Source: Adhaeribacter aquaticus DSM 16391 (GTDB taxonomy: Bacteria; Bacteroidota; Bacteroidia; Cytophagales; Hymenobacteraceae). From it: a stretch of 64,000 nt of DNA. The notes beneath the pieces were generated by a model that was given only the letters and a program-made list of their open reading frames with translations, made no database searches and had not been told where the DNA came from. The stretch spans positions 3,056,634 to 3,120,633 of the forward strand of contig NZ_KI421517.1 in the NCBI RefSeq assembly GCF_000473365.1, written 5' to 3'. The translations under genes were made by a program, and so were the position numbers. Every line of letters starts with the position of its first letter. Position 1 is the first letter of the stretch. Below are positions 1 through 64,000 of the stretch, piece after piece.

Positions 1-391
1 AAGCAGCCGCCGGAGCCAGAATATCCTTGGCCGGATGAGCTAAGAGATCTTGCGCTGGAAGTTCTACCATATAGTCGGGTCGCGACTCAGTGAGTAATGA
101 CAAAATGCCATTGTCGGCAGCCAGGAAGTAATGACCCTGAAATTTAATGGCATGAAACCGGCCTTCGCGGGTGCCTTGAGAGTCAACAGCTACTAGGTGT
201 ACGGTGCCTTCCGGAAAGTCTCGGAAAACGGATTGCAGGACGTGTACGCCGTGGACAATGTTAAAAGGCTCTATGGCGTGCGATATGTCTATAACCTGCA
301 CTTGCGGCGCGTTTTTCAATAGACTGGCTTTTACCGCGGCCACGTAATGGTCGGTGTATCCAAAGTCAGATAAAAACGTAATCAGTGGCAT
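1..391 (-). CDS. SAM hydrolase (DUF62 family), 5' part only
   Basis: The reading frame starts at the ATG complementary to 389-391 and runs off the left edge of the window, so only about 130 N-terminal residues are seen. They begin MPLITFLSDFGYTDHYVAAV and contain DSQGT and AADNGILS, the N-terminal pattern of the S-adenosylmethionine hydroxide adenosyltransferase / fluorinase-like family (PF01887). Family members split SAM with water into adenosine and methionine. The gene is divergent from phoH across a 98-bp AT-rich gap. Function is by family resemblance; the C-terminal domain is not visible. Confidence 0.85.
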   Translation of the reverse strand, partial: MPLITFLSDFGYTDHYVAAVKASLLKNAPQVQVIDISHAIEPFNIVHGVHVLQSVFRDFPEGTVHLVAVDSQGTREGRFHAIKFQGHYFLAADNGILSLLTESRPDYMVELPAQDLLAHPAKDILAPAAA

Positions 392-489
392 AAGATAGAA
401 TTTTATTAGCACGCTTTTTGTTAATTACAAAAATAGGAATATTTTTAAATAGAAATTAATATAGTTCACCATATATAGTAAATAAGCAT

Positions 490-1479
490 TTGGTAGAAAA
501 AGTTATAACCTTAGAAAACATCTCGCTAATAGATTTCCTAGGGGTTGAAAATCAGAATATAAAGCAACTGGCAGCTGCATTTCCAAGCAGCAAGATTACC
601 TCCAGGGGCAATGAAATAAAAATTCAGGGTAAAACGCCTGAAATCACCAAGATCAATGAGATCCTGACTTCGCTGATAGATCATTATCATAAGTTTGGTC
701 AGATAAACCAGAAAAGTGTGAATAAATATATAGCGCCGGATGGCGACGTGGATGAGGATGTAATTGCTACTTCGCCGGACGTATTGTTGTACGGCAGCAA
801 AGGCGGCCTTATAAAAGCTAAAACCGCTAACCAGCAGCGCCTGGTAGATGCGGTTGAAAAACACGATTTAGTATTTGCTTTAGGTCCGGCCGGTACTGGT
901 AAGACTTATATATCAGTAGCATTAGCCGTACGGGCACTAAAAAATAAGGAGGTTAAAAAAATTATTATTTCACGTCCGGTGGTGGAGGCAGGCGAAAGTC
1001 TTGGTTTCTTACCTGGCGACATGAAAGAAAAAGTTGATCCTTATCTGCGCCCGATATATGATGCGCTAGAAGACATGATTCCGGTTGAGAAGCTGAAATA
1101 TTACTATGAGAACAAAATAATCGAAATTGCGCCGCTGGCTTATATGCGGGGCCGTACTCTAAATAATGCATTTGTGTTATTAGATGAAGCCCAGAATACC
1201 ACCCCAATGCAGATTAAAATGTTTATGACCCGGATGGGGCCAAGCTCAAAAGTAATGATTAACGGCGACCGGTCTCAGATTGATTTACCTAGCAAAGTTA
1301 AATCTGGCTTAATAGAAGCAATCCAGGTGCTGAAAAACGTGCAAGGCATTGCCATGGTAGAAATGTCAGCCGAAGATGTTGTTCGTCACCGCTTGGTAAA
1401 ATCTATTATTGAGGCTTACAGCAAAGCTGATGAGCAATCCAAAGATAGAGCCGCCGACCGCAATCCTGTTCAAGGGTAG
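490..1479 (+). CDS. phoH: PhoH-like ATPase
   Basis: A 329-aa cytoplasmic P-loop ATPase of the PhoH family, often linked to RNA metabolism or ribosome maturation. The first 110 residues form an N-terminal KH-like region. Walker A is GPAGTGKT (132-139) and Walker B is LLDEAQN (about 233-239). The start is a TTG at 490: an in-frame stop lies two codons upstream and the next Met is deep in the domain, so no ATG start is possible. The length fits the family (about 320 aa). It is followed by a GNAT gene on the same strand after 123 bp. The exact role cannot be read from sequence. Confidence 0.92.
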   Translation: MVEKVITLENISLIDFLGVENQNIKQLAAAFPSSKITSRGNEIKIQGKTPEITKINEILTSLIDHYHKFGQINQKSVNKYIAPDGDVDEDVIATSPDVLLYGSKGGLIKAKTANQQRLVDAVEKHDLVFALGPAGTGKTYISVALAVRALKNKEVKKIIISRPVVEAGESLGFLPGDMKEKVDPYLRPIYDALEDMIPVEKLKYYYENKIIEIAPLAYMRGRTLNNAFVLLDEAQNTTPMQIKMFMTRMGPSSKVMINGDRSQIDLPSKVKSGLIEAIQVLKNVQGIAMVEMSAEDVVRHRLVKSIIEAYSKADEQSKDRAADRNPVQG

Positions 1480-1602
1480 TTTTAACTATTTATTGTAATC
1501 AGTAGTATTTTTGCGGCAGCTTTGCCGTATCCTAAAGAATCTTTTGGTTGTATAAACTGCAATCAAAAGATTTTTTTATTTTTAAAACCTTTAGTAGATT
1601 TC

Positions 1603-2031
1603 ATGATTACCATTACCAAAATTACGGATAAATCGGATTTGGAGGCCGCTTATGCTGTGCGGGAAAAAGTTTTTGTAGAAGAACAGCAAGTGCCCCGCGA
1701 AGAAGAGTACGATGAATTTGAGGAGATCGCCCAACATTATTTAGCCAGGTACAATACTATTCCTTGCGGAGCTGCCCGCTGGCGTAAAACAAATAAGGGC
1801 ATAAAACTGGAGCGTTTTGCTGTTTTGGCTGATTACCGTAATAAAGCAATAGGAAGTCGCATTCTGGAGCAAGTGCTGCAAGATGTAAAAGCAGCCTACC
1901 CCAATGAGGTGGTTTATTTGCATGCACAAGTGCCAGCCGTTCCTTTTTATGGACGTCAGGGTTTTGTGGCAGAAGGACCTATGTTTAGTGAGTGCGATAT
2001 TGATCATTATAAAATGATACTGCATGCTTAA
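1603..2031 (+). CDS. GNAT family N-acetyltransferase
   Basis: A 142-aa acetyl-CoA-dependent acetyltransferase. The start is placed at the ATG at 1603 (MITITKITDKSDL); the frame is open further upstream, but that part reads as low-complexity non-coding sequence. The core has the GNAT pattern: a strand with KLERFAVLADYRNKAIGSRIL, corresponding to motif A with its acetyl-CoA pyrophosphate loop, then LHAQVPAVPFYGRQGF near the C-terminus. The AVREKVFVEEQQVP segment resembles ElaA/YjcF-type members. The substrate is unknown. The stop codon overlaps the comEC start by 8 bp, so the two genes are probably co-translated. Confidence 0.85.
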   Translation: MITITKITDKSDLEAAYAVREKVFVEEQQVPREEEYDEFEEIAQHYLARYNTIPCGAARWRKTNKGIKLERFAVLADYRNKAIGSRILEQVLQDVKAAYPNEVVYLHAQVPAVPFYGRQGFVAEGPMFSECDIDHYKMILHA

Positions 2032-4141
2032 ATGGGCTCCATACCCATTTATCCGATATGCGTTTTTCTTAGGCGCAGGTATTTTAACTTACCTGTATGT
2101 TGGCCAAAAGCCGGAGTTTGTGCTGCCGCTTTTGGCCTTTTTTGTAGGAGCTTTTGTTTTATTATTGCTGCTCGCTCGCCAGTATAAATCCCAGGATTTA
2201 AATAATATAGCAGGCATTTTTGCGCTGTTAGCTTTATTCGCAACCGGATTTCTACTAACTCATTACCGCACGGCTAAAACAAATCCTCATAATCTACTTC
2301 ATCTAAAAGCACCGGTAACTCATTATGTTGGGGTACTAGATGATTACCTGGTTCAAAAGCCAAAAAGTATTAATTCCACCCTGCGAATTTTAAAGGTAAA
2401 AACCGGTAATTCCTGGCAAGCTGCTTCAGGCAACATAAAAGTTAACTTTAAAAAGAGTAAGTCTGCCACCGCTTTAAGATATAGTGATGTTTTGCTAGTG
2501 CAAGGAGTACCTGATCTGGTGAAGCCGCCTGCTAATCCGGCGCAATTTAATTACCAAAAGTATTTGGCAACCCAACAAATTTATCATCAGCAATACCTTA
2601 ATCCAGAACAATACGCCATAATTGATCAGGTTCGTAGTAATACTTTTATCGCAGCTAGCCTAAAAATCAGAAATTACCTGGATGAGCAATTGCACCAAAA
2701 TATCAAGTCCCAAAGAGAATATGCCATTGCTGCTGCCCTGGTGCTGGGTATAAGAGATTATTTACCCGATGATATCAAAACAACTTATGCCAGTACCGGA
2801 ACCATGCACGTTTTGGCCGTATCGGGATTGCATGTGGCCTCCTTGTTTTATATCCTTAATTTATTAATTGGTTCTTGGAGTCAGCGGAGAGGTTATAAGT
2901 GGTTAGGTTTTATTATATTATTTAGTTTTATCTGGGTATATGCGTTTATTACTGCTTTATCGGCTTCGGTCCTCAGGGCAGTGATTATGTTTAGTTTTAT
3001 TTTAGTAGGCAATACTTTCAGGAGGCAAACCAATATTTACAATACTTTATCCGTTGCGGGCTTTTTGTTGCTGCTCTACAACCCATACTATTTGTTGCAG
3101 GTAGGCTTTCAGTTGTCATTTTTGGCTGTATTTGGCATTGTTTATTTAGAACCTAAAATTTCTTCCTGGCTGGAACCTGATAATTGGTTGCTGAATAAAA
3201 TCTGGAAACTGATCAGTACCTCCCTGGCGGCGCAAATAGCGGTGCTACCCTTAAGCTTGTTTTACTTTCACCAATTTCCGGTTTATTTTTTGATTGCTAA
3301 TATAATGATCGTACCGCTGGCAAATGTGGGCTTGCTGCTTGGCTTTGGTGTGCTGGGTTTTTGTTGGCTGCCCTGGGTTTCTCAGAGCCTTGGCTATTTG
3401 TTAGAAAACCTCCTGAGCCTGATGAGCTTGCTGGGTAATTGGTTGTTAAATTGGCCATTGGCGGTGATTAGCGGGGTAGATATTTCGCCTGCGCAAGCCT
3501 GGTTGCTGTATGGGTTGTTGTTGCTGCTTCTGCTGTTCCTGGCAAGTAAACGGCTGTTTTATTTTGCCCTGTTTACCTTTATTCTGGTGGTGTTTTCCGG
3601 AATACAACTTGCCGAGGCAAATGAACAGCGTAAAAATCAACTTCTTGTCATTTACCAGATACCTAAAGCCACTGCCATAAGTGTTATAAGTGGCAGCCAG
3701 GCTATTTTATTAGCCGATAGTGCTTTCTATAGTAAATCAAATAACTTCATTTATAATGTTCAGACGCATTGGTGGAAACTTAACGTTAAGGAGTCTTTTG
3801 CGGATACTTTAACTCAAGGGCAGCGGTTATTTAAAGGTAATCCCGCTGTTTCTGTTTCGGCTAGTAGTTTGCTCTTAAAATGGCACCAGCACAAAATTAT
3901 GCTTTGCCGGAAGCGAGTAGAAGAAACTGTATTAAACCAAAGTAAGCCCGATTACTTAATTTTATCTCAGAATGCCTATGTGCCAGCAAACGCATTTGCA
4001 GTTTTACAAAATAGTCAGGTAATTCTGGATGGTTCTAATAACAACTGGTATAACCAAAAAATGAAAGAGCGTTTCATGCACGCTCATATTGCTGTATATG
4101 ATATCAAAGAAGAAGGCGCATTTATTTTGCGAAAGGAATAA
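2024..4141 (+). CDS. comEC: ComEC/Rec2-family DNA uptake channel
   Basis: A 705-aa polytopic inner-membrane protein of the ComEC/Rec2 family, which carries single-stranded DNA across the inner membrane in natural transformation. Three hydrophobic segments fill residues 1-85. A soluble OB-like domain (about 95-210) follows, then the competence domain with the hallmark HVLAVSGLHV (about 261-270) and at least eight further membrane helices to about residue 530. The last 170 residues are soluble but lack the HxHxDH metal site of the metallo-beta-lactamase domain found in longer ComEC proteins. Short forms are common in Bacteroidota. It overlaps the upstream acetyltransferase gene by 8 bp. Confidence 0.9.
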   Translation: MLKWAPYPFIRYAFFLGAGILTYLYVGQKPEFVLPLLAFFVGAFVLLLLLARQYKSQDLNNIAGIFALLALFATGFLLTHYRTAKTNPHNLLHLKAPVTHYVGVLDDYLVQKPKSINSTLRILKVKTGNSWQAASGNIKVNFKKSKSATALRYSDVLLVQGVPDLVKPPANPAQFNYQKYLATQQIYHQQYLNPEQYAIIDQVRSNTFIAASLKIRNYLDEQLHQNIKSQREYAIAAALVLGIRDYLPDDIKTTYASTGTMHVLAVSGLHVASLFYILNLLIGSWSQRRGYKWLGFIILFSFIWVYAFITALSASVLRAVIMFSFILVGNTFRRQTNIYNTLSVAGFLLLLYNPYYLLQVGFQLSFLAVFGIVYLEPKISSWLEPDNWLLNKIWKLISTSLAAQIAVLPLSLFYFHQFPVYFLIANIMIVPLANVGLLLGFGVLGFCWLPWVSQSLGYLLENLLSLMSLLGNWLLNWPLAVISGVDISPAQAWLLYGLLLLLLLFLASKRLFYFALFTFILVVFSGIQLAEANEQRKNQLLVIYQIPKATAISVISGSQAILLADSAFYSKSNNFIYNVQTHWWKLNVKESFADTLTQGQRLFKGNPAVSVSASSLLLKWHQHKIMLCRKRVEETVLNQSKPDYLILSQNAYVPANAFAVLQNSQVILDGSNNNWYNQKMKERFMHAHIAVYDIKEEGAFILRKE

Positions 4142-4371
4142 GAGTAGCAGATTTTTGTGGTTGATCTAACCACAAAATAAGCTTTTATCGCTTTATTCAA
4201 AAACTAAATATGTTTCGTAGAATAAAAGCCTTTATCTCATGCTTTAGATAAGAAAATAAATTTAAAGTAAATATTAATAAAGGTGGTTAATAAGGAAGGA
4301 AAGATTACTGAATACTTCCGGGCTATTTATTAAATTTTAAAACATCTGAAACACTTAATAGTTTTACGGAT

Positions 4372-4839
4372 ATGCTAACCAATATCGGAATTGTTCTGCT
4401 TACTTTTGTACTGATGGAAGGGGTGGCTTGGTTTACGCATAAATACGTGTTGCACGGCTTTCTTTGGTTTTTGCATCGATCGCACCACGTTAAACATGAC
4501 CATGCCTTTGAGCGCAACGATTTGTTTTTTACTTTTTATGGTACCTTAGCCACCTTGTTTTTTATTTACGGAAGCGAAAACATGGATTATCGTTTCTGGA
4601 TAGCAACTGGCATTACCCTTTATGGCTTTACTTATTTTTTAGTGCACGATGTTTTTATTCACCGGCGGATAAAAATTTTCAATAAGACTTCTAATAATTA
4701 TTTAAAGGCTCTGGACATGGCGCATAAAGTGCACCACAAAACCTCTGTGCGGGACGGATCAGAGTCATTTGGTATGTTATGGGTACCGGTAAAATATTTT
4801 AGACTGGCTGGTCGTAAAAAATCGGTTCGAAATACATAA
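4372..4839 (+). CDS. crtZ: Beta-carotene hydroxylase
   Basis: A 155-aa non-heme di-iron membrane hydroxylase that adds 3-hydroxyl groups to the beta-ionone rings of beta-carotene or canthaxanthin. All four histidine boxes of the CrtZ / fatty-acid hydroxylase superfamily are present: H23xxxxH28, H35xxH38H39, H90xxxxH95 and H116xxH119H120. Hydrophobic helices occupy about residues 1-22, 52-66 and 73-92. It opens the carotenoid island and lies 5 bp before the B12-binding regulator gene, so the two are probably co-transcribed. The 230-bp upstream gap shows no promoter matching the TAnnTTTG consensus that I could find. Confidence 0.93.
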   Translation: MLTNIGIVLLTFVLMEGVAWFTHKYVLHGFLWFLHRSHHVKHDHAFERNDLFFTFYGTLATLFFIYGSENMDYRFWIATGITLYGFTYFLVHDVFIHRRIKIFNKTSNNYLKALDMAHKVHHKTSVRDGSESFGMLWVPVKYFRLAGRKKSVRNT

Positions 4840-4844
4840 ATAAC

Positions 4845-5732
4845 GTGGCAGAATATTCTATAAAAGAGTTGGAGCAATTATCAGGCATAAAGGCCCATAC
4901 CATTCGGATATGGGAGCAACGCTATGGAATATTAAACCCAAAACGTACCAACACTAATATTCGCTATTACGACGATGCCGATTTAAAAAATATTCTGAAT
5001 ATATCACTGCTAAATGGGCAAGGCTATAAAATATCACGCCTGGCACAAATGTCGGATAAGCAAGTAGCCGAAGAAGTAATGTTGCTTACCTCCAAAACAG
5101 CTCCTTCCTCGCAACAGTTAAATGCCTTACTGGTCTCCATGATTGAAATGGATGAGGAGAAATTTGATCGGGTTTTGACTACAGCCATTGTGCAACGTGG
5201 GGTAGAAAAAACTATGTTGGATATAGTTTTGCCACTTCTGAGGAAAACCGGTATCCTGTGGCAAACAGGTAATATTACGCCAGCTCAGGAGCATTTTATT
5301 AGTAATATTATCCGTCAAAAATTATTTGTAGCCATAGATGGACAAATTCCGGTTAATAAAGGTGGGACTTTGCGGTTTTTGTTATACCTGCCCGAAGGTG
5401 AATTACATGAAATTGGGTTATTGTTTTGTAATTTTATTTTGCGCAACCGTGGTTACCATGTTATGTACCTGGGGCAAAATCTTCCATTTGTAGATCTGAC
5501 TTCTGCCGTCCAAACTTACCAGCCTCATTTTATCTGTACGGCCTTTACCATAATGGCTGGCCAGGAAACTATGCAGGATTATATTAACCGGCTATCTCAG
5601 TTGGCTCAGAATATAATTGTTTATATTGGTGGGGGCCATTTGCAAACTTCTCCTATTGTATTCCCCCAAAATATAGTTCCTATTTCCACACTTCACCAGT
5701 TTGTAGAGCAGGTAGCCAGCATTGAGCGGTAA
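4845..5732 (+). CDS. CarH/LitR-type MerR regulator with B12-binding domain
   Basis: A 295-aa predicted light-sensing transcription factor. The N-terminal MerR winged helix (residues 3-70) has the canonical HTIRIWEQRYGI. A helical-bundle cap follows (about 85-165) with W139-x9-E149-H150, the motif that shields the upper face of adenosylcobalamin in CarH. The Rossmann B12 domain (about 175-295) carries E186-x-H188-x-x-G191, with H188 the expected lower cobalt ligand, and IGGGH at 261-265. At the position after the Trp, where Thermus CarH has the His that ligates cobalt after illumination, this protein has Gln140. The start is GTG at 4845; no in-frame ATG fits. Its place between crtZ and an ECF sigma gene points to light control of carotenoid genes. 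Cofactor and light response are inferred. Confidence 0.88.
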   Translation: MAEYSIKELEQLSGIKAHTIRIWEQRYGILNPKRTNTNIRYYDDADLKNILNISLLNGQGYKISRLAQMSDKQVAEEVMLLTSKTAPSSQQLNALLVSMIEMDEEKFDRVLTTAIVQRGVEKTMLDIVLPLLRKTGILWQTGNITPAQEHFISNIIRQKLFVAIDGQIPVNKGGTLRFLLYLPEGELHEIGLLFCNFILRNRGYHVMYLGQNLPFVDLTSAVQTYQPHFICTAFTIMAGQETMQDYINRLSQLAQNIIVYIGGGHLQTSPIVFPQNIVPISTLHQFVEQVASIER

Positions 5733-5856
5733 TTCTGCCTGCTATAAAAATCTTTCCAAAGCTTAAACAAAAAAAAGTAAAATCTGGAAATCCAGCAGGA
5801 TTGTCTGTGCCGTAGGTCTGCTTATTACCTTAAACATTGTTTGATAACATATTTTT

Positions 5857-5952
5857 TTGTTTAATAATTTAGTATAAACATTAAACAAGATTAAATCCTT
5901 TTGGTATATTTGCCGTAAGGTTGTTTAAGTAAGGCAAATCACATATTAAACA
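5857..5952 (+). promoter_or_regulatory. Promoter region of the ECF sigma gene with TTAAACAA boxes
   Basis: TATATTTG at 5905-5912 matches the Bacteroidota -7 element TAnnTTTG and lies 43 bp before the sigma gene. There is no TTG at the matching -33 position; ATTAAACAA (5880-5888) sits there instead. That box is an exact inverted repeat of TTGTTTAAT at 5857-5865. Further copies are TTGTTTAA (5931-5938) and ATTAAACA (5945-5952). A weak -33 replaced by repeated boxes suggests a regulated promoter. The adjacent B12-type regulator is the obvious candidate binder, which is inference. Confidence 0.5.
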
Positions 5953-5954
5953 CT

Positions 5955-6470
5955 ATGACTGCTCTAGAATTTACAAACCAGGTCCAGAAGCTTTCTTTTT
6001 CTTTAAAACCAATTGCCATGCATCTTACCCGAGATTTAGATGATGCGAAGGATTTGGTACAGGAAACATTATTAAAAGCCTTGTCTAATAAAGATAAATT
6101 TAAAGCTGGTACCAACCTGAAGGCCTGGCTTTATACTATTATGCGTAATTCTTTTATTAACAATTATAATAAAGTTACGAAACGGAGCAGTAACCTGGAT
6201 AGTGATGATTATTTTTTATATATTAATGATGATCAAAGCTTTATTGCGCATAACGGGGCAGTTAGCAACTTTGTGTTGAATGACATTAATCATGCTATTG
6301 CCTATTTGCACGAAGATTTCCGGGAGCCTTTTATGATGTATTTTACCGGATATAAGTATCTGGAAATAGCAGATAAGCTTCAGATTCCAATTGGAACGGT
6401 AAAAAACCGGATTCACATTGCGCGTAAAGAGCTAAAGCAGTTATTGCATGTTTATAATCCGGTTGCTTAA
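5955..6470 (+). CDS. ECF-type RNA polymerase sigma factor
   Basis: A 171-aa extracytoplasmic-function sigma factor. Region 2 spans about residues 8-75 with LTRDLDDAKDLVQETLLKAL (2.1-2.2) and FKAGTNLKAWLYTIMRNSFI (2.3-2.4). Region 4 spans about 105-165 with the helix-turn-helix YLEIADKLQIPIGTVKNRIH. There is no C-terminal extension and no adjacent anti-sigma gene. It lies between the CarH-like gene and crtI, which is reminiscent of the LitR-LitS pair that drives light-induced carotenoid synthesis in Streptomyces. Control of the crt genes is therefore a reasonable inference but is not shown by sequence. Confidence 0.93.
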   Translation: MTALEFTNQVQKLSFSLKPIAMHLTRDLDDAKDLVQETLLKALSNKDKFKAGTNLKAWLYTIMRNSFINNYNKVTKRSSNLDSDDYFLYINDDQSFIAHNGAVSNFVLNDINHAIAYLHEDFREPFMMYFTGYKYLEIADKLQIPIGTVKNRIHIARKELKQLLHVYNPVA

Positions 6471-6546
6471 CATTAAACAAAATTCTATTTTAAAGCCTTC
6501 ACTAAAAGCATAGCCTTTTTTAAATATTTATCGTATTAACCCTTGC

Positions 6547-8022
6547 ATGAGCATAACAAAAAAAGTTGTTGTAATTGGTGCCGGATTTGCCGGAATGGCG
6601 GCGGCTACCAGTTTGGCCAGGCAAGGTTATACCGTAAAAGTATTAGAAAAGCATGATCGTCCTGGCGGCCGGGCCCGTTCCTTTTCAACACAAGGCTTTA
6701 CTTTTGATATGGGGCCCAGTTGGTATTGGATGCCCGACGTTTTTGAGAAGTATTTTCAGAAGTTTGGCAAAAGTACTGCAGATTATTACCAGCTCCTGCG
6801 CCTGGACCCGTCTTATACCATTGTGTTTGGCCAAAATGATTTTATGCCAATACCGGCCAAATTACCGGAATTGCATAGTCTTTTTGAAAGCCTTGAGCCA
6901 GGCAGCAGTAAAAAGCTTACTGAATTTCTGGAACAGGCAGCATACAAATATGAGGTAGGCATAAACCAGCTGGTATATAAACCTGGCCGTTCCTTATTTG
7001 AATTTCTGGATTTAAAGCTGCTGTTAGACGTTTTCCGGATGGATGTTTTCCAAAGCATGCATCAGCACGTTCGTAAGTTTTTCCGGAACGAAAAGATTAT
7101 AAAACTGATGGAGTTTCCGATTTTGTTTTTGGGAGCTCTGCCTCAAAATACCCCGGCCCTGTATAGCCTGATGAACTATGCCGATATAGCCTTAGGAACC
7201 TGGTATCCGAAAGGTGGGATGTATAAAATTGTGGAGGCCATGGTTAAATTGGCAGAATCGGAAGGAGTTGAGTTTTTATACAACCAGGAAGTAACCTGGC
7301 TCGAAACAGAGAAAGCCGTTATTAAACGGGTGCATACTTCGCAGGATATTTTTGAAGCGGATGTAGTGGTAGCCGGAGCAGATTACCACCACGTAGAGAA
7401 AAATTTGTTGCCACCTGGCTTGCAAACTTACTCGGATAGTTATTGGGCAAAGCGGGAAATGGCGCCTTCTTCACTTATATTTTATTTAGGGATAAATAAG
7501 AAACTGGACAAGCTGCAGCACCATAATCTATTTTTTGATGAAGATTTTGAGCCGCACGCAAAGGAAATTTATCAAACGCCAAAATGGCCGACAAAACCTT
7601 TATTTTATGTGTCGGCCCCGTCTAAAACAGATCCGGAGGTAGCACCGGCTAATTGTGAAAATTTGTTTATTCTTATACCGGTTGCTCCAGATTTACAGGA
7701 TACCGAGGCAACCAGAGAAAAATATTATGACATGGTGATGCAACGGCTCGAACAATTAACGCAGCAAAATATTCGGGAGCACGTAATATTCAAAAGAAGC
7801 TATGCGCATCAAGATTTTATAAAGGATTATCATGCTTTTAAAGGAAATGCTTATGGGTTAGCTAATACGCTTATGCAAACAGCTATCTTAAAACCTAGTC
7901 TTAAAAGTAAGAAAGTTAAAAACCTTTTTTATACCGGGCAGCTTACGGTACCTGGGCCTGGTGTGCCTCCATCGCTAATTTCCGGCCAAGTGGTGGCTCA
8001 GGAGGTTTGTAAAGAATTTTAA
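6547..8022 (+). CDS. crtI: Phytoene desaturase
   Basis: A 491-aa FAD-dependent CrtI-type desaturase converting phytoene stepwise to lycopene. The N-terminal dinucleotide-binding fold VVVIGAGFAGMAAATSLA (about 7-24) is followed by the RPGGRA motif (about 38-43) and FDMGPSWYWMP. The C-terminal CrtI signature FYTGQLTVPGPGVPPSLISG lies at about 463-482. Length matches the family (about 490 aa). It begins 76 bp after the sigma gene, and crtB follows after 124 bp. The protein probably associates with the inner membrane. Confidence 0.96.
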   Translation: MSITKKVVVIGAGFAGMAAATSLARQGYTVKVLEKHDRPGGRARSFSTQGFTFDMGPSWYWMPDVFEKYFQKFGKSTADYYQLLRLDPSYTIVFGQNDFMPIPAKLPELHSLFESLEPGSSKKLTEFLEQAAYKYEVGINQLVYKPGRSLFEFLDLKLLLDVFRMDVFQSMHQHVRKFFRNEKIIKLMEFPILFLGALPQNTPALYSLMNYADIALGTWYPKGGMYKIVEAMVKLAESEGVEFLYNQEVTWLETEKAVIKRVHTSQDIFEADVVVAGADYHHVEKNLLPPGLQTYSDSYWAKREMAPSSLIFYLGINKKLDKLQHHNLFFDEDFEPHAKEIYQTPKWPTKPLFYVSAPSKTDPEVAPANCENLFILIPVAPDLQDTEATREKYYDMVMQRLEQLTQQNIREHVIFKRSYAHQDFIKDYHAFKGNAYGLANTLMQTAILKPSLKSKKVKNLFYTGQLTVPGPGVPPSLISGQVVAQEVCKEF

Positions 8023-8146
8023 TAGGGGTACTTGGGTATACCATGATAATAGTGCTTGGATGGTTTACTAAAATTTTCTGAAAAGCACGCTGGCGAAAGA
8101 AGGGGAGAAGTAATTTCTGATTTACAATATTAAATAGTATGGTTCT

Positions 8147-8983
8147 ATGATGGAATTATTTAACCTGACTAGCTATAAGTGCAGTAAATTAATTACGCAT
8201 CAGTATAGTACCTCTTTTACGCTGGGTATAAAAACCCTGGATAAAAAGTTTCATTTTCCTATTTATGCCATTTATGGTTTTGTGCGCTTTGCCGACGAAA
8301 TTGTAGATACCTTTCATGATTATGACAAGGAGGAACTATTTCAGGATTTTAAAAAGTGTACCTACGAAGCCATCAATAAAAAGATTAGTTTAAACCCGGT
8401 ATTACATTCTTTTCAGCAGGTAGTACACCAATACGACATTTCCGGAGAATACATAGAAGCTTTTTTGGCGAGCATGGAGATGGATCTTTATGGGCAACGC
8501 TACAATAAAGATTTGTACGATCAATATATTTATGGTTCGGCAGAGGTAGTTGGGTTAATGTGTCTGCAGGTATTTTGCGAAGGCGATTTAGAATTGTTTC
8601 ATCAGCTAAAAGAACCAGCCAGAAGTTTAGGGGCGGCCTTTCAGAAAGTAAATTTCCTGCGCGATATGCAGAGCGATTACCAGGAGCGCGGAAGGGTTTA
8701 TTTTCCGAAAGTAGATTTCCGAACCTTTGATAATGATTGCAAAGCAGCTATTGAGCAAGATATTTTAAAGGATTTTAATGCTGCCTATGCAGGAATATTG
8801 CAATTGCCTAAATCAGCTAAAATGGGGGTTTACCTGGCCTATATTTACTATTTAAAACTTTTTAAAAAAATTCAGGGGCTTCCGGCAGCACGAATCTTAA
8901 CAGAACGCGTAAGAGTACCTAATAATACCAAGTTAGCCTTGCTGGTTGGGTCTTACTTTCGTTACAGGTTAAATACAATTTAA
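8147..8983 (+). CDS. crtB: Phytoene synthase
   Basis: A 278-aa trans-isoprenyl diphosphate synthase (head-to-head) that condenses two geranylgeranyl diphosphates into phytoene. Both Asp-rich Mg-binding motifs are visible: D50EIVD54 in the RFADEIVDTF context, and NFLRDMQSDYQERGRVYFP starting near residue 169. Length is normal for the squalene/phytoene synthase family. A second Met at 8150 is an equally possible start. The next gene starts only 2 bp after the stop, with a GTG, so the two are very likely co-translated. Confidence 0.95.
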   Translation: MMELFNLTSYKCSKLITHQYSTSFTLGIKTLDKKFHFPIYAIYGFVRFADEIVDTFHDYDKEELFQDFKKCTYEAINKKISLNPVLHSFQQVVHQYDISGEYIEAFLASMEMDLYGQRYNKDLYDQYIYGSAEVVGLMCLQVFCEGDLELFHQLKEPARSLGAAFQKVNFLRDMQSDYQERGRVYFPKVDFRTFDNDCKAAIEQDILKDFNAAYAGILQLPKSAKMGVYLAYIYYLKLFKKIQGLPAARILTERVRVPNNTKLALLVGSYFRYRLNTI

Positions 8984-8985
8984 AC

Positions 8986-9519
8986 GTGCATATACTGCTA
9001 CTATCTATAAGTCTACTTATTACCGGGTTTTTGTTTGAGGAGAGGAATGAAACGTATAAAGTTCATGACTTGCGTACCATGCTGGAAATAGCGGCAAAAA
9101 ATAAAGAAGCCTGCGAAAAGCTGATAAAGCACCTTGATGGGTATAATGGCAAAGATCCGGTTGTTTTGGGGTTTGAAGCGGCCGCTCATGGCATAATGGC
9201 GAAGCACGCCTGGAGCCCGTATTATAAAATGCGCTACCTCCGGACCTCTGCTAAAATGTTTGAAGAAGTTATTAAAGAACATCCTCAGGTAGCTGAAATT
9301 CGTTTTCTCAGGTATACGCTGGAGTATTTTATACCCCGGTACCTGAATATGAGTGAACACATGGATGAAGACAAGAAAGTATTCCTGATGAGTTTGCTGC
9401 GGTATCCTAACTCTGATTTGGACGGAGAAATAATTCAGAACATGCGCCGTTTCTTATTAAAACATCCAGATAACCTGACGGAGCAGGAAAAGAAACAACT
9501 AAATAATATTAAAGCCTGA
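8986..9519 (+). CDS. Conserved-looking exported protein of the crt operon, unknown function
   Basis: A 177-aa protein whose GTG start follows the crtB stop by 2 bp and whose TGA stop overlaps the lycopene cyclase ATG by 1 bp (gATGt), so it is embedded in the translation-coupled crt run. Residues 1-17 are hydrophobic (HILLLSISLLITGFLF) and could be a signal peptide or anchor. The rest is predicted helical, charged and repeat-like (LDGYNGKDPVVLGFEAAAHG; KHPDNLTEQEKKQL), somewhat like a tetratricopeptide-type solenoid. I see no catalytic motif and do not recognise a family. Its position argues for a role in carotenoid synthesis, export or membrane placement. Confidence 0.8.
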   Translation: MHILLLSISLLITGFLFEERNETYKVHDLRTMLEIAAKNKEACEKLIKHLDGYNGKDPVVLGFEAAAHGIMAKHAWSPYYKMRYLRTSAKMFEEVIKEHPQVAEIRFLRYTLEYFIPRYLNMSEHMDEDKKVFLMSLLRYPNSDLDGEIIQNMRRFLLKHPDNLTEQEKKQLNNIKA

Positions 9520-10214
9520 TGTATATTTATTTATACCTGAACCTGTTTACTATTTTTTTTCCCTTTGTACTTTCCTTTGATAAACGTGTTCATTTTTATA
9601 CTCATTGGTCCAGCCTTTTTCCGGCCATTGCTCTTAATGCCTTGATTTTTGTTATTTGGGATAGCTTTTTTACTTCCATTGGGGTGTGGGGCTTTAATCC
9701 TGATTATTTACTAGGAATTTATTTATTTGAATTACCCTTAGAAGAATTGCTTTTCTTTTTTACGGTGCCCTATGCCTGTGTATTTATTTATGAAACTCTT
9801 AATACTTATATAGCCAAAGACTTTTTGCAACCCTATGCTAAATTTATTTCAGTTTTCTTGATTTTGGTCCTAACACCATTGGCCTTTATTTTTCTAAATA
9901 AATTTTATACCTCTGTTACCTTTTTATTTCTGGTTCTGGTTCAGGTAATTCATTTATTTACCTTACAAGATAAAGTTTTAGGCCGGTTTTACTTAGCTTA
10001 TTTGGTGCATTTGGTGCCTTTTTTGCTCGTTAATGGGGTATTAACTGCTTTACCTATAGTGTGGTATAATGATTTTTATAATCTTGGTCTTAGGATTAGT
10101 ACCATTCCAATAGAAGATACCATGTATTCCATGCTTATGCTTTTGATTACTATTACCGTATATGAAGTGTTGAATGAAAGGAAAGTAAAACAAAAAGCAG
10201 TTGTAATGGTTTAA
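9519..10214 (+). CDS. crtY: Lycopene cyclase, fused CrtYcd/CrtYef-type
   Basis: A 231-aa, very hydrophobic protein with about six to seven membrane helices. It has two copies of the lycopene-cyclase domain repeat, each with its acidic signature: E71LPLEE76 in the first half and P197IEDT201 in the second. This is the heterodimeric-type cyclase (CrtYc + CrtYd of actinobacteria, or the CarRA cyclase domain of fungi) fused in one chain, as is usual in Bacteroidota; it is unrelated to the FAD-binding plant/CrtY type. Expected reaction: lycopene to beta-carotene. Start overlaps the previous stop by 1 bp; ispH follows after 5 bp. Confidence 0.9.
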   Translation: MYIYLYLNLFTIFFPFVLSFDKRVHFYTHWSSLFPAIALNALIFVIWDSFFTSIGVWGFNPDYLLGIYLFELPLEELLFFFTVPYACVFIYETLNTYIAKDFLQPYAKFISVFLILVLTPLAFIFLNKFYTSVTFLFLVLVQVIHLFTLQDKVLGRFYLAYLVHLVPFLLVNGVLTALPIVWYNDFYNLGLRISTIPIEDTMYSMLMLLITITVYEVLNERKVKQKAVVMV

Positions 10215-10219
10215 AAACT

Positions 10220-11065
10220 ATGTATAACCTTCAGGTACATATCGATCCAAGTTCTGGTTTTTGTTTTGGCGTAATCTATGCTATTCAAATGGCAGAAGAT
10301 ATTCTGGATGAACAGGGATATTTATATTGTTTAGGTGATATAGTGCATAATGATGAAGAAGTAGAGCGCCTGGAAAGAAAGGGTTTGCGGATTATTAGTT
10401 ACGAGGTATACAAGGAGCTAAAAAATGAGCAGGTATTAATCAGAGCTCACGGTGAACCCCCCAAAACATATGAAATAGCTTTAAGAAATAATTTAAATTT
10501 AATAGATGCTTCTTGTCCGGTAGTATTAAAGCTGCAAAACCGGATTAAATCCTCTTTTGATAAAAAAGAACCACTTTATATTTACGGCAAGCATGGCCAT
10601 GCAGAAGTGGTTGGTTTATTAGGTCAAACTAATAACGAGGCAGTTGTTTTTGAATCTTTAGATGAATTGTTACAGCAGGAACTGCCTCCTAATATTACAC
10701 TCTACAGTCAGACTACTAAAGGAACAGATAATTTTTACCGCATAAAGCAGGTTTTAGAAGAAAAAGGACATACGGTGGAGGCAAATGATACCATCTGCCG
10801 CCAGGTTTCTAATCGCGATAGGGATTTGCGAAAGTTTGCAGCCAAGTATGATAAAGTAGTTTTTGTTTCCGGTACGAAATCTTCTAATGGAAAGGTGCTT
10901 TATCAGATTTGTAAAGAAACCAATCCTAGTACTTATTTTATTTCTAAAGTAGAAGAACTGAAACCTGATATGTTTGCTCCCAATGATTCAGTGGGAATTT
11001 GTGGGGCAACTTCCACGCCTATGTGGTTAATGGAAAACGTACGAGATGCCTTACTTGCCTTTTAA
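10220..11065 (+). CDS. ispH: 4-hydroxy-3-methylbut-2-enyl diphosphate reductase
   Basis: A 281-aa Fe-S enzyme catalysing the last step of the MEP pathway, HMBPP to IPP plus DMAPP. The three conserved cysteines that hold the 4Fe-4S cluster are C15 (SSGFCFGV), C99 (DASCPVV) and C193 (DTICRQVSNR). Other family marks are IRAHGEPP (about 74-81), IYGKHGHAEV (about 121-130) and SSNGKVLY. It follows the cyclase gene by 5 bp, placing isoprenoid supply in the same transcript as carotenoid synthesis. Confidence 0.95.
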   Translation: MYNLQVHIDPSSGFCFGVIYAIQMAEDILDEQGYLYCLGDIVHNDEEVERLERKGLRIISYEVYKELKNEQVLIRAHGEPPKTYEIALRNNLNLIDASCPVVLKLQNRIKSSFDKKEPLYIYGKHGHAEVVGLLGQTNNEAVVFESLDELLQQELPPNITLYSQTTKGTDNFYRIKQVLEEKGHTVEANDTICRQVSNRDRDLRKFAAKYDKVVFVSGTKSSNGKVLYQICKETNPSTYFISKVEELKPDMFAPNDSVGICGATSTPMWLMENVRDALLAF

Positions 11066-11183
11066 AATAATTTTAGGGTAGCCTGGCCTCTAAGAAAACT
11101 AGCAACTATTCTTTCTTTTTCTTATACTGGAATGGTAAATAGAAAGACTGGAAATTAGAGTTTTAGCTATAGATAAAATAAAA

Positions 11184-11867
11184 GTGAATAACTTTTTGTA
11201 CATAAACCGCGGGATCTTAATTGCAGCTATAATAATAATTAGTTGGGTTGGATGTCTTTGGTTTTTGCTGCACCTGAACATTAATTTTGCTTCACCAGTG
11301 CCTTATGTAATGGTATTGGTGCAAACGCATTTATACACCGGGCTATTTATAACGGCGCATGATGCTATGCATGGGGTGGTTTCCAGAAATAAAAAGTTAA
11401 ACAAAATAATTGGGGTACTTACTGCTGGCTTATTTGCTTATAACTCGTATAATCGGTTATATCCCAAACATCATGAGCATCATCGGTTTGTGGGTACCCA
11501 GCAAGACCCAGATTACCATGGTGGAAATTTTTTTGCCTGGTATTATAGCTTTTTGAAACAATATATAACCTGGTGGCAAATAGTATTAATGGCCATAACT
11601 TTTAATGGCCTAAAACTGATTTATCCGGTTCAGAATGTAATTATGTTTTGGGTTGTGCCTTCCTTACTGGCGACCTTTCAATTATTTTACTTTGGTACTT
11701 ACCTGCCGCACCGAGGTGAGCATGCTCTTGATAACCGCCATAAATCCCATACACAAGAAAAAAATCACCTATGGGCTTTCCTGAGTTGCTACTTCTTTGG
11801 GTATCATTATGAACACCACGATAAGCCTTATGTACCGTGGTGGCAGCTATACAAACAGAAAACATAA
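11184..11867 (+). CDS. crtW: Beta-carotene ketolase, CrtW type
   Basis: A 227-aa membrane di-iron oxygenase of the fatty-acid-desaturase superfamily. Histidine boxes are H59DAMH63, H96HEHH100 (followed by the CrtW-typical RFVGTQQDPDYH) and H208YEHH212. Helices lie at about 8-30, 40-58, 75-90 and 150-180. CrtW adds 4-keto groups to beta-carotene (canthaxanthin) or zeaxanthin (astaxanthin). The start is GTG at 11184, 118 bp after ispH. The stop codon lies inside the left arm of a strong terminator. Ketolase rather than plain desaturase is supported by the HDAMHG box and the crt neighbours. Confidence 0.88.
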   Translation: MNNFLYINRGILIAAIIIISWVGCLWFLLHLNINFASPVPYVMVLVQTHLYTGLFITAHDAMHGVVSRNKKLNKIIGVLTAGLFAYNSYNRLYPKHHEHHRFVGTQQDPDYHGGNFFAWYYSFLKQYITWWQIVLMAITFNGLKLIYPVQNVIMFWVVPSLLATFQLFYFGTYLPHRGEHALDNRHKSHTQEKNHLWAFLSCYFFGYHYEHHDKPYVPWWQLYKQKT

Positions 11868-11902
11868 AAAAAGGAGCTTGAAAGCTCCTTTTTTTATGTT
11901 TT
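11859..11902. terminator. Terminator closing the carotenoid operon
   Basis: A perfect inverted repeat with 21-bp arms separated by 2 bp. The core is AAAGGAGCTT / AAGCTCCTTT, flanked by a 7-A run on the left and a 7-T run on the right. The crtW stop codon (11865-11867) is within the left arm. It works in either direction by symmetry but only the + strand has a gene ending here. Confidence 0.9.
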
Positions 11903-12300
11903 CTGTAACCTGTTAAAATAGAATAAACTAACAGCATAATCCACAAATTATACCCGTCTTCTCAACTATCAACACTTTCAACATGGTAATTTGAGCCACT
12001 TTTTCCCACTTTTTTGCTGATATAGCCTTAAATCTTATATTTTTCGATGTTTTTAATAGTTAACATGTTGTATACAAGTAATTTATGTAAATAATGACTA
12101 GTTTATATAATAGTTGACAAGTAATTTTTATCAAAATAAATGCTGTTAATACTCCTGTAAAATGTGGATAAAGTGGATAAGTGGTGTAGATAACCATAAT
12201 TTATCCACAAAGTGGTAAAAAGTGGGGGATTGTGGTTGACTTAATTTTTCAATTCCGTATTTTTGTTTAGTCCGATATTTTTCGGATGCAAGCGCACTTT
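11903..12300 (+). promoter_or_regulatory. mraZ upstream region with GTGG direct repeats
   Basis: Promoter: TTG at 12236-12238, a 19-bp spacer, then TATTTTTG at 12258-12265, a good Bacteroidota promoter for the division cluster. Immediately upstream GTGG occurs at 12212, 12222 and 12232, exactly 10 bp apart, and a looser triplet occurs at 12164, 12173 and 12181. On the opposite strand CCACT occurs at 11996 and 12006, also 10 bp apart. MraZ of E. coli binds TGGG-type direct repeats with 10-bp period in its own promoter, so these are candidate MraZ operators. No gene is apparent in the 400 bp. Confidence 0.6.
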
Positions 12301-12768
12301 ATGAACTTTCTATCCGGCGAATATGAATGTAAGCTAGATCCCAAAGGAAGGTTGGTTTTACCTGCAAAGATAAAAGCCAACTTGCCTGTGGCTTCCGGCA
12401 ACAACGTCGTCCTGACAAGGGGGTTCGAGCCATGCTTGGTTTTGTATCCGCAGCTGGAATGGAAAACTATTTATGATAAGGTTGCTAGTTTGAATGAGTT
12501 TAATGAAGAGTACCGCAACTTTCAGCGTAATTTTTTTCGGGGTAATACAGAAATAGAATTAGATAGTACCGGAAGGTTTGTTTTGCCGCGAACAATGGTG
12601 CGGTATGCAGAAATTGATAAAGAGGTTATAATTGTAGGGTTAGGTAACCGGGTAGAGATTTGGAATCCGGATAAGTATGAAGATTACCTGATTAAAGACC
12701 ATCAAAATTTCTCGCAGTTGGCTCAGAAGTTTTTAGGCGATGGACCTGTAACGGAAAATAATATATAA
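12301..12768 (+). CDS. mraZ: Transcriptional regulator MraZ
   Basis: A 155-aa DNA-binding protein of the division cluster, with two tandem AbrB-like SpoVT domains. The repeated signature is visible twice: LDPKGRLVLPAKIK (about 12-25) and LDSTGRFVLPRTMV (about 91-104). I use the ATG at 12301 (MNFLSGEYEC) because family members start at that point; an in-frame ATG at 12286 would add five residues. It probably represses its own promoter through the GTGG repeats upstream. Its stop overlaps the rsmH start by 1 bp (taATG). Confidence 0.95.
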   Translation: MNFLSGEYECKLDPKGRLVLPAKIKANLPVASGNNVVLTRGFEPCLVLYPQLEWKTIYDKVASLNEFNEEYRNFQRNFFRGNTEIELDSTGRFVLPRTMVRYAEIDKEVIIVGLGNRVEIWNPDKYEDYLIKDHQNFSQLAQKFLGDGPVTENNI

Positions 12769-13670
12769 TGGAGTATCATAGGCCGGTATTGCTGCAGGAG
12801 TCAGTGGAGGCATTGGCAATAAAGCCAAAAGGAATTTACATAGATGTAACCTTTGGCGGTGGCGGCCATTCGGCAGTGATTGCAAGTAAGTTAACAACCG
12901 GCCGTCTTTATGGTTTTGATCAGGATACGGATGCCGAGAAGCAGGCTGAAAAGCTGGAGGGCTCTACTTTTACTTTTGTAAAAAGTAATTTCCGTTACCT
13001 TAAAAAATACCTTCGCCTATATGGGGTGAAGCAAGTGGATGGCATCCTGGCTGATTTAGGGGTTTCGTCTCACCAGTTTAATACCTCCGAAAGGGGCTTT
13101 TCTACTCGTTTTGATGGTCCATTGGATATGCGGATGGATAAAGACGGGCAAAAGACGGCAAAGGATATACTAAATACTTATGCAGAGGAAGATTTGCATA
13201 AACTGTTTGGTATATACGGAGAAGTAAAAAATGCCAAAACACTGGCCAGAACAGTAGTGCTGAAAAGAGCATCACAGGAGTTGGAAACAATAGGCCAGTT
13301 TAAAGAAGCTATTGCCAGCTGTTTGCCTAAGGGGAAAGAGAACAAGTATTTAGCTCAGGTCTTCCAAGCATTACGGTTGGAAGTAAACGACGAAATGAAA
13401 GCCCTGGAAGAAATGCTGGTTCAATCGGCAGAAGTGCTGAAGCCGGGAGGCAGGTTAGTGGTTATTTCGTACCATTCGCTGGAAGATAGACTGGTGAAAA
13501 ACTTTATCCGGACGGGTAAATTTTTCGGTGACGTAGAGAAAGATTTTTTTGGGAATGAAAAAAAGCCTTTAGAAGCTGTTAACCGGAAGCCAATTACCCC
13601 ATCTGCAGTTGAATTACAGGAAAATAACCGTTCCAGAAGTGCTAAGCTTCGGGTAGCAGAGAAATTATAG
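12768..13670 (+). CDS. rsmH: 16S rRNA (cytosine-1402-N4)-methyltransferase
   Basis: A 300-aa SAM-dependent methyltransferase (MraW) modifying C1402 in the decoding centre of 16S rRNA. The SAM-binding motif is YIDVTFGGGGHSAVI (about 24-38). Further marks are ILADLGVSSHQF (about 93-104), GFSTRFDGPLDMRMD, QALRLEVNDE (about 200-209) and the C-terminal VISYHSLEDRLVKNFIR. It is directly coupled to mraZ. A 103-bp gap to the FtsL-like gene follows; I see no terminator there. Confidence 0.97.
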   Translation: MEYHRPVLLQESVEALAIKPKGIYIDVTFGGGGHSAVIASKLTTGRLYGFDQDTDAEKQAEKLEGSTFTFVKSNFRYLKKYLRLYGVKQVDGILADLGVSSHQFNTSERGFSTRFDGPLDMRMDKDGQKTAKDILNTYAEEDLHKLFGIYGEVKNAKTLARTVVLKRASQELETIGQFKEAIASCLPKGKENKYLAQVFQALRLEVNDEMKALEEMLVQSAEVLKPGGRLVVISYHSLEDRLVKNFIRTGKFFGDVEKDFFGNEKKPLEAVNRKPITPSAVELQENNRSRSAKLRVAEKL

Positions 13671-13773
13671 TAAAAGTTATAGGTAAAGAGTAATAAGTAA
13701 TAGAATAAGAAATTTATGGTGGCGATTATGGAGAGCTTAAGACTTGATACTTACAACGTAAAACTTTAAGAAT

Positions 13774-14205
13774 ATGGCATTTAATACAGTAAAAGAAAGG
13801 CCCGTAAAACGGAAAGCCAATACTTTGCGAGAAGTGCCCCAAGTGGTTGAAGAACGGCCAGAACGGCCAAAAGGAATTAGTATTTTCCATATTCTCGACC
13901 GGTTAACCAGAATGGATAGTCTTTTCCACGACGGACTACCGGTTAAATATTTGCCTTACATTTTATATTTAATGGTGGTGGCGTTGTTTTATATTGGGAA
14001 CACCCACTATGCTGAAAAAACTATCCGTAAAATAGATCGAATTAAATCCGAAACCGACGACTTACGCGCCGACTATACCACGCTTAAGTCAGACTACATG
14101 GAAGCGAGTAAGCAATCGGAAGTAGCTCGTAATGTTGCATCCTCAGGTTTAATAGAAAGTTCTTCACCCCCTTATCAGATTGTAGTTAATGGCGAAGAAT
14201 ATTAA
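13774..14205 (+). CDS. ftsL: FtsL-like cell division protein
   Basis: A 143-aa bitopic membrane protein. An N-terminal basic and proline-rich cytoplasmic part (1-65) is followed by one transmembrane helix (about 67-85, LPYILYLMVVALFYIGN) and a short periplasmic coiled coil (about 90-125, KIDRIKSETDDLRADYTTLK). This layout and its place between rsmH and ftsI identify it as the FtsL-equivalent divisome scaffold; sequence similarity to classical FtsL is low, as usual in this phylum. It overlaps ftsI by 17 bp. Confidence 0.75.
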   Translation: MAFNTVKERPVKRKANTLREVPQVVEERPERPKGISIFHILDRLTRMDSLFHDGLPVKYLPYILYLMVVALFYIGNTHYAEKTIRKIDRIKSETDDLRADYTTLKSDYMEASKQSEVARNVASSGLIESSSPPYQIVVNGEEY

Positions 14206-16291
14206 AAAATCAATTGTCACCCGGGTGCGGGTAGCTTTCCTGGTTATTTGTTTATTCGCCTGCGCCATTGTAGCCAAAGTAATTCGTATCCAATTATTTG
14301 AAGGTGAAAAATGGGCTCAGATTGCGAAGGAGAGCCGCATTGTTTACCAGCCGGTTTATGCAACGCGGGGTAATATTTTATCTGATAATGAAAGCATAAT
14401 GGCTACTTCACTGCCATTTTACCGGGTAGCGTTTGATGCAACTATTTGTGATGAAAAGCTTTTTAACCAAAAAATAGATTCTTTGGCGATGCTTTTGTCC
14501 CGGTTTTACCAGGATAAGCCGGCTAAAGAATATTACCGTAAAATTAAAAATGCCCGCTTAGCAAAAAGGAGGTATCTACGCTTACACAGCCACCAGATTA
14601 ATTACCAGGAAAAGAAAATGATGGCCAATTGGCCTATATTCCGGGAAGGTAAAAATAAAGGTGGCGTTATTTTCGAAAGGGTAGATAAACGTTTCCGCCC
14701 GTTTGGTTCGCTGGCTCAGCGGACTATTGGTCGTATAACGGAGGATAAAAAAGGTTCTGGACTGGAATATACATTTAATGGCCAGTTAGCCGGAAAAGAT
14801 GGAGAAGCTTTGTTTGAGCGGATGGCCGGAGGTAATAAGCCTATATATAATGGAACGGAAGTAAAACCCCTGCCAGGCTATGATATTAAAACTACCATTG
14901 ATATAAACCTGCAGGATGTTGCTGAAAATGCCCTTTATAAAGCCTTAGTATCTAATAACGCCCAATATGGTTGTGTAATTTTAATGGAGGTACAAACCGG
15001 AGAAATTAAAGCAATTGCCAATTTGGGTAGAGAGCGGGAAGGTGTTTATGTTGAAAATTATAATTATGCCGTAGGTAACCACGGCCGAACCGAACCGGGC
15101 TCAACTTTCAAACTAGCCTCTATGATGGCTTTGTTTGAGGAAACAAAGTTATCCCCTGAAGATTCTATTGATACCGGCCATGGCCGACAGTTAATTGGAG
15201 GTAAAACCATGGGTGAGGCCCATGGCGATGGCTTTGGTAAAATTACTATATCAAATGTTTTTGAAAAATCTTCTAACGTAGGAACGGCCAAGCTTATTGA
15301 AGAAAGCTTTGGGAATAAACCTCAGAAGTATGTTGATTACCTGCATAAATTTGGTCTGTCTAAGCCACTTGGTTTCCAGATGCATGGCGAAGCAAAGCCA
15401 TATATTCGGACGCCTTCTGAGCGTGGCTGGAGCCGCACAACTTTATCCCGGATGGCTATAGGGTATGGCTTACAAATTTCGCCTATTCAAACGCTTGCTT
15501 TCTACAATGCGGTGGCTAATAATGGTATAAAAGTTACTCCTATAATAGTTAAAGAAATTCGGAAAGCAGATGTTGTTATCGAGCGCTTTTCTCAGGCTAA
15601 CTTTAGCTCTACCCGTATTTGCTCGGAAGAAACTGTGCGTAAACTGCGGGTATTAATGGAAGGCGTAGTAGAAAGAGGTACAGGAAAACGTGTTAAAAGT
15701 CCTTATTATAAAGTGGCTGGCAAATCGGGAACTTCCTGGAAAATTAAAGATGGAAAATATATCCGTGATTATTCCACGTCTTTCTGCGGGTATTTCCCGG
15801 CTGATAATCCTAAATATTCTTGTATTGTAATTATAGATACTCCTAAAGGAGGGCGAATTTATGGTGGGGATGTAGCAGCCCCGGTTTTCCGGGAATTAGC
15901 GGATAAGGCTTATGCCCGTGACCTGGCTTTACATGAGCCTCTAGTTGCTAAGATGCCCGCTGATCGGGCTAAACTACCTTTCGTACAGGCCGGCTATCAG
16001 GAAGAATTAACCTTAATCTGTAATAAGTTAGGAATAAGCACCCATTCGCTCGCTGAAGAAGAATGGATTAAAGCGGACTCCCAAAATAAAGCTTTGGTTT
16101 GGAAACCTAATCCTTTAAAAGCTGGAATGGTGCCAGATGTATCTGGCATGACCTTGCGGGATGCTTTATATATTTTAGGTAACCAAGGATTGAAAGTACG
16201 TATCGTAGGAGTGGGGCGAGTGAAGGATCAATCAATAGAGGCTGGGCAGCCAGCTAAAAAAGGAAGTACCATTACTATAACATTAAGTTAA
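14189..16291 (+). CDS. ftsI: Septal peptidoglycan transpeptidase (PBP) with PASTA domain
   Basis: A 700-aa class B penicillin-binding protein for septal cross-linking. A single membrane anchor (about 10-30, VAFLVICLFACAIVAKVI) precedes the PBP dimerisation domain and the transpeptidase domain. Active-site motifs are STFK (Ser about 305, in EPGSTFKLAS), SSN (about 361) and KSGT (about 512). A C-terminal PASTA domain occupies about 635-700 (MVPDVSGMTLRDALYILGNQ). Start overlaps the ftsL gene by 17 bp and the stop overlaps murE by 1 bp. Confidence 0.95.
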   Translation: MAKNIKKSIVTRVRVAFLVICLFACAIVAKVIRIQLFEGEKWAQIAKESRIVYQPVYATRGNILSDNESIMATSLPFYRVAFDATICDEKLFNQKIDSLAMLLSRFYQDKPAKEYYRKIKNARLAKRRYLRLHSHQINYQEKKMMANWPIFREGKNKGGVIFERVDKRFRPFGSLAQRTIGRITEDKKGSGLEYTFNGQLAGKDGEALFERMAGGNKPIYNGTEVKPLPGYDIKTTIDINLQDVAENALYKALVSNNAQYGCVILMEVQTGEIKAIANLGREREGVYVENYNYAVGNHGRTEPGSTFKLASMMALFEETKLSPEDSIDTGHGRQLIGGKTMGEAHGDGFGKITISNVFEKSSNVGTAKLIEESFGNKPQKYVDYLHKFGLSKPLGFQMHGEAKPYIRTPSERGWSRTTLSRMAIGYGLQISPIQTLAFYNAVANNGIKVTPIIVKEIRKADVVIERFSQANFSSTRICSEETVRKLRVLMEGVVERGTGKRVKSPYYKVAGKSGTSWKIKDGKYIRDYSTSFCGYFPADNPKYSCIVIIDTPKGGRIYGGDVAAPVFRELADKAYARDLALHEPLVAKMPADRAKLPFVQAGYQEELTLICNKLGISTHSLAEEEWIKADSQNKALVWKPNPLKAGMVPDVSGMTLRDALYILGNQGLKVRIVGVGRVKDQSIEAGQPAKKGSTITITLS

Positions 16292-17754
16292 TGCCGCAAC
16301 TAAATTCCCTGCTTTCTGATATTAAACCGGTACAAATTCTGGGTGCTGAAACCGTAGAAGTACAAGGGCTAACTTTTGATTCCCGTCAGGCAGGTCCGGG
16401 TATGCTTTTTTTTGCTATTAAGGGAGTCCAGACAGATGGGCACGCCTTTATAGCAAAAGCGGAGGAAGCCGGTAGTACGGCCATTGTTTGCGAAACCTTA
16501 CCCGAGCAAATAAATTCCAGGGTAACTTATATCCAGGTAAAGGATAGTGCCGAAGCCATGGGGCATATGGCAGCGGCCTTTTATGGTCATCCATCCAAGA
16601 AATTAAAATTAGTAGGCGTAACGGGTACTAACGGAAAAACTACTTGTGTAACTCTTTTACATAAGCTCTTTCGGGAGTTAGGCTACCAGGTTGGTTTGCT
16701 CTCCACAGTGCAAAATCAGATTAATGAATCCGTTATTCCGGCTACCCATACTACTCCAGATGCTATTTCATTAAATGCCTTATTGGCCCGGATGGTAAAG
16801 GAGGGTTGTCGGTTCTGTTTTATGGAGGTAAGTTCTCATGCTTTGGTCCAACATCGGGTAAGCGGGTTAAAATTTGCTGGGGCTATTTTTACCAATATTA
16901 CCCACGATCATCTTGATTACCATAAAACCTTTGACGAGTACATTCGCGCCAAAAAATTATTCTTTGACTTTTTGACTAAGAATGCATTTGCCTTAGTGAA
17001 CGGCGATGATAAAAGAGGGCAGGTAATGGTGCAAAATACCAAAGCTAAAACCTATTCCTACTCGTTGCGGTCTGTCACAGATTTTAAAGCCAAAATTATA
17101 GATAACTCCATCCAAGGGTTACAACTCGAAATTAACGGGAAAGAAGTTTGGTGCAAGCTGATTGGGGCTTTTAATGCTTATAATCTATTAGCGGTATATG
17201 GAGCAGCGGTTTTATTAGGCGAAGATGAAGATGAAGTATTAACTGTTTTATCCAGTCTCTCGTCAGCCGTAGGCCGTTTTGATTATATCGTTTCTGATAG
17301 TCAGGTAACAGCTATCGTGGATTATGCCCACACACCTGATGCCTTGCAGAATGTATTGAATACTATCAAGCAGATACGCCGACCTGAACAGCAGGTAATT
17401 ACGCTGGTAGGTTGTGGTGGAAACCGGGATGCCGCTAAGCGACCTATTATGGCTGACATTGCTTGCCAGTACAGCGATCGGGTAATTTTGACTTCTGATA
17501 ATCCCCGCTTTGAAGATCCCCAGGAAATATTAAATCAGATGCAGGCTGGTGTAAAAGCAACGGATTTAAAGAAAACACTAACCATTGCAGATCGCAGGGA
17601 AGCTATAAAAACAGCTTGTATTCTAGCCAATTCTCAGGACATTATTTTGGTTGCTGGTAAAGGGCACGAAACCTACCAGGAAATAAATGGCGTGAAGACT
17701 GATTTTGATGATAAAAAAATATTGGCGGAAATGTTTCAGCTTTTAAATAAATAA
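16291..17754 (+). CDS. murE: UDP-MurNAc-tripeptide ligase MurE
   Basis: A 487-aa cytoplasmic ATP-dependent ligase adding the third amino acid to UDP-MurNAc-L-Ala-D-Glu. The Mur ligase P-loop is GVTGTNGKTTCVTLLHK (about 110-126). The substrate loop THTTPD, the FTNITHDHLDYHKT segment with the carbamylated-Lys region, and AIVDYAHTPDAL (about 346-357) are all present. A DNPR motif (in LTSDNPRFEDPQ) is the signature of meso-diaminopimelate-adding MurE, so the cell wall should be the DAP type. Confidence 0.96.
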   Translation: MPQLNSLLSDIKPVQILGAETVEVQGLTFDSRQAGPGMLFFAIKGVQTDGHAFIAKAEEAGSTAIVCETLPEQINSRVTYIQVKDSAEAMGHMAAAFYGHPSKKLKLVGVTGTNGKTTCVTLLHKLFRELGYQVGLLSTVQNQINESVIPATHTTPDAISLNALLARMVKEGCRFCFMEVSSHALVQHRVSGLKFAGAIFTNITHDHLDYHKTFDEYIRAKKLFFDFLTKNAFALVNGDDKRGQVMVQNTKAKTYSYSLRSVTDFKAKIIDNSIQGLQLEINGKEVWCKLIGAFNAYNLLAVYGAAVLLGEDEDEVLTVLSSLSSAVGRFDYIVSDSQVTAIVDYAHTPDALQNVLNTIKQIRRPEQQVITLVGCGGNRDAAKRPIMADIACQYSDRVILTSDNPRFEDPQEILNQMQAGVKATDLKKTLTIADRREAIKTACILANSQDIILVAGKGHETYQEINGVKTDFDDKKILAEMFQLLNK

Positions 17755-17813
17755 TACTGCATTTTTTGCCAAACCAATAGAAGATTTTATAGAGAAGACT
17801 TTATACTTATTTA

Positions 17814-19037
17814 ATGCTATACTACCTTTTTAACTACCTCAAACAAGAATTTGATCTTGTAGGAGCTGGTGTATTTCAATACATTTCCTTCCGGGCAGGG
17901 ATGGCCGCCTTGGTTTCTTTGCTTATTGCTATGATTTTTGGTGGGCGTCTGGTGCGGATGCTGCAACGTAAACAAGTAGGCGAAACCATCCGGGATTTAG
18001 GTCTGGCCGGCCAGGTTGATAAAAAAGGAACTCCTACTATGGGAGGTCTGATTATTTTGCTGGCCATTCTAGCTCCTACACTTTTATTTGCCCGCCTTGA
18101 TAATATTTATATTATCCTGATGCTGATAACTACTGTTTGGTTAGGTTTAATTGGTTTCCTGGATGATTATATTAAAGTTTTCCGTAAAAATAAGGAAGGT
18201 TTAGCCGGCAAGTTTAAAATTATTGGCCAGGTAGGCATCGGACTGATTGTAGGGTATATATTATTTATTAGTGATGAAGTAGTTGTTCGGCAGTATGTAA
18301 CGAATCCTTCGGGAGCCTTGTCAGCAGTGGATGCTTCTCCCACTTATCTGGATGTAAAATCCATGATTACCACCATTCCCTTTTTCAAAAATAACGAGTT
18401 AGATTATTGCTCATTATTTGCTTTTGCAGAGCCAGTTATGGGCCAATGGGCCTGCTATCTGTATATCCCATTCGTAATTTTGTTTATTACATTTTTCTCG
18501 AATGGTGCTAACCTAACCGATGGTTTAGATGGTTTAGCTGCCGGTACTTCTGCTATAATAGGTATAACCCTGGCTATTTTTGCATGGGTATCGGGTAACT
18601 CTATTTTAGCGGACTACCTGAACATTATGTTTATTCCCAATTCCGGGGAATTAACGATTTTTTGTACGGCCTTTGTGGGAGCGTGTATCGGTTTCTTGTG
18701 GTACAACTCTTTTCCTGCCCAAGTGTTTATGGGAGACACCGGTAGTCTTTCAATTGGTGGTATCATAGCGGTTCTGGCTTTGATCGTTCGGAAAGAATTA
18801 CTGGTGCCAATTTTATGCGGCATCTTTATGATCGAGAATTTATCCGTGATGCTGCAGGTTGGTTATTTTAAATACACCAAAAAAAGATATGGCGAGGGCC
18901 GCCGGATATTTAAAATGTCACCGTTGCACCACCATTACCAGAAATTAGGTTACCACGAATCCAAAATTGTTTCCAGATTCTGGATTGTAGGCATTATGCT
19001 GGCGCTTTTAACCCTGGCAACATTAAAACTGAGATAA
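17814..19037 (+). CDS. mraY: Phospho-MurNAc-pentapeptide translocase MraY
   Basis: A 407-aa integral membrane enzyme that transfers phospho-MurNAc-pentapeptide to undecaprenyl phosphate, giving lipid I. About ten helices are seen. Catalytic loops include GTPTMGG (about 65-71), [12 protein letters not shown] (about 114-125) and [15 protein letters not shown] (about 231-245), plus [12 protein letters not shown] and the C-terminal HHHYQKLG. An extended region near residues 155-215 makes it longer than E. coli MraY (360 aa), as in other Bacteroidota. murD follows after 1 bp. Confidence 0.96.
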
Positions 19038-19038
19038 C

Positions 19039-20382
19039 ATGATAGCAATATTAGGAGCCGGTGAAAGTGGAGTAGGAGCAGCCCTGTTGGCTAAAGCTAA
19101 AGGGCTGGAGGTGTTTGTATCAGATATGAGCAGCATCAGGGAGGCTTATAAAGAAACACTTGAGCAAAATCATATTCCTTTTGAAGAAGGAAAACATGAT
19201 TATGATAAAATTTTATCGGCTAATGAAATAATTAAAAGCCCGGGCATTCCGGATAAAGCCGAAATTATAAAACAGGCTAAAGCTAAAAATATACCCATTA
19301 TTTCAGAAATAGAATTTGCCGGGCGGTATACGCAGGCCAAATTTATTTGTATAACCGGTACTAATGGTAAAACCACTACCACCCTTTTAACCTATCACTT
19401 GTTAAAATCGGCTGGTTTAAATGTGGCATTGGCAGGTAATATTGGCGAGAGTCTGGCTCAAAAAGTAATAACCGATACTACCGACTATTATGTGGTAGAA
19501 TTAAGCAGTTTTCAGTTAGATAATATGTACCAGTTTAAAGCACATATTAGCATTCTGCTTAATATCACGCCTGATCATTTAGACCGCTACGATTATTGCA
19601 TGGACAATTATGCAAAATCAAAATTACGTATTACCCAAAACATGACTCCCTCTGATTATTTTATTTATAATTCTGAGGACGAGGTTATAAAAAAGCATTT
19701 TAGCCAGGAAGATTTTACCGGAACGGCTGTACCGTTTGGGCTAAACCAACAACATGGTATCCGTGCTTACTTTCAGGAAGAGGTAATTGTAACTGAGATA
19801 GCCGGTATTCGGGATATTGTTAATGTTTCTACTTCTCCTTTAATTGGTAAGCATAACCAATATAATACCCTTGCAGCCGTAACTGCTGCCTTGTTAATGG
19901 GTATAAAACCGCCCCAGATAGAAAAAGCCTTAGCTACTTTCCAAAATGCTGATCACCGGTTACAGCCGGTAGGTACTTCAGCCGGTGTTACTTATATAAA
20001 TGATTCCAAAGCTACTAATGTGGAAGCCGTTTGGTATGCATTGGAAGGTATTAAAAAGCCAATTATCTGGATTGCCGGAGGTGTGGATAAGGGCAATAAT
20101 TACGAAACGTTGGTGCCTTTAGCAAAAGAAAAAATCAAAGCTTTAATATGTTTAGGCAAGGAGAATGCAAAGCTATTGCAGGCTTTCAAGGATGTAATTC
20201 CAATAATTGAGGAAACACAATCAGTGGATGAAGCTGTGCAGAAAGCAAAAGCAGGGGCAGTAGCAGGAGATGTGGTGTTACTATCTCCGGCTTGTGCCAG
20301 TTTTGATCTTTTCCAGAACTATGAACACCGCGGCAGAAGCTTCGCCGAAGCCGTTCAGCGGTTGGTTTTAAATCCATCCTGA
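19039..20382 (+). CDS. murD: UDP-MurNAc-L-alanine:D-glutamate ligase MurD
   Basis: A 447-aa cytoplasmic ligase adding D-glutamate to UDP-MurNAc-L-Ala. The N-terminal Rossmann part begins IAILGAGESGVGAALLA. The P-loop is ITGTNGKTTTTLLTYHL (about 105-121), followed by NITPDHLDRYDYCMDNYAKSK in the carbamylated-Lys region, NDSKATNVEA (about 320-329) and SPACASFDLFQNYEHRG near the C-terminus. Normal family length. A 114-bp gap precedes ftsW. Confidence 0.96.
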   Translation: MIAILGAGESGVGAALLAKAKGLEVFVSDMSSIREAYKETLEQNHIPFEEGKHDYDKILSANEIIKSPGIPDKAEIIKQAKAKNIPIISEIEFAGRYTQAKFICITGTNGKTTTTLLTYHLLKSAGLNVALAGNIGESLAQKVITDTTDYYVVELSSFQLDNMYQFKAHISILLNITPDHLDRYDYCMDNYAKSKLRITQNMTPSDYFIYNSEDEVIKKHFSQEDFTGTAVPFGLNQQHGIRAYFQEEVIVTEIAGIRDIVNVSTSPLIGKHNQYNTLAAVTAALLMGIKPPQIEKALATFQNADHRLQPVGTSAGVTYINDSKATNVEAVWYALEGIKKPIIWIAGGVDKGNNYETLVPLAKEKIKALICLGKENAKLLQAFKDVIPIIEETQSVDEAVQKAKAGAVAGDVVLLSPACASFDLFQNYEHRGRSFAEAVQRLVLNPS

Positions 20383-20496
20383 TACAAGCAGCAACAATAA
20401 ATAATAATCCCTGAATTCCTTCCATGGAAACAGCAAGATTAAGAAAGTAATAAGTAGATGAAGAATTAGGAATATCTGAATAATACAGTTGGTATC

Positions 20497-21690
20497 ATGA
20501 ATAAAGTAAAAGCTTGGTTGCAGGAAAACTTAAAAGGGGATCCTATTTTGTGGGGTATTGTAATTACTTTTTCATTAATCAGTATTCTGGTGGTGTATTC
20601 GGCTACCGGCACCTTAGCCTACCGCAAAGGTGGGGGCAATACAGAGTATTTTCTCTTTAAACACACCAGCCTTATTTTTGTAGGCCTGGCCTTTATGTGG
20701 TTTGCTCATAAAGTTAACTACCGCTATTATTCCCGTTTATCTTTGCTGGGGCTTATACTATCGGTGCCTCTACTCCTGTTTGCCTGGAAATTTGGAACCA
20801 CTTATAATGATGCCTCCCGTTGGATTGTTATTCCGGTTATAAACCAGACTTTCCAACCATCCGATTTAGCTAAACTTTCGCTTATTACTTACCTGGCCAG
20901 TATGCTATCTAAGCGGCAGCTTAGTTTAGATAACATGAAAGGAACCATAATTCCTATGCTGTTATGGGTAGGAACAATATGTGGTTTAATTGCGCTAATG
21001 AATATTTCTACTGGCCTGCTGCTTTTCTTAACCAGCATGTTATTAATGTTTATTGGGCGAATACCTATGAAATACATCATGATGCAAATTCTGGTTGGTG
21101 CGCTTTGTGGCTCTATTGCTTTGGCGGTAGGTCAGCGGATGGGTACTGCAATCAGCCGGATTGAAAATTTCATGGACGAAAGCGAAACCCCTTTCCAGTT
21201 AGAACAATCATACATAGCAATTGCTACCGGTGATATTTTTGGAAAAGGTCCGGGTAAAAGTGATCAGCGGAATTTCCTGCCTTTGCCTTATTCTGATTTT
21301 ATTTATGCCATAATTATAGAAGAGTACGGAATCATTGGAGGAATATTTATTGTGTTTTTATACTTAGCCTTTTTGTACCGGGGCATGATGGCAGTGAGTA
21401 AAAGCCTGGGAGCTTTTGGTGGACTTTTGTCGGCCGGTTTAAGTTTTAGCCTGGTAATACAGGCTATGGTAAATATGGGCGTGACAGTCGGGTTAGGACC
21501 TATTACTGGTTTGCCATTGCCGCTGCTAAGTATGGGGGGAACTTCTTTAATATTTACCGGAATTTCTATTGGTATTATTTTAAGCGTAAGCCGTACCGAA
21601 TCAGCTTCTGATTCCTCATCAAAAAAAGGCAATATTGCTCCTAATGCTAATGTTCCATCTAATTTAGTAGCCAATGTCGCGAGAAACTAG
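20497..21690 (+). CDS. ftsW: Septal peptidoglycan glycosyltransferase FtsW (SEDS)
   Basis: A 397-aa SEDS-family polytopic protein that polymerises lipid II together with FtsI. About ten membrane helices are seen. Family marks: ATGTLAYRKGG early, NDASRWIVIPVINQTFQPSDLAKL (about 107-130, with the SEDS Arg and Pro-Ser pair), GPGKSDQRNFLPLPYSDFIYA (about 251-271) and GLPLPLLSMGGTSLI (about 336-350). The C-terminal tail is cytoplasmic. The end overlaps murG by 17 bp. Confidence 0.95.
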   Translation: MNKVKAWLQENLKGDPILWGIVITFSLISILVVYSATGTLAYRKGGGNTEYFLFKHTSLIFVGLAFMWFAHKVNYRYYSRLSLLGLILSVPLLLFAWKFGTTYNDASRWIVIPVINQTFQPSDLAKLSLITYLASMLSKRQLSLDNMKGTIIPMLLWVGTICGLIALMNISTGLLLFLTSMLLMFIGRIPMKYIMMQILVGALCGSIALAVGQRMGTAISRIENFMDESETPFQLEQSYIAIATGDIFGKGPGKSDQRNFLPLPYSDFIYAIIIEEYGIIGGIFIVFLYLAFLYRGMMAVSKSLGAFGGLLSAGLSFSLVIQAMVNMGVTVGLGPITGLPLPLLSMGGTSLIFTGISIGIILSVSRTESASDSSSKKGNIAPNANVPSNLVANVARN

Positions 21691-22789
21691 CAAAAGTTAC
21701 CGGGTAATAATAAGTGGTGGCGGTACCGGCGGACATATCTATCCGGCAGTGGCTATTGCTAACCAAATAAAGTTGCTTTACCCGAATTCTGAAATATTAT
21801 TCGTGGGTGCTAAAGGCCGTATGGAAATGACCCGGGTACCGGAAGCAGGATATAATATTATTGGATTAACCATAGCTGGGTTACAAAGGCGCATAACGTT
21901 GGAAAATCTTTCATTTCCATTCAAGGTTTTTTCCAGTATCCGCGCTGCCCGAAAAATTATAAAAGAATTCAAACCAGATGCTGTAGTGGGGGTGGGTGGT
22001 TATGCCAGTGCGCCGGTATTATTTGCGGGTACTTCCTTAAAGATTCCAAGTCTTATTCAGGAGCAAAATTCTTACGCAGGTATTACAAATAAATTATTAG
22101 CAAAACGGGTAAATAAAATTTGTGTAGCCTACGAAGGAATGAATAATTTCTTCCCGGCTTCCAAAATCGTAGTTACCGGAAATCCCGTGCGCCAGGATAT
22201 TGTACAGGTTAATACTGCGCAGGAGGAGGCTTTGGCCTTTTTTAATTTACAACCAAGTAAAAAAACAATTTTAGTAATAGGGGGTAGCTTAGGGGCCCGT
22301 ACTATTAATCAAAGTACCGAAAAATACCTGTCCCAGATTCAGGATTCAGGGTACCAATTAATTTGGCAAACTGGTAAAACATTTTTTGCTCAGGCTCAGA
22401 CAGCAGTAAATTCATATACCGCCAGTGGCCTCAAAGCTTTTGATTTTATCAGGCGCATGGATTTAGCCTATGCCGCCGCAGATGTAGTGATTTCCCGTGC
22501 CGGGGCCCTTTCTATTTCTGAATTATGCCTGGTTGGAAAACCAGTTGTATTAGTGCCTTCCCCTAATGTAGCAGAAGACCATCAAACAAAAAATGCAATG
22601 GCTTTGGTACAGCGAGAGGCTGCATTATTTGTAAAAGATGCCGAAGCCGATGACAAATTGTATGCAACTACTTTTAGTTTGATGCAAAACCTGGAAAAGC
22701 AAAAGCAATTAGGACAAAACATTTTGAAGTTAGGTAAGCCTAATGCAGCAGCAACTATTGTAGACGAACTTATAAAATTAATGCCTTGA
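21674..22789 (+). CDS. murG: Lipid II synthase MurG
   Basis: A 371-aa GT-B glycosyltransferase at the inner face of the membrane. It adds GlcNAc from UDP-GlcNAc to lipid I. Signatures are ISGGGTGGHIYPAVAIA (about 12-28), VVGVGGYASAPVLFAG (about 98-113), IQEQNSYAGITN, the ILVIGGSLGARTIN loop at the start of the C-terminal domain, and ISRAGALSISELCLVGKPVVLVP (about 276 on). It begins inside the ftsW 3' end (17-bp overlap). Confidence 0.96.
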   Translation: MSRETSKSYRVIISGGGTGGHIYPAVAIANQIKLLYPNSEILFVGAKGRMEMTRVPEAGYNIIGLTIAGLQRRITLENLSFPFKVFSSIRAARKIIKEFKPDAVVGVGGYASAPVLFAGTSLKIPSLIQEQNSYAGITNKLLAKRVNKICVAYEGMNNFFPASKIVVTGNPVRQDIVQVNTAQEEALAFFNLQPSKKTILVIGGSLGARTINQSTEKYLSQIQDSGYQLIWQTGKTFFAQAQTAVNSYTASGLKAFDFIRRMDLAYAAADVVISRAGALSISELCLVGKPVVLVPSPNVAEDHQTKNAMALVQREAALFVKDAEADDKLYATTFSLMQNLEKQKQLGQNILKLGKPNAAATIVDELIKLMP

Positions 22790-24201
22790 AACTCGAAGAT
22801 TATAAATATATCTACTTTTTAGGAATTGGTGGAATTGGCATGAGCGCCATTGCCCGTTGGTTTAATACCAAAGGGTTTCCGGTTTGGGGGTACGACCGTA
22901 CCGAGACCCCACTTACCCAGGCATTAGTGGCAGAAGGTATAACTATACATTACGACGATAGTGTAAATCATATTCCGCAACAGGTATTAACCGGGAAAAA
23001 GGAAACATTAATTATTTTAACCCCAGCCATTCCTAAGGAACATGCTGAGTGGAATTACCTGCAGGAGCAGGGATATACAATTAAAAAAAGAGCGGAAGTG
23101 TTGGGGTTGATTACCCGGAGTGCTGCTACAACGGTAGCTGTTGCAGGTACGCACGGAAAAACTACAACCTCATCGATGGTGGCGCATTTGCTTAATCAGG
23201 CTGAAGTAAACTGCTCTGCTTTTTTAGGTGGTATATCTGTAAACTTAAATTCCAATTTATTACTGGCGGCAAATAGTACAACTCCGGAGACAGTAGTGGT
23301 AGAGGCAGATGAATACGATCGGTCTTTTCTGCACCTTTATCCCAATATAGCTATTTTAACTTCCACAGATGCAGACCATTTAGATATTTATGGGGATAAA
23401 GAGGAACTTATCAAAACCTTTCAGGACTTTATAAGCCAGATTAAACCTAATGGATTTCTAATCCTGAATGAGCAAGTGGATAGAAGGGTAACGGCTAAAA
23501 TTGATCCATCAGTAACGATTCTTTGGTACTCTTTTGAGGGGCAAAATATTCACGCATCAGATGTAACTATTTCCGGACGCAAATTTGGATTTTTCTTAAA
23601 TAGTACCTTAGGAAATTTGCCTGATTTAGAACTGGTTGTTCCGGGGCATCACAATGTAGAGAATATGATTGCTGCTGTTTCAGCAGCTCAACTTTTAAAA
23701 GTAGATGCAGCGAAATTGGTTGAAGGTGTAAAAACATATAAAGGGGTACACCGCCGGTTTGAATATATAGTTGATAAAAAGGAGGTTATTTACATAGATG
23801 ATTACGCTCACCATCCCAGTGAAATAAATGCTTTTATGCGTTCGCTAAAGGCGCTGTATCCGGAAAAGAAACTTAAAGTAATTTTTCAGCCACACTTATT
23901 TACCCGAACCAGAGATTTTGCCGATGATTTTGCCGAAAGCTTAAGCCAGGCCGATGAATTGGTATTATTGGAGATCTATCCTGCCCGGGAAAAGCCAATT
24001 CCAGGAGTAACGGCGCAGATGATTTTAGATAAAGTAACGTCACCGAAAAAAGTTATCAACACTAAAGAAGAAGTTCTCGCTAGTCTGGAAAATAATACCG
24101 ATCTTCAAATTCTTGCTACGGTTGGAGCTGGCGACATTGACACTTTAGTGAAGCCTATTAAGTTAATTTTGGAGGATAAAAAGCATGTTGCGGAAGCGTA
24201 A
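22786..24201 (+). CDS. murC: UDP-MurNAc:L-alanine ligase MurC
   Basis: A 471-aa cytoplasmic ligase adding L-Ala to UDP-MurNAc. The N-terminal fold has YFLGIGGIGMSAIARWF (about 10-26), the P-loop is VAGTHGKTTTSSMVAHL (about 119-135), and VEADEYDRSFLHL, STDADHLDIYGD and YIDDYAHHPSEI follow. The start is a TTG at 22786, overlapping the murG stop by 4 bp (TTGA); this follows from the family N-terminus KLEDYKYIYFLG. The end overlaps ftsQ by 17 bp. Confidence 0.95.
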   Translation: MKLEDYKYIYFLGIGGIGMSAIARWFNTKGFPVWGYDRTETPLTQALVAEGITIHYDDSVNHIPQQVLTGKKETLIILTPAIPKEHAEWNYLQEQGYTIKKRAEVLGLITRSAATTVAVAGTHGKTTTSSMVAHLLNQAEVNCSAFLGGISVNLNSNLLLAANSTTPETVVVEADEYDRSFLHLYPNIAILTSTDADHLDIYGDKEELIKTFQDFISQIKPNGFLILNEQVDRRVTAKIDPSVTILWYSFEGQNIHASDVTISGRKFGFFLNSTLGNLPDLELVVPGHHNVENMIAAVSAAQLLKVDAAKLVEGVKTYKGVHRRFEYIVDKKEVIYIDDYAHHPSEINAFMRSLKALYPEKKLKVIFQPHLFTRTRDFADDFAESLSQADELVLLEIYPAREKPIPGVTAQMILDKVTSPKKVINTKEEVLASLENNTDLQILATVGAGDIDTLVKPIKLILEDKKHVAEA

Positions 24202-24952
24202 AATAATTTATTTACTTTTTTCTGTAATATGTTTAGGAGTCATTGGCGGGCTGGGGTACTTTGTAAATTTGCGGCAAGAGAAAAAAATATGCAATAAAGT
24301 CTATATTACTATTGATAATGAATATAATAATTACTTTATTAGTGACCGGGAAGTAAAGGAGATTTTAACCCACTATGGGACCACCAAATTGGAGGGTTTA
24401 AAAATTAGTGAGATTGACCTCAAAAACCTTGAATTGCGAATAAAATCGCATAAATTTGTACAGGATGCGCAGGTATTTCGTGATCTGGCCGGTAACATCA
24501 ACATCAAAATAAAGCAAAACAGACCCATTGCCCGGATTGTACACGCTGATTCTGAAAGAGATGTGTACATAGACGAGCAAGGTAATACTTTGCCTTTATC
24601 TGACCGATTTACTGCAAAAGTGATCCCAATCCTTCGGGAGGAAAGAGCACCTTCGCTTACAAAGGATTTTTTTCAGGATTCAACCGGAAGAAATTACTTA
24701 AGACTTTTACAATTCATAGAAAAGGATGCATTTTGGAAAGCCCAGCTTTCACAGATGCAGATCGATGCAAAAGGGAAAATTTCTTTTTTGCCGCAAGTGG
24801 GAAACGAAACGATAGAATTTGGCAGGCCGGCTGACATCGAGCAAAAGTTTAAAAAAATATTGATCTTTTATAAAAGGGTGTTGCCGGCTATGGGTTATGA
24901 TAAATATAAAAGAGTAAACGTGGAGTTTAACAATCAGATTATCTGTGAATAA
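24185..24952 (+). CDS. ftsQ: FtsQ/DivIB-type cell division protein
   Basis: A 255-aa bitopic protein. Basic N-terminus, one membrane helix (about 7-25, IIYLLFSVICLGVIGGLGYF), then a periplasmic POTRA-like domain (about 45-115: FISDREVKEILTHYG; EIDLKNLELRIKSHKFVQDA; INIKIKQNRPIARI) and a beta domain to the end. Family assignment rests on the layout, the NxPIARI strand and the ftsA neighbour 10 bp downstream. It links the divisome periplasmic scaffold in the FtsQLB-type complex. Confidence 0.88.
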   Translation: MLRKRKIIYLLFSVICLGVIGGLGYFVNLRQEKKICNKVYITIDNEYNNYFISDREVKEILTHYGTTKLEGLKISEIDLKNLELRIKSHKFVQDAQVFRDLAGNINIKIKQNRPIARIVHADSERDVYIDEQGNTLPLSDRFTAKVIPILREERAPSLTKDFFQDSTGRNYLRLLQFIEKDAFWKAQLSQMQIDAKGKISFLPQVGNETIEFGRPADIEQKFKKILIFYKRVLPAMGYDKYKRVNVEFNNQIICE

Positions 24953-24962
24953 GATATAAAAT

Positions 24963-26288
24963 ATGCAAAATGACAAAATTGTAGTAGGCCTAGATATCGG
25001 GACCACCAAAATTTGTGCTTTGGTGGGCCGGAAGAACGAGTTTGGCAAGCTTGAAATCCTAGGCATGGGAAAGGCCATTTCGGAAGGGGTTGTACGTGGT
25101 ATTGTAAGTAATATTGATAAAACCGTGGATGCTATTAAGAAAGCCATTAAAATGGCCGAAGAGCAATCTGGTATTAATATTGGGGTGGTAAATGTGGGTA
25201 TTGCCGGGCAACACATTAAAAGCTTGCAACATAACGGAAGCATTACCCGGGCAACTACAGACAATGAAATTACCATTGATGATGTAAACCGGCTGACCAA
25301 CGATATGTACCGGTTGGTTACTCCTCCAGGGAGTGAAATCATCCACGTAATGCCTCAGGACTATAAAGTAGATTACGAAGAAGGTATTATCGATCCGGTA
25401 GGCATGTCGGGGGTGCGTTTAGAAGGAAACTTCCATATTATTACAGCGCAGTCAAATGCGATAAATAATATAAATAAATGCGTTACCAGGGCGGGATTGG
25501 AAATAGAAACCCTTATATTAGAGCCTTTGGCATCTAGTATGTCGGTTCTAAGTGATGAAGAGAAAGAAGCTGGGGTAGCTTTAATTGACATTGGAGGAGG
25601 AACTACTGATTTAGCTATCTTTAAAGATAACATAATTAGACACGCTGCTGTTTTACCTTTTGGCGGGAATATTGTAACTTCCGACATTAAACAAGGTTGC
25701 ATGGTCATGCAAAACCAGGCTGAGCAGTTAAAAGTGAAGTTTGGTAAGGCAATTGCTGACGAAGCCTCTGAAAATGAGATTGTTTCAATTCCTGGCTTGC
25801 GGGATCGCACGCCTAAGGAAATTTCTTTAAAAAATCTTGCTTATATAATTGAAGCAAGAATGGAAGAAATTGTTGAACTTGTATACTCAGAAATTGTTAG
25901 AAGCGGATATGCCAACAGTTTGGCAGCAGGTATTGTAATTACAGGCGGTGGCTCTCAGTTACAAAATCTGGTGCAATTAGTGGAATATTTAACGGGTTTA
26001 GATGCACGTATCGGGTACCCGAACGAACATTTAGGCAAAAGTAAAATTGATGCGGTAAAAAGTCCGATGTATGCAACCTCTGTAGGTTTAGTACTTTCCG
26101 GCTATAAATCCTTCGATGATCGATTAACCCGTTACGCAGAAGTAAAGAATGCTGAAACGCACCGGGTAAATGAGCGGGTAGTTACTACCAAGCAAAATAC
26201 AGGGGGAGGCAGCGACTTCTTTAAGAAAATTATAGATCGGACCAAAGGGTTGTTGATCGATGACTTTGATGACAAACAAAATTATTAA
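24963..26288 (+). CDS. ftsA: Cell division protein FtsA
   Basis: A 441-aa actin-like ATPase that tethers FtsZ to the membrane. The phosphate-1 motif is VVGLDIGTTKICALVG (about 7-22). The SHS2 (1C) domain follows, then phosphate-2 VALIDIGGGTTDLAIF (about 205-220) and the adenosine motif GIVITGGGSQLQNLVQL (about 325-341). The C-terminal amphipathic membrane-targeting helix is plausibly FFKKIIDRTKGLLIDDF (about 419-435). It lies 10 bp after ftsQ and 22 bp before ftsZ. Confidence 0.96.
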   Translation: MQNDKIVVGLDIGTTKICALVGRKNEFGKLEILGMGKAISEGVVRGIVSNIDKTVDAIKKAIKMAEEQSGINIGVVNVGIAGQHIKSLQHNGSITRATTDNEITIDDVNRLTNDMYRLVTPPGSEIIHVMPQDYKVDYEEGIIDPVGMSGVRLEGNFHIITAQSNAINNINKCVTRAGLEIETLILEPLASSMSVLSDEEKEAGVALIDIGGGTTDLAIFKDNIIRHAAVLPFGGNIVTSDIKQGCMVMQNQAEQLKVKFGKAIADEASENEIVSIPGLRDRTPKEISLKNLAYIIEARMEEIVELVYSEIVRSGYANSLAAGIVITGGGSQLQNLVQLVEYLTGLDARIGYPNEHLGKSKIDAVKSPMYATSVGLVLSGYKSFDDRLTRYAEVKNAETHRVNERVVTTKQNTGGGSDFFKKIIDRTKGLLIDDFDDKQNY

Positions 26289-26310
26289 TATTTAAAGCGG
26301 CGAGTTTAAA

Positions 26311-27840
26311 ATGGCTTTTTCATCTTACAAGTTTGATATTCCTTCCCAAACAAAATCCATCATTAAGGTGATAGGTGTGGGCGGAGGCGGCAGTAATGCG
26401 GTAAACCACATGTACAACCAGGGCATTAAAGATGTGGAGTTTGTTGTTTGTAATACGGACGTACAGGCACTAAAAAGTAGCAGCGTACCAAACAAATTAC
26501 AAATCGGGGTTGATTTAACAGAAGGTTTAGGTGCAGGTGCTAATCCTGAACGTGGCAAACAAGCCGCTTTAGAAAGCAAAGAGCAAATCCGGGAATTATT
26601 AGGCAATGATACCAAAATGGTTTTTATAACCGCTGGTATGGGTGGAGGAACCGGTACAGGAGCCGCTCCGGTAATTGCGAAAGTAGCTAAAGATTTAGAT
26701 ATCCTAACCGTAGGGATTGTTACAGCGCCTTTCATGTTTGAAGGCCGCAAAAAACGCGCCCAGGCTGATAATGGAATTCTGGAATTAAGCGAAAGCTGTG
26801 ATACCGTACTGGTTATCCTGAACGACAAGCTGCGTGAGATGTTTGGTAATTTGCCTATTCGCCAGGCCTTTGCCAAAGCCGATAATGTTTTAAGTACTGC
26901 CGCTAAAAGTATAGCCGAAATTATTACGGTTACCTCCGAAGTTAACGTTGACTTTGAAGATGTTAAAACGGTAATGAAAGATTCTGGTGCCGCTGTAATG
27001 GGATCTGCTACTACCGAAGGAGAAAACCGGGCCTTACGCGCCGCCGAAGAAGCCTTATCTTCACCTTTATTAAATAACACCGATATACATGGTGCTCAGA
27101 AAATATTATTATCCATTATGTCCGGCGATCAGGCGGAACTGGAAATGGATGAATTAACTGAGATAACAGAGTATATTCAGGAAAAAGCCGGAGAAGAGGC
27201 AGAAGTAATTTTTGGACATGGTATCGATTCTTCTTTAGGTCAGAGCATCCGGGTTACAGTAATTGCTACCGGTTTTGCTAAAGAAGGACGGTCTATTATT
27301 GAGCCACAAGGGGCCAGAAGGGTAGCAGCAGCATTTGAGCCTGAGCCACAAGTGGTTATTAATACGCCAATCTTTGAAACAGCTCCTGCTGCTCCAGTTG
27401 TTGCAGAACCTGTTTATGCACAAAGACCAGTAATGGCAGTTCCTCAGCCAGAAACTACTTATGTGGCGCAACAGGAACAGGTAAAAGTTATTATTGACTT
27501 AGAATCGTCTTCTAAACAACAACGCCTGGAAACCGCGCCTCAACCAGAAGTGTATGCTCCTGAGTTTATGGAACCGGCTATTGCACCAAGCCCGTATGAA
27601 GAGGAGCGGCCAAACTTACAGAAGCAGGCGGATGAAAGACGGGAACGTTTACGCAGATTAAGCACTGAAATAACCAGTGATGCTATCAAAGAAAAATTAG
27701 AAGTACCGGCTTACTTACGTCGTAATGTTGCGCTGGAAAATGTAGCACCATCTTCTGCCCGTAGTATTTCCCGGTTCAATTTGAATGATGATAATGATAT
27801 ATTAGGTGATAATAAGTTTTTACACGATAATGTAGATTAA
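26311..27840 (+). CDS. ftsZ: Cell division GTPase FtsZ
   Basis: A 509-aa tubulin-like GTPase forming the Z ring. IKVIGVGGGGSNAVNHMY (about 18-35) and the tubulin signature GGGTGTGAAPVIAK (about 112-125) are intact, as is the T7 loop NVDFEDVKTVM. After residue 330 comes a long Pro/Glu/Gln-rich linker. The peptide EVPAYLRRNV, equivalent to the C-terminal FtsA-binding peptide, lies at about 464-473 and is followed by some 35 more residues ending in NKFLHDNVD, an arrangement usual for Bacteroidota. A 60-bp palindromic terminator follows. Confidence 0.97.
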   Translation: MAFSSYKFDIPSQTKSIIKVIGVGGGGSNAVNHMYNQGIKDVEFVVCNTDVQALKSSSVPNKLQIGVDLTEGLGAGANPERGKQAALESKEQIRELLGNDTKMVFITAGMGGGTGTGAAPVIAKVAKDLDILTVGIVTAPFMFEGRKKRAQADNGILELSESCDTVLVILNDKLREMFGNLPIRQAFAKADNVLSTAAKSIAEIITVTSEVNVDFEDVKTVMKDSGAAVMGSATTEGENRALRAAEEALSSPLLNNTDIHGAQKILLSIMSGDQAELEMDELTEITEYIQEKAGEEAEVIFGHGIDSSLGQSIRVTVIATGFAKEGRSIIEPQGARRVAAAFEPEPQVVINTPIFETAPAAPVVAEPVYAQRPVMAVPQPETTYVAQQEQVKVIIDLESSSKQQRLETAPQPEVYAPEFMEPAIAPSPYEEERPNLQKQADERRERLRRLSTEITSDAIKEKLEVPAYLRRNVALENVAPSSARSISRFNLNDDNDILGDNKFLHDNVD

Positions 27841-27846
27841 TTATAC

Positions 27847-27906
27847 CTTTAAGCATAAAAAAAGAGCCCGATTAAATTTAATCGGGCTCTTTTTTTATGC
27901 TTAAAG
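27847..27906. terminator. Bidirectional terminator between ftsZ and the FMN reductase gene
   Basis: A perfect 60-bp palindrome, 30-bp arms with no loop, centred between 27876 and 27877. The inner core is GAGCCCGATTAAA and its mirror, flanked by 7-A and 7-T runs. It starts 7 bp after the ftsZ stop and ends 8 bp before the stop of the convergent gene, so it should stop transcription from both sides. Confidence 0.93.
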
Positions 27907-27913
27907 TACCAGT

Positions 27914-28438
27914 TTAAAAAGACACAAATGTTTCAATTTGTTCTTGCAGTAAAGTGAGGTATAAGGCATTAGTTAGTTTGCCTTCATTTAAGTTTTTATG
28001 GATAAACATTAAACGAGGTTTGGCAGCCAAAACATGAGTGCCAATGTAATGTAATACATCAGTAAGATGACTTAATGCTATGGCGCCTCCCTGGGTACCC
28101 GTTGAAATGCCTACTAATGCTGCTTTTTTATTTTTTAAGCTATTGGGAAAACTAAGACCATCGATAAAAGCTTTTAACACGCCAGGATAGGAACCATTAT
28201 ATTCCGGAACTATAAAAACAAACTTATCAGAATTGTTTATCAGGTCATTTAAAGCATTAAACCCTTCACTCTTTCCGCAATTGTCATAAAGAGCAGTTGA
28301 TGTAAAATCAACTGGTAAATTAATTAAATCTAAAATCTGACAAGTTTCCCCCCGCTGCCGAAGTAGGTCCGCATATATGTCAGAAATTACTCTTGCATTG
28401 GAGTTGGGGCGGTTGGTTCCTGCAATTATGGTTATCAT
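27914..28438 (-). CDS. NAD(P)H-dependent FMN reductase
   Basis: A 174-aa flavodoxin-fold protein (PF03358). The N-terminal phosphate-binding loop is IIAGTNRPNSNARVIS (about 3-18). FVIVPEYNGSYPGVLKAFIDGL (about 73-95) is the FMN-binding segment with the PEYNGSYPG signature shared by chromate/azobenzene reductases. It probably reduces FMN or quinones in the cytosol. It is a lone gene on the minus strand with terminators on both sides. The physiological substrate cannot be told. Confidence 0.92.
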   Translation of the reverse strand: MITIIAGTNRPNSNARVISDIYADLLRQRGETCQILDLINLPVDFTSTALYDNCGKSEGFNALNDLINNSDKFVFIVPEYNGSYPGVLKAFIDGLSFPNSLKNKKAALVGISTGTQGGAIALSHLTDVLHYIGTHVLAAKPRLMFIHKNLNEGKLTNALYLTLLQEQIETFVSF

Positions 28439-28518
28439 TTTAACGAAAAATTAGATTTTTAAGCTGCTTTTCTGTAAACCAAATGAAGTAATAAAGGTTA
28501 TTAAATATACAGCTATAA

Positions 28519-28547
28519 AAAAAGCGAGTCACAAGGGCTCGCTTTTT
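28519..28547 (-). terminator. Terminator downstream of sdhB
   Basis: The stem AAAAAGCGAG / CTCGCTTTTT has a 9-nt loop, about 20 bp past the sdhB stop on the minus strand, followed by a T-rich tract in that direction. It ends the sdhCAB transcript. Confidence 0.8.
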
Positions 28548-28567
28548 CTTTTTTTACTAAAATTAAA

Positions 28568-29350
28568 TTAAACGTTCTCTGATGTTGCTTTAGCCACAAT
28601 ATATTCACGATTTAGAATCGCAATGTTTTCTAATGATATACCAACCGGGCACTCTGCTGCACAAGAACCAATGTTAGTACAAGAGCCAAAACCTTCTTCA
28701 TCGTGTTGCGCTAACATATTTTCTACCCTTGTTTTGCGTTCTACCTGCCCTTGCGGTAATAAAGCCAGCTGCGATACTTTAGCACTTAAGAACAACATAG
28801 CCGATGCGTTTTTACAAGCTGCTACGCAGGCTCCGCATTGGATACAGGTTGCTGCATCAAAAGCTTTATCAGCAATTGACTTAGGAATTGGAATTTCGTT
28901 TGCATCCGGAACACCACCTGTATTAACAGATACGTATCCGCCTGCCTGCTGAATACGGTCTAAGGCGGACCGGTCTACGCTTAGATCTTTGTGAATTGGA
29001 AATGCATTTGCCCGCCATGGCTCAATTACAATAGTATCGCCATCGCTGAATTTACGCATGTGTAACTGACATGTGGTTGTGCCACTTTCAGGTCCGTGTG
29101 CGCGGCCATTGATGTACAAGCTACACATCCCGCAAATACCTTCCCGGCAATCGTGGTCGAAAGCAATTGGGTCCTGTCCTTGACGAAGTAAATCTTCATT
29201 AAGAACGTCCATCATTTCCAGGAAAGACATTTCAGGAGAAATATCTTTTACATTATATGTTACAAGCTGGCCACTGGCATTGGTGTTTTTCTGTCTCCAA
29301 ACTTTCAGAGTCAGATTCATGGGCTTGCTGTTTGGGTTATTACCTGCCAT
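28568..29350 (-). CDS. sdhB: Succinate dehydrogenase / fumarate reductase iron-sulfur subunit
   Basis: A 260-aa subunit carrying the three Fe-S clusters that pass electrons from FAD to the membrane subunit. The 2Fe-2S site is [13 protein letters not shown] (about 68-80). The 4Fe-4S and 3Fe-4S sites are [11 protein letters not shown] (about 169-179) and [14 protein letters not shown] (about 225-238). It is the last gene of sdhCAB on the minus strand, 118 bp after sdhA. Direction of reaction (succinate oxidation or fumarate reduction) is not decided by sequence; an aerobic TCA role fits the aconitase and sucC genes nearby. Confidence 0.95.
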
Positions 29351-29468
29351 TTCTTTTAATATTAGGTAGAATCAAGAACCGGTTAAGTATTAGGTGCTTT
29401 TCTGAAGCAGTTATCTCCGTTTACCCGGTTCCTGATTCTTTTATTTTTTAACGACTAATTTCCTTAAA

Positions 29469-31382
29469 TTATTTATAACTACGTTGCGTTAATTTTACAT
29501 TCTCGAACTGAAGTTCCTCTTTATGTAAAATTGGTTCGCTGTTAGATCCTGTATATTCCCAGGCTGCTACATACGTATAATTTTCATCATCCCGTAAGGC
29601 TTCGTTTTCCGGTGTTTGATACTCTTCCCGGAAGTGACCACCGCAGGATTCATTACGGTTTAACGCATCAGTAACCATTAGTTCGCCTAATTCCAGGAAG
29701 TCTGCAACACGTCCTGCTTTTTCCAGCGTTTGGTTAAATTCTTCGTTTACACCTACCAGTTTTACATTTTTCCAGTATTCTTCGCGTAATTCACGAATTT
29801 TACCTTTTGCGTATGTTAAACCTTCTGCATTACGAGCCATACCGCAGTAATCCCACATTAAGTGGCCAAGCTCTTTATGGAAATCATCAACAGTTTTAGT
29901 GCCGTTAATAGATAATAATTTTTGAATATCCGCCCGAACAGCTCCTTCAGCTTCTTTGAAAGCAGGATGATCTACACTTACTTTAGCAGCAGGCATATTA
30001 GCTAAATAATCACCGATAGTATATGGTAATACAAAGTAACCATCCGCTAATCCTTGCATCAGTGCCGATGCCCCTAAACGGTTAGCACCATGATCGGAGA
30101 AATTAGCCTCACCTGCCGCATATAAACCAGGAATAGAGGTCATTAAGTTATAATCAACCCACAAACCACCCATAGTATAGTGAACGGCCGGATAAATACG
30201 CATTGGCGATTCGTAAGGGTTTTCACCAGTAATCTTCGCATACATATCAAATAAGTTACCGTATTTCTGGCTTACCTTATCTAATCCATCACGTTTAATT
30301 GCATCAGCAAAGTCCAAGTATACGGCTAAACCAGTAGATCCTACACCGCGACCTTCATCACAAGCTTGTTTGGCATTACGAGAAGCAACGTCGCGTGGTA
30401 CTAAGTTACCGAAAGCCGGGTATTTCCGCTCTAAGAAATAATCACGTTCATCTTCCGGGATATTTTGAGGAGGTCTTTTATCTCCTTTAGCTTTTGGTAC
30501 CCATACACGGCCATCATTCCGTAGCGATTCCGACATCAAGGTTAATTTTGACTGATAGTCGCCGGAAACAGGAATACAGGTAGGGTGTATTTGGGTAAAG
30601 CAAGGATTGCCAAATAAAGCTCCTTTTTTATGCGCCCGCCAGATAGCAGTAGTGTTAGAACCCATAGCGTTGGTAGAAAGGTAAAATACGTTACCATAAC
30701 CACCGGTTGCCAAAATAACGGCATGGGCACTGTGCGACTCAATATGACCTGTAATTAAATTACGGGTAACAATACCACGAGCCTTGCCATCAACTAAAAC
30801 TAAATCCAACATTTCGGTGCGTGGGTACATCTTAACTTTGCCATAAGCAATCTGACGGTTAAGAGCACTGTAAGCACCTAATAATAACTGCTGACCGGTT
30901 TGACCCCGGGCATAAAAAGTACGTGATACCTGAGCACCACCAAAAGAACGGTTAGCTAGTAATCCGCCATACTCACGGGCAAAAGGTACCCCCTGCGCCA
31001 CGCATTGGTCAATAATATTAACAGATACTTGTGCTAAACGGTAAACGTTGGCTTCTCTGGCCCGGTAGTCACCGCCTTTAATAGTATCGTAAAATAAACG
31101 GTGAACACTGTCACCATCGTTCTGGTAGTTTTTAGCAGCATTGATACCACCTTGTGCGGCTATACTGTGAGCCCGGCGAGCACTGTCATGAAAGCTGAAA
31201 ACTTTAACATTGTACCCCAACTCGGCCAGGGTAGCTGCTGCAGAGGCTCCTGCCAAACCAGAGCCTACTATAATAATATCGTATTTACGTTTGTTTGCCG
31301 GGTTTACCAGCTTTACATTAAATTTATGTTTTTCCCATTTTTCGGCTAAAGGGCCATCAGGAATTTTGGAATCTAATATCAT
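29469..31382 (-). CDS. sdhA: Succinate dehydrogenase / fumarate reductase flavoprotein subunit
   Basis: A 637-aa catalytic subunit with covalently bound FAD. The FAD-binding fold is [20 protein letters not shown] (about 36-55). [15 protein letters not shown] (about 72-86) contains the His that binds [20 protein letters not shown] (substrate site) and [11 protein letters not shown] follow, then [21 protein letters not shown]. The length of about 640 residues is typical of the three-subunit, single-membrane-anchor type (Bacillus, Bacteroides). It lies 18 bp after sdhC. Confidence 0.96.
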
Positions 31383-31400
31383 ATACTGTAACCGATTGGA

Positions 31401-32072
31401 TTATTTGAAAAAGAAAAAATACAGTGGCATAGCAGCAAAACCTGCGCAAACCACAATAGAAAATACATAACCAACAGCTTTAATAGCCGGGGTGTATTTT
31501 TTATGATTTAAACCTAAGGTTTGGAAAGCACTTTGAAATCCATGAATTAAGTGAAATGCTAAGGCCACCATTGAAATTACATACAATGCAACATACCACC
31601 ACTGGCTAAAAGCTTCTTCGGTTATTGCATACAGGTTTTTATTTCCCTGGGCATCCAATCCTATTTCTCCAAACTTAAGTTTGAAGTAAAAATTGTAAAG
31701 GTGAACTAATAAGAAGATAAAAATTACAGTTCCTAATAACCCCATGTTACGGGATGACCAGCTACTGTTCTGGTCTAGGTGGTTGACTGCATATTTTACG
31801 GAACGGGCACCCTGATTTCGGCGGGATAAAGCATAGGCTTCGTAAATATGGAAAACAAATCCCAAAAGCAGGATAATTTCCATAGCCCTGATAACAGGAT
31901 TATGAGTCATGAAATAAGTATAGGCGTTAAATGCTATACCTTCATCCGCAGAAAATAATTGCAGGTTACCTATCAGGTGAACAACTAAAAATGAGCAAAG
32001 AAAGAGACCGGTGAGTGCAACTACCAGTTTTCGGCCAATAGTGCTGGAGAATGTTTTAGTAAACCAACTCAT
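31401..32072 (-). CDS. sdhC: Succinate dehydrogenase cytochrome b subunit (type B)
   Basis: A 223-aa membrane anchor with five hydrophobic helices (about 12-34, 55-75, 105-128, 153-175 and 193-222) binding two b hemes. Candidate heme-ligand histidines are H32 in LVVHLIGNL, H46/H53 region TYFMTHNPV, H72 in FVFHIYEAY, the LLVHLYNFY His, and LAFHLIHGFQ. One single large anchor replaces the SdhC/SdhD pair of E. coli. It is first in the operon, with a well-formed promoter 44 bp upstream. Confidence 0.94.
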   Translation of the reverse strand: MSWFTKTFSSTIGRKLVVALTGLFLCSFLVVHLIGNLQLFSADEGIAFNAYTYFMTHNPVIRAMEIILLLGFVFHIYEAYALSRRNQGARSVKYAVNHLDQNSSWSSRNMGLLGTVIFIFLLVHLYNFYFKLKFGEIGLDAQGNKNLYAITEEAFSQWWYVALYVISMVALAFHLIHGFQSAFQTLGLNHKKYTPAIKAVGYVFSIVVCAGFAAMPLYFFFFK

Positions 32073-32115
32073 CTGTATTTGGGAATAGTTCTAAAAATTT
32101 ACATTTTACTAATGC

Positions 32116-32146
32116 CAAAGGTACATTCCGACCTTTTATAAAACAA
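32116..32146 (-). promoter_or_regulatory. Promoter of sdhCAB
   Basis: Read on the minus strand: TTG (32144-32146), a 20-bp spacer, then TACCTTTG (32116-32123), an exact match to the Bacteroidota TTG / TAnnTTTG promoter. The sdhC start codon is 44 bp further on. Confidence 0.75.
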
Positions 32147-32238
32147 TAGATTATATCCTATTTTTAATCAATCTAAATTATATAGATGTATGTAAATATT
32201 TTTATCTTCTTTGTGACAAAACTCGTATGTTGAGTACC

Positions 32239-32268
32239 TAATTTTGTTCTATTGAAATACTAATAGAA
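32239..32268 (+). promoter_or_regulatory. -7 element and 5' hairpin of the T9SS type-B protein gene
   Basis: TAATTTTG at 32239-32246 fits TAnnTTTG, although no TTG is found 19-21 bp upstream. It is followed at once by an inverted repeat TTCTATT (32247-32253) / AATAGAA (32262-32268), placed where the transcript would begin. Confidence 0.4.
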
Positions 32269-32301
32269 TAACAAATTTCGTTCATGAGGTAAACTTCTTG
32301 T

Positions 32302-35058
32302 ATGAATAAACATATACCCTTTAAAAAGGCTTATTATTTAATAATACTTTTAGGTTTTTTTCTAAGTTTTCTTTCCGTTTTCAAGGCTAATGCTACCCAC
32401 ATCAGGGCTGGTGAAATTATTGTTTTGCCAGACTCCAGTAAAACGGGGGATCAGCGTTTCCGGTGTGTAGTGGTTAAGTTGATTACCTATACTGATTTTA
32501 GTCAGACAAATGCCGATAACCCGGATGCCACTTTCTTTTTTGGAGATGGTAGTAGCCAGAAAGTAGATAGATGGAGAAGAACCGTTGCCCGGGCTGAAGA
32601 TACCTACCGCAGTGTGTATTATTCTTATCATTGTTATCCGGCTGGTGGCACCTATACCATAACCTATGCAGAGTCTAACCGCGCCATTGGTGTAGCCAAT
32701 ATTGCCAATTCCGAATCCCAGACTTTTTTATTAAGAACTACCATTACCCTAGACCCCTTTATTGGGATAAATAATTCACCAAGATTATTACCTACTCCGC
32801 TTGATTATGCTGCCTGCGGACAGGTTTTCGTGCATAATCCGGGCGCCGTTGACAGAGATGGAGATAGCTTGGTTTTTAGATTACAAACCCCGCAACGGAA
32901 TACCTCCGGCGATAATAATAATTTGCGCGCCGGTGATGTATTAGGTTACCGCCCGCTTAACGATCCTTCTTTGGCTGATCCGGGCAATAATTGCCCACCA
33001 CCTAAATTAAGTATGGACCGCTTAACGGGGCAGCTCGTGTGGGAGTCTCCTTGTTTGGCCGGCGACTATAACGTAGCTTTTGTGGTAGAAGAATACCGCA
33101 ATGGCCGGAAGATAGGCGAAGTTTTGCGAGACATGCAAATACGCGTGAGGTGCGTTAATAATAAACGACCGGTTCTTAAAATACCGCGAGATACGTGCGT
33201 GGTCGCCGGTACCACAGTGATAGGGCGGGTAAGCGCTACTGATCCGGAGAATTTACCTGTGTTTTTAGAGGCTTTTAGTGGTATTATTCCGCCTGCAACG
33301 TTTACCCAAAGCGGTAATAATGGCACATTTAGATGGAATACAACCTGTACCGATGTAAGAGAACAGCCTTATCAGGTTATTTTTAAGGTAACTGATACGC
33401 CTCCAGCCGGAACAGTTCCTCTAACTGATATTCAGCCCTGGAATATAAAGGTAATTGGTCCTGCCCCTGAAAATTTTAAAGTAAGGCAGGAGGGTAGCTC
33501 TTTTGTATTAGACTGGGATAATTACGTTTGTCCTAATGCAACCAGAATCTTGATTTTCAGACACGAAGGAATTTCTAATTTCTCTCCGGATTATTGTGAA
33601 ACAGGTATTCCGGCCTCAGCAGGTTTTGTGCAAGTAGGTGATGTTGGCATCAACCAAACAACATTTACTGATAATGGTGGACCGGATGGTTTGAAAAAAG
33701 GAGTAGATTATTGCTATTCTATTTATGCAGTATTCCCGGGTCCGAATGGCAGTCGTGTTGTAGCAGGTATAGCAACCAAGCCGGTATGTGCTATAATTGA
33801 AAGTAATATTCCTATTTTAACGAATGTTTCCGTTGAAAGAACAGATGAAGCGAACGGTGAAATATTAGTTAGATGGGTAAAACCAACCGCCAGCTTACAA
33901 GATTTAGCCCAGCCACTGCAATACCGTTTATTCCGGGCGCCAGGCGAAACGCCTGCAAACTTTACTGAAATTTTCAGAACTAATAACCTGGATGAAACTT
34001 CCTTCCTGGATAGGAACATAAGTACAACCGCCAATAATATTGATGTAAAATGGATTTACAAAATTGAGCTATACCAGGGACCAGGCACTGGTACATTGGT
34101 AGATAATGCTACTCCCGGTACCAGTGTTCAATTAAAAGGAACCTCGGATGGCACTAATATCACCCTTAACTGGACCTATAACGTACCATGGAACAATACG
34201 AAATATAAGCATTATATCTACCGGCAAATAAATAATGTATTCACCCTAATAGATAGTGTGGCGGCCGGTGCAACCTCCGGACAGTACGTAGATAGAGGTA
34301 CCTTCCAGAACTTAGGACTTCAGCAAAACGTTACCTACTGCTATTACATTTTAACCCGTGGGGGGTATGACAACCCTAAATTACCACGTTTATTATTAAA
34401 TAAGAGTCAAGTGGCCTGTATAGCTCACAAAGATATAACGGCTCCATGTCCACCTGAATTAAGCATTGACCAACTGGATTGCGAGAACTTTATTAAGAAT
34501 CCAACTATGCCTCCGTATCAGAATGTGTTGACGTGGGTACCGGGACAGGGCCCGGGTTGTGACCAGGATATTCAGTTGTATACCATATATTTCCGACCTG
34601 GGGACGAAGGCGACTTTACTAAGTTAGCTACTGTTAACGGTGATATTACTACCTACACCCATGGCAATTTACAATCGTTTGCCGGTTGTTATGTGGTAAC
34701 GGCTACTGACTTCTCTGGCAATGAAAGTGTACATAGCAATACGGTTTGTAAGGATAATTGCTTCTTCTTCCAATTGCCAAACATTATTACACCTAACGGT
34801 GATGGCCGGAATGATGTATTTACCCCGGATAGGCGTTCTACTTTTGTGAAGTCTGTGAAATTTACCGTGTATAGCCGTTGGGGAGATAAGGTATATGATG
34901 GCAATGGTGATCCGGCTATAAACTGGCGTGGGGTTAACAATGCTGGTAAGCAAGTCTCCGATGGTACTTATTATTATGTAGCCGAAGTTGAATTTATAAC
35001 TCTTTCTCCTAAAAATTCTAAACAAACATTTAAAGGATGGGTTGAAATTGCTAAATAA
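32302..35058 (+). CDS. Large exported protein with fibronectin-like repeats and T9SS type-B sorting domain
   Basis: A 918-aa secreted or surface protein. Residues 1-31 form a signal peptide (KAYYLIILLGFFLSFLSVFKANA). The first 400 residues look like beta-sandwich repeats with paired cysteines. Fibronectin-III-like or cadherin-like repeats follow (e.g. about 390-490, 505-600, 605-710 and 720-820). The C-terminal 90 residues carry NIITPNGDGRNDVFTPD, the gliding-motility-associated CTD (TIGR04131, type B signal of the type IX secretion system), with YSRWGDKVYDG. It likely reaches the cell surface through T9SS. Ligand and exact role are unknown; it may be an adhesin. It stands alone, with a terminator after it. 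Confidence 0.88.
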   Translation: MNKHIPFKKAYYLIILLGFFLSFLSVFKANATHIRAGEIIVLPDSSKTGDQRFRCVVVKLITYTDFSQTNADNPDATFFFGDGSSQKVDRWRRTVARAEDTYRSVYYSYHCYPAGGTYTITYAESNRAIGVANIANSESQTFLLRTTITLDPFIGINNSPRLLPTPLDYAACGQVFVHNPGAVDRDGDSLVFRLQTPQRNTSGDNNNLRAGDVLGYRPLNDPSLADPGNNCPPPKLSMDRLTGQLVWESPCLAGDYNVAFVVEEYRNGRKIGEVLRDMQIRVRCVNNKRPVLKIPRDTCVVAGTTVIGRVSATDPENLPVFLEAFSGIIPPATFTQSGNNGTFRWNTTCTDVREQPYQVIFKVTDTPPAGTVPLTDIQPWNIKVIGPAPENFKVRQEGSSFVLDWDNYVCPNATRILIFRHEGISNFSPDYCETGIPASAGFVQVGDVGINQTTFTDNGGPDGLKKGVDYCYSIYAVFPGPNGSRVVAGIATKPVCAIIESNIPILTNVSVERTDEANGEILVRWVKPTASLQDLAQPLQYRLFRAPGETPANFTEIFRTNNLDETSFLDRNISTTANNIDVKWIYKIELYQGPGTGTLVDNATPGTSVQLKGTSDGTNITLNWTYNVPWNNTKYKHYIYRQINNVFTLIDSVAAGATSGQYVDRGTFQNLGLQQNVTYCYYILTRGGYDNPKLPRLLLNKSQVACIAHKDITAPCPPELSIDQLDCENFIKNPTMPPYQNVLTWVPGQGPGCDQDIQLYTIYFRPGDEGDFTKLATVNGDITTYTHGNLQSFAGCYVVTATDFSGNESVHSNTVCKDNCFFFQLPNIITPNGDGRNDVFTPDRRSTFVKSVKFTVYSRWGDKVYDGNGDPAINWRGVNNAGKQVSDGTYYYVAEVEFITLSPKNSKQTFKGWVEIAK

Positions 35059-35084
35059 GGTATAGCTTAAACTTAACCATAATT

Positions 35085-35117
35085 GAAAAAGCCGGTATTT
35101 TGCCGGCTTTTTCTTTT
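35085..35117 (+). terminator. Terminator after the T9SS type-B protein gene
   Basis: The stem GAAAAAGCCGG (35085-35095) / CCGGCTTTTTC (35103-35113) is followed by TTTT. It lies 27 bp past the stop codon. Confidence 0.88.
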
Positions 35118-35126
35118 GTTATTTAA

Positions 35127-35157
35127 TTGGAGGAGCGCCAGATAATCCGTTATTTTG
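35127..35157 (+). promoter_or_regulatory. Probable fabD promoter
   Basis: TTG at 35127-35129, a 20-bp spacer, then TTATTTTG at 35150-35157, one mismatch from TAnnTTTG. The fabD start codon is 37 bp downstream. Confidence 0.5.
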
Positions 35158-35194
35158 TTGCCTTAATTGTTAGAAAAAATTTAAAGTAGAGACT

Positions 35195-36076
35195 ATGAAA
35201 GCCTATATTTTCCCGGGACAAGGTTCCCAGTTTCCTGGTATGGGGCAAGATTTGTATGCGCAATATCCGGAAGCAAAGCGGATTTTTGACCTGGCAAATG
35301 AAATCCTAGGTTTTTCGCTTACGGAGATCATGTTTGCGGGTACAGAGGTAGATTTAAAAGAAACTAAGGTAACCCAACCAGCTATATTCCTGCATTCCGT
35401 TGCGCAGGCAGCTATTATTCCTGATTTTAGACCAGATATGGTAGCCGGACACTCGTTAGGAGAGTTTTCGGCTTTAGTAGCTAATAAAGTTTTGCGGTTT
35501 GAGGATGCATTACAATTGGTTTCTAAAAGAGCTTTGGCTATGCAAGCTGCCTGCGAAAAAGAACCTTCTACCATGGCCGCCGTTTTAGGCTTGGATGATG
35601 AAATAGTTGCCAGAATTTGTGCTGAGATATCGGACGAAATAGTGGTACCGGCTAATTATAATTGCCCGGGTCAGTTGGTTATATCTGGTAGTATAAAAGG
35701 AGTGGAGTTGGCTTGTGAAAAAATGAAAGCAGCAGGTGCCAAACGGGCTTTGGTATTACCAGTAGGAGGAGCATTCCATTCGCCTCTTATGAAACCAGCT
35801 GAAGAAGAATTAGCGCAGGCTATAAAAGCAACTACTTTCCAAAAAGGTATTTGCCCGGTTTACCAGAATGTAGATGCCAAACCTTATTCTGATCCGGAAC
35901 AAATAAAAGAAAATCTGTTAAAGCAATTAACCGCACCGGTACGCTGGACCCAGACTGTTCAGAATATGATTCAGGATGGAGCTGCCGAGTTTATTGAGTG
36001 TGGACCAGGAAAAGTTTTACAAGGATTAGTTAAAAAAATAAATAAAGAAGCAGTTGTAAGTAGTGTGGCTGTTTAA
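35195..36076 (+). CDS. fabD: Malonyl-CoA:ACP transacylase
   Basis: A 293-aa cytoplasmic enzyme that moves malonyl from CoA to acyl carrier protein for fatty-acid synthesis. The N-terminal FPGQGSQFPGMG (about 6-17) is diagnostic. The nucleophile is S87 in GHSLGEFSA, and the catalytic His lies in GGAFHSPLM (about 191-199). The GQLVISG segment completes the fold. It stands alone, between a promoter upstream and a near-perfect palindromic terminator downstream; no other fab genes are nearby. Confidence 0.96.
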   Translation: MKAYIFPGQGSQFPGMGQDLYAQYPEAKRIFDLANEILGFSLTEIMFAGTEVDLKETKVTQPAIFLHSVAQAAIIPDFRPDMVAGHSLGEFSALVANKVLRFEDALQLVSKRALAMQAACEKEPSTMAAVLGLDDEIVARICAEISDEIVVPANYNCPGQLVISGSIKGVELACEKMKAAGAKRALVLPVGGAFHSPLMKPAEEELAQAIKATTFQKGICPVYQNVDAKPYSDPEQIKENLLKQLTAPVRWTQTVQNMIQDGAAEFIECGPGKVLQGLVKKINKEAVVSSVAV

Positions 36077-36090
36077 TTAAGCTTCTTTTA

Positions 36091-36130
36091 CAACAGAGCC
36101 TTTTTAACTATAGTTACAAAGGCTCTGTTG
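36091..36130. terminator. Bidirectional terminator between fabD and folK
   Basis: A 40-bp palindrome with 20-bp arms and one mismatch (outer arms CAACAGAGCCTTT / AAAGGCTCTGTTG). It begins 15 bp after the fabD stop and overlaps the last codons and stop of folK on the other strand, so it serves both convergent genes. Confidence 0.85.
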
Positions 36131-36611
36131 TTTTGTAAGGTCTTACCTCCAGTTGGTCGGAGCAAGCTGCTAATAATTCTAAATTGGTTTTTAGTAACAC
36201 AGGATGTACAAAATCAGGCGCTATTTCAACTAAAGGCATTAAAACAAACCGTCTCTCCTGTAAGTGGGGGTGCGGGATGGTTAAGCTTTCAGTTTGGTAA
36301 AAAGTGTTGCCATAATAAATTATATCAATATCTATTATTCTGGCTGCCCATTTAATCTCCCTTATCCGGCCTAAATCCTTTTCAATTTTATTGATGCCTA
36401 GTAATAGTTCGGGAGGTGTAAGAGAAGTGTTAAGTTTTACGGCCTGGTTCAGGAAAGCCGGCTGATCTTCTACCCCCCAGGCTGCTGTTTCATATAATGC
36501 TGAACATTTCCCGATTGTACCTGGCAGCAAACTTATTCTATTGATGGCTTCTGATAAATAATATTCACGATTACCCTGGTTGCCGCCTAATAAAAGATAA
36601 GAAGTAGGCAT
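36114..36611 (-). CDS. folK: 2-amino-4-hydroxy-6-hydroxymethyldihydropteridine pyrophosphokinase
   Basis: A 165-aa HPPK of folate synthesis; it transfers pyrophosphate from ATP to hydroxymethyldihydropterin. Motifs: LLGGNQGNREYYLSEAI at the N-terminus, YETAAWGVEDQPAFLNQAV (about 40-58), EKDLGRIREIKWAARIIDIDIIYYG with the R-x-x-x-x-x-R-x-x-D-x-D metal site, and IPHPHLQERRFVLMPL (about 123-138). Its ATG overlaps the stop of the upstream hydrolase gene, so the two are coupled. Confidence 0.95.
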   Translation of the reverse strand: MPTSYLLLGGNQGNREYYLSEAINRISLLPGTIGKCSALYETAAWGVEDQPAFLNQAVKLNTSLTPPELLLGINKIEKDLGRIREIKWAARIIDIDIIYYGNTFYQTESLTIPHPHLQERRFVLMPLVEIAPDFVHPVLLKTNLELLAACSDQLEVRPYKTTEPL

Positions 36612-37462
36612 TATTTAAATTTTTGAAAAAATTGGATTGTTTTATCTGCGGCTAATTTTGCCTGTTCTGGTAAGGTGCTGGCTGTAAAAGGGTGGGTACC
36701 GCCAAATGTATGGTTGGCCTCCTCAATAATTTCAAGGGCTGCAGCTGGTTTCACCTCCTTTAGCTCAAAAGCCATTTGTACCGGAACAGTTTCATCTTTA
36801 TTCCCATGAATAATTAATAAAGGTTGAGGCATTTGTTTGGCAGCAGCGAGCACATCAAATCGGGCTTTATTAGCAAAATAATCTTCAGCTAATTGATAGT
36901 ATAAGGGCATTTGTTGTTTGGTGCGTGTGTTTGCAACATAGTTCACACCTTCTTTTTGCCATTTCGTTAAAACTTCTTCGGACCAGCGACCCAAATGGCT
37001 TACAGCTGCCCAGGTAGCGGTTGCCTTAATCCGGGAATCTTCTGCTGAGGCTAAAATAGTCAATCCGCCTCCCCGGCTATGCCCTATCAAAGATATTTTT
37101 TGTACATCAATTTCTACTTCAGGAACAGGGCTTTTGTCAGAATGTAAAAGATCAAGTAAAGCTTTTACATCATCTAATTCAATAGAAAAATTATTACGAC
37201 CAAATGCTTCCAGGTCTAATACATCATCTTCTTTCAGGGTACTGCCGTTGTGAGACAAATTGAGCTTAATAAAAGCGAAATTTTTTTCGGCAAAATAATT
37301 GGCTAAAACATTAAAGTAGCCCCACTCTTTAAATCCTTTAAACCCATGCACAAATATCACTATAGGTTTAGGTTGTCCGTTCGGAATTAATCTGGCATCC
37401 GCTTTTGTAGCCCGGCCGTGGGGTGGGGTAAGCGTAAAATCAATTTGATGAATGAGCCCCAT
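36611..37462 (-). CDS. Alpha/beta hydrolase (dienelactone hydrolase / prolyl-oligopeptidase-like)
   Basis: A 283-aa alpha/beta-hydrolase. The oxyanion-side strand IVFVHGFKGFKEWGYF lies at about 34-49. The nucleophile elbow is GHSRGGG (about 127-133, Ser about 129). The acid is probably the Asp in IIHGNKDETVPV (about 227-238), and the His is in EEANHTFGGTHPF (about 255-267). There is no signal peptide, so it acts in the cytosol. The substrate is unknown. It is translationally coupled to folK, but no link to folate is apparent. A TACATTTG -7 element lies at 37489-37496 on the minus strand. Confidence 0.9.
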   Translation of the reverse strand: MGLIHQIDFTLTPPHGRATKADARLIPNGQPKPIVIFVHGFKGFKEWGYFNVLANYFAEKNFAFIKLNLSHNGSTLKEDDVLDLEAFGRNNFSIELDDVKALLDLLHSDKSPVPEVEIDVQKISLIGHSRGGGLTILASAEDSRIKATATWAAVSHLGRWSEEVLTKWQKEGVNYVANTRTKQQMPLYYQLAEDYFANKARFDVLAAAKQMPQPLLIIHGNKDETVPVQMAFELKEVKPAAALEIIEEANHTFGGTHPFTASTLPEQAKLAADKTIQFFQKFK

Positions 37463-37488
37463 AAATAACCTTGTTTAAATTAAGTTCG

Positions 37489-37496
37489 CAAATGTA
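37489..37496 (-). promoter_or_regulatory. -7 element for the hydrolase-folK pair
   Basis: TACATTTG on the minus strand matches TAnnTTTG and lies 26 bp before the hydrolase start. No clear TTG at the -33 distance. Confidence 0.45.
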
Positions 37497-37596
37497 CTAC
37501 GCAAATACAGAAGCATAAACTTTAAATAACTATAGAGTATAGGTAAAATAGTTTTTTAGGAATTTAAAATTATTATCTCCCGCGGGTATTTATTAA

Positions 37597-37604
37597 TAAT
37601 TTTG
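37597..37604 (+). promoter_or_regulatory. -7 element for the polyprenyl synthase gene
   Basis: TAATTTTG matches TAnnTTTG, 38 bp before the start codon. No TTG is seen 19-21 bp upstream, so the promoter is only half supported. Confidence 0.4.
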
Positions 37605-37642
37605 GATTCGAGGAGCGGAGGTAGTAATATTGTGATTCAGAC

Positions 37643-38620
37643 ATGCGCGTAACGTTAAACGATATTCAGGGGCCGATTGCTGCGGAAATGGCGGAATTTG
37701 AAAAGAAATTCCGGACATCTATGCAGTCGAGGGTATTGCTGTTAGATAAAATCATGAGTTACATCGTGAAACGCAAAGGCAAGCAGATGCGGCCCATGTT
37801 TGTTTTCTTTTCTGCCAAACTTTTTGGAGGAGGCATAACAGAAGCTACCTACCGGGGAGCTGCCTTAATAGAGCTCCTGCATACCGCCACTTTGGTTCAT
37901 GATGATGTAGTAGATGATGCCAATTACCGACGCGGCTTTTTCTCAGTTAATGCTCTTTGGAAAAATAAAATTGCCGTGTTGGTAGGCGATTATTTATTAT
38001 CAAGAGGCTTATTGCTCTCGTTGCAGCATGATGATTTTGAGTTACTCAAGATTGTGTCTAACTCGGTTAAAGAAATGAGCGAAGGAGAGTTGTTGCAAAT
38101 GGAAAAAGCCCGCCGCCTAGATATTACCGAAGAAGTTTATTTTGATATTATCCGGCAAAAAACAGCGTCCCTTATAGCTTCTTGCTGTGCTGTAGGGGCC
38201 TCTTCTGCTGGTGCCGATGCCGAGACAATTGAAAAGGCCCGACTTTTTGGCGAAAAGGTAGGTATAGCTTTTCAGATTAAAGATGATTTATTTGATTATG
38301 GTACTGCTGAAATCGGTAAACCGGTAGGTATAGATATAAAGGAAAAGAAAATGACTTTACCTTTAATTTATGCTCTGCAGCAAGCCGATTGGTTTACAAA
38401 ACGTCAGATGATCTATAATGTGAAAAACAATAAAGGCAAAAACGAAATAATCAATAAAGTAATTGATTTTGTTAAAAAGTCTGGAGGTCTGGATTACGCT
38501 ATTGACCAAATGCATAAATATGCCGATGAAGCCCTTCAGATTCTAAATAGTTTTAGTCCATCGCCATCCCGTACCTCCCTGGAGCAACTCATTTCCTATA
38601 CTATTGATAGGGAAAAATAA
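37643..38620 (+). CDS. All-trans polyprenyl diphosphate synthase
   Basis: A 325-aa prenyltransferase that extends allylic diphosphates with IPP. The first Asp-rich motif is D87DVVD91 (LVHDDVVDDANYRRG) and the second is D214DLFD218 (IKDDLFDYG); GKQMRPMF (47-54) binds IPP. The residues before the first motif (LLHTATLV, with small side chains upstream) and the length resemble octaprenyl/solanesyl synthases making the menaquinone side chain, rather than a short-chain GGPP synthase. Chain length is inferred. If no dedicated crtE exists in the genome, this type could bear on GGPP supply, but that cannot be seen here. Confidence 0.88.
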   Translation: MRVTLNDIQGPIAAEMAEFEKKFRTSMQSRVLLLDKIMSYIVKRKGKQMRPMFVFFSAKLFGGGITEATYRGAALIELLHTATLVHDDVVDDANYRRGFFSVNALWKNKIAVLVGDYLLSRGLLLSLQHDDFELLKIVSNSVKEMSEGELLQMEKARRLDITEEVYFDIIRQKTASLIASCCAVGASSAGADAETIEKARLFGEKVGIAFQIKDDLFDYGTAEIGKPVGIDIKEKKMTLPLIYALQQADWFTKRQMIYNVKNNKGKNEIINKVIDFVKKSGGLDYAIDQMHKYADEALQILNSFSPSPSRTSLEQLISYTIDREK

Positions 38621-38926
38621 AACTCTTTTCTTTAAATGCTGCGAGGAAGCATTCTAACTACTAATAAAGGTGGCAAAGCCCTTCTTTCCTCTTTAATTCA
38701 GTCAATGCAAAAAAGTGTTTCTTGCTTTTTTTGTTATAAACTGAAGATAAATATGAGTATTTTATAAAGGAAACCTCTTGTTTAAGAGGAGGTTGTGTTT
38801 AATTGGCCGCAGGTTGAGGTGCTAAAAGCCTTGTTACATACAGCTGTATTCTCTCCTTTCTTATTTTCTGTTAATAAAGTAGCTTAATTAAAATTTCTGC
38901 CTTCCAATGGTAGAAGAAGGGTATGA
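38621..38926. other. Non-coding stretch after the polyprenyl synthase gene
   Basis: About 300 bp with no convincing gene. It holds one imperfect hairpin, CCTCTT-GTTT-AAGAGG near 38774-38789, without a T run, so it is a weak terminator at best. Confidence 0.4.
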
Positions 38927-39121
38927 ATGCAAAAAGAGCTAATGAAATTAAAGAAATATACCTTTTTAGTTTTTGCTTTTTCTTTCTCATTTTCAACGAG
39001 TATTAGTGAAAATGGAGACAGGCTATATGCAGCTGAAATTTTAAAGCAAGAATTGTTTATAGGCAAATTCCAGGAGGTTGCTGTTGCTAATTCTCCTGAA
39101 GATAATTCACCGATGAAATAA
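38927..39121 (+). CDS. Small possible secreted peptide
   Basis: A 64-codon frame, possibly starting at the second ATG (38942; MKLKKYTFLVFAFSFSFS), which would give a 59-aa peptide. The basic start followed by a Phe/Ser-rich hydrophobic stretch looks like a signal peptide. GAAGAAGG just upstream is a passable ribosome site. The stop codon is 3 bp from the stop of the convergent TlpA-like gene. No family is recognised, and the frame could be fortuitous. Confidence 0.4.
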   Translation: MQKELMKLKKYTFLVFAFSFSFSTSISENGDRLYAAEILKQELFIGKFQEVAVANSPEDNSPMK

Positions 39122-39124
39122 AAC

Positions 39125-40372
39125 TTACTCCGCCAGAAGCTGGTTTACCGTACTTTCAAAATCTTGTTTAAATTCTTCATAAAGTTTACCGGTGCCCGGA
39201 CCAGAAAAACCGGTATGAATTTTCATAACATTACCTTTTTTATCAATAAGTATAGTTGTCGGGAAAGCCACTACTTTATTCAGCATAGGTAACGTTTTTG
39301 AAGCCGCTTCTTTATCCCGGGTACCAGCAACTAAAATATCATATTGGATATTATAACGGGATTTTAATTTTCCGAGACGCACTTTAGCTTTTTCAAAGTC
39401 ATCGTTTTGTTCATAAGCCAACCCAATTATTTCTAAGCCTCTATTTTTATGCTTTGCATAAAAAGGAGCTAAATAGGCCGTTTCATCCATGCAATTAGGA
39501 CACCAAGAACCCATTAATTGAAGCACTATTACTTTACCCTGGTACTTTGCATCTGTTAATGATACTTTGTTACCATTTAAATCAGGAAACTTGAAGTTTA
39601 TTTTGTTATACCCTTTTCTAAAAAAGGTTAAAGTATCCGCTGATGGCAATTGGGCATTAGCATTTTTAATTCCTTTCCAGAGGCTTATTTCGTCCCGCCC
39701 AAAATAAAATTTACCATCAAGTTCGCCAGCCGAGTTATGCTTGGCCTTGAACAAATAAGCATGATAGCCATCAAAAGTGGAAAGCTTCATTTCATCTCCG
39801 TCCACTTCGCCATCCAGGAACCGGTAATCGCCGGTAGCACTTAAAAAAGTGCCTTTCAGGTAGTTGTTCTTTTGTTCGAACAGCCCAATGGCTTTTTCTG
39901 TGGTTCCGTCACTATATTTAAAAAGAACCTGCCATTTCCCGTTAAAGTCTTTAGTTGCCGGTTTAGGATTTTGTGAGAACCGAAATTTTTGATCGTGCTT
40001 GGCCGTGAAATTTATGGTAAATGGTTTATCTAAATTATAACGGGTCCATTTACCTTTGATTCCATTTTCCTGGTCATTAATATGGCCCTTAAGGTCAGCA
40101 TCAAATATGTGTAACGGAATTGTAACTGAATCGCCGGCAATAGTTATTTCCTCCAGCAATATTCTCTCTTCCCCATTAACCAGGTAGCCAATGGTTTTCC
40201 CGGCTTTTGTTTGTTCTACCTCCATCAGAAAAGGTATTTCCTGGTTAGAAATATTCAGCGTAAATCTCCAGGTGCCCGGCTTTAATTGTTTATCTTTTTT
40301 CTGACAATTTGTTAAGCAAAACAGGAGGGTAAAAAAAACAGGAATAAAGGAACAAAATTTTATGTATTTCAT
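39125..40372 (-). CDS. TlpA-like thiol-disulfide oxidoreductase, lipoprotein
   Basis: A 415-aa exported lipoprotein. A signal peptide ends at a lipobox-like LTNC, with the Cys at residue 23. The middle (about 30-260) has two beta-rich repeats that could be DUF4369-like sensor domains; I do not recognise them firmly. The C-terminal 150 residues form a thioredoxin/AhpC-TSA domain with the redox pair CPNC in LMGSWCPNCMDETAYL, and FPTTILIDKKGNV with the conserved cis-proline. It probably reduces or remodels disulfides in the periplasm. No partner gene is adjacent. Confidence 0.85.
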   Translation of the reverse strand: MKYIKFCSFIPVFFTLLFCLTNCQKKDKQLKPGTWRFTLNISNQEIPFLMEVEQTKAGKTIGYLVNGEERILLEEITIAGDSVTIPLHIFDADLKGHINDQENGIKGKWTRYNLDKPFTINFTAKHDQKFRFSQNPKPATKDFNGKWQVLFKYSDGTTEKAIGLFEQKNNYLKGTFLSATGDYRFLDGEVDGDEMKLSTFDGYHAYLFKAKHNSAGELDGKFYFGRDEISLWKGIKNANAQLPSADTLTFFRKGYNKINFKFPDLNGNKVSLTDAKYQGKVIVLQLMGSWCPNCMDETAYLAPFYAKHKNRGLEIIGLAYEQNDDFEKAKVRLGKLKSRYNIQYDILVAGTRDKEAASKTLPMLNKVVAFPTTILIDKKGNVMKIHTGFSGPGTGKLYEEFKQDFESTVNQLLAE

Positions 40373-40497
40373 AAAAGAAGGAAAAGCTTTGGCAACAAAC
40401 TAAACAAAACCGCTTGGAGTGAGTACATTACTAGGATTGCATATACGTAGTATTGTGTTAAATCTTTGATAAAGACTTATTCAAAATTAATAAAGTA

Positions 40498-40725
40498 ATG
40501 GAAAACCAACCAACACCTAATCCGATTTCGCCGGATAAAATTACGAATGCCGACGAAAGTAAAAAATTGCCGGGTACAAATGCAGAGATAAAATCACCGC
40601 AGGAAACAGACGAATTAGATAAGTCTTATGAAGGTGTAAGAGAAGGTGGAAATGTAGCTGCCGAAGACGAAACAGGGACGGATGCGTTGGATGGTTCCAA
40701 TGCTAATAACCTTCGAACTAAATAA
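40498..40725 (+). CDS. Small acidic, disordered protein
   Basis: A 75-aa protein rich in Asp, Glu, Asn, Pro and Thr, with no hydrophobic segment and no Cys; it should be intrinsically disordered and soluble. It is divergent from the TlpA-like gene. Codon use looks like that of neighbouring genes and the sequence has GG-VAAEDETGTDALDGSN-type repeats of small and acidic residues. I do not recognise a family. Stress-related or hydrophilin-like roles are only a guess. Confidence 0.6.
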   Translation: MENQPTPNPISPDKITNADESKKLPGTNAEIKSPQETDELDKSYEGVREGGNVAAEDETGTDALDGSNANNLRTK

Positions 40726-40813
40726 CAGAAGGTCAAAGGGTATTTTTTTATTTGTTTTAATTTTAAATAGCAAAAATGACGGGTTTGTAATAGCACTTTT
40801 ATCGTCATTTATA

Positions 40814-40821
40814 TATATTTG
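40814..40821 (+). promoter_or_regulatory. -7 element for the aconitase gene
   Basis: TATATTTG matches TAnnTTTG exactly, 82 bp before the aconitase start. No TTG is present at the usual distance upstream. Confidence 0.4.
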
Positions 40822-40903
40822 CGCAAATTTTTTTCTGGAAGTGTTAAAAAATAACGCTTTCCGGTAAAAGAAAAAGTTTAAACATCATTACAACCCCACA
40901 ATT

Positions 40904-43204
40904 ATGGCATTTGATATTGATATGATTAAGGCGGTTTATGCACGGTTAGGAGAGCGCGTAACAGCTGCTCGCCAAACTGTAGGCCGACCGTTAACTCAAA
41001 CTGAGAAAATTCTTTACGCTCACTTATATGAGAATCCGATAACAGGAGCTTTCGAGCGGGGTAAATCTTATGTGGATTTTGCTCCCGATAGAGTTGCTAT
41101 GCAGGATGCAACTGCCCAGATGGCTTTATTGCAATTTATGCAAGCGGGTAAACCACAGGCCGCCGTTCCTTCATCTGTACATTGCGACCATTTAATTCAG
41201 GCGCGTGATGGAGCTAATGAAGATTTAGAAGTAGCTACAAAAGAAAATAAAGAAGTATACGATTTCTTAGCATCAGTTTCTAATAAATATGGCATTGGTT
41301 TCTGGAAACCAGGTGCGGGTATTATCCACACAGTTATATTTGAAAACTACGCCTTCCCAGGTGGTATGATGATAGGTACTGACTCCCACACGCCAAACGC
41401 GGGTGGTCTGGGTATGATTGCTATTGGTGTTGGTGGGGCTGATGCCGTTGACGTTATGGCGGGTATGGCATGGGAGCTTAAGTTCCCTAAAGTTATCGGG
41501 GTTAAATTAACCGGTAAAATGAGCGGCTGGACAGCGCCAAAAGATGTTATCCTGAAAGTGGCGGGTATATTAACCGTAAAAGGTGGTACCGGTGCTATTG
41601 TAGAATATTTTGGCGAAGGTGCTAAAACAATTTCTTGCTCTGGTAAATCTACCATCTGTAACATGGGAGCTGAAATAGGAGCTACTACTTCCTTATTTGC
41701 CTATGATGAGACCATGGCAGATTACCTGAGACAAACTGAACGCGGAGACATTGCTGATTTAGCGGAGCAGGTAGCCGAGCATTTACGTGGTGATGATGAA
41801 GTGTATGCTAATCCAGAAGCTTATTATGATCAGGTAATTGAAATTAACCTGAGCGAGCTTGAGCCGCACGTAAACGGACCGTTTACGCCGGATGCTGCCT
41901 GGCCAATCTCTGCCTTTGCTGCTGCCGTTAAAGAACATGGCTGGCCAGCTAAGTTAGAAGTAGGTTTAATTGGTTCTTGTACCAACTCTTCTTACGAAGA
42001 TCTTACCCGTGCCGCCTCTTTAGCCAGACAAGCAGTAGAAAAAGGCTTAGCAGTAAATGCTGAATACACGATTACTCCAGGTTCTGAAGTAGTGCGTTAC
42101 ACGGCTGAGCGTGATGGTATTTTAGATACTTTTGCTGAAATTGGTGGCGTAGTACTGGCAAATGCTTGCGGACCTTGTATTGGTCAGTGGGCACGTCATA
42201 CCGATGATCCAAAACGCAGAAATTCTATTATTACCTCTTTTAACCGTAACTTCGCGAAACGGAATGATGGTAACCCAAATACCCACGCGTTTGTAGCTTC
42301 TCCTGAAATTGTAACTGCTTTTGCTATTGCTGGTGATTTAACTTTCAACCCTTTAACTGATACCTTAACAAACAAAAATGGTGAGCAGGTAAAACTAGAT
42401 GAGCCAACAGGTATCCAGTTTCCAGCAAACGGTTTTGATGTAGAGGATGCAGGTTATGTAGCGCCGGCAGAAGATGGTAGCCACGTAGAAGTAGCAGTAG
42501 ATCCTAAATCTGATCGTCTGCAATTATTAGAAGGTTTCCCGACCTGGAATGGTGCTGACTATAAAGGATTACGGTTATTAATTAAAGCACAGGGTAAGTG
42601 TACTACTGACCATATTTCTATGGCTGGTCCATGGTTAAAATACCGTGGTCACTTAGATAATATTTCTAATAACATGCTGATTGGTGCTATTAATGCTTAT
42701 AATGGTGAAGCAAATAGCGTTAGAAACTTCATGTTACATGACAATCCACATCAGGAAGTTCCAACTGTAGCGCGTGCTTACAAAGCTGCCGGTATTGGTT
42801 CTATTGTAGTGGGTGATGAAAACTACGGTGAAGGTTCTTCCCGTGAGCATGCTGCTATGGAGCCTCGTCATTTAGGTGTGAAGGTGGTATTAGTAAAATC
42901 TTTTGCCCGTATTCACGAAACAAACCTGAAGAAACAAGGAATGTTAGCGCTTACTTTTGCTAATAAAGAAGATTACGATAAAGTTCAGGAAAGCGATTTG
43001 ATCGATGTAATTGGATTAACTTCATTTACTCCTGGTAAACCATTGCAGGTTGTTTTACACCATGTTGATGGCACGGAAGATTCTTTTGAAGCAAATCATA
43101 CTTATAACCAAGGACAAATTGAGTGGTTCAAAGCTGGTTCAGCATTAAACTTAATTCGTTTAAAAAGTGCGGCTGCTGCTTCTGAAGGTTTTACTCAAAT
43201 GTAA
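40904..43204 (+). CDS. acn: Aconitate hydratase, mitochondrial type
   Basis: A 766-aa 4Fe-4S enzyme of the TCA cycle, interconverting citrate and isocitrate. Cluster cysteines are in [12 protein letters not shown] (about 353-364) and [13 protein letters not shown] (about 419-431). [10 protein letters not shown] (about 86-95) and [23 protein letters not shown] supply active-site residues; [17 protein letters not shown] is the swivel-domain signature. The length and sequence resemble mitochondrial ACO2 rather than the 890-aa bacterial AcnA or AcnB. Monocistronic, with a strong shared terminator. Confidence 0.95.
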
Positions 43205-43223
43205 TTTTATAATACCTTTTTAT

Positions 43224-43258
43224 AAAAAAGAGGCCCTTAATTTAAGGGCCTCTTTTTT
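43224..43258. terminator. Bidirectional terminator between aconitase and the subtilase
   Basis: Perfect 17-bp arms around a single central T: AAAAAAGAGGCCCTTAA / TTAAGGGCCTCTTTTTT. It lies 19 bp past the aconitase stop and 8 bp before the stop of the convergent protease gene. Confidence 0.92.
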
Positions 43259-43266
43259 TATGGTTA

Positions 43267-46200
43267 TTAATATGCCCGCATCACCTGAAACTTTTTAGTT
43301 ATGGTGCCATCCTTTCCGCTGATTCTCATAAGATACATTCCTCGCGCCAGAGAAGCGGTATCAAAACTAACTAGATCAGATGTATTTACTATTTTTCTTT
43401 GAATAACTTCCCCAATAATATTAATTATTTCAATGGTAATAACAGAAGTAGTATTAACGTCTTCCGCAATAGCTAAATAGACATTCTTGCCTGGAGTTGG
43501 ATTTGGGTAAATAGTAAATTGCTGACTGGTCCAGGTTTTAGTATAATTTAAATGCTTGATTTCTAGTTTTTTGGTAATCGAATCAGTACATCCCCTTTTA
43601 TCAATAACAACTAATTTTACCTCATAGCTGCCCGGTTGCTGGTATTGAATATTTGGGTTTGGTAATTCACTGCTTTGGCCATTCCCAAAATGCCACTGCC
43701 ATTTTACACTATTAGGAGTTTGGGCAGTAAAGGAAATTTTACCATTAGTGGCAGGGCTATAAGGATTAGGGGTATAGGTAAAATCAGCTTTGGGGCTATA
43801 AACAACAATCTTGGCGGGAACTAATGGACTGGCATACATCGAATCAATATTGCTGACGTAATATTCCGTAGTTGTAGTCAATTTAGGCGTAGTAAAAGTG
43901 GAGCCGGTTGCCAAAATATTTTTTCCTTCTCTATCAGCATAAAAGTTAAATAACTTGCCACCAGCAGGTTTTATAGTACCTGCAACACCAGAACAAATGC
44001 TATCTGTTTTAACTACTGGTAAAGGGCTGGTATTGATGTCCAAATATCGTTTTTGAGCTGCTTTTGCACTGTTCTGTAAATCCTCCAAGTTATCACCAGC
44101 TATAACAGCAAAGGCTATGGTGTAACTTTCTCCGGGTATTAAATCTGGAATTTTCCCACCCAATACATCAGATACATCATTTCCGGTACCATTTAAACCA
44201 GCCTTTAAGTGCGACCGGTATGGATTTGAAAGGGCTTTATATTTTTCAGCATCCGAAAAGCCATCGGCCAGGTTAATATCGTCCGGCAAATTAGAAGATT
44301 TTTCCAGTGCATAATGGGTAGGGACTGTGTTCGTTAACAATTTTAAACCAGCAAAAACGGTAGGGTTGTTTACATCATAAGTATAACTCAAAGTATTCAA
44401 TGAATCATAAGCTGCAATATTTTTATTGTAGTTCCCAATATCCCAGTCGGCAAATAACCCGGCATATAAATCTGTCAGTACATTTGGAGTAGCATTTGTT
44501 ATTTTATAATCTACTATTACAAACTTACTGCTGGGCAAGTCGTTCCAGGCATATGCCCGATGAAATACCTTTACACCGGCAAAACCCGATTTAGGGAATG
44601 AATCTTGCATGACTCCTCGGGCTACAACATCTGCCAGTTTGGGATTTGTTTGATACCGAATAGGAACAATTGTACCAAAATCATTATCAGGAAAGTTTTT
44701 TTCATTACGAATATTATCAGAAACACCCTTAGGTGTACCTACCATTAAGCCACCCTCGTGTAATAGCAGATCCCCATTCTTATAGGAAATACTAGCCTTA
44801 AACCTATATCCATTTTTATGTAAGTTTCCACTGCTGGTAGCTGTTACCTGTAAGTCATTAGTATTTATAGTAACAAAGTCAGGATTTACAGTAATCATGA
44901 AATATTGAAAATCCGAATACGAACCATCTTCAAATCCATACCGAAAACTTACGGTTGTGTTTGGCGGGGCATCTGGCCTAATATAAATATTAAATGGTTG
45001 TTCTTTATTAGAAATGGATGACAGTGTGTTTAAAGCACCAATTGTCAGGTCGTCATTAATTATAGTAACATACGGAGAAGAACTGGTAAGCTGAATTTTT
45101 AAATTATTTGTTGGGGCTAAAACATTAATAAATGAACTGGTGATCTTGATAGAATCACCGGAAAAGATGAAGATACCTTTATCTATTAAATTCTCTGTAT
45201 TTCTAACTGATTTAACGTTTGTTTCGGTAAGAGCACGGTACAAATTAACTCGCCCTCTACCAAGTTTTTCCAGATAAGCTGAGTTTTCAGGAATACTGTA
45301 AATATTATCTGTTGTCATGCGAAGTTGTTCAGCTATTTGTAAGGCTGAATAAGCAGGAAAATGCTTTCTGACCAAGGCGGCACAACCTGCTAAAATAGGC
45401 GAGGCCATGGAGGTGCCTTGTCCAAATGCATAAGTAGACCCATTTGAATAGCTGGTAGTCAGGATTTGAGCTCCCGGAGCCATTAAATCCACCTGGTTAT
45501 TAAAAGTATGACTTGCTACTCTTTCGTCTAACCTATTGGAGGATGTAACCGAAATAACATTATTATAAGAGGCCGGATAATAGTTGACATCCCTGCTTTC
45601 GTTTCCGGCAGCTGCTACTATAACTACGTTTTTATTGATAGCTGCATAATTAATAATATCCTGTTCATATGACGAATAAGGATTCGCACCACCCCAAGAT
45701 AAATTAATAACCTGACAACCATGATCGGCAGCATAAACAATGCCTTCATAACCTGCAAAAGTGCCCCTTGCTGTACTGGGAAATACTTTAACAGGCAGTA
45801 TTTTACAGTTAAAGGCCACACCTGCCATTCCTTTGTTATTGTTAACTTCTGCTGCTGCAATTCCACTTACTGCTACGCCGTGATCGTTCGCATCGGCATT
45901 GGGGTCATTATCTTTGTCAGCTAAGTCCCACCCTCGAAAGTTATCAATAAAGCCGTCCTGGTCATTATCTATACCATCAATCTTATCAGCATAATTATAT
46001 TTTATTTTATTCTTTATATCCTCATGGCTAAAGATTATACCCGTATCCAAAATACCTATTACTATGGTTGAATCGCCTTTTTGAATATCCCAGCCTTTAT
46101 AGGCCTGAATCTTTTTTAAATAATATTGAGAACCATTAATGGAATCAGCCAAGGGGTCATTGGGTTGGTATAATATAGTAGGAATGTAAATTGGCTCTAC

Positions 46201-46563
46201 ATATGCTACTGCTTGTGTTGCTAATAAGTCTTTCCGGAGCTTATCAAAAGAATAAGCAGGTTTAAACTCCAATTCATAAATCTGAGAGATATCTACAGCT
46301 CCGGCTTTATGGATGTTAAGCCGGGCATGCGGGAATTTCTGGATGGGATTTTTATTCTGAACCAGATTCAGAAGTTGTTGTAACTGCTGTTTATTAGTTT
46401 CTGATACTGAGTTATGGGGTTTTAATTTATATATCAAGGTAAACCGTTTTACTTCGGTTCCCGAAGCTGGAGGTTGTAGTTGTTGTGCAACACTTAAGAA
46501 AGAGAAGAAAAGGAAAATAAAAGCCAGAAAAGCAATATTTTTAATATGTAAGCTAAGAAACAT
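43267..46563 (-). CDS. Subtilisin-like serine protease with PKD domain and T9SS type-A sorting domain
   Basis: A 1098-aa secreted S8 peptidase. A signal peptide (about 1-26) is followed by a propeptide-like region (about 38-125) and the catalytic domain with D173 (ILDTGI), H228 (DHGVAVSG), N321 (AAAGN) and S385 (GTSMASP). An Asp-rich loop near 196-228 looks like a calcium site (DNDQDGFID). A long beta-rich central part and a PKD-like domain (about 925-1010, WQWHFGNGQSS) follow. The C-terminal 80 residues have YPNPTPGKN and end in a Lys/Arg-bearing MRAY, the type-A T9SS signal. It likely acts on the cell surface or outside. Confidence 0.93.
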   Translation of the reverse strand: MFLSLHIKNIAFLAFIFLFFSFLSVAQQLQPPASGTEVKRFTLIYKLKPHNSVSETNKQQLQQLLNLVQNKNPIQKFPHARLNIHKAGAVDISQIYELEFKPAYSFDKLRKDLLATQAVAYVEPIYIPTILYQPNDPLADSINGSQYYLKKIQAYKGWDIQKGDSTIVIGILDTGIIFSHEDIKNKIKYNYADKIDGIDNDQDGFIDNFRGWDLADKDNDPNADANDHGVAVSGIAAAEVNNNKGMAGVAFNCKILPVKVFPSTARGTFAGYEGIVYAADHGCQVINLSWGGANPYSSYEQDIINYAAINKNVVIVAAAGNESRDVNYYPASYNNVISVTSSNRLDERVASHTFNNQVDLMAPGAQILTTSYSNGSTYAFGQGTSMASPILAGCAALVRKHFPAYSALQIAEQLRMTTDNIYSIPENSAYLEKLGRGRVNLYRALTETNVKSVRNTENLIDKGIFIFSGDSIKITSSFINVLAPTNNLKIQLTSSSPYVTIINDDLTIGALNTLSSISNKEQPFNIYIRPDAPPNTTVSFRYGFEDGSYSDFQYFMITVNPDFVTINTNDLQVTATSSGNLHKNGYRFKASISYKNGDLLLHEGGLMVGTPKGVSDNIRNEKNFPDNDFGTIVPIRYQTNPKLADVVARGVMQDSFPKSGFAGVKVFHRAYAWNDLPSSKFVIVDYKITNATPNVLTDLYAGLFADWDIGNYNKNIAAYDSLNTLSYTYDVNNPTVFAGLKLLTNTVPTHYALEKSSNLPDDINLADGFSDAEKYKALSNPYRSHLKAGLNGTGNDVSDVLGGKIPDLIPGESYTIAFAVIAGDNLEDLQNSAKAAQKRYLDINTSPLPVVKTDSICSGVAGTIKPAGGKLFNFYADREGKNILATGSTFTTPKLTTTTEYYVSNIDSMYASPLVPAKIVVYSPKADFTYTPNPYSPATNGKISFTAQTPNSVKWQWHFGNGQSSELPNPNIQYQQPGSYEVKLVVIDKRGCTDSITKKLEIKHLNYTKTWTSQQFTIYPNPTPGKNVYLAIAEDVNTTSVITIEIINIIGEVIQRKIVNTSDLVSFDTASLARGMYLMRISGKDGTITKKFQVMRAY

Positions 46564-46787
46564 TTTACCTATAGGAATTTGCTTTAATTTACTCTTTTAT
46601 TTGGAAATTAACCTAAAGGAAAACCTTAACTTATCTGATATTTACAAGAATGTAGTAGCTAATTTTAATCGAAAAGTAATTTGGCATTGTTAATGTTAAT
46701 TCAGGTGGTTTCTTTATCTACTAAATTGCGGTAATTTTGCACTTAGTTTAAGTATTTTAATTGAATTGCCTATTGCTTAATTTATAT

Positions 46788-46838
46788 AAAAAAGAGCCAG
46801 AGGCAACTTGAAATTCAACTTGCCTCTGGCTCTTTTTT
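46788..46838. terminator. Terminator downstream of the 100-aa protein gene
   Basis: A 51-bp inverted repeat: arms of 25 bp with one mismatch around a single A, outer part AAAAAAGAGCCAGAGGCAA and its mirror. It lies 10 bp past the stop of the minus-strand gene. Confidence 0.9.
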
Positions 46839-46848
46839 AAAAATATTT

Positions 46849-47151
46849 TTACTCCCAGATTTTTTTTATATCGTTAGCCAGTCCATCTATACCACTCTTG
46901 ATTTCAGTCCAGGCAGAATTACTGGTGTCGTTGCCAGATTGATTTAGCTTCTCTGAAATTAAGGCTCTTTTTCGTTCCAATGCAGCAATATGCTGATGAT
47001 AGGTATGATTGGAATCGGCAGCAGTCGCATGAGCCCGGCCTTGTAATATCTTAATTTTGCCATCTAGTTCCTCCAGACTTTGCCGGATTTCATTTGGACT
47101 TAAGTGTTCGGGTGCCCGTACACTTTCAGGTTTTGGTGGGTAAGAATTCAT
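46849..47151 (-). CDS. Small helical soluble protein, unknown function
   Basis: A 100-aa protein. A Pro-rich start (SYPPKPESVRAPEHLS) is followed by two helices likely forming a coiled-coil hairpin (about 22-42, EIRQSLEELDGKIKILQGRA; about 50-70, HQHIAALERKRALISEKLNQ), and a C-terminal amphipathic helix ending DIKKIWE. No signal peptide or catalytic motif. A good terminator follows, which supports it being a real transcription unit. Family not recognised. Confidence 0.7.
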   Translation of the reverse strand: MNSYPPKPESVRAPEHLSPNEIRQSLEELDGKIKILQGRAHATAADSNHTYHQHIAALERKRALISEKLNQSGNDTSNSAWTEIKSGIDGLANDIKKIWE

Positions 47152-47591
47152 AAAGCGAAATTTTATGTTTAAAAGATCTATTCAGTAGCTAAATACAGGA
47201 TTGATTTTTATTACTATTATTTAAAATAAAAGTTTTGGCTTATGAGTAAAATGTACCAATAACTACTTTAAATACAAATCTAAATTTGGGAATAATTTAA
47301 GTTTAAGATTTTTTATTTTTATGTTCAATTTTCCAAAAAGGAAGTAACTATTGAGGAATTGGAAATTCTGAATTCATACATAAAGACTTTCCTTTCTAAC
47401 TATTATCCAAGTATATTAATGCTGCCAAAATTAAAAGTTGCCATTCAATTGGTTAAATAGGGTATCAACGTAAAGGATGGGTTGTAATTAGAAGTTGGTA
47501 GTTATTAAATATTAAGATTAAATCTAAACCTTCAGGTATGAAAAAAGGGTAGCTATTGAGCTACCCTTTTTAATTGAATATTATATTTATT
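47152..47591. other. AT-rich gap with a terminator
   Basis: About 440 bp without a convincing gene. It contains the terminator of the downstream sugar-enzyme operon (47542-47571) and a minus-strand TAGATTTG (47275-47282) that could be a -7 element for the 100-aa protein. I see no RNA gene. Confidence 0.4.
47542..47571 (-). terminator. Terminator of the kinase/pyrophosphorylase operon
   Basis: Perfect 13-bp arms AAAAAGGGTAGCT / AGCTACCCTTTTT with a 4-nt loop, 21 bp beyond the stop of the 1109-aa gene. Confidence 0.9.
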
Positions 47592-50500
47592 TTAAAAAGC
47601 TCCTAAAGAAACAATATATTCTTTACTGCCATCTGTTACCCAAGAATCTAACTGAGCAGGATCTTTTAACTGTTGCCCCCGGTGCCGCGGAACAGCGATG
47701 TATCCGCATTTAATGTCACCTAAACCAGACATATCGCTCCATAATTTTTCTATCTGAGCAACCGGATAAATATCCTCCTGGCCATGGCCCCAACGATATT
47801 TTACATCCTTTATAGTAACGTACGTTGGCATGCGGTGGGCTACATTCCGGACCGCTTTAGCTAAATGGGCTTCATCGCCTTTGAGGTCAGCTCGGGTTAA
47901 TCCAAACACGGCCAGTAATGCATCTACCTGAATCCAGGTGGTCATGGTATTGTAGTAACTAAGGTTAAGCTCATCTTCCTCGCGCGGTTGGGCCAATCCT
48001 TCCAGGAGCCGAACCTTATTGTTTACGCGCGCTAATCCGCCCCCGCGATCTTCAATACGACGGGGTACCACTTCAAACGTCAAAACATTACCAGACTCTA
48101 AGTGATATCCCAAAGCAGCCGGATTCACATCAGCGCCTAAGGTATCAATGTTATGCAACATGATAGTTTGCAGCTGCGGATGCTCCTCTAAAATCTGAGC
48201 TAAAACCCCATTCCGTAATAAATTCGATACCTCATACCAATGGCCAAGAGGGGAGAAACGTTGTGCAGCTATATTATCTGAATAGTCTGAACCTTCTCCT
48301 TTGCTTTTTGCCCAGTTAATTAAAGCCTGCCTGGATGCTTCCCGTACTTTTTGCTTATTCTCGTCTAAGGTTTCCTGGGGCATTTCTTCCCACAGGAAGC
48401 GTAAGTCACGTTCCATGGGAACAAACCGTTGGCCTATAGACCGACCAGGCGATAAGTAAACTGATCCGGCATAGCCATACTTTTGAGTTAGTTCCAGTTT
48501 CTTTCTGATTGGCTCATGAGTTAGATAACTGGTAGCAATAATATGAGGCAGTAAGGTTTTATATTTTTCGGAAACGGATTTGGTTTTAGCTAAGTGTATT
48601 TCCAGAAAGCTCCGGTGGGTGCCATTAATTTCTACAAAAGGGTTCAAGGCTTTTATGACCCCGGCACCTTTCGTCCAGCGGCTACCAACCCCAGCTGCCA
48701 GGCTAAGTACGGCTATTTGTCCTGCTCTTATAGCCTCTTCACCAGTTTTAAGATTATTTTCAAGGTTATCTAGCTGAACAATATCCGATGGTTGTACATC
48801 CTCAATGGTAGTTTCATTAGGTAACCGATTCCGAGATAATCCAATATAACCTTTCTGGAGTTGTACCCGGATTTCTTCGTGCTGGATATAATCAAAACCA
48901 TTCTCTTTCTTAATCCGTTCTGCTTTTTCATTTTCATTGTTTTGGTTGCCGGAAGTAGAAGGATCCGAAACCTTAAATAAATTACTAATAATAGAGCGTA
49001 GCAAAGGATAAGCCAGGTTATTCTGGTCGCAGTGGGTAGAGAAGAAATCTATTTCAGCCCGCCGTACATACGAAATTCCCTGGAAATCCTGTTTAACCAA
49101 CACCGGTACATGAATGGCGTAATAAGACTCTGGCATCAGGGCTTCTGTACCCTCATGTAAAGATCCCCAACTGCCTTTGTTGTTAATGCGCCAGTTGTAA
49201 ACTACCGGTTCCATGGCAAAAGGGAGCGAATCGGATAACTCTGATTTCGTTGATCGTAAGATTTCCAGCACCCGCATCTTATAATCTTCATACTGATCCG
49301 GGTTAACAAACATACCCATACCACCTCCCGACATACCGCCAAGCATCAGGAAACCGTAATAATTTTCTTTAAATTCTTTTTTGGCTTTGGCTATAATTTG
49401 TTCGGTAAAATGGGTGGAAGCCCAAGGAATAATAGTTTTAATTGGGTATTCCCAGTTGCGGGCCGTATTTGCTGCCAGTTTTTTAACATCACCTTCTTTT
49501 AGGGCACCTAGAATGTTATCAAAGATCTGGTTTGTCTGTTTGCGGGCATCCCATTCTTTTTCGCCACGGAGCAGGTATTTTTCGGTTACCATTTCCAGAA
49601 TAGGTCCAACATTAGAAGCCATACCGCCATGCATTAATACAAGCGAGTTCATGATTCTTTCGGCTGTTTCAGGATGAATATCTTCGCCCTGCAATACCCG
49701 GTGTTTGGGTAATAGCGTTCCCCGGCTAATGCCGTATTCCGGGTCGCCTGCCTGGGCAAAAGTACCCTGAATGGCTTTTATACCTGGCCATACGCCACCT
49801 GAGTCTTGCCAGCCACCACCTGAACCCCCAATCCATTCACCCAGAATGGCTCGGGAAGCAACCAAACGGCGTTCACTTTCCTCCAGGCCACCAATTAAAT
49901 TTTTGGTCTGGCAAGTCGCGCGCATTAATAAACTTATAATGGAACCAAGTAAGTTGGTAGAAACAGCAAAACGGGAGCCTTTTGGGATATCGTTTACTTT
50001 AGTAACTAATTCAATACCCATACCCGGAGCTACAATCCGTGCTAAAATGCTGGCTAAAGGTTGGTTGGTACCCTCAAACGAAGGCGGAATAAGACCAGAA
50101 GCAATAATACCTGCTTTTATTAAGCTTAGGTAGTCGTTCCCAAAGTTAAACAAGTCATCTAAATCATGAATATCTTTGGTGGTATTTAAATCAATACTGG
50201 TTACACGCAGAACTGGCTCCGGAATAACCCGCACGTAAGACTGTAAAGGAGGTTTGATGTCTTTATCCCGACCAAATACGCCTAAGTCAATAGAAATATT
50301 TAGTACCCGGGCGCCTTCCGGATAATCCATGCCCAGAAAGAAAATATCGGACCAGCCACTATGGGTTAAATCCATCCGTACAGCGGTTTGTTCTTCCAGA
50401 AGCGGGTAGAACAAGGAATTTTCCTGACGCTGCAATAATTTAGGATGTATTTTAATCGGGTGCTCTTCCTGGTGTCCTACCCGAAACATCCATTGATTCC

Positions 50501-50921
50501 CTTTGCTGGAACGTACACTTTTCCGTACTTGGTCGGCTAAAATCTGAAAAGATAAATGGTGGTAAGCATCGGCTAAACCACTAAATAAACTGGCGTTTGG
50601 ACCATGAAGATCTATTTCCTTTAAAAAAGTAGCAATAGCCTGTTCAAACCGGCGGCTTAGTAAATCTTCAAATCCAGCATAAGGAATTTTACCGGTATCC
50701 GGAACATCCTTTGCTTCCATCAGAAAGAACCTATAACCAGCAAATAAAAATAAAATAGCCCGAACCTTGTCGTACAAGTTGGGCGTTGTTTTTCGAAAAG
50801 AATCCAGTTCCCGCAATGCCTTAAACAATTCTTTGGAAGAAAATTGTTGGCTCATTTCATAAAAAGAGCGGTTTCGGATAGCAGGATCAGTAGAGGTAAT
50901 GGTTTGTATGAATATATTCAT
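47592..50921 (-). CDS. Fusion of GHMP-type sugar kinase and UTP-sugar pyrophosphorylase
   Basis: A 1109-aa cytoplasmic protein with two recognisable enzymes. Residues about 180-650 resemble a GHMP kinase of the fucokinase / heptose-kinase branch: RFAVSTNLLGSII (317-329) at the ATP loop, GSGGGWQDSGG (366-376) like the GGWQDQ motif of that branch, and LGGMSGGGMGMF (527-538). Residues about 735-1109 resemble UDP-sugar pyrophosphorylases (UDPGP type): LAAGVGSRWTKG (741-752) for the nucleotide, a distal Lys, and NIDTLGADVNP. Residues 1-180 are helical and unassigned. A linker (about 652-675) is Asn/Glu-rich. Expected work: phosphorylate a free sugar, then make its UDP derivative. The sugar is unknown. 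It lies 34 bp after a galU-like gene. Confidence 0.8.
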   Translation of the reverse strand: MNIFIQTITSTDPAIRNRSFYEMSQQFSSKELFKALRELDSFRKTTPNLYDKVRAILFLFAGYRFFLMEAKDVPDTGKIPYAGFEDLLSRRFEQAIATFLKEIDLHGPNASLFSGLADAYHHLSFQILADQVRKSVRSSKGNQWMFRVGHQEEHPIKIHPKLLQRQENSLFYPLLEEQTAVRMDLTHSGWSDIFFLGMDYPEGARVLNISIDLGVFGRDKDIKPPLQSYVRVIPEPVLRVTSIDLNTTKDIHDLDDLFNFGNDYLSLIKAGIIASGLIPPSFEGTNQPLASILARIVAPGMGIELVTKVNDIPKGSRFAVSTNLLGSIISLLMRATCQTKNLIGGLEESERRLVASRAILGEWIGGSGGGWQDSGGVWPGIKAIQGTFAQAGDPEYGISRGTLLPKHRVLQGEDIHPETAERIMNSLVLMHGGMASNVGPILEMVTEKYLLRGEKEWDARKQTNQIFDNILGALKEGDVKKLAANTARNWEYPIKTIIPWASTHFTEQIIAKAKKEFKENYYGFLMLGGMSGGGMGMFVNPDQYEDYKMRVLEILRSTKSELSDSLPFAMEPVVYNWRINNKGSWGSLHEGTEALMPESYYAIHVPVLVKQDFQGISYVRRAEIDFFSTHCDQNNLAYPLLRSIISNLFKVSDPSTSGNQNNENEKAERIKKENGFDYIQHEEIRVQLQKGYIGLSRNRLPNETTIEDVQPSDIVQLDNLENNLKTGEEAIRAGQIAVLSLAAGVGSRWTKGAGVIKALNPFVEINGTHRSFLEIHLAKTKSVSEKYKTLLPHIIATSYLTHEPIRKKLELTQKYGYAGSVYLSPGRSIGQRFVPMERDLRFLWEEMPQETLDENKQKVREASRQALINWAKSKGEGSDYSDNIAAQRFSPLGHWYEVSNLLRNGVLAQILEEHPQLQTIMLHNIDTLGADVNPAALGYHLESGNVLTFEVVPRRIEDRGGGLARVNNKVRLLEGLAQPREEDELNLSYYNTMTTWIQVDALLAVFGLTRADLKGDEAHLAKAVRNVAHRMPTYVTIKDVKYRWGHGQEDIYPVAQIEKLWSDMSGLGDIKCGYIAVPRHRGQQLKDPAQLDSWVTDGSKEYIVSLGAF

Positions 50922-50955
50922 GCAGCCTTTTCTTTCTGTTTAATAAAGCTTAAGC

Positions 50956-51906
50956 TTATTTTTGTTTACGTTGGTTGGCTTCAGCCAATAATTCTACCAG
51001 AGATGTCAGGGTTTCGTCATGGGCTTGTCCGGCTAAACCAAGTGCAATTTGAGCTTGCATTAAGCCTTGCCTTTTACTCAAGTCGTACCGGTTGCCTTTT
51101 ACTTCCAAGGCTAAATATTTTTCGGTAGAAGCCAATTCCTGTAAGGCTGTAGTTAACTGAATATTCTGACTTCCTTCCGCTATTTGTTTTTCTAAGATTC
51201 CAAAGATAGCAGGAGTAAGTACGTGCATTCCAAAAAAGCACAAATAATAACCAATCCGTAAACCTGGGGTCTGTAGTTCTAACTCAGCTAAGCTTAAGGA
51301 TGGCTTTTCAATGATCTTGTCAATCTGGTATACGCCAGTTTGGTTAGGAGCATGTTTGCCAGTCAGGGTGCCATACCGGTGAATCTGGTGTTCAATGGTT
51401 GGATTTACAGCCGATACGGCACATTCCTCCTGTAAGGCTAAATTTATTAATTGGGAAGCACATCTTCTATCGGTTAAATTCGATACGTATAAGTGATCAC
51501 CTAATAAAAGTAAAAAAGGCTCATCGTTTATAAATTCCCTGGCACAAAAAACCGCATGGCCATAACCCAGAGGCTCTGTTTGCTCAATAAACTGGATTTG
51601 ATTTCGTAAATGGTCTACTTTATCAGCTTCTTCCCGGGCCCAATCTGTATTCTTAAAAGATTCAATTAAGTTATTACGTAAAGAAGAAAATGCTTCTTTG
51701 TACCGGGGACCATCACCGGGGGCACAGACAATACAAATTTCTTCTATTCCACTGGCAAAAGCCTCTTCTGCTATAATTTGAATTACTGGTTTAGATAAGC
51801 CGTCTATATCTACAACGGGAAGCATTGCTTTCTGGACAGTATCTGCAACCGGGTATAGTCTTTCACCACGGGCAGCTGCTGTAATTACTGCTTTTTTTAC
51901 TTTCAT
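50956..51906 (-). CDS. galU: UTP-glucose-1-phosphate uridylyltransferase
   Basis: A 316-aa nucleotidyltransferase of the GalU type. The N-terminal motif is AVITAAARGERLYPVADTVQKAMLPV, a variant of G-x-G-T-R-x-x-P in which the usual Gly-x-Gly-Thr is Ala-Arg-Gly-Glu. Later motifs: EEICIVCAPGDG, EQTEPLGYGHAVFCARE (about 109-125), LLLGDHLYVSN (about 133-143, metal-binding Asp) and KIIEKPSL (about 197-204). It makes UDP-glucose or a related sugar. First gene of a two-gene minus-strand operon with the kinase/pyrophosphorylase fusion. The altered first loop leaves the exact sugar uncertain. Confidence 0.78.
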   Translation of the reverse strand: MKVKKAVITAAARGERLYPVADTVQKAMLPVVDIDGLSKPVIQIIAEEAFASGIEEICIVCAPGDGPRYKEAFSSLRNNLIESFKNTDWAREEADKVDHLRNQIQFIEQTEPLGYGHAVFCAREFINDEPFLLLLGDHLYVSNLTDRRCASQLINLALQEECAVSAVNPTIEHQIHRYGTLTGKHAPNQTGVYQIDKIIEKPSLSLAELELQTPGLRIGYYLCFFGMHVLTPAIFGILEKQIAEGSQNIQLTTALQELASTEKYLALEVKGNRYDLSKRQGLMQAQIALGLAGQAHDETLTSLVELLAEANQRKQK

Positions 51907-52579
51907 AATAAAGTGTTCTGAGATCGAGAAGCGTTTTTAGAGTTTTATAAACTTTAAAATAAGGAAACAAATATAAATAAAAGACTGTCACTTCACTTGA
52001 TTAGGAGGTTTTATTCCGGCTTATACGAGAATATCGATAAATATTTTGGTTATTTTAATAATTATAAATTAATGTTCTCGAATAGAACAAGATAGAATTT
52101 TTTAGGAGTGACAGTTTTTAATATAGAAATCTAATTGGTAAAATCTCTAATCCTATTGGTAGCGTTTTACTACAAATAATTGTATTTGAAATAGAATAAA
52201 AGCTGTTACTAAGGATGATTTTATAATACAGGAGCTATTTTGTCATTATTATTCACTTAAGCTTTATGTGAGTGTGCAACTGTTTCGTTTAATTTAAAAA
52301 GGATAATACATTATTCTTGTTGCTTCCTTTCATCAGTAGGTGGTTAACCAAAAGCTTTATTATGGCCGACGATAATTCCACCAATGGTGCCTGATTCTTA
52401 TCATAAAAGCTATACGAAAAAGCTTTTGCTTATAACATAAGTGTTTGTATTAGATAAACCGCACTGCTTTTTAATGTTCAGTTACTGTTCCTAATCAGTT
52501 TTAAAATAAGCTTAACTTAATAAATTAAACAAAATCAGTTTAAAATTGTAAAGCTTAAGAACATTTAAATTTTAGAGCT
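51907..52579. other. Long AT-rich intergenic stretch with nested inverted repeats
   Basis: About 670 bp between the divergent galU-like and ohr genes, with no frame that looks coding. TATATTTG on the minus strand (51968-51975) is a good -7 element for the galU-like gene. ACTGTCACT (51984-51992) is inverted at 52107-52115 (AGTGACAGT), and CGAGAATAT (52026-52034) is nearly inverted at 52072-52080 (ATGTTCTCG). The 132-bp nested structure may be a degraded mobile element or paired operator sites. Confidence 0.45.
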
Positions 52580-52996
52580 ATGAAAACATTGTATACGGCA
52601 GAAGTTACTGCCACTGGTGGCCGTAGTGGTCATGTAAAATCATCCGATGGTGTATTGGATATTGATGTAACTATGCCGGAAGGACTGGGAGGTAAGGGGG
52701 GAGCCAGTAATCCGGAGCAATTATTTGCGGCTGGTTATTCTGCGTGTTTCCAAAGTGCTTTGTTGGTAGTTGCTGGTAAACAAAAAATTCAGTTAGATAA
52801 AGAGTCTACTGTGACCGCTCATGTTAGTTTAAATCAAATTGATAATGGTGGATATGGCTTAAGTGTAAAGTTGGATGTTGATTTAAAGGGTGTTGATAAG
52901 GAAACGGGGGATAAGCTGGTGAAAGAAGCGCATGAAATATGTCCTTATTCTGTAGGTACCCGGGGTAATATAGACGTAGAAATTAATGTAATATAA
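52580..52996 (+). CDS. ohr: Ohr-type organic hydroperoxide reductase (OsmC family)
   Basis: A 138-aa peroxidase that reduces organic hydroperoxides. The two redox cysteines are C56 (AAGYSACFQSALL) and C121 (AHEICPYSVGTRGNI). Ohr N-terminal strands TLYTAEVTATGGRSGHVKSS are present, and the length matches Ohr rather than the more distant OsmC proper. Usually dimeric in the cytosol. Monocistronic, ended by a shared terminator; no OhrR-type regulator is adjacent. Confidence 0.94.
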   Translation: MKTLYTAEVTATGGRSGHVKSSDGVLDIDVTMPEGLGGKGGASNPEQLFAAGYSACFQSALLVVAGKQKIQLDKESTVTAHVSLNQIDNGGYGLSVKLDVDLKGVDKETGDKLVKEAHEICPYSVGTRGNIDVEINVI

Positions 52997-53026
52997 AAAT
53001 TCTTCATCCAGAAGATTGGTTAAAAT

Positions 53027-53062
53027 AAAAAGCCTTTGCGGAGTTATCCGCAAAGGCTTTTT
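53027..53062. terminator. Bidirectional terminator between ohr and sucC
   Basis: Perfect 16-bp arms AAAAAGCCTTTGCGGA / TCCGCAAAGGCTTTTT with a 4-nt loop (GTTA). It is 30 bp after ohr and 27 bp before the stop of the convergent sucC. Confidence 0.93.
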
Positions 53063-53089
53063 ATTTTGTTTAAACTAAAGGAGGATAGC

Positions 53090-54280
53090 TTAAGCTAAAA
53101 CTTCTTTTACTTTATCGGCTGCATCTTTTAATAAAACAGCTGAAAATACTTTTAGGCCTGACTCGTCAATGATGCGAGCACCTTCTTCTGCGTTAGTTCC
53201 TTGTAAGCGTACAATAATTGGTACCTGAATATCACCAATGTTTTTGTAAGCTTCTACAACACCATTTGCAACACGGTCGCAACGTACGATACCACCAAAT
53301 ATGTTAATCAGGATAGCTTTAACGTTTGGATCTTTTAAGATGATGCGGAAACCAGCTTCAACCGTTTGAGCATTTGCTCCACCTCCTACGTCTAAGAAGT
53401 TAGCAGGCTCACCACCGGAAAGCTTAATGATATCCATAGTAGCCATAGCTAAACCGGCACCGTTAACCATACAGCCTACGTTACCATCTAATTTAACATA
53501 GTTTAGGTTAGATTCAGAAGCTTCTACTTCTAACGGATCCTCTTCTGCAGTATCACGCAGATCAGCAAAAGTTTTATGACGGAATAAAGCGTTGTCGTCT
53601 AAATTAACTTTAGCGTCAACAGCTAATATTTTATTATCAGAAGTTTTTAAAACTGGGTTTATTTCAAACTGAGAGGCATCAGTGTCTTCGTAAGCACGGT
53701 ATAGAGCATGAATAAACTTCACCATTTCTTTAAAGGCATCACCTTCTAAACCTAAAGCAAAAGCTACTTTACGCGCCTGGAAAGGTTGTAAACCTACACG
53801 TGGATCAATCCACTCTTTTAATATTTTTTCAGGAGAGTGTTCAGCTACTTCCTCAATGTCCATACCGCCTTCGGTGCTGGCCATAATAACATTGCGACCT
53901 TTGGCCCGATCTAACAGGATAGATAAATAAAATTCTTTTGTTTCAGAAGGACCTGGATAATAAACATCCTGGGCAATTAATACTTTTTGTACCAATTTAC
54001 CTTCTGGCCCGGTTTGGTGTGTAACCAGGGTCATGCCTAAAATCTGAGAGGCTACTTCTTTTACCTGCTCCAGGTTTTTAGCCAGTTTTACCCCGCCGCC
54101 TTTACCGCGACCACCCGCGTGAATTTGGGCTTTAATAACATGCCAGCCGGTACCAGTTTCTTCTGTTAAGCGTTTAGCCGCTTCCACGGCTTGCTCAGGG
54201 GTTTCGGCTACTATACCTTCCTGAATCCGTACGCCATAGCTTTTTAATATTTCTTTACCTTGATATTCGTGTATGTTCAT
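53090..54280 (-). CDS. sucC: Succinyl-CoA ligase (ADP-forming) beta subunit
   Basis: A 396-aa ATP-grasp subunit of the TCA enzyme that makes ATP from succinyl-CoA. Signatures: NIHEYQGKEILKSYGV at the N-terminus, KAQIHAGGRGKGGGVKLA (about 50-67) in the nucleotide site, EINPVL (about 205-210), DAKVNLDDNAL, and NFLDVGGGANAQ and NIFGGIVRCDRVANG (about 327-341) in the C-terminal CoA-ligase-like domain. The alpha subunit gene sucD is not next to it, as is common in this phylum. Confidence 0.96.
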   Translation of the reverse strand: MNIHEYQGKEILKSYGVRIQEGIVAETPEQAVEAAKRLTEETGTGWHVIKAQIHAGGRGKGGGVKLAKNLEQVKEVASQILGMTLVTHQTGPEGKLVQKVLIAQDVYYPGPSETKEFYLSILLDRAKGRNVIMASTEGGMDIEEVAEHSPEKILKEWIDPRVGLQPFQARKVAFALGLEGDAFKEMVKFIHALYRAYEDTDASQFEINPVLKTSDNKILAVDAKVNLDDNALFRHKTFADLRDTAEEDPLEVEASESNLNYVKLDGNVGCMVNGAGLAMATMDIIKLSGGEPANFLDVGGGANAQTVEAGFRIILKDPNVKAILINIFGGIVRCDRVANGVVEAYKNIGDIQVPIIVRLQGTNAEEGARIIDESGLKVFSAVLLKDAADKVKEVLA

Positions 54281-54301
54281 AGGTGCAAGTTTTATTCGGC
54301 A

Positions 54302-54332
54302 CGAAAGTAAACGATATTCCTATTAAATTCAA
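54302..54332 (-). promoter_or_regulatory. Promoter of sucC
   Basis: On the minus strand: TTG (54330-54332), a 20-bp spacer, then TACTTTCG (54302-54309), one mismatch from TAnnTTTG. The start codon is 21 bp downstream. Confidence 0.6.
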
Positions 54333-54476
54333 ACTTTTTAACAGCGGGTTATCCTGAATTGCGTATCCATTTAAAAAAAGTATTAAAAAGTTTATTTATA
54401 GGCACATTTTTTAATCCTTTTTCCCTAGCTCTGGTAACTGGTATAATTACTAATATAGCTGGTAAGAAAATAAATT

Positions 54477-55565
54477 TTAATCTTTTCCGTACCAGGTGGC
54501 TAGTGTCTTCTCTGCTGGTTTGTGCTGAGGCGTAAAATCCCGGTGGTCCCGATTGTTATCCCGAACTTTAGGATACCATTTCCAGATAAACATTCCGCTA
54601 AACCAGGATTTTTGCCAGACTGATTGAAATAGTGCTTCATAACATGAAGCCTGGGTTTCGGCAGATTCATTTTCTAAATTGGTTTCTCCTCGTTTAGGCC
54701 AGGCCCAGGGTTCAATGGCAGCATCTGTGGTATTTTTATAACCGGCTTCCGTAAATACAATGGGTTTATTATATTTTTTAGCTATTTTTTCAATGGCCGG
54801 TAAATGGTTTTGCCAGCCCTTTTTAAGTTCTTGCAAGGAAGGGTTATGCTTTTTTGTTAAGGGGAAATAGGCTTGTATTCCTATAAAATCTAAGGCATCC
54901 CAAAATTTTATTTGTTCATACTCCAGGTACCAATTAGCGGCATAGGTTAGTTTACCGGGATAAACCTGACGAATTTCTTTAATCAACTTCCGCCAATCCG
55001 CCTCATGCGTTACAGCCGTTTTATGTAATTCGGTTCCTATGCAAAATGCTTCTATCTCTTCAGCTTGGGCTAATTTGGCATAATGTAAAATAAAAGTACG
55101 GTAGTATTTAAACCATTCCTGCCATTGGCTTTCATTTTGCATGTCAATATCGCCCAACCATTTGCCTGACCTGTCCCGTAGCCAGAGGTGGGGCTTTAAC
55201 AGGGTTTTAATACCAAATTTTTTAGCTAATCGGGTCGTATAAACTATTCCCCGGTCACTTTCTCCCCAGTAGGCTCGAGAAGCCTTGGTATTCATTTTTA
55301 TTTCCGGTAAATTATAAGCTGCTTGCCAGCCAAAAGGAGTTTGTGCAATCCATTCAATATTATTGGTTTTTAAATAAGTCAGCTGGTTTTCGGTAATGGA
55401 GTCGCCGGCTACCCAGTTAACGCCTTTCATTTTAGGTAAACTATTCCTAAAGGTAGTAGTCAAGGCTTTCTCTTTTTCTGCATTTTCCCGGACAAAACGG
55501 ATCAGCATACTGGATAATAATCCTACTCCTAATAAGCAAACAACAACTACAAAACGTTTAGGCAT
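54477..55565 (-). CDS. Membrane-anchored or exported glycoside hydrolase, GH113-like
   Basis: A 362-aa TIM-barrel hydrolase if started at the ATG complementary to 55563-55565 (MPKRFVVVVCLLGVGLLSS); the frame is open further upstream, but that part looks non-coding. Residues 1-22 are a signal anchor. The domain begins MKGVNWVAGD and has WIAQTPFGWQ, LLKPHLWLRD, FCIGTELHK with the likely acid/base Glu, and IVFTEAGYK with the likely nucleophile Glu, ending in GMFIWKWYPK. This pattern resembles GH113 endo-beta-mannanases. Substrate is inferred. It is divergent from the lolD-like gene. Confidence 0.75.
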   Translation of the reverse strand: MPKRFVVVVCLLGVGLLSSMLIRFVRENAEKEKALTTTFRNSLPKMKGVNWVAGDSITENQLTYLKTNNIEWIAQTPFGWQAAYNLPEIKMNTKASRAYWGESDRGIVYTTRLAKKFGIKTLLKPHLWLRDRSGKWLGDIDMQNESQWQEWFKYYRTFILHYAKLAQAEEIEAFCIGTELHKTAVTHEADWRKLIKEIRQVYPGKLTYAANWYLEYEQIKFWDALDFIGIQAYFPLTKKHNPSLQELKKGWQNHLPAIEKIAKKYNKPIVFTEAGYKNTTDAAIEPWAWPKRGETNLENESAETQASCYEALFQSVWQKSWFSGMFIWKWYPKVRDNNRDHRDFTPQHKPAEKTLATWYGKD

Positions 55566-55671
55566 AGGAGTATGAAAATATTTTATGGAGAAAGTTATAA
55601 AAATATTCATCCAAAAAATATATTTCCCGTTAGTTTCGTAGTTTTGAAGAGATAAATAAACCACATAAGTC

Positions 55672-56325
55672 TTGTTACAGGCCAATAATATTCATAAAGC
55701 TTACGGATCATTACAAGTACTCAAAGGCATAGATCTGACGATTCAAAAAGGGGAAGTAGTCTCCATTGTAGGCGCCTCGGGTGCAGGTAAAAGTACTTTA
55801 TTACATATTTTAGGTACGCTCGATACAGCTGATCAGGGGGAGGTGGTTTTTAACCAGCAAACAATAAAAACTTTTAAGAGTAGTGAGCTGGCTCGTTTCC
55901 GGAACAAGTACATTGGCTTTATTTTTCAATTCCATAATTTATTACCAGAATTTACTGCCCTGGAAAATGTTTGCTTACCAGGCTTTCTGGCCAATACTCC
56001 TGAAGAGCAAGTAAAACAGCGGGCAGCTGAATTATTAACCATGCTTAATCTGGGGCATCGACTGGATCATAAACCTTCCGAAATGTCAGGCGGCGAACAA
56101 CAACGGACTGCCGTGGCTCGAGCTTTAATAAATTCCCCTGAAATTATATTTGCTGATGAGCCTAGCGGTAACCTGGATTCAGCTAACGCCCAGGAACTGC
56201 ACGAAATATTTTTTCGCCTCCGCGATGAACTAAATCAGACTTTTGTAATTGTAACGCACAACAATCAGTTGGCCGATATGGCTGATAGAAAAGTGGTTAT
56301 GAAAGATGGTTATCTAGTAAATTAG
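55672..56325 (+). CDS. lolD: LolD-type ABC transporter ATPase
   Basis: A 217-aa ATPase of the MacB/LolD subfamily. Walker A is [11 protein letters not shown] (about 33-43), the Q-loop lies in [18 protein letters not shown], the signature is [15 protein letters not shown], and Walker B is [13 protein letters not shown]. In this subfamily it powers release of lipoproteins by LolCE-type permeases, but no permease gene is adjacent. The start is a TTG at 55672; there is no ATG before the conserved [23 protein letters not shown] -7 element lies at 55639-55646. Confidence 0.85.
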
Positions 56326-56514
56326 GTACTTTTATATTAATGTATTTTTATCCTTTTCTAATTGCCTGGCTTTAAGGCAATTATAGATAAAATTTATTTT
56401 TCAAATATTGTTTTAACTGACTGATAATCAATAGGTTTAATTTAGTAAAAAAAGCCTTGTTTTTGCACTTATTATTACTCCTTTCTGTTTATTATTTAAA
56501 CAAGAAAAAGAGAA

Positions 56515-57300
56515 ATGAACGAGGAAAATAAGGATAATAAGTTGGTGAGAAAGAACAAGATTGAGAGCTATGATATTGCCAAATCTGATGAGACAATGCA
56601 CTTAGCTATTGACCTTGCCAAATTCATCAAAGAGAACAAACTGTACCAGAATATCCAGGGTAAAGAATATGTGAACGTAGAAGGTTGGCAATATGCAGGT
56701 TCCCGTTTAGGTATTTTACCAGTGGTGGCAGAGGTAGTTAATATGAGTTCTGAAACAGAGTTAAAATATCAGGCTAAAGTTAATTTATTAAACCTCCGAA
56801 CAGAACAAATAGTGGGTGCCGGTTTTGCTATTTGTTCTAATAAAGAGCAAGGGAAAAAGTTTTACCAGGAATTTGCTATTGCCTCTATGGCCCAAACTCG
56901 GGCAATAGGTAAGGCTTACCGTAATATTCTGGCCTGGATTATTCGGGCTGCTGGTTACGAACCAACTCCTGCCGAAGAAATGGATTATACCGGTAATGCA
57001 CCGGAGGTGAAGGTGGAGCAGCAACCTGTAGCTGCGCCGGCAAAACCTGCTATAAAAGCAGAACCTGTGAAAGTAGTTGAATCTGTAGCAGCAGCACCGG
57101 TTGAAAATGCTGTAAAATATGCCTCTGCCAAACAAAAGGAGGAGATTATCCGGTTATTGAATAACCCGGTAATAACCAGGCAGGAAAAAACCAAGATGCT
57201 CCTAAACATTAATAAATTAGATGAAGAAAGAGCAAATCAGGTTATAGTTAAGTTAAGAAAGGTAATTGAGGAGCGTGGTGAGCAAGCTGCTGCTGCTTAA
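56515..57300 (+). CDS. Orphan protein resembling phage recombination-type proteins
   Basis: A 261-aa soluble protein. The N-terminal domain (about 15-155) has YVNVEGWQYAGSRLGILPVV (about 48-67) and IASMAQTRAIGKAYRN (about 122-137), then AAGYEPTPAEEM. Sequences with this SMAQTRAxxKA and AGYExxPAEEM pattern are common among phage proteins encoded near single-strand annealing recombinases. An Ala/Pro/Val-rich linker (about 165-200) joins a helical C-terminal domain (about 203-255, SAKQKEEIIRLLNN). No other phage gene is nearby, so it looks domesticated. Function in DNA repair or recombination is inference. Confidence 0.6.
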   Translation: MNEENKDNKLVRKNKIESYDIAKSDETMHLAIDLAKFIKENKLYQNIQGKEYVNVEGWQYAGSRLGILPVVAEVVNMSSETELKYQAKVNLLNLRTEQIVGAGFAICSNKEQGKKFYQEFAIASMAQTRAIGKAYRNILAWIIRAAGYEPTPAEEMDYTGNAPEVKVEQQPVAAPAKPAIKAEPVKVVESVAAAPVENAVKYASAKQKEEIIRLLNNPVITRQEKTKMLLNINKLDEERANQVIVKLRKVIEERGEQAAAA

Positions 57301-57326
57301 TTTATAATAATTAAAGTGTATTGCGT

Positions 57327-57356
57327 AAAACCCGGTCCGTCAGCGGCCGGGTTTTT
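57327..57356 (+). terminator. Terminator after the orphan recombination-like gene
   Basis: The stem AAAACCCGG / CCGGGTTTT (57347-57355) has an 11-nt loop and is followed by further T residues, 27 bp past the stop codon. Confidence 0.82.
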
Positions 57357-57365
57357 GTTTTTACT

Positions 57366-57635
57366 TTACTCCAAGTCATAAGTGTTTTCGCACATTAAAA
57401 GTTTATTTCGGACACCAAACTCCGGCTGGCCAACAATACTTTTTACAGAAAAATTTTCTTCCTCCGCTTTAAAATGTTGCTGCCTAATATAGCATTGTAC
57501 AGCAGGCCAACTTTGCCAAACATATAAGGTTTCTTTCATAGTTGAGGCATTTAAAAAGTTGGGAATAAAGCTTTGATTTAACCGGTTAAAAGCGGTGGTA
57601 GATGTCAATAGCTTAAAACTTTCTGTTTTGAGCAT
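57366..57635 (-). CDS. Possible small protein
   Basis: An 89-codon open frame on the minus strand, starting ATG and ending just past the preceding terminator. Composition is protein-like (mixed charged and aromatic residues, KETLYVWQSWPAVQCYI), with no signal peptide and no recognised motif. No opposing gene explains the frame. It could be a true small gene or a remnant. Confidence 0.35.
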   Translation of the reverse strand: MLKTESFKLLTSTTAFNRLNQSFIPNFLNASTMKETLYVWQSWPAVQCYIRQQHFKAEEENFSVKSIVGQPEFGVRNKLLMCENTYDLE

Positions 57636-57856
57636 AGAGGATAAGGTATGGCCTTCCTATTTAAGGTTTTATAATCCTTTGCTTAATTTTTTATTGTGTG
57701 GTTCCAGTTCAAATCACTAAGCATGGAATGCCGGCTACATAGGCGAGTAATGAATTACGAAAAGGTGGGGATTTATAGGTAACAAGTAATGGCATATTTA
57801 AAAATAAAATATCTGTTTTTTCTAACTTAACTTCGTTTTCAAATCAGCAAAAGATC

Positions 57857-59767
57857 TTGGTAAGTATTCAGCACATACTAAAAAAATATTGGGGCTACGA
57901 TCAGTTTAGGCCTTTACAGGCAGAAATAATTCAATCTGTACTGTTGGGCCAGGATACGCTGGCTATTTTGCCAACAGGTGGAGGTAAATCAGTTTGTTTT
58001 CAGGTACCGGCATTAGCAAAGGAGGGAATATGCATTGTTATATCGCCCTTGATTGCCTTAATGAAAGACCAGGTAGCACAGTTGCAGCAGCGCCAAATTT
58101 CGGCGGTTGCTATTTATTCGGGTATGCATAAGCGAGAAATAGACATTGCCCTGGATAATTGCATTTATGGCAATATAAAGTTTTTGTACCTATCTCCGGA
58201 ACGGTTGCAGAGCGACATTGTGCAAGAACGGATAAAGCGAATGCCGGTTAGCTTAATTGCCGTGGACGAAGCTCATTGTATTTCACAGTGGGGTTATGAA
58301 TTTCGCCCCTCGTATTTAGAAATAGCGAACCTGCGCGAATTGTTACCAGGGGTACCCGTTATTGCCCTGACGGCTTCTGCTACGCCCGAAGTAAAAAATG
58401 ATATTCAGGAAAAGCTGCATTTTAAAAAGACAAATCTCTTTCAGAAGAGCTTTGCCCGTAAAAACCTTTCCTATTCCTGTCTAGAAGCTGAAAATAAGCT
58501 TGATCGGCTGCTTACTATGCTGCAAAATGTGGCCGGTTCAGCAATCGTTTATGTAGCTAGCCGAAGATTGACGGTTGAGATTGCTAAGTACCTTCGGCAC
58601 TACCAGGTTCCGGCAGTGGCCTACCATGCCGGGTTAACTCACGGCGACAGACATAAGGCGCAAATGGATTGGGTGCAAAATAAAACCAGGGTAATGGTAG
58701 CCACCAATGCTTTTGGAATGGGAATTGATAAGCCGGATGTGCGATTGGTGGTGCACCTGGATATGCCGGAAACGCTGGAAGCGTACTACCAGGAAGCAGG
58801 CCGGGCCGGTCGGGATGAAAAGTACGCTTATGCTGCTTTATTACTAGGACCCAATGATGCCGCTGATTTACGCAAGAAAGTTGAAGAAGCGCATCCACCT
58901 ATTGAAAGCCTACGCAAAGTTTACCAATGCTTAGCTAATTATTATCAGGTGGCAGTTGGTAGTGGTGTTTTGCAATCTTTTGATTTTAATCTGGATGATT
59001 TTACCCGCACGTATAAACTAAAACCACTGCAAGTGCATTTTGCTTTGCAAAAACTTCAAACTGAAGGGTTCTTGCAACTAAATGAGGCCTATTTTTCACC
59101 TTCCAAAATATTAGTAACCACCGACCACGAAGAACTTTACAAGTTTCAGGTGGCAAATCCAGAGCTGGACCCTTTACTGAAAATGCTATTAAGGTTGTAC
59201 GGCGGAAGCGTATACAGCAATTTTGTAAAAATTTCAGAAAAAGAATTAGCCCAGAATTTAAAGGCTACTGAGGCTATGGTTAAAAAGTACTTCGCTTATT
59301 TACACCAGCGGGGAATTTTACTGTACGAACCGCAACACGATGTGCCTCAGATTGTTTTTACTACCCAACGTTATGATGCCGCCCAACTGCCCATAAATAC
59401 TAAGCGTTACAATATGCTCCGGCAAAATGGTTTTCAGAAAATGGAAGCGGTTTTGCATTATGTAAATTCAACGAACCGGTGTCGTACGCAATTACTGCTG
59501 GAATACTTTGGAGAACTTTCAGATGAACCATGCCGCATTTGTGATTATTGTTTAAAAAAAAGAAAAGCTCAGCGGCACCAAGAAATTCAGGAGAATCTGC
59601 AGCACCAGATTCGGGAAACCCTGAAATCAGGTAATTTGCATCCCAAAGAATTAGCCTTGCAATTGGCAACCAAAGATGCTGAAATTATTTATTCTGTTTT
59701 GACGCAATTACTGGACGCTGGGCAAGTACAATATGAGCCGGATGGGAAGCTGAAGTGGGTTAAATAA
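57857..59767 (+). CDS. recQ: ATP-dependent DNA helicase RecQ
   Basis: A 636-aa 3'-5' helicase of the RecQ family for recombination and repair. Motifs: FRPLQAEII (motif 0), TGGGKSVCFQVPAL (motif I, about 41-54), DEAHCISQWGYEFRPSY (motif II, about 135-151), ALTASATPEV (motif III), NAFGMGIDKPDVRLVVH and YYQEAGRAGRDEKYA (motif VI). A zinc site is visible as C-x2-C-x2-C (CRICDYC, about 557-563) with an upstream Cys. No HRDC domain follows. Start is TTG at 57857, as no ATG fits. Confidence 0.95.
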   Translation: MVSIQHILKKYWGYDQFRPLQAEIIQSVLLGQDTLAILPTGGGKSVCFQVPALAKEGICIVISPLIALMKDQVAQLQQRQISAVAIYSGMHKREIDIALDNCIYGNIKFLYLSPERLQSDIVQERIKRMPVSLIAVDEAHCISQWGYEFRPSYLEIANLRELLPGVPVIALTASATPEVKNDIQEKLHFKKTNLFQKSFARKNLSYSCLEAENKLDRLLTMLQNVAGSAIVYVASRRLTVEIAKYLRHYQVPAVAYHAGLTHGDRHKAQMDWVQNKTRVMVATNAFGMGIDKPDVRLVVHLDMPETLEAYYQEAGRAGRDEKYAYAALLLGPNDAADLRKKVEEAHPPIESLRKVYQCLANYYQVAVGSGVLQSFDFNLDDFTRTYKLKPLQVHFALQKLQTEGFLQLNEAYFSPSKILVTTDHEELYKFQVANPELDPLLKMLLRLYGGSVYSNFVKISEKELAQNLKATEAMVKKYFAYLHQRGILLYEPQHDVPQIVFTTQRYDAAQLPINTKRYNMLRQNGFQKMEAVLHYVNSTNRCRTQLLLEYFGELSDEPCRICDYCLKKRKAQRHQEIQENLQHQIRETLKSGNLHPKELALQLATKDAEIIYSVLTQLLDAGQVQYEPDGKLKWVK

Positions 59768-59786
59768 TTAAATTAATTGTAAGGTG

Positions 59787-59975
59787 ATGAAAAAAAAAGC
59801 AGACAAAAGGCTTTTGATAAGCAGTGTTGGATTTACTTTTTTATTACTCCTTTATAACCTATTTTATGACCATAAGCCACATGTTCCAATTTGGGCAAAA
59901 GTTCTGTTCGCAATAGTACAAGGGATATTTTGGTTTTTATTCATGCGTTGGGGGCTGAAAAAGTTAAAAGAATAA
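59787..59975 (+). CDS. Small two-helix membrane protein
   Basis: A 62-aa protein. A basic N-terminus (KKKADKR), a helix at about 9-26 (LLISSVGFTFLLLLYNLF), a short loop with PHVPIW, and a second helix at about 35-53, then a basic tail. The ATG at 59787 is preferred to the GTG just before it; AAGG is 3 bp upstream of it. It follows recQ by 19 bp and may share its transcript. Family not recognised. Confidence 0.65.
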   Translation: MKKKADKRLLISSVGFTFLLLLYNLFYDHKPHVPIWAKVLFAIVQGIFWFLFMRWGLKKLKE

Positions 59976-60032
59976 ATCTACCTAAATGCACGGGAGCAAT
60001 TTTACGGTGGTTTAGTAACTTAAAGTAAACAA

Positions 60033-60062
60033 AAATCCCCAGTCCTTACAGACCAGGGATTT
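60033..60062 (-). terminator. Terminator of pgk
   Basis: AAATCCCCAGTC (60033-60044) faces GACCAGGGATTT (60051-60062). On the + strand two positions mispair, but in the minus-strand transcript both become G-U pairs, and a T run follows in that direction. It therefore serves pgk, whose stop is about 70 bp upstream. Confidence 0.7.
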
Positions 60063-60133
60063 CAAAAGTAGCAGCTATTATTTATATATTTAAAAACTTA
60101 TATCTAGTTATAGCTAGTCCAGAGGCTTGAAAA

Positions 60134-61324
60134 TTAACCCTCCAATGCAGCTACGCCAGGCAAAGTTTTGCCTTCCATGTACTCCAATAAGGCACCACCA
60201 CCGGTAGATACATACGATACCTGCTCTCCAAAGCCAAACTGGTTTACGGCAGCAGCAGAGTCGCCGCCGCCAATTAAGGAGAAGGCGCCGTTCTGGGTTG
60301 CTTCTACAATGGCCTCGGCAATGGCTTTGGAACCACCGGCAAATTTCTCAAATTCAAATACGCCCAATGGACCATTCCATAAAATTGTTTTGGAATTCTT
60401 TACTACATCAACGAACAATTCAATCGTTTTTGGACCTACATCTAAGCCTTCCCAGCCATCCGGAATCTGACCAGTGGTTACTACATCGGTATTGGCATCG
60501 GGGCTAAATTTATCGGCAATTACGTTATCAATTGGCAAGTATAATTTCACTCCTTTGTCTTTTGCTTTCTGAATAAGCTCTAAAGCTAAATCTTGCTTGT
60601 CAGCTTCCAGCAAAGAGTTTCCAATAGAACCACCTTGGGCTTTAGAGAAAGTATGCGACATACCACCTCCAATAATTAAGTTGTCTACTTTATCCAACAG
60701 GCGCTCAATTATTAAAATTTTATCCGAAATTTTAGAGCCACCCATGATGGCTGTATAAGGCCGATCCACATTGTCTAAAACTTTTTTAGCATTTTCAATC
60801 TCAGCCTGCATTACATAGCCTGTCATTTTATCAGTTGGGAAAAACTGAGCTATAATAGCTGTTGAGGCATGCGCACGGTGAGCTGTACCAAAAGCATCGT
60901 TTACATATACATTTCCTAATTTGCTTAATTTTTCAGCAAATGCTACGTCCCCTTTCTCTTCCTCTTTATAAAAGCGAAGATTCTCCAATAATAAAATTTG
61001 GCCTGGTGCTAAGCTTTGAGCTAGTTCTGTAGCATCTGCTCCAATGCAATCAGTAGCAAATTTTACTTCAGTGCCAAAAGCGGTTGTTAAATGCGAAACA
61101 ATGTGTTTTAAAGAATATTTATCAGTTGGCCCGTCTTTGGGGCGGCCAAGGTGCGACATCAGAATGGCAGAACCTCCATCTGATAAGATTTTCTTAATAG
61201 TTGGTACAGCTGCCCGAATACGGGTATCGTCTGTAATTTCGAACCGTTCGTTTAAAGGAACGTTAAAGTCTACACGAACGAGCGCGCGTTTGCCGGAAAA
61301 ATTATACTGGTCAACGGTTTTCAT
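60134..61324 (-). CDS. pgk: Phosphoglycerate kinase
   Basis: A 396-aa glycolytic kinase making ATP from 1,3-bisphosphoglycerate. Signatures: [11 protein letters not shown] (about 14-24), [13 protein letters not shown] (about 54-66), [12 protein letters not shown] (about 109-120), [16 protein letters not shown] (about 134-149), [30 protein letters not shown] and [15 protein letters not shown] near the end. Length is standard. Single gene, convergent with the recQ unit. Confidence 0.97.
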
Positions 61325-61805
61325 AGTTTAATAAATACCTGAAAAACAGGGTTTATTTTAATTTATATTTATTTAAATCAAGTATAAGTTTAAAGCTGCT
61401 ATAGTCTTAAAATTTACAGCTATTCTGGTTATACTTGTTTGAGCGATAAAAGTAATGCAAAACCTGCTGAAATAAAAAAAACGTGTGTGGCTTGCTATAT
61501 AAATCAAAAAGCTACCCTTGTAAAAGCTGAAAAAATAAAATATTAAATACCACTGCCAATAAATTTATTGCGCCTTTTGAACAACTAAACAAACCCTATT
61601 CAAAGTTACTAGTACAAAGCTTGTAGAGGTAGGCTATTTTGCTACTAAAGATTTGGCCACGGTAGTTAAAGAATACATTCAGTGCAGTTTATACAAGTAC
61701 CAAAATTAATAAAGTCCAAAATAAAATTTTAATTTTATATTAATATACTGATTTAGTATATATCTTAGCCAGATAAGTAATAAGAGTTTAAACCAATAAC
61801 CAAAG
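61325..61805. other. AT-rich gap upstream of pgk
   Basis: About 480 bp between divergent pgk and a membrane-protein gene. It must hold both promoters, but I cannot place a clean TAnnTTTG in either. A 37-codon stretch without a start codon (about 61574-61710, reading LVEVGYFATKDLATVVKEY) looks protein-like and may be a gene remnant. Confidence 0.4.
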
Positions 61806-62396
61806 ATGATTAAGGTTTTAACAAAAGGTTCAACGTGGGGGTTTATTTTGCCACTTTTCCTTTTATTATGTGAATTTACATTTTTTATATTACCTAATTA
61901 TCACCACCTAATGGTGGAAATTGCTGGTCAGAAGGTGATACCGCTGGATATCAGACTTTCCTATTCCCTGAAAGAAGTTCTTGATGAATTTGATAAGTTA
62001 GGACTTGAAGGAAGAAAGTTGTACAAATACATGGTAGTTCAAATAGATTTGATCTACCCTGTAATGTATGGTTTGTTTTTTATTTTGGTATTGGCATTTT
62101 TGCTAAAGAATTTGTTTAATACCCACTCCAAGTATATTCTGTTTTCCCTGATTCCTGCTTTTGGAGTAGCTTTTGATTACCTGGAAAACCTAAATACCAT
62201 AAAATTATTAAACACTTATCCGCACCTTTCTGCGCAGGATGTAGCATGGGGAGAATTGATGACCAGAATGAAACATGGAATATTGTTTTTCTCCATTGGA
62301 TTAACCGTTTTCCTGGCTTTAGTGTTACTAGTTAAAAAAATAATGCAACGACAAAATAATAAGCCTTATTTTGAAAATAGGGCATTTGAATCTTAA
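61806..62396 (+). CDS. Four-helix membrane protein, unknown function
   Basis: A 196-aa inner-membrane protein with hydrophobic helices at about 12-30, 80-100, 108-125 and 154-176. A loop of about 45 residues follows the first helix (VEIAGQKVIPLDIRLSYSLKEV) and a conserved-looking FDYLENLNTIKLL segment follows the third. Basic C-terminal tail. No catalytic motif. It stands alone between two long gaps. Family not recognised. Confidence 0.75.
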   Translation: MIKVLTKGSTWGFILPLFLLLCEFTFFILPNYHHLMVEIAGQKVIPLDIRLSYSLKEVLDEFDKLGLEGRKLYKYMVVQIDLIYPVMYGLFFILVLAFLLKNLFNTHSKYILFSLIPAFGVAFDYLENLNTIKLLNTYPHLSAQDVAWGELMTRMKHGILFFSIGLTVFLALVLLVKKIMQRQNNKPYFENRAFES

Positions 62397-62943
62397 TTCT
62401 AAATATCCTTAAATTTGATGGGGTTCCCGATTGAGTAGTAGCTATCTGGATGAGCTGTAATATCCAATCCAACCCAATGGGTTTTCTTAACCTTGTTCCA
62501 TTTCTTATAATTCTAGCTAATGCTATTAAAGTGTTTTTGACTTAGCTATTTACATTTATAAAATAAGTGAATAAATGGTGATGCCACTTTAACTTCCAGC
62601 AATAACAGGCGCTTTTAAGAATTACTAGTTAATAATCTATTAGTTAGGCTGGGTGTTACCTATCTTCCGGAAACAAGTTTAAAAAAAGCTAAAATCTAAA
62701 AGTTGGAAACGATTGTAGTGGCTACATATGTTCAAGTAACATAGGAAATAACCATCACCTTTGTTGGTTTTTAATAAAAATTCAAATTTAAGGTGTAAGA
62801 GCAGGGGGCTTTTAGGGTTAACATCCTCTTATAAATACAAAAGGAGAATGGTTTTGGGTAAAACTGAAATCAAATTTAGATTTCAGTTTAGCCATTAATT
62901 TCTTGTTTTCATATCCTCATTATTTTAGAATATCTTTGCAACA
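62397..62943. other. Gap before the D-Ala-D-Ala ligase gene
   Basis: About 550 bp with no gene or RNA I can support. Close to its end TATCTTTG (62931-62938) matches TAnnTTTG, but it is only 5 bp before the ATG, so the ddl transcript would be leaderless or nearly so. Confidence 0.4.
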
Positions 62944-64000
62944 ATGAAAATTGGAATCATATTTGGCGGACCTTCGCGCGAACGCGAGATTTCTTTTGCG
63001 GGCGGAAGAACAGTTTACGACAATTTAGATAAGTCTTTATTTGAAGCAGTACCTGTTTTTGCTGATAGCCTTGGCAATTTTATCCTGCTCGATTGGCAAT
63101 ATATATATAAAGGTACTATCCGGGATTTTTACCCGCCGGTAGAAGCCGTTCCGGAATCGGTACACCAACTGCAAATCTACCTGGAATCACTTGGTGATTT
63201 AACAGATGAAGAATTAGATGCTGTAATTGGCAAAGTAGGAAAACGAATCCAGCCCCACGCGTTTAAGCAATATTTTGATTTTGCCTTTCTGGCATTACAC
63301 GGACCTTACGGCGAAGATGGCAGCATTCAGGGGTTATTGGAGTGGTATCATATACCATATTCCGGTTCTGGTATATTACCTTCGGCTATTGGTATCGATA
63401 AAATTGTGCAAAAGCAGTTTATGGCCAGCCACAATTTCCCGACGCCACAATATCAAATTATCTCTGCCGATAGTTGGGCGGACGAAACCAAAAGGCATGA
63501 AATTTTTAATCAGTTAAAGCAAGAACTTGGCTTGCCGTTAGTTTTAAAAGCACCGCATCAGGGTTCGTCTATAGGGGTTTCTATTATTAAAGAAGATAAT
63601 TTTGCTGCTTTTTCCGAAGCCATAGAACGAAGCTTATTTGTAAAAACCATTTCTAAAGAAAAATGGCAGCAAATGAGCGAAGACCAGCGGTTGTTTTTAA
63701 TTAAACAATTAACGGATATCCGGGAAGGGATTGGGATGCCGGTGCGCACCGAAAATGGCACCGTTATTCATCACCCCGAGCAGTTACTGGAAGTTATAAA
63801 ACGCCTGTTTAGTGAAACAGGCCGCGATAAACTTACCCTTACCAATATTGAAAGCGAGGCTTATGTTTTAATTGAGTCTTTTATTAGAGGCAGAGAATTC
63901 TCGTGTATCGTTATTCAGGATCCGCAAGGAAACCCATTAGCTTTACCACCAACCGAAATTATTAAAGGTGGCGAAGTATTTGACTACCGGTCTAAATATT
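62944..64000 (+). CDS. ddl: D-alanine-D-alanine ligase, 3' end beyond the window
   Basis: The frame opens at ATG 62944 and is still open at the window end, giving 352 residues. The N-terminus MKIGIIFGGPSREREISFAG and FLALHGPYGEDGSIQGLLEWYHIPYSGSG carry the Ddl signatures (GGxSxEREIS; HGxxGEDGxIQG), with LPLVLKAPHQGSSIGVS in the ATP-grasp core. An insert near residues 210-265 (KTISKEKWQQMSEDQRLF) makes it longer than E. coli DdlB (306 aa). It makes the D-Ala-D-Ala dipeptide for MurF and lies apart from the dcw cluster. Confidence 0.92.
   Translation, partial: MKIGIIFGGPSREREISFAGGRTVYDNLDKSLFEAVPVFADSLGNFILLDWQYIYKGTIRDFYPPVEAVPESVHQLQIYLESLGDLTDEELDAVIGKVGKRIQPHAFKQYFDFAFLALHGPYGEDGSIQGLLEWYHIPYSGSGILPSAIGIDKIVQKQFMASHNFPTPQYQIISADSWADETKRHEIFNQLKQELGLPLVLKAPHQGSSIGVSIIKEDNFAAFSEAIERSLFVKTISKEKWQQMSEDQRLFLIKQLTDIREGIGMPVRTENGTVIHHPEQLLEVIKRLFSETGRDKLTLTNIESEAYVLIESFIRGREFSCIVIQDPQGNPLALPPTEIIKGGEVFDYRSKY

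Follow-up and report, generated by a model that had tools for sequence, protein, structure and literature searches.

Background

Among the closest described relatives of the regulator discussed here are the CarH proteins of Thermus thermophilus, Bacillus megaterium and Myxococcus xanthus, in which a MerR domain is combined with a helical-bundle/Rossmann B12-binding domain and whose genes are linked to carotenoid (crt) genes. CarH proteins are repressors that recognize the half-site TnnACA (PMC9304148). In Thermus CarH, His132 takes the cobalt after light, and the H132A variant shows no tetramer dissociation (PMC10442372). The light-responsive B12 domains carry a signature made up of the motifs GxxW, EH, GxxH and GxxxP, the position equivalent to His132 varies among them, and B12 proteins with Gln or Arg at this position respond to light in vitro (PMC11796333). 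Two proteins with this same signature, CtMerR of Chloracidobacterium thermophilum (PDB 8JBS/8JBT) and the photocobilin SasPcob, have Arg and Gln there, respectively (PMC11796333). This variation implies that His132 defines the Thermus-type CarH and not the family as a whole. A further arrangement is known from Streptomyces coelicolor, where the B12 MerR photoreceptor gene litR goes with a sigma factor gene: LitR promotes the transcription of litS after light, and LitS directs the crtE promoter (PMC12705666). Finally, Myxococcus xanthus also has a B12-independent paralogue, CarA.

Echinicola marina, the isolate GF1 and Nonlabens spongiae belong to the Bacteroidota. The crt cluster of E. marina contains rpoE and merR (PMC8683446), in the zeaxanthin-producing isolate GF1 a gene for a B12-binding MerR protein lies before the crt genes and regulation by photooxidative stress has been suggested (PMC6974559), and the myxol cluster of N. 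spongiae begins with merR (PMC11855829). Hence, parts of the layout described below, namely merR and rpoE in crt clusters, are already in print; the passages of these reports that deal with the clusters describe no operator, ECF cascade or light test. Among the matches listed in searches of the open-licence literature there was no paper on the operator, on the missing histidine in Bacteroidota or on a light test, and no experimental report of B12 light sensing of Bacteroidota pigment genes. No paper combining CarH, Bacteroidetes, a sigma factor, carotenoids and light was found in that literature, and the main text of one review (PMC12627116) contains none of the words "Bacteroid", "LitR" and "cobalamin".

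A B12-binding MerR protein and an ECF sigma factor in a carotenoid cluster

We analysed a stretch of 64,000 nucleotides from Adhaeribacter aquaticus DSM 16391 (contig NZ_KI421517.1, positions 3,056,634 to 3,120,633; hereafter the window), for which an earlier note had proposed a CarH-like B12 regulator next to an ECF sigma factor gene. For this locus and its relatives, the analysis covered domains, key residues, modelled fold and gene order, the repeats and promoter-like elements and how well they are conserved, and the way the ECF factors cluster. The genes and the region between merR and the ECF gene are:

4372-4839, forward strand: crtZ-like (beta-carotene hydroxylase-like) gene, an ORF upstream of merR
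4845-5732, forward strand: MerR regulator with B12-binding domain, CarH/LitR-type; GTG start, 295 aa
5733-5954: merR-ECF intergenic region, 222 bp
5955-6470, forward strand: ECF sigma factor gene, 171 aa; Pfam Sigma70_r2 and Sigma70_r4_2
6547-8022, forward strand: crtI-type phytoene desaturase; NCBIfam CrtID 774.7 bits, cut-off 640
8147-8983, forward strand: crtB, phytoene synthase; PF00494, E 4e-42
8986-9519, forward strand: 177-aa protein conserved in the operon, in ECF+crt loci of the window's family
9519-10214, forward strand: lycopene cyclase; PF18916, TIGR03462
10220-11065, forward strand: ispH; NCBIfam PRK01045.1-1, score over the cut-off
11184-11867, forward strand: crtW-like carotenoid ketolase; PF00487, NCBIfam CrtW as best family

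The ORFs and family matches bear out the order claimed earlier, with the MerR gene followed by the ECF gene and then by crtI and crtB. At E 0.001 the ORF at 4372-4839 matches neither a Pfam nor an NCBIfam family, and we take it to be crtZ-like on account of its histidine-rich motifs and its place in the operon; a gene of this type is found 5' of merR in the displayed crt loci of the window's family. The 177-aa protein likewise yielded no significant Pfam match and no NCBIfam or PHROG match, and the crtW-like gene reaches 241.5 bits against NCBIfam CrtW, below the cut-off of 350. The adjacency of the B12 MerR gene and the ECF gene is seen in the window, in the crt loci of its family and in a second set of loci, the named loci.

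The regulator is a relative of CarH with a glutamine at the His132 position

The MerR protein matches Pfam MerR_1 at residues 4-70, B12-binding_2 at 92-160 and B12-binding at 184-270, and its best PDB sequence match is Thermus CarH/LitR (E about 1e-19, residues 4-223 aligned). An AF2 model, made from an alignment of 18 sequences including that of the window (pLDDT 87.8, pTM 0.74), was used for a structure comparison that was a second look at the matches of Foldseek. In this comparison CtMerR (Z 20.6, 3.1 Å over 214 residues), Thermus CarH (Z 20.0) and the photocobilins (Z 19.6) are tied at the top, with lower scores for AppA (Z 16.6) and methionine synthase (Z 16.1); the similarity at Z about 20 concerns the C-terminal part, residues 84-295. 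Identity of the B12 domain to that of Thermus CarH is about 22%, and against the NCBIfam CarH equivalog NF052513, which is still its best-scoring NCBIfam model, the protein obtains 103.5 bits for a cut-off of 400, indicating that it is a relative of CarH and not a member of that equivalog. Thus, domains, signature residues and modelled fold back the CarH-like B12 regulator of the earlier note. Similar regulators (E up to 1e-30) are present in 81 of 392 genomes sampled across the phylum, five of these lying outside the window's class. A cobalamin adenosyltransferase gene was also found in the window's genome.

Six residues had been put forward as adenosylcobalamin-binding marks, and W139, E149, H150, E186, H188 and G191 all stand where they had been placed. 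In a sequence alignment W139, E149, H150 and H188 correspond to W131, E141, H142 and H177 of Thermus CarH (numbering as in PMC11796333), and the GxxW/EH/GxxH/GxxxP signature is complete, including the equivalent of the lower-ligand His177. In a set of 116 homologues, comprising the window, 55 loci of its order and 60 sampled across the phylum, W139 is conserved in 115, E149 in 116, H150 in 107 and H188 in 108, so that the presence of these residues is not due to chance; L039, the contig of which ends in merR, was left out of these counts and of those for the repeat below. G191 is the exception: its position is right, but it is not a conserved mark, since Gly is found in 15 of the first 56 homologues and Ala, Ser or Val in the rest.

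The position of His132 of Thermus CarH is occupied by Gln140 in the window protein, as it is by Gln in 74 of the 116 homologues and by His in none. As light-responsive proteins with Gln or Arg at this position exist, Gln140 is compatible with light sensing. The replacement also means that the release step is not transferable from Thermus CarH; should the regulator respond to light, its release would be unlike that of the best-studied model, whose tetramer-breaking histidine is absent from all 116 homologues.

An inverted repeat conserved next to merR

The region between merR and the ECF gene, and the end of the latter, contain the following elements:

5858-5887, no strand: inverted repeat 1, TGTTTAA-N16-TTAAACA, exact; distal operator candidate
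5905-5912, forward strand: TATATTTG, matching the TAnnTTTG box, between the two repeats
5922-5952, no strand: inverted repeat 2, TGTTTAA-N17-TTAAACA, exact, starting 64 bp past the start of repeat 1; proximal operator candidate
6449-6479, no strand: third inverted repeat (one mismatch) that overlaps the stop of the ECF gene, before crtI; weak candidate

TAnnTTTG is the consensus of the -7 element of the primary sigma factor of Bacteroidota. A comparison of 38 merR-ECF intergenic regions of relatives, that of the window among them, brought out a single shared element, TGTTTAA-N16/17-TTAAACA. With up to one mismatch it is found in 69 of the 81 loci with a linked crtI, crtB or ECF gene versus 3 of the 34 unlinked ones (Fisher p 5e-15, to be read with the loci being related by descent, so that the counts are not independent), and 49 of the 81 have it in exact form. 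Sequence resampled so as to preserve neighbour frequencies would give 0.0 exact occurrences and 0.45 with one mismatch among the 81. Nine other spacer pairs were run in the same manner: spacers of 8/9 give 15 of 81 if one mismatch is allowed and 1 if none is, and the remaining pairs give 0-5 and 0, respectively.

Broken down by class, the repeat is carried by 50 of 54 loci with both ECF and crt genes, 3 of 3 with the ECF gene only, 16 of 24 with crt genes only and 3 of 34 with neither. Among the 80 named loci the corresponding figures are 26/26, 17/22, 0/1 and 5/31; at least two of these loci, L194 and L195, stem from contigs already present in the first set, and L240 is counted as crt-only, its ECF match starting 922 bp after merR with the limit at 800 bp. 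Two loci were examined that lie outside the window's class, L175 and L186, and both are unlinked and without the repeat.

The 5.17-Mb genome of the window has four exact copies of the pattern, two of them in the merR-ECF region, with none for the reversed control; in eight genomes of the genus there are 14 exact places, eight at merR-ECF, with three for the reversed control. The ORFs in the 1.5-kb flanks of the two remaining places in the window's genome include no light gene by eye. On such pattern counts the MerR protein is treated here as a putative, nearly single-target regulator. An inverted repeat in the ECF-crtI gap, like the weak third one of the window, is otherwise seen only in L043 among the loci compared.

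The presence of the repeat in 16 of the 24 crt loci that have no ECF gene shows it to be independent of the latter, and it adjoins merR in such settings (e.g. L069, L071, L164, L165, L174 and L178). A binding site for the ECF factor itself was considered and thought unlikely on the same count.

The half-site of the repeat, TAAACA, fits the CarH half-site TnnACA, here in an inverted arrangement, and we infer that the MerR protein binds the inverted repeats. The candidate operator nevertheless differs from that of CarH, in which tandem 11-bp direct repeats take the place of an inverted repeat with a 16/17-bp spacer; in the window, moreover, the repeats precede an ECF gene. A search for the tandem 11-bp CarH operator, nnnnTnnACAn, gave no occurrence in 5733-5954 and hits in 5 of 72 loci, a yield not above that of other periods. 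As a concrete candidate binding site the inverted repeat makes the hypothesis developed below testable.

The ECF sigma factor and its candidate promoters

The earlier note saw no anti-sigma partner for the ECF gene, and indeed no adjacent anti-sigma gene is present: the 76-bp gap that separates it from crtI in the window contains none. This gap is short in general: in the 54 loci with both genes its median is 42 bp, and it is below 350 bp in 51. A phylogenetic tree of 36 of the 104 MerR-adjacent ECF factors and 29 other ECF factors separates the two sets by a branch supported at 99/98. The latter are 29 of 30 ECF factors from four genomes, L297 being left out as too short. The tree program gave a warning about long branches. 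The MerR-linked ECF factors had been found by similarity to that of the window, so that dissimilar ones beside merR would have been missed and the single lineage is in part a result of this choice.

One further element lies ahead of the cluster:

4340-4363, forward strand: promoter-like AAACA-N15-AGTT, beginning 32 bp upstream of the start codon of the crtZ-like gene

The corresponding pattern AAAC[AT]-N15/16-[GA]GT[TA] is present in 25 of 42 crtZ upstream regions, where 0.15 would be expected, and in all 25 it starts 31-34 bp ahead of the start codon; in the named loci it is found in 13 of 25. The strict pattern is thus missing from 17 of 42 and 12 of 25 regions, respectively. Elsewhere it is seen upstream of ispH (3/35), crtW (2/35), the ECF gene (2/38) and crtI (4/41), with no occurrence in the upstream sets of CrtB, unk177, CrtYcd, ComEC, PhoH, MraZ and GNAT. 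A similar element precedes crtI in one genome group, where it follows a terminator-like hairpin recognized by eye. The strict form of this element, AACAAAG-N13..15-GGTAGCTT, occurs a single time in each of 5 of the 14 genomes searched and nowhere in the other nine, and inspection by eye of the region before crtI in the window's genus showed no common ECF promoter. ECF promoters typically have an AAC core, and we therefore read these elements as putative promoters for the ECF factor, with 4340-4363 being the candidate ECF-sigma promoter of crtZ-merR.

Proposed mechanism and the sign of control

The combination of a B12 regulator, an ECF factor and a conserved repeat suggests a light-triggered switch for a protective pigment. 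In our reading, which we consider more likely than not, the MerR protein is a CarH-type adenosylcobalamin-dependent regulator of a dedicated ECF gene, most likely a repressor in the dark, and the sigma factor activates the synthesis of carotenoids when there is light. Without light, the MerR protein with its bound B12 would occupy the repeats at 5858-5887 and 5922-5952, which flank the -7 box at 5905-5912, and the ECF gene would be off. Light would break the cobalt-carbon bond and the regulator would be released from the DNA. With no anti-sigma gene adjacent, we propose that the ECF factor is limited by its transcription, so that derepression would be enough. The sigma factor may then transcribe crtZ-merR from the AAACA-N15-AGTT element, the additional MerR protein providing a feedback that would limit the response; crtI and the genes downstream of it could be reached by read-through in the window's genus and from their own similar element in some related genomes.

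The layout had previously been likened to the LitR-LitS pair of Streptomyces, which belongs to another phylum than the window's genome. The likeness holds for the pairing of a B12 MerR gene with a sigma factor gene across phyla, but not for the sign of control: LitR is described as an activator of litS, and as it acts when activated by light, a sigma gene repressed in the dark fits CarH better than LitR-LitS.

The sign of control can be considered in terms of the operator geometry. With up to one mismatch, both copies of the repeat are present in ten of the 38 merR-ECF loci; 12 loci have just the distal copy, another 12 just the proximal one, and four have neither. Where copies are paired, their starts are 42-64 bp apart in 22 of 26 pairs, and 63 or 64 bp apart in ten. 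A TAnnTTTG box lies at most 60 bp from the ECF start in 26 of the 38 loci, and none is so near in the other 12. A fixed operator geometry was accordingly rejected, as both copy number and box position vary over these loci. Hence, no single blocking layout is conserved, and the sequence data do not decide between blocking and activation. MerR proteins are often activators, and the 12 loci that keep the distal copy alone, upstream of the -7 region, would suit a regulator of the LitR kind that switches the ECF promoter on in light, as LitR does for litS. In the other 12, however, the single copy is the proximal one, which either overlaps the -7 box or comes after it, as would fit blocking, and CarH proteins are themselves repressors; we consider such a light-dependent activator rather unlikely.

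Outputs of the module and the nature of the signal

Repression in the dark by a B12-bound MerR protein, as preferred here, can be viewed against the genes that neighbour merR in other genomes. MerR-ECF pairs with the repeat and with no crt matches nearby occur in Bacteroidales and other records, for example in Labilibaculum and Ancylomarina. In four ECF-only loci (L231, L255, L257 and L089) the gene after the ECF gene was read by eye as folE, L231 being without the repeat; folE is among the light-induced genes of the class II LitR of Pseudomonas (PMC9758184). For the 34 merR loci without crt matches, comparison of neighbours within about 4 kb yielded no protein group present in more than five loci. 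Four groups reach five, and one of these, found upstream, is a protein of carotenoid synthesis according to the one member tested (PF04240), suggesting that some of the loci counted as unlinked are linked to carotenoids after all.

The regulator, operator and ECF gene may therefore form a conserved unit whose output is variable. More tentatively, and with somewhat more doubt than belief, we envisage a merR/inverted-repeat/ECF B12 photoswitch extending through the window's class in the phylum. All members of the family would leave the DNA after photolysis with no need for the bis-histidine ligand switch of Thermus CarH and would act on a 30-bp inverted-repeat operator, with carotenoids as output via the ECF factor, carotenoids as a direct output where merR adjoins crtI, and non-carotenoid outputs. 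Should the mechanism proposed above be true, the pigment genes of many Bacteroidota would be under B12 light sensing.

The same observations bear on whether light is the signal. The lack of His132 in every homologue, and the MerR-ECF pairs with the repeat that have no crt matches in the stretch compared in Labilibaculum and Ancylomarina, would be in keeping with a sensor of B12 level or of redox state or oxygen, for which the supply of adenosylcobalamin or the oxidation of cobalt, and not light, is the signal. Yet the motifs of the light signature are retained, proteins with Gln or Arg at the His132 position are light-responsive in vitro (PMC11796333), and both the linkage to carotenoid genes and the folE-like gene of the four ECF-only loci, three of them with the repeat, speak for light, which makes a sensor of this kind distinctly improbable.

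Three loci of a single genus, L066-L068, have H188Q together with H150R and retain the ECF and crt genes in the same operon. They parallel CarA and, as three natural variants without the B12 histidines, provide a built-in control. That they seem to be such forms within the same family lends some colour to a B12-independent, CarA-like regulator with the signal sensed by another factor, but the window protein retains all B12 contacts tested and there is very little chance that it works in this way. Of the same three loci, L066 has no repeat, and in L067 and L068 one arm is intact and the other has two mismatches, which favours the MerR protein as the one that binds the repeat. Against such binding, altogether 12 of the 81 linked loci are without the repeat, nine of these with an intact B12 site, and L162, L166 and L183 retain the repeat with H150 replaced by Gln or Arg and H188 kept.

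Regulators that have lost B12 histidines and merR loci without crt hits nearby

At three loci of a single genus (L066, L067 and L068, from genomes G024, G036 and G032, respectively) the crt-linked regulator has a glutamine in place of the lower-ligand histidine (His177 of Thermus CarH) and an arginine in place of the histidine of the EH motif. These loci retain the ECF sigma factor and crt genes, and the inverted repeat that is the operator candidate is either absent from them or reduced to one arm. Judged from sequence, this regulator is likely to be an independently arisen, B12-blind form comparable to CarA, the B12-independent paralog in Myxococcus xanthus. G024 additionally encodes a second regulator (L062) with intact W, EH and lower histidine, near which no crt hit was present in the sequence stretch examined.

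Pairs of merR and ECF genes with no crt hits close by were also recovered from Bacteroidales and related records (L219, L236, L239, L244, L254, L255, L262, L269 and others); the same inverted repeat as in the window is found in 17 of the 22 named loci of this ECF-only type. In the window itself there is a third copy:

6449-6479, unstranded: inverted repeat with one mismatch, overlapping the ECF gene end directly 5' of crtI

At five further merR loci without crt hits (L051, L074, L076, L078 and L139) the immediately upstream proteins form one common group, whose L051 member was assigned to the PF04240 carotenoid-synthesis proteins. The inverted repeat is absent from all five, which may use a different operator.

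Additional proteins of the genome and the operon

L309:5018-6085 (G000:C1 near 4560574-4561203), minus strand: 355-aa protein with a C-terminal B12 domain
Window 8986-9519, plus strand: 177-aa protein of unknown function

The first, from the same genome as the window, combines an N-terminal part of unknown kind, in which no MerR motif was seen (nor elsewhere in the protein), with a B12 domain bearing the light signature (GRLW...EH, GDLH, YLGANTP) and a glutamine at the position of Thermus CarH His132. These motifs suggest that it is possibly a second B12 photoreceptor of this organism. Several genomes in the family contain weak matches to it that are comparable in size.

The 177-aa protein gave no significant Pfam match and no PHROG or NCBIfam assignment; its gene keeps its place in the operon across the family, flanked by crtB on one side and a lycopene cyclase or ispH gene on the other.
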